Below are positions 1-5,715 of a stretch of 5,715 nt of DNA, piece after piece. The stretch is from Chloroflexota bacterium (GTDB taxonomy: Bacteria > Chloroflexota > Limnocylindria > Limnocylindrales > CSP1-4), in assembly GCA_021785115.1 (NCBI GenBank), contig JAJYGO010000479.1, forward strand, positions 1-5,715, written 5' to 3'. Below the pieces are notes generated by a model that saw nothing but the letters and a program-made list of their open reading frames with translations, had not been told where the DNA came from and ran no database searches. How positions within the stretch are numbered: the stretch's first letter is position 1; each line of letters opens with the position of its first letter. A program made the position numbers and the translations under genes.

Positions 1-2
1 GG

Positions 3-1457
3 AGTCGCACCGCCGGGAGCACCCCGTGCTTCGTCAAGGCGAACCAGAGCGGTGGGACGACCCTGCCCCAAGCCAACTCGGGGTGGGCGAACGAGATCGA
101 TCTCGACCTGCAGGCAGCCTCCGCGATCTGCCCCCGGTGCAGCCTGCTGCTGCTGGAGGCCTCGTCGACCACCTTCTCCAACCTCGGGACGGCGGTGACG
201 ACGGCGTCGAACATCACGTCCACGTCCGACTCGGCGCATGTGGTCGCGATCAGCAACAGCTACGGCACCACGAGCGACGCCCCCGGAGCCCTCTACCCGG
301 CCTGGGACAACGCGGCCAGGAAGGGCCTCGCCGTGACGGCGTCGTCGGGTGACTGGGGCTACGCCACCTCGTTCCCGGCGTCGGCCACCAACGTCATCGG
401 GGTCGGGGGGACCACGCTCAGCGTCGATGGCTCCGGCGTGCGGTCGAACGAGACCGTCTGGTCGGGCGCAGGAAGCGGCTGCTCGACCTACAACGCCGCC
501 CCGTCCTGGCAGTTCAACGCTACCTGGAAGGCGAGCACGCTGGGGATCTCCAACCCGTGCGGCTCGAAGAAGGCCGTCGCCGATCTCTCGGCCGACGCCG
601 ATCCGTACTCCGGCCTCGAGGTCTACACGACGTACAGCGGGAAGACCGGCTGGATGATCTTCGGCGGGACGAGCCTGTCGTCCCCGCTCATCGCGGCGTT
701 GTACGCGATGCAGGGCGGCTACGGCGGGTCCACCCTCGCCGGCGCGTACGCGTGGACGTCGACGACCAGGTACTACGACGTCACGTCCGGTTCGAACGGC
801 ACGTGCAGCCCCTCGGTGCTGTGCACCGGCCAATCCGGCTGGGACGGGCCCTCCGGGCTCGGCAGCATCCTCGTGGAGACGGCGCCGCCCGAGCTCACCT
901 CGATCGCCGTCTCGCCGTCGAGCGCGACGGTCCTCACCGGCGGGACGCAGCGGTTCACGGCGGCCGGTGCTGACCAGTACGGCCAGCCCTACACGCTGAC
1001 CGGCGTCAGCTGGAGCGTCGACCCAGCCGCCGGCACGATCAACACCTCGGGCCTGTTCACGGCCGGCGCCACCTCGGGTGGCCCGTACACGGTCAGGGCC
1101 ACGTCGGGGAGCGTGAGCGGCACGGCCTACGTCACCGTGACCGCGCCGGTCCCCGCGAGCTTCACGCTCTCGGCCAGCCCGTCGTCGCGGACGATCAAGC
1201 CCGGCCGGTCCACGAGCTACACGATCTCGATCACGCGCTCGAGCGGGTTCACCGGCGAGGTGACCTTGACGATCGCTGTCAGTGACAGCCCGTCCGACGT
1301 CCTCGGCACGTTCTCGCCGAACCCCGCGACCGGCACGAGCGCGAAGCTGACCATCACGACGACCAGCCAGAGTCCGGGCGGCACGTACACCCTGACGATC
1401 ACCGGCACCAGCGGTGGCCTCAGCGCCACGACCACCGCCACGCTCACGCTGCGCTGA
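3..1457 (+). CDS. Secreted S53 sedolisin-type serine-carboxyl peptidase with two C-terminal Ig-like domains (5' end missing)
   Basis: The frame is open from the left edge, so the signal peptide, prodomain and first part of the catalytic domain lie outside; 484 residues are visible. Family S53 enzymes are extracellular acid-active endopeptidases that use Glu, Asp and Ser. Seen here: the E-x-x-x-D pair (Glu31, Asp35) in NEIDLDLQAAS, followed by CPRC; the oxyanion Asp117 in SSGDWG; and the nucleophile Ser224 in GGTSLSSP. A calcium-site-like stretch follows, from YYDVTSG to GWDGPSGLGS. All key residues are present, so the enzyme looks active. Residues ~297-383 form an Ig-like domain (GGTQRF, DQYGQP and SGLFTA patterns). 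Residues ~385-484 form a second beta-rich domain of the type found as stalk or binding modules on exported actinobacterial enzymes. There is no sorting signal or membrane helix at the C terminus, so a freely secreted protein is inferred. Arg codons are CGC, CGG and AGG, with no CGA seen, unlike the genes to the right. Confidence 0.9.
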   Translation, partial: SRTAGSTPCFVKANQSGGTTLPQANSGWANEIDLDLQAASAICPRCSLLLLEASSTTFSNLGTAVTTASNITSTSDSAHVVAISNSYGTTSDAPGALYPAWDNAARKGLAVTASSGDWGYATSFPASATNVIGVGGTTLSVDGSGVRSNETVWSGAGSGCSTYNAAPSWQFNATWKASTLGISNPCGSKKAVADLSADADPYSGLEVYTTYSGKTGWMIFGGTSLSSPLIAALYAMQGGYGGSTLAGAYAWTSTTRYYDVTSGSNGTCSPSVLCTGQSGWDGPSGLGSILVETAPPELTSIAVSPSSATVLTGGTQRFTAAGADQYGQPYTLTGVSWSVDPAAGTINTSGLFTAGATSGGPYTVRATSGSVSGTAYVTVTAPVPASFTLSASPSSRTIKPGRSTSYTISITRSSGFTGEVTLTIAVSDSPSDVLGTFSPNPATGTSAKLTITTTSQSPGGTYTLTITGTSGGLSATTTATLTLR

Positions 1458-1470
1458 CCGTCGGTCGCGC
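1451..1470 (+). terminator. Hairpin over the sedolisin stop codon, possible weak terminator
   Basis: GCGC-T-GACC pairs with GGTC-GCGC around a GTC loop. This gives eight GC-rich pairs with one bulged T, and the hairpin includes the TGA stop (1455-1457). No T-run follows, so this is not a classic intrinsic terminator. It could stall polymerase or protect the 3' end. Only the inverted repeat is seen directly; the function is inferred. Confidence 0.3.
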
Positions 1471-1494
1471 CAGGATCGCCGGGCTGACACGCAG

Positions 1495-1501
1495 AAGGAG
1501 G
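1495..1501 (+). promoter_or_regulatory. Strong Shine-Dalgarno AAGGAGG that decides the start of the next gene
   Basis: A near-perfect anti-16S match, AAGGAGG, lies 5 bases before an in-frame CTG (1507) and 8 bases before an in-frame ATC (1510). No ATG, GTG or TTG in the downstream open frame lies at a usable distance; the first in-frame GTG is at 1609 and the first ATG at 1624. The site implies a non-standard start codon for the small gene that follows. Confidence 0.65.
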
Positions 1502-1506
1502 CGAGT

Positions 1507-1920
1507 CTGATCGAGCAGGATCCGTGGGACGCGCTGCTGGCGGAGATCCGCGGCCAGTGCCGCGCCGTCGGCTGGTGGGCCGGCGAGGCGCGTCGGCTCC
1601 GCGACGCGGTGGGTGCCCGGCGGATGAGCCCCCCGGTGGCCGCTCGCATCGCCGAGCGGCTTGCGGGGGCCGGTTACGAGCTCGACGGGGAGATCCGGCT
1701 CGAGAGCGATGAGCCCATCGTGGTACCCGCCGGCGCCCGTGCCCTGGCGGCCAGCCTCGAGGCCGTGCTGGAGGACGTGCGCGCCTTCGACGCGGCGATC
1801 CCGCCGGGCCTGGCGTGGCGGGACGTGCTCATCGCGCGGGGTGCCGCCGGCCGGTACCTCGAACGGGCGCGGCATGCGCCCGTCGGCGGACCGCGGGGGA
1901 GGGAGCAGCGCGTTCCCTGA
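1507..1920 (+). CDS. Small hypothetical protein, probable CTG start
   Basis: I do not recognise this 137-residue protein. It looks genuinely coding: the composition is balanced, third positions are strongly G/C, and a strong AAGGAGG sits 5 bases upstream of CTG1507. The product is soluble and mostly helical, with no signal peptide or membrane segment. The N-terminal part (residues ~5-35) is amphipathic, with a Trp-rich patch (VGWWAGEARRL). The middle (residues ~40-65) is helical up to a short beta-like stretch around YELDGEIRLE. A second helical part follows, around ASLEAVLEDVRAF. The tail is rich in Arg and Gly. An ATG at 1414 in the same frame lies inside the sedolisin gene without a ribosome binding site and would add a basic, low-quality stretch, so it was not chosen. 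The gene follows the sedolisin by 49 bases and could share its transcript. Whether CTG or ATC is used, or a base is miscalled near 1506-1510, cannot be decided here. Confidence 0.6.
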   Translation: MIEQDPWDALLAEIRGQCRAVGWWAGEARRLRDAVGARRMSPPVAARIAERLAGAGYELDGEIRLESDEPIVVPAGARALAASLEAVLEDVRAFDAAIPPGLAWRDVLIARGAAGRYLERARHAPVGGPRGREQRVP

Positions 1921-1937
1921 ACGCGGAGATCGCCTCA

Positions 1938-1980
1938 CCGGTCGTGTCGCGCAAGCTGGCACGGTCCGGGTGGCGACCGG
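1938..1980 (+). other. Inverted repeat in the convergent gap, possible terminator
   Basis: CCGGTCG (1938-1944) pairs with CGACCGG (1974-1980) across a 29-base spacer. It lies between the small gene and the convergent helicase remnant. The long loop and the lack of a T-run make a terminator role weak. The rest of this 124-base gap shows no recognisable feature. Confidence 0.2.
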
Positions 1981-2044
1981 GGCGGCAGCGCGCCCGGCCA
2001 CGCGCCGCGGACCGGACGCGTAGCGGCCCCCGCCCGCCCCTCGC

Positions 2045-2404
2045 TCAGCGCAGCTGGGCCAGCAGCTCCCCCGTCCCGATGAGCACCACGTGGTGGCGCG
2101 CCCGGCTCGACCCCACGTAGAGGAGCTGGCGCAGGCGGGGGTCGTCGGCCCACAGCTCGACCAGGACGACGCACGGCCAGTCGAGGCCCTTGGCGCGGTG
2201 GATGGTGTCGCACAGGATGGTGTCGGAGGGCTGCGGTGCGACCGCCTCGGCGGCCAGCCCGAGCGGGTGCCCGGCATCGTCGACGTGCCCGTTCCAGAGC
2301 ACCTCGTCGCCGAGGGTGCGCCGCTGCCAGTCAGGAATCGACCTGGACCAGAAGATATGCTTCAGTGTGGTTCGATCGGCTCCACGGGCGCGGCGCACTG
2401 TCCG
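2045..2404 (-). pseudogene. Truncated SF1 (UvrD/Rep-like) DNA helicase, C-terminal remnant
   Basis: About 117 codons remain at the end of a superfamily 1 helicase of the UvrD C-terminal type. Full-length enzymes couple ATP hydrolysis to 3'-5' DNA unwinding and run to several hundred residues. Seen here: a motif V-like segment, DTIHRAKGLDWPCVVLVEL (residues 64-82 from the GTG at 2398), and a motif VI-like segment, LLYVGSSRARHHVVLIG (92-108), with Arg99 and Arg101 in the place of the motif VI arginines. Before them is a plausible bridging stretch from DWQRRTLGDEV to about residue 48. Walker A, Walker B and the rest of both RecA-like domains are absent. An in-frame TGA on the minus strand (2405-2407) ends the frame upstream, and the sequence beyond it is ssb-like on the other strand. 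No ATPase activity is possible from what remains. The surviving motifs look intact, suggesting recent truncation. A domain-only standalone gene is a less likely reading. Confidence 0.75.
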
Positions 2405-2461
2405 TCACGGGCCTGCACTTTGGCGCCGCTGGACGACCCCCCGGCGGAGCGGGGGTTGTCC

Positions 2462-2602
2462 ATGAACCAGGTGCTCCTGACAGGCCGTGTCACCCGGGAA
2501 CACGGCCTTCGCAGGACTCCGAGAGGCGAGTCGGTCGCGCAGTTCACGATCGCGACGCACGACCACCGGTCCGGGTCGGAGAAGGCGGAGTACCAGGGGG
2601 TT
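2462..2602 (+). pseudogene. ssb: Truncated single-stranded DNA-binding protein, N-terminal remnant
   Basis: The first ~47 codons match the start of a bacterial SSB OB fold: MNQVLLTGRVTRE, then LRRTPRGESVAQFTIATH (a strand-turn-strand typical of SSB), then SEKAEYQGV. SSB proteins coat single-stranded DNA during replication and repair, and have an OB fold of ~110 residues plus an acidic tail. After Val47 (about base 2602) the similarity ends abruptly and the sequence becomes the promoter region of the next gene. The frame nevertheless stays open into that gene. Upstream, CCCCC (2438-2442) can pair with GGGGG (2451-2455), leaving a GGAG (2446-2449) in the loop as the only ribosome-binding-site candidate, 12 bases from the ATG. 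The remaining half of the fold cannot bind DNA as a normal SSB. The assignment to the family is firm from the N-terminal pattern; the breakpoint is accurate to perhaps ten bases. Confidence 0.75.
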
Positions 2603-2633
2603 CGCCACCTTGCCCCGCCAGCGCCCTCTGATG

Positions 2634-2642
2634 TGGTATGGT
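2634..2642 (+). promoter_or_regulatory. Extended -10 promoter for the AbiEi-like/HigB cassette
   Basis: TGG-TATGGT reads as a TGn extension followed by a good -10 hexamer, and also fits the loose actinobacterial TAnnnT. A TTGCCC at 2610-2615 is 21 bases upstream, too far for a standard -35, so the extended -10 would have to carry recognition. Transcription would begin near 2649, inside the left arm of the inverted repeats, leaving a leader of about 38 bases. The position just past the ssb breakpoint suggests the promoter came with the cassette. Confidence 0.45.
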
Positions 2643-2698
2643 GTTCCACGAATTGGCCTTGTTCCGCAAGGAGTGGAACAGCGCACATGGCTGGAACA
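2642..2698 (+). repeat. Four-copy TGTTCC/GGAACA nested dyad, likely autoregulatory operator
   Basis: TGTTCC occurs at 2642-2647 and 2660-2665; its reverse complement GGAACA occurs at 2675-2680 and 2693-2698. Copies on each arm are exactly 18 bases apart, and both inverted pairs share one centre at 2670. TGTTCCAC (2642-2649) and GTGGAACA (2673-2680) also match as an 8-base inverted pair. The array overlaps the -10 element, the predicted transcript start, the ribosome binding site and codons 3-4 of the following gene. AbiEi-type antitoxins are known to repress their own promoters by binding inverted repeats, so an operator for the gene-1 product (or the XRE protein) is the natural inference. 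As RNA, the inner pair could fold with AAGGAG in its loop. Confidence 0.6.
2668..2673 (+). promoter_or_regulatory. Ribosome binding site AAGGAG of the AbiEi-like gene
   Basis: AAGGAG lies 13 bases before ATG2687, longer than usual. It sits exactly between the inner TGTTCC and GGAACA copies, so it would be in a hairpin loop in the transcript. No closer in-frame start codon exists. Confidence 0.5.
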
Positions 2699-3841
2699 GT
2701 GGAGGACCTTCTCGCGCCATCGAGCGAACGCGAGCTCCTCGGTTCGCTCGAGAAGCTACTAATCGACAGACTGCCAGATGGCTGGTCGATCGCTATCGAG
2801 CGCGAGCCCCGAGGCCAGACCCCGAGCGAATGGCGGCCCGATGCGTTCATTGCCGTCCAGGCCCCCAACAGGGCGCGAGCGCGTTTGGCCGTCGAAGCAC
2901 GCGCAAGCCTCTACCCGCGCGACACGTACGCGTTGTCGAGCGAGCTCGGCTCGCTGTGGCTGCGTCCGCCGGTCCCGAAGGGCCGAGTGGCAACCTTCCC
3001 AGGGGTCGATGGCGTGCTTGTACTGAGCCGCTTCCTAACGGCGAGGACTCGCACGATGCTGGACAAACTCGGGTTCTCGTACGCGGATGCCACCGGCAAC
3101 CTGCGCATCGCGACGCGCGTGCCGCCGATCTTCATCGAGCTCTGCGGAGCGGAATCGAACCCGTGGGCTGAGGATCGGCCGCTGCGATCGCTGCGAGGAC
3201 CGGCGTCCGCTCGAGTCGTCCGCGCTCTGCTGGACTTCAGGCCGCCATATCCGCTCCGTCTGCTGGCCGAGACGGCCGAATTGCCCCTCGGAAGTGCGTC
3301 GCGGGTCGTCGCCTTCCTCGTGAGCGAGGCGCTCGTCGAGCGAAGCGGACGCGGACCGATCGAGAGCGTCGACTGGAAGGCGCTCCTGCGGCGATGGACG
3401 CAGGACTACTCACTCCTGAAAACCAACAGATCGCGGTTCTTCCTCGAACCTCGGGGCCCGCGGGCCTTGGAGGCTCGCCTTCGAGAGTTGGATGCTCCGT
3501 ACGCCGCGACGGGGAGCCTTGCTGCAGCACGCCGAGCCGAGGCCGCCCCGGCGGCGCTCGCCGCCGTGTACGTGCCGAACATTGACAAGGCGGCGAGTCG
3601 CCTCGGGTTGCGCGACGCACCGAGCGGCGGCAACGCGGTGCTACTCGAGCCCCTCGCTGACGTTGTATTCGAGCGGACCTGGGATCAGGACGGCATCACG
3701 TACGCGGCCCTGCCACAGGTCGCCGCGGATCTGTTGACCAGCCCCGGCCGCGGCCCGGCGGAGGCCGAGGCGCTTGTCCAGTGGATGGAGGACAACCAGG
3801 ATGCCTGGCGGGTCTCCCTGCGCATGCGAGGCAAGACCTAA
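2687..3841 (+). CDS. AbiEi-like antitoxin/regulator with N-terminal PD-(D/E)XK-like region
   Basis: 384 residues, soluble. The C-terminal part resembles the AbiEi (type IV antitoxin) family as found in actinobacteria: AATGSLAA (273-280), VYVPN (294-298), LGLRDA (306-311), GGNAVLLEPLADVVFERT (314-331), YAALPQVAADLLTSPGR (339-355), EAEALVQWM (359-367). Residues ~173-237 look like a winged helix: ARVVRALLD, then LRLLAETAELPLGSASRVVAFL, then a VDWKALLRRW segment. The middle also has YADATGN (132-138) and ESNPW (156-160), conserved in the relatives I remember. The N terminus (~12-93) has Asp52 in WRPD and Glu70 in VEARAS, spaced like a PD-(D/E)XK fold but with Arg72 in place of Lys. AbiEi proteins counteract an AbiEii nucleotidyltransferase toxin and repress their own operon; no AbiEii is present here. 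The gene is instead translationally coupled (TAATG) to a HigB-like toxin. It uses CGA, CGT, AGG and AGA for Arg, unlike the left-hand genes. The family call is from memory of conserved patterns; the nuclease-like reading is tentative. Confidence 0.65.
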   Translation: MAGTVEDLLAPSSERELLGSLEKLLIDRLPDGWSIAIEREPRGQTPSEWRPDAFIAVQAPNRARARLAVEARASLYPRDTYALSSELGSLWLRPPVPKGRVATFPGVDGVLVLSRFLTARTRTMLDKLGFSYADATGNLRIATRVPPIFIELCGAESNPWAEDRPLRSLRGPASARVVRALLDFRPPYPLRLLAETAELPLGSASRVVAFLVSEALVERSGRGPIESVDWKALLRRWTQDYSLLKTNRSRFFLEPRGPRALEARLRELDAPYAATGSLAAARRAEAAPAALAAVYVPNIDKAASRLGLRDAPSGGNAVLLEPLADVVFERTWDQDGITYAALPQVAADLLTSPGRGPAEAEALVQWMEDNQDAWRVSLRMRGKT

Positions 3842-4230
3842 TGGCTTGGCCGGTCGTCTACTACCGAGCCTCGGACCGGTCCGAGCCGGTGAACGATGAG
3901 ATCGACCGCCTGCCACCCAGGGCACAAGTCGCCATCGACAACCAGATCGAGCGGCTCGGCCTCTTCGGTCCGAACCTCGGCTTCCCGTACACCAGCCAGA
4001 TCGAAGGTGAGCTCCGCGAACTGCGGTGTCACCTCGGCGATGACCTCTACCGGATCCTCTATCGGCGCTCGCGGAACCTGTTCGTGCTCCTGCACTTCAT
4101 CGAGAAGCGGACGGACAAGGTACCCGCCGAGGATATTCGAATCGCCCAAGCTCGCTGGGACGAGTTTGTCCGGCGGATGAACGAGCGTCCGCGTCGACCG
4201 CCACGTGCGGCAGGCCACGATGCTCCTTGA
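3841..4230 (+). CDS. RelE/HigB-family toxin (phage-derived Gp49-like)
   Basis: 129 residues, close to the usual ~100-130 of this family. Members are ribosome-dependent or free mRNA endonucleases that stop translation when the partner antitoxin is lost. Seen here: an N-terminal strand (WPVVYYRAS), a helical pair at 17-43 (DEIDRLPPRAQVAIDNQIER then LGLFGP), the diagnostic LRELR (58-62), YRILYRR (70-76), LLHFIEKRTDKVP (83-95) and DIRIAQARWDEF (98-109). These match the order strand, two helices, then four-stranded sheet with the FxKK-like element (here FIEKR) and a final helix. Basic residues Arg71, Arg75, Lys89 and Arg90 are candidates for RNA contact and catalysis, as in other RelE folds. The ATG overlaps the previous stop by one base, so translation is probably coupled to the AbiEi-like gene. 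The Arg/Pro-rich tail after residue 115 looks disordered. The partner is inferred to be the XRE gene 42 bases downstream; the toxin-first order is the HigBA arrangement. Confidence 0.8.
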   Translation: MAWPVVYYRASDRSEPVNDEIDRLPPRAQVAIDNQIERLGLFGPNLGFPYTSQIEGELRELRCHLGDDLYRILYRRSRNLFVLLHFIEKRTDKVPAEDIRIAQARWDEFVRRMNERPRRPPRAAGHDAP

Positions 4231-4254
4231 CGAACTTCTCAATAGTGGTAATCT
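4227..4254 (+). promoter_or_regulatory. Candidate internal promoter for the antitoxin gene
   Basis: TTGACG (4227-4232) matches five of six -35 bases and overlaps the toxin stop codon. TAATCT (4249-4254) fits the actinobacterial TAnnnT -10 and is preceded by TGG, an extended -10. The spacer is 16 bases. A start near 4261 would leave only about 12 untranslated bases before ATG4273. This would let the antitoxin be made independently of the toxin. Confidence 0.45.
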
Positions 4255-4272
4255 CACGCCGACACCTACCGC

Positions 4273-4635
4273 ATGAGAACAGCCACCGTGACAGCTAAGC
4301 AGGAGTGGGTAAGCCCCGTCGGCAGCACCAGTCGCACAGCGAGGCGACGTCGCGCGGGACGGAGTGCGGAGTATCGGGCCGAGCAAGAGCGACTGGCCCC
4401 GTACGAGGCATTGGCGAGGATGGTCATCGCTCGTCGGATCCGATATAGCCTGACCCAGGAGCAGCTGGCCGATCGGATGAGCACGAGTGTCTCGGCGATC
4501 AGCCGGCTCGAGAGTGGTCAGCACCGCCCGAACGTTGAGACCCTCGAGAAGTTGGGCCTGGCATTCGGGGAACGGTTCGTCTTCGGATTCGAGGATCAGG
4601 CCGGCGAGCGCGAGCTCGCGGGTGTCGGGCGCTGA
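4273..4635 (+). CDS. XRE-family HTH antitoxin, HigA-type
   Basis: 120 residues. A lambda-repressor-type helix-turn-helix spans ~48-104: LTQEQLADRM (60-69), STSVSAISRLESGQ (70-83, recognition helix) and RPNVETLEKLGLAF (85-98). HigA-like antitoxins bind the toxin and repress the operon. Before the domain is an unusually long basic, flexible arm (~1-40, Arg/Ala/Ser-rich), then a helix (RLAPYEALARMVIARR). This arm could be the toxin-binding or protease-sensitive part, but that is inference. ATG4273 has no clear Shine-Dalgarno; GTG4288 is an alternative start with none either, so leaderless-like or coupled initiation is possible. The gene follows the toxin by 42 bases and ends 38 bases before a convergent gene. 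Those 38 bases show no T-rich terminator. Confidence 0.8.
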   Translation: MRTATVTAKQEWVSPVGSTSRTARRRRAGRSAEYRAEQERLAPYEALARMVIARRIRYSLTQEQLADRMSTSVSAISRLESGQHRPNVETLEKLGLAFGERFVFGFEDQAGERELAGVGR

Positions 4636-4673
4636 TTCGTCCAGGTTTGCTGTCAGGCCGGGCTGCGCCAGAC

Positions 4674-5714
4674 TCAGCCGCGCTGCTCGCTGGCAGCCAG
4701 GAACGCGGCTGCGGCCGCCCTCACCGTGTATGCGATGTGGGCGGCCGCTACCCGGGATGCGCGCGCGTCTAGCTCGGTTTCGAATGCCTCACCAGAGCGG
4801 CGACTCTGCGCGAGGCCGAGCCACACCGCCCTCGGGACCAGCTCCCCGGGCTCCTCAAGCAATTCAGAAATGCGCGCCTGCCGCAGCTCGGGGGCGACGT
4901 CAACCGTGGCAGCCCCAAGGGCGTTCCCGGCAGCCGCTCGGACGAACGGGTCCGGGTCGTGGGACAGGCCAATCAGGACTGCCGCAAGGGTCGAAGAGTC
5001 CAGGCTCCCGCGAATAACGCCAAGGGACCGGATGGCCTGTAGGCGCGCCTCTTGACTCGGTGAGTGCGCGAGCCGCAGGAGATGGCTCAGGGCCACGCTC
5101 GTGCTGACGTCACCAAACACGGCTTCCAGCTGAAGATTCACTCCGAGGAGATCGGCCTGCGTGCCAAAGATTGGCATACCGATCTGAGCCGCGGGCAGGC
5201 CGGCGGCGAGCCGTCGCCGGTGCCTAGACGGGACCTCTCCTGGCTCGGCGATGAAAGGCACAACGGTCGCTATTCGTTCGTCGAGTGACACCTTGGGGTC
5301 CATCGCGAAATCAAGGGCTTCATCGAACAGGCCGCGACGCCGGCTAGTTAGCGCGAGCCGACCCAGGAGCCCGCCAACCCTGATGAGTCCCATCGTGTAC
5401 CGACCCGCGGACGCCTCACGCCGCATCGACTGAGCGAGATCAATGACCGCATTCTCGACAGCTTGCCGATCGTCGGAACGCAGCGAGCCACGACGCAGCA
5501 GCAGGGAGACGAGATACAGAGACCGCGTCTCGCGAAACGCGGCCAGGGCGACCCTTGAGATTGCGATGGGATGGAGCGACATCAACTCATGGGCGGCGGC
5601 CATCGCTGGGAACACGTGATCATCGCGCGCGCCGAGGTTGTCTTGTACATACCCAAGCCAAAGGCGGACTTCGGTCCGGCCGAGGCGTTCCCAATCGAGG
5701 CTGTGCAGCACCCG
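4674..5714 (-). CDS. HEAT-repeat protein, function unknown (5' end missing)
   Basis: 346 residues are visible and the frame runs off the right edge. A GTG near the edge (5709-5711) has no visible context, so the true start is probably outside. The protein is almost entirely helical. Clear HEAT-type repeats lie at ~206-235 (ALSHLLRLAHSPSQEARLQA, then IRSLGVI) and ~239-270 (AVLIGLSHDPDPFVRAAAGN, then ALGA), with a weaker one at ~287-305 (LVPRAVWLGLAQS). The DPDPFVRAAAGNALG pattern is the classic HEAT helix-turn-helix. The N-terminal half has amphipathic helices without obvious repeats. HEAT proteins are scaffolds for protein or nucleic-acid binding. No catalytic motif, signal peptide or membrane segment is visible. 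The gene converges on the toxin-antitoxin cassette. A role in the same defence module is possible but nothing in the sequence demonstrates it. Confidence 0.7.
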   Translation of the reverse strand, partial: RVLHSLDWERLGRTEVRLWLGYVQDNLGARDDHVFPAMAAAHELMSLHPIAISRVALAAFRETRSLYLVSLLLRRGSLRSDDRQAVENAVIDLAQSMRREASAGRYTMGLIRVGGLLGRLALTSRRRGLFDEALDFAMDPKVSLDERIATVVPFIAEPGEVPSRHRRRLAAGLPAAQIGMPIFGTQADLLGVNLQLEAVFGDVSTSVALSHLLRLAHSPSQEARLQAIRSLGVIRGSLDSSTLAAVLIGLSHDPDPFVRAAAGNALGAATVDVAPELRQARISELLEEPGELVPRAVWLGLAQSRRSGEAFETELDARASRVAAAHIAYTVRAAAAAFLAASEQRG

Positions 5715-5715
5715 C

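What the first reader, a model, noticed from the sequence alone, without database searches (positions are those of the whole stretch)
2687..4635. Three-gene module: AbiEi-like protein coupled to a HigB toxin and an XRE antitoxin
Seen: a 384-residue AbiEi-like gene whose stop overlaps the start of a RelE/HigB-like toxin (TAATG), followed 42 bases on by an XRE HTH gene. Known: AbiEi normally pairs with an AbiEii nucleotidyltransferase, and HigB with HigA alone. Inference: the AbiEi-like protein may have been recruited as a third component (second regulator, sensor or effector) of a type II system, giving a tripartite toxin-antitoxin or phage-defence unit. The breakpoint-rich surroundings and differing Arg codon use (CGA, CGT, AGG, AGA) suit an acquired cassette.
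Basis: partly seen in the sequence, partly recalled or inferred. Interest (0 to 1): 0.72.

Follow-up and report, generated by a model that had tools for sequence, protein, structure and literature searches.

The report
AbiEi-like regulator joined to HigBA pair
A bacterial gene that normally sits in front of one kind of toxin gene has here kept its likely control site but stands before a different, complete toxin and antitoxin pair, which suggests that toxins can be swapped under an existing regulator.

Summary
They are not a general three-part system. In 72 of the 80 best genome loci of the AbiEi-like family a nucleotidyltransferase (NTase) match lies next door; 3 loci end first. All 10 other close toxin loci carry XRE downstream, none an AbiEi-like gene in the flank fetched. 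The window is a hybrid: the NTase gene was replaced by HigBA at about 3811-3827, leaving the NTase start ATGCCTGGCG. The AbiEi promoter block survives with a 21-bp palindrome seen exactly at 30 of 79 family loci but once in 749 kb elsewhere. Best reading: the AbiEi-like protein is an autorepressor that now controls HigBA transcription, while HigA alone neutralises HigB (inferred). A second contig probably carries the same arrangement, yet its AbiEi gene is sister to an allele with the NTase-type tail, which hints at exchange. New variant of known toxin-antitoxin kinds.

The parts
2627..2686 (+). upstream block of the AbiEi-like gene, conserved with L002
   Evidence: blastn match to L002 runs from 2627 to 3810 at 82.8%
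2660..2680 (.). 21-bp palindrome TGTTCC-N9-GGAACA, putative AbiEi operator
   Evidence: exact TGTTnC-N9-GnAACA palindromes at 30 of 79 family loci (window's own L001 included), 1 in 749,425 bases outside; only site in the window
2687..3841 (+). AbiEi-like (COG4861/PF09952-type) gene, 384 aa: PD-(D/E)XK-like, winged-helix and NTase-like domains predicted
3801..3810 (+). remnant of the NTase gene start (ATGCCTGGCG)
   Evidence: identical to the NTase start in L002; homology to L002 ends at 3810
3811..3827 (+). junction between the AbiEi block and the HigBA block
   Evidence: L002 match ends at 3810; weak similarity, by eye, to DNA upstream of the toxin in L101/L102 from about 3828
3841..4230 (+). 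HigB/RelE-type toxin (Gp49 family), 129 aa, start overlaps AbiEi stop by 1 nt
   Evidence: PF05973 E 6.5e-19
4273..4635 (+). XRE antitoxin (HigA-like), 120 aa
   Evidence: PF01381 E 6.4e-12; downstream of the toxin in 10 of 10 other close loci

Best explanation
A hybrid toxin-antitoxin operon. An AbiE-type pair (AbiEi-like regulator plus NTase toxin) lost its NTase gene by recombination a few bases into the NTase start, and a type II HigB-HigA pair took its place, its toxin start overlapping the AbiEi stop. Shown by sequence: the junction, the absence of an NTase on the contig held, the kept palindrome and intact reading frames. Inferred: the AbiEi-like winged-helix protein still represses its promoter at 2660-2680, so higBA is transcribed at least partly by read-through from that promoter, with translational coupling into higB; HigA alone neutralises HigB, an mRNA-cleaving toxin by family; the AbiEi-like protein adds a layer of transcriptional control and is not itself the HigB antitoxin.
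For: NTase match next to the AbiEi-like gene in 72 of 80 genome loci, 3 more cut by contig ends, including the 87%-identical L002. Toxin-XRE without AbiEi at 10 of 10 other close loci; 19 shared contig lengths between the listed toxin and XRE relatives against 2.6 by a jitter test. NTase start remnant and sharp end of L002 homology. No NTase relative found in the G001 genome (without positive control). Palindrome at 30 of 79 loci against 1 in 749 kb, in three covarying forms, kept in the window and absent from the stretches held of the 10 other toxin loci. AbiEi-like gene intact, dN 0.071, dS 0.756 against L002, no lone change at columns invariant in the other 27 rows. AbiEi autorepression through inverted repeats is known (PMC3985639, PMC7319586, passages).
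Against: No expression or binding data. dN/dS may mostly reflect time before the swap. The scan found no sigma-70-like promoter or terminator in 2380-4760, so the transcript is not shown; HigBA could have an internal promoter. The palindrome was noticed before it was counted, and 49 of 79 loci lack the exact form. In L101 and L102 another open frame also runs up to the toxin start, so overlap with an upstream gene is not special to AbiEi. Only 1 of 80 loci has the arrangement. An empty search of G001 shows little.
Confidence: 0.6

Rival explanations
1. Chance wreckage: the AbiEi-like gene is an orphan left in a decaying toxin-antitoxin island, and HigBA landed behind it without any functional link.
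For: Flanks hold gene fragments (UvrD C-terminus 2045-2398, SSB N-terminus 2462-2635). L065 shows a graveyard: a Gp49 piece, a RelE-like frame, XRE, an AbiEi-like gene and an NTase fragment within about 3.5 kb. Four further AbiEi-like loci with room for it lack an adjacent NTase match (L021, L031, L055, L068). Only 1 of 80 loci has HigBA there.
Against: Intact ORFs, palindrome kept, no lone changes at invariant columns; a probable second contig with relatives of both genes (AbiEi 83-84%, toxin 88% identical), inferred from one shared contig length of 31,661.
Confidence: 0.26
2. True tripartite system: the AbiEi-like protein takes part in sensing or in neutralising HigB, as SecB-like chaperones do in TAC modules.
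For: Operon-like packing with TAATG overlap; an extra predicted PD-(D/E)XK-like domain could act as sensor; probable second instance.
Against: 10 of 10 other close toxin-XRE loci lack the AbiEi-like gene in the flank fetched; 72 of 80 AbiEi-like loci have an NTase match instead; known AbiEi and AbiEii were found not to interact (PMC3985639, passages).
Confidence: 0.1
3. Assembly chimera that joins an AbiEi contig to a HigBA contig.
For: The window and L001 may come from the same reads; metagenome data; the window's first 1005 bases are not on that contig.
Against: Junction inside a contiguous 4.7-kb stretch 99.96% identical in two records; P0006 and P0122 point to a second, divergent contig with a similar AbiEi tail.
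Confidence: 0.04

Closest known systems
AbiE type IV toxin-antitoxin systems, COG4861-COG4849 branch (including Rv0837c-Rv0836c)
   Same: AbiEi-like gene of the COG4861/PF09952 type (mapping in PMC7251935, passage; Rv pair in PMC3968373, passages; branch in PMC3985639, passages); winged-helix and NTase-like domains predicted; palindrome before the gene; in its family usually followed by an overlapping NTase gene.
   Different: The NTase toxin is missing and a HigB-HigA pair stands in its place; a predicted N-terminal PD-(D/E)XK-like domain precedes the winged helix, whereas the solved AbiEi and Rv2827c are two-domain proteins (PMC7319586, passages).
HigBA type II toxin-antitoxin systems
   Different: Sits behind a type IV-type regulator and that regulator's likely operator.
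TAC (HigBA plus SecB-like chaperone)
   Same: Three-gene unit around a HigBA pair (PMC3968373, passages).
   Different: The third gene is an upstream AbiEi-like protein, not a downstream chaperone, and the 10 close HigBA relatives examined do without it.
Partner swapping among type II systems (NetFlax, Panacea)
   Same: Modular exchange of toxins and antitoxins (PMC10440598, passages).
   Different: Here a whole toxin-antitoxin pair stands where the toxin of a type IV pair was, while the old regulator stays.

Membership tests
AbiE (type IV TA) | AbiEi-family regulator/antitoxin gene | tested here: met
   By homology (A1) and the NTase neighbours of its relatives, 72 of 80 loci; its own Pfam hit is below the cutoff
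AbiE (type IV TA) | AbiEii/DUF1814-type NTase toxin downstream | tested here: not met
   No NTase match in L001; only the first 10 bases of its gene remain
AbiE (type IV TA) | Winged helix plus NTase-like C-terminal domain | tested here: inconclusive
AbiE (type IV TA) | Autoregulation through inverted repeats in the promoter | not testable with these tools
   Palindrome present and enriched in the family; binding not measured
[quoted passage not shown]
   same order in 10 of 10 other close loci
HigBA (type II TA) | Toxin toxic alone and neutralised by HigA through binding | not testable with these tools
   Needs bench work
Conserved tripartite TA | The three genes recur together across genomes | tested here: not met
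   1 of 80 AbiEi-like loci and 1 of 11 close toxin loci (the window's own in both) have all three; one further probable contig by shared length

The most novel reading that the evidence does not exclude
The AbiEi-like gene with its palindrome is a reusable control cassette: through recombination within the shared AbiEi body it exchanges what lies behind it, NTase in one allele and HigBA in another, and so puts foreign toxin systems under an extra repressor, making hybrid type IV/type II units that may sense phage through the PD-(D/E)XK-like domain.
Probability: 0.25. Interest if true: 0.68.

Novelty: new variant of a known kind. Interest (0 to 1): 0.5.

Why it matters
It is a base-level case of a toxin swap across toxin-antitoxin types: the regulator and its likely site stay, and the toxin is replaced by a whole self-contained toxin-antitoxin pair. 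It gives a testable operator for a little-studied AbiEi branch (COG4861) and a way to ask whether a regulator of one toxin system can take control of another.

Tried and rejected
Tripartite system as a general kind: rejected by context counts. Phage or plasmid origin: pattern matches in viral contigs encoded no relative of the AbiEi-like protein or of the toxin; no AbiEi-like relative in phages; 17 plasmid records hold relatives under 60% identity, whose context I did not look at; no DNA match of 2600-4700 in plasmids. RNA families and tRNAs: none in the window. Promoter and terminator scan of 2380-4760: nothing. PADLOC and NCBIfam listed no family for the AbiEi-like protein; no solved structure matched it by sequence. 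A palindrome shared upstream of the toxins: none found common to the loci.

Single origin of the hybrid by the AbiEi gene tree: the clade window plus P0006 was rejected (AU p 0.0013 with, 0.0009 without the tail columns), but I named that pair after seeing the tree, so the p values are optimistic; the tails look shared (AWRVSLRMRGKT, AWRVSVPARGNA). I read this as exchange or two events and could not decide; the DNA of P0006 was not sought, as metagenome scans are capped at 0. A third candidate, contig length 2,764 shared by P0027, P0135 and P0253, was not counted: about 1.7 shared AbiEi-toxin lengths are expected by chance and P0027 has an NTase-type tail. Toxin tree: the window falls in no supported clade smaller than 38 rows; P0122 pairs with P0124, whose context is unknown.

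Full report
What is there. The window holds three same-strand genes as described: AbiEi-like 2687-3841, Gp49/RelE-type toxin 3841-4230 with its ATG sharing the last base of the AbiEi stop, and an XRE gene 4273-4635. The stretch 1006-5715 is 99.96% identical to a contig titled Chloroflexi bacterium DBS2-1.bin55 (L001).

What the AbiEi-like gene normally stands beside. It belongs to a large family (1299 proteins at E <= 0.001 among the 7997 candidates scored, 120 listed). One scan of genome contigs found 211 relatives, of which the best 80 were kept. In 72 of these 80 an NTase match lies on the same strand within -60 to +400 bases of the AbiEi stop; 3 contigs end within 300 bases; 5 lack it: L001 itself, L021 (another gene follows; a second AbiEi copy and an NTase lie about 3.8 kb on), L031, L055 and L068 (only a possible NTase start). 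A match is not always an intact gene: 41 full frames of 255-290 aa with the VGAQ/VGAH motif were collected, the rest being partial, broken or cut by contig ends; in L008 and L065 the match is partial. The L002 NTase matches NTP_transf_8 (2.3e-5) and AbiEii (3.1e-4), both just below Pfam cutoffs; L003 gave no Pfam family and L064 a weak one. The NTase consensus keeps a DAD motif. A separate search of the 177 genomes of the class gave 18 genomes with 19 places; leaving out the window's own, 6 of 18 places show an NTase match to the L002 query (L082, L083, L084, L086, L088, L099) and 12 do not, 11 of these 12 being partial or short matches of 25-36% identity. So the NTase link is clear for the closer family and not shown for remote relatives.

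What HigBA normally stands beside. In the same 177 genomes 13 had a toxin match, 7 of them close, the window's own included; in 400 of the phylum 9 at E <= 1e-20, own included. The 10 distinct close loci other than the window's (L101-L106, L113-L116; about 49-78% identical) all carry XRE downstream and none an AbiEi-like gene in the flank fetched, about 1.5 kb (upstream only 1.0 kb in L101 and 0.8 kb in L113). Six weaker loci were not counted: L107 and L110 also show XRE on the toxin's strand, L108 and L112 on the other strand, L109 and L111 none. Among the listed relatives, toxin and XRE share 19 contig lengths (2.6 expected by jitter), AbiEi and toxin 3 (1.7), AbiEi and XRE 3 (1.6).

The junction. 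Homology to L002 runs 2627-3810 and stops. The last ten bases, ATGCCTGGCG (3801-3810), are the NTase start of L002. Similarity to the DNA upstream of the toxin in L101 and L102 is weak and starts, by eye, at about 3828. The NTase was replaced, not just interrupted: no NTase match follows in L001, about 6 kb on. A search of the whole G001 genome found none either, but without a positive control.

The palindrome. Starting from TGTTCC...GGAACA in the window, I asked whether TGTTnC-N9-GnAACA with complementary n occurs near AbiEi starts. It does exactly in 30 of 79 loci, L001 included (n = C 11, G 10, T 9), against 1 in 749,425 bases outside; the window has one site, 2660-2680, ending 6 bases before the ATG; the stretches held of the 10 other toxin loci have none. 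Allowing two mismatches to TGTTCC/GGAACA, 37 of 79 loci match at spacing 9, at most 4 at any other spacing from 3 to 15, and 22 of 1580 random stretches match at spacing 9. The pattern was noticed before it was counted, so this is not a blind test, but the excess is very large. AbiEi of S. agalactiae and Rv2827c autorepress through inverted repeats (PMC3985639, PMC7319586; passages).

Second case. The protein lists share contig length 31,661 for an AbiEi-like protein (P0006, 83% over the alignment) and a toxin (P0122, 88%); a shared length of 20 kb or more is expected 0.002 times by jitter. This is inference from a length, not a contig that I read. Of 40 tails printed, 39 are complete; the window's own (P0035) and P0006 have the AWRVS type, the other 37 resemble the tail that in L002 runs into the NTase. 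P0006 is sister to P0003, which has the NTase-type tail, with 100/100 support, and a window-P0006 clade is rejected (pair named after the tree was seen). Exchange of the downstream part between alleles is the simplest account; two separate events are possible.

Selection. AbiEi-like dN 0.071, dS 0.756 against L002; toxin against L102 dN 0.135, dS 1.81; XRE 0.097, 2.34 (the latter dS are near saturation). The window shows no lone change at columns invariant in the other 27 rows of A1.

Literature. Listings seen: 15 of 58 papers, 12 of 59, 12 of 201, 6 of 6, 15 of 409, 6 of 6, 4 of 4. None describes an AbiEi-HigBA operon in its title or the start of its abstract. One, PMC11062541 (listing only), treats a type II and an AbiE system on one element. 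I read passages of seven papers and no whole paper; subscription journals are mostly not held, so this is no proof that the arrangement is unpublished.

Verdict. It is a rare hybrid in which a type IV-type regulator kept its likely operator and gained a type II pair. The regulatory role is inferred and easy to test. On checking I lowered the main confidence from 0.62 to 0.60 and raised the wreckage and chimera rivals by 0.01 each, as the NTase matches include broken genes and the second case rests on a contig length.

Noticed in passing
window 2660-2680 and 30 of 79 family loci: A 21-bp palindrome TGTTnC-N9-GnAACA marks the starts of this AbiEi-like family in three covarying forms; in a number of loci it lies at or within the likely first codons.
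   Followed up: yes
window 2045-2398 (-) and 2462-2635 (+): Fragments only of a UvrD-like helicase C-terminus and an SSB N-terminus lie just upstream of the operon.
   Followed up: partly
window 4674-5714 (-); L001 3668-5989 (-): A 773-aa frame with HEAT repeats is convergent with the operon.
   Followed up: no
L001 6687-7631 (-): A tyrosine recombinase (Phage_integrase, E 5e-29) lies about 3 kb beyond the operon.
   Followed up: partly
L065 4015-7655: A Gp49 piece, a RelE-like frame with XRE, an AbiEi-like gene and an NTase fragment lie together: a toxin-antitoxin graveyard.
   Followed up: partly
L101 722-1009 (+); L102 1217-1501 in reverse-complement coordinates: A similar open frame of about 95 codons with Cys/His residues runs up to the toxin start in both loci.
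   Followed up: partly
L021 from 3628: A 204-aa frame with an NTase-like stretch, read by eye, follows this AbiEi-like gene in place of the usual NTase.
   Followed up: no
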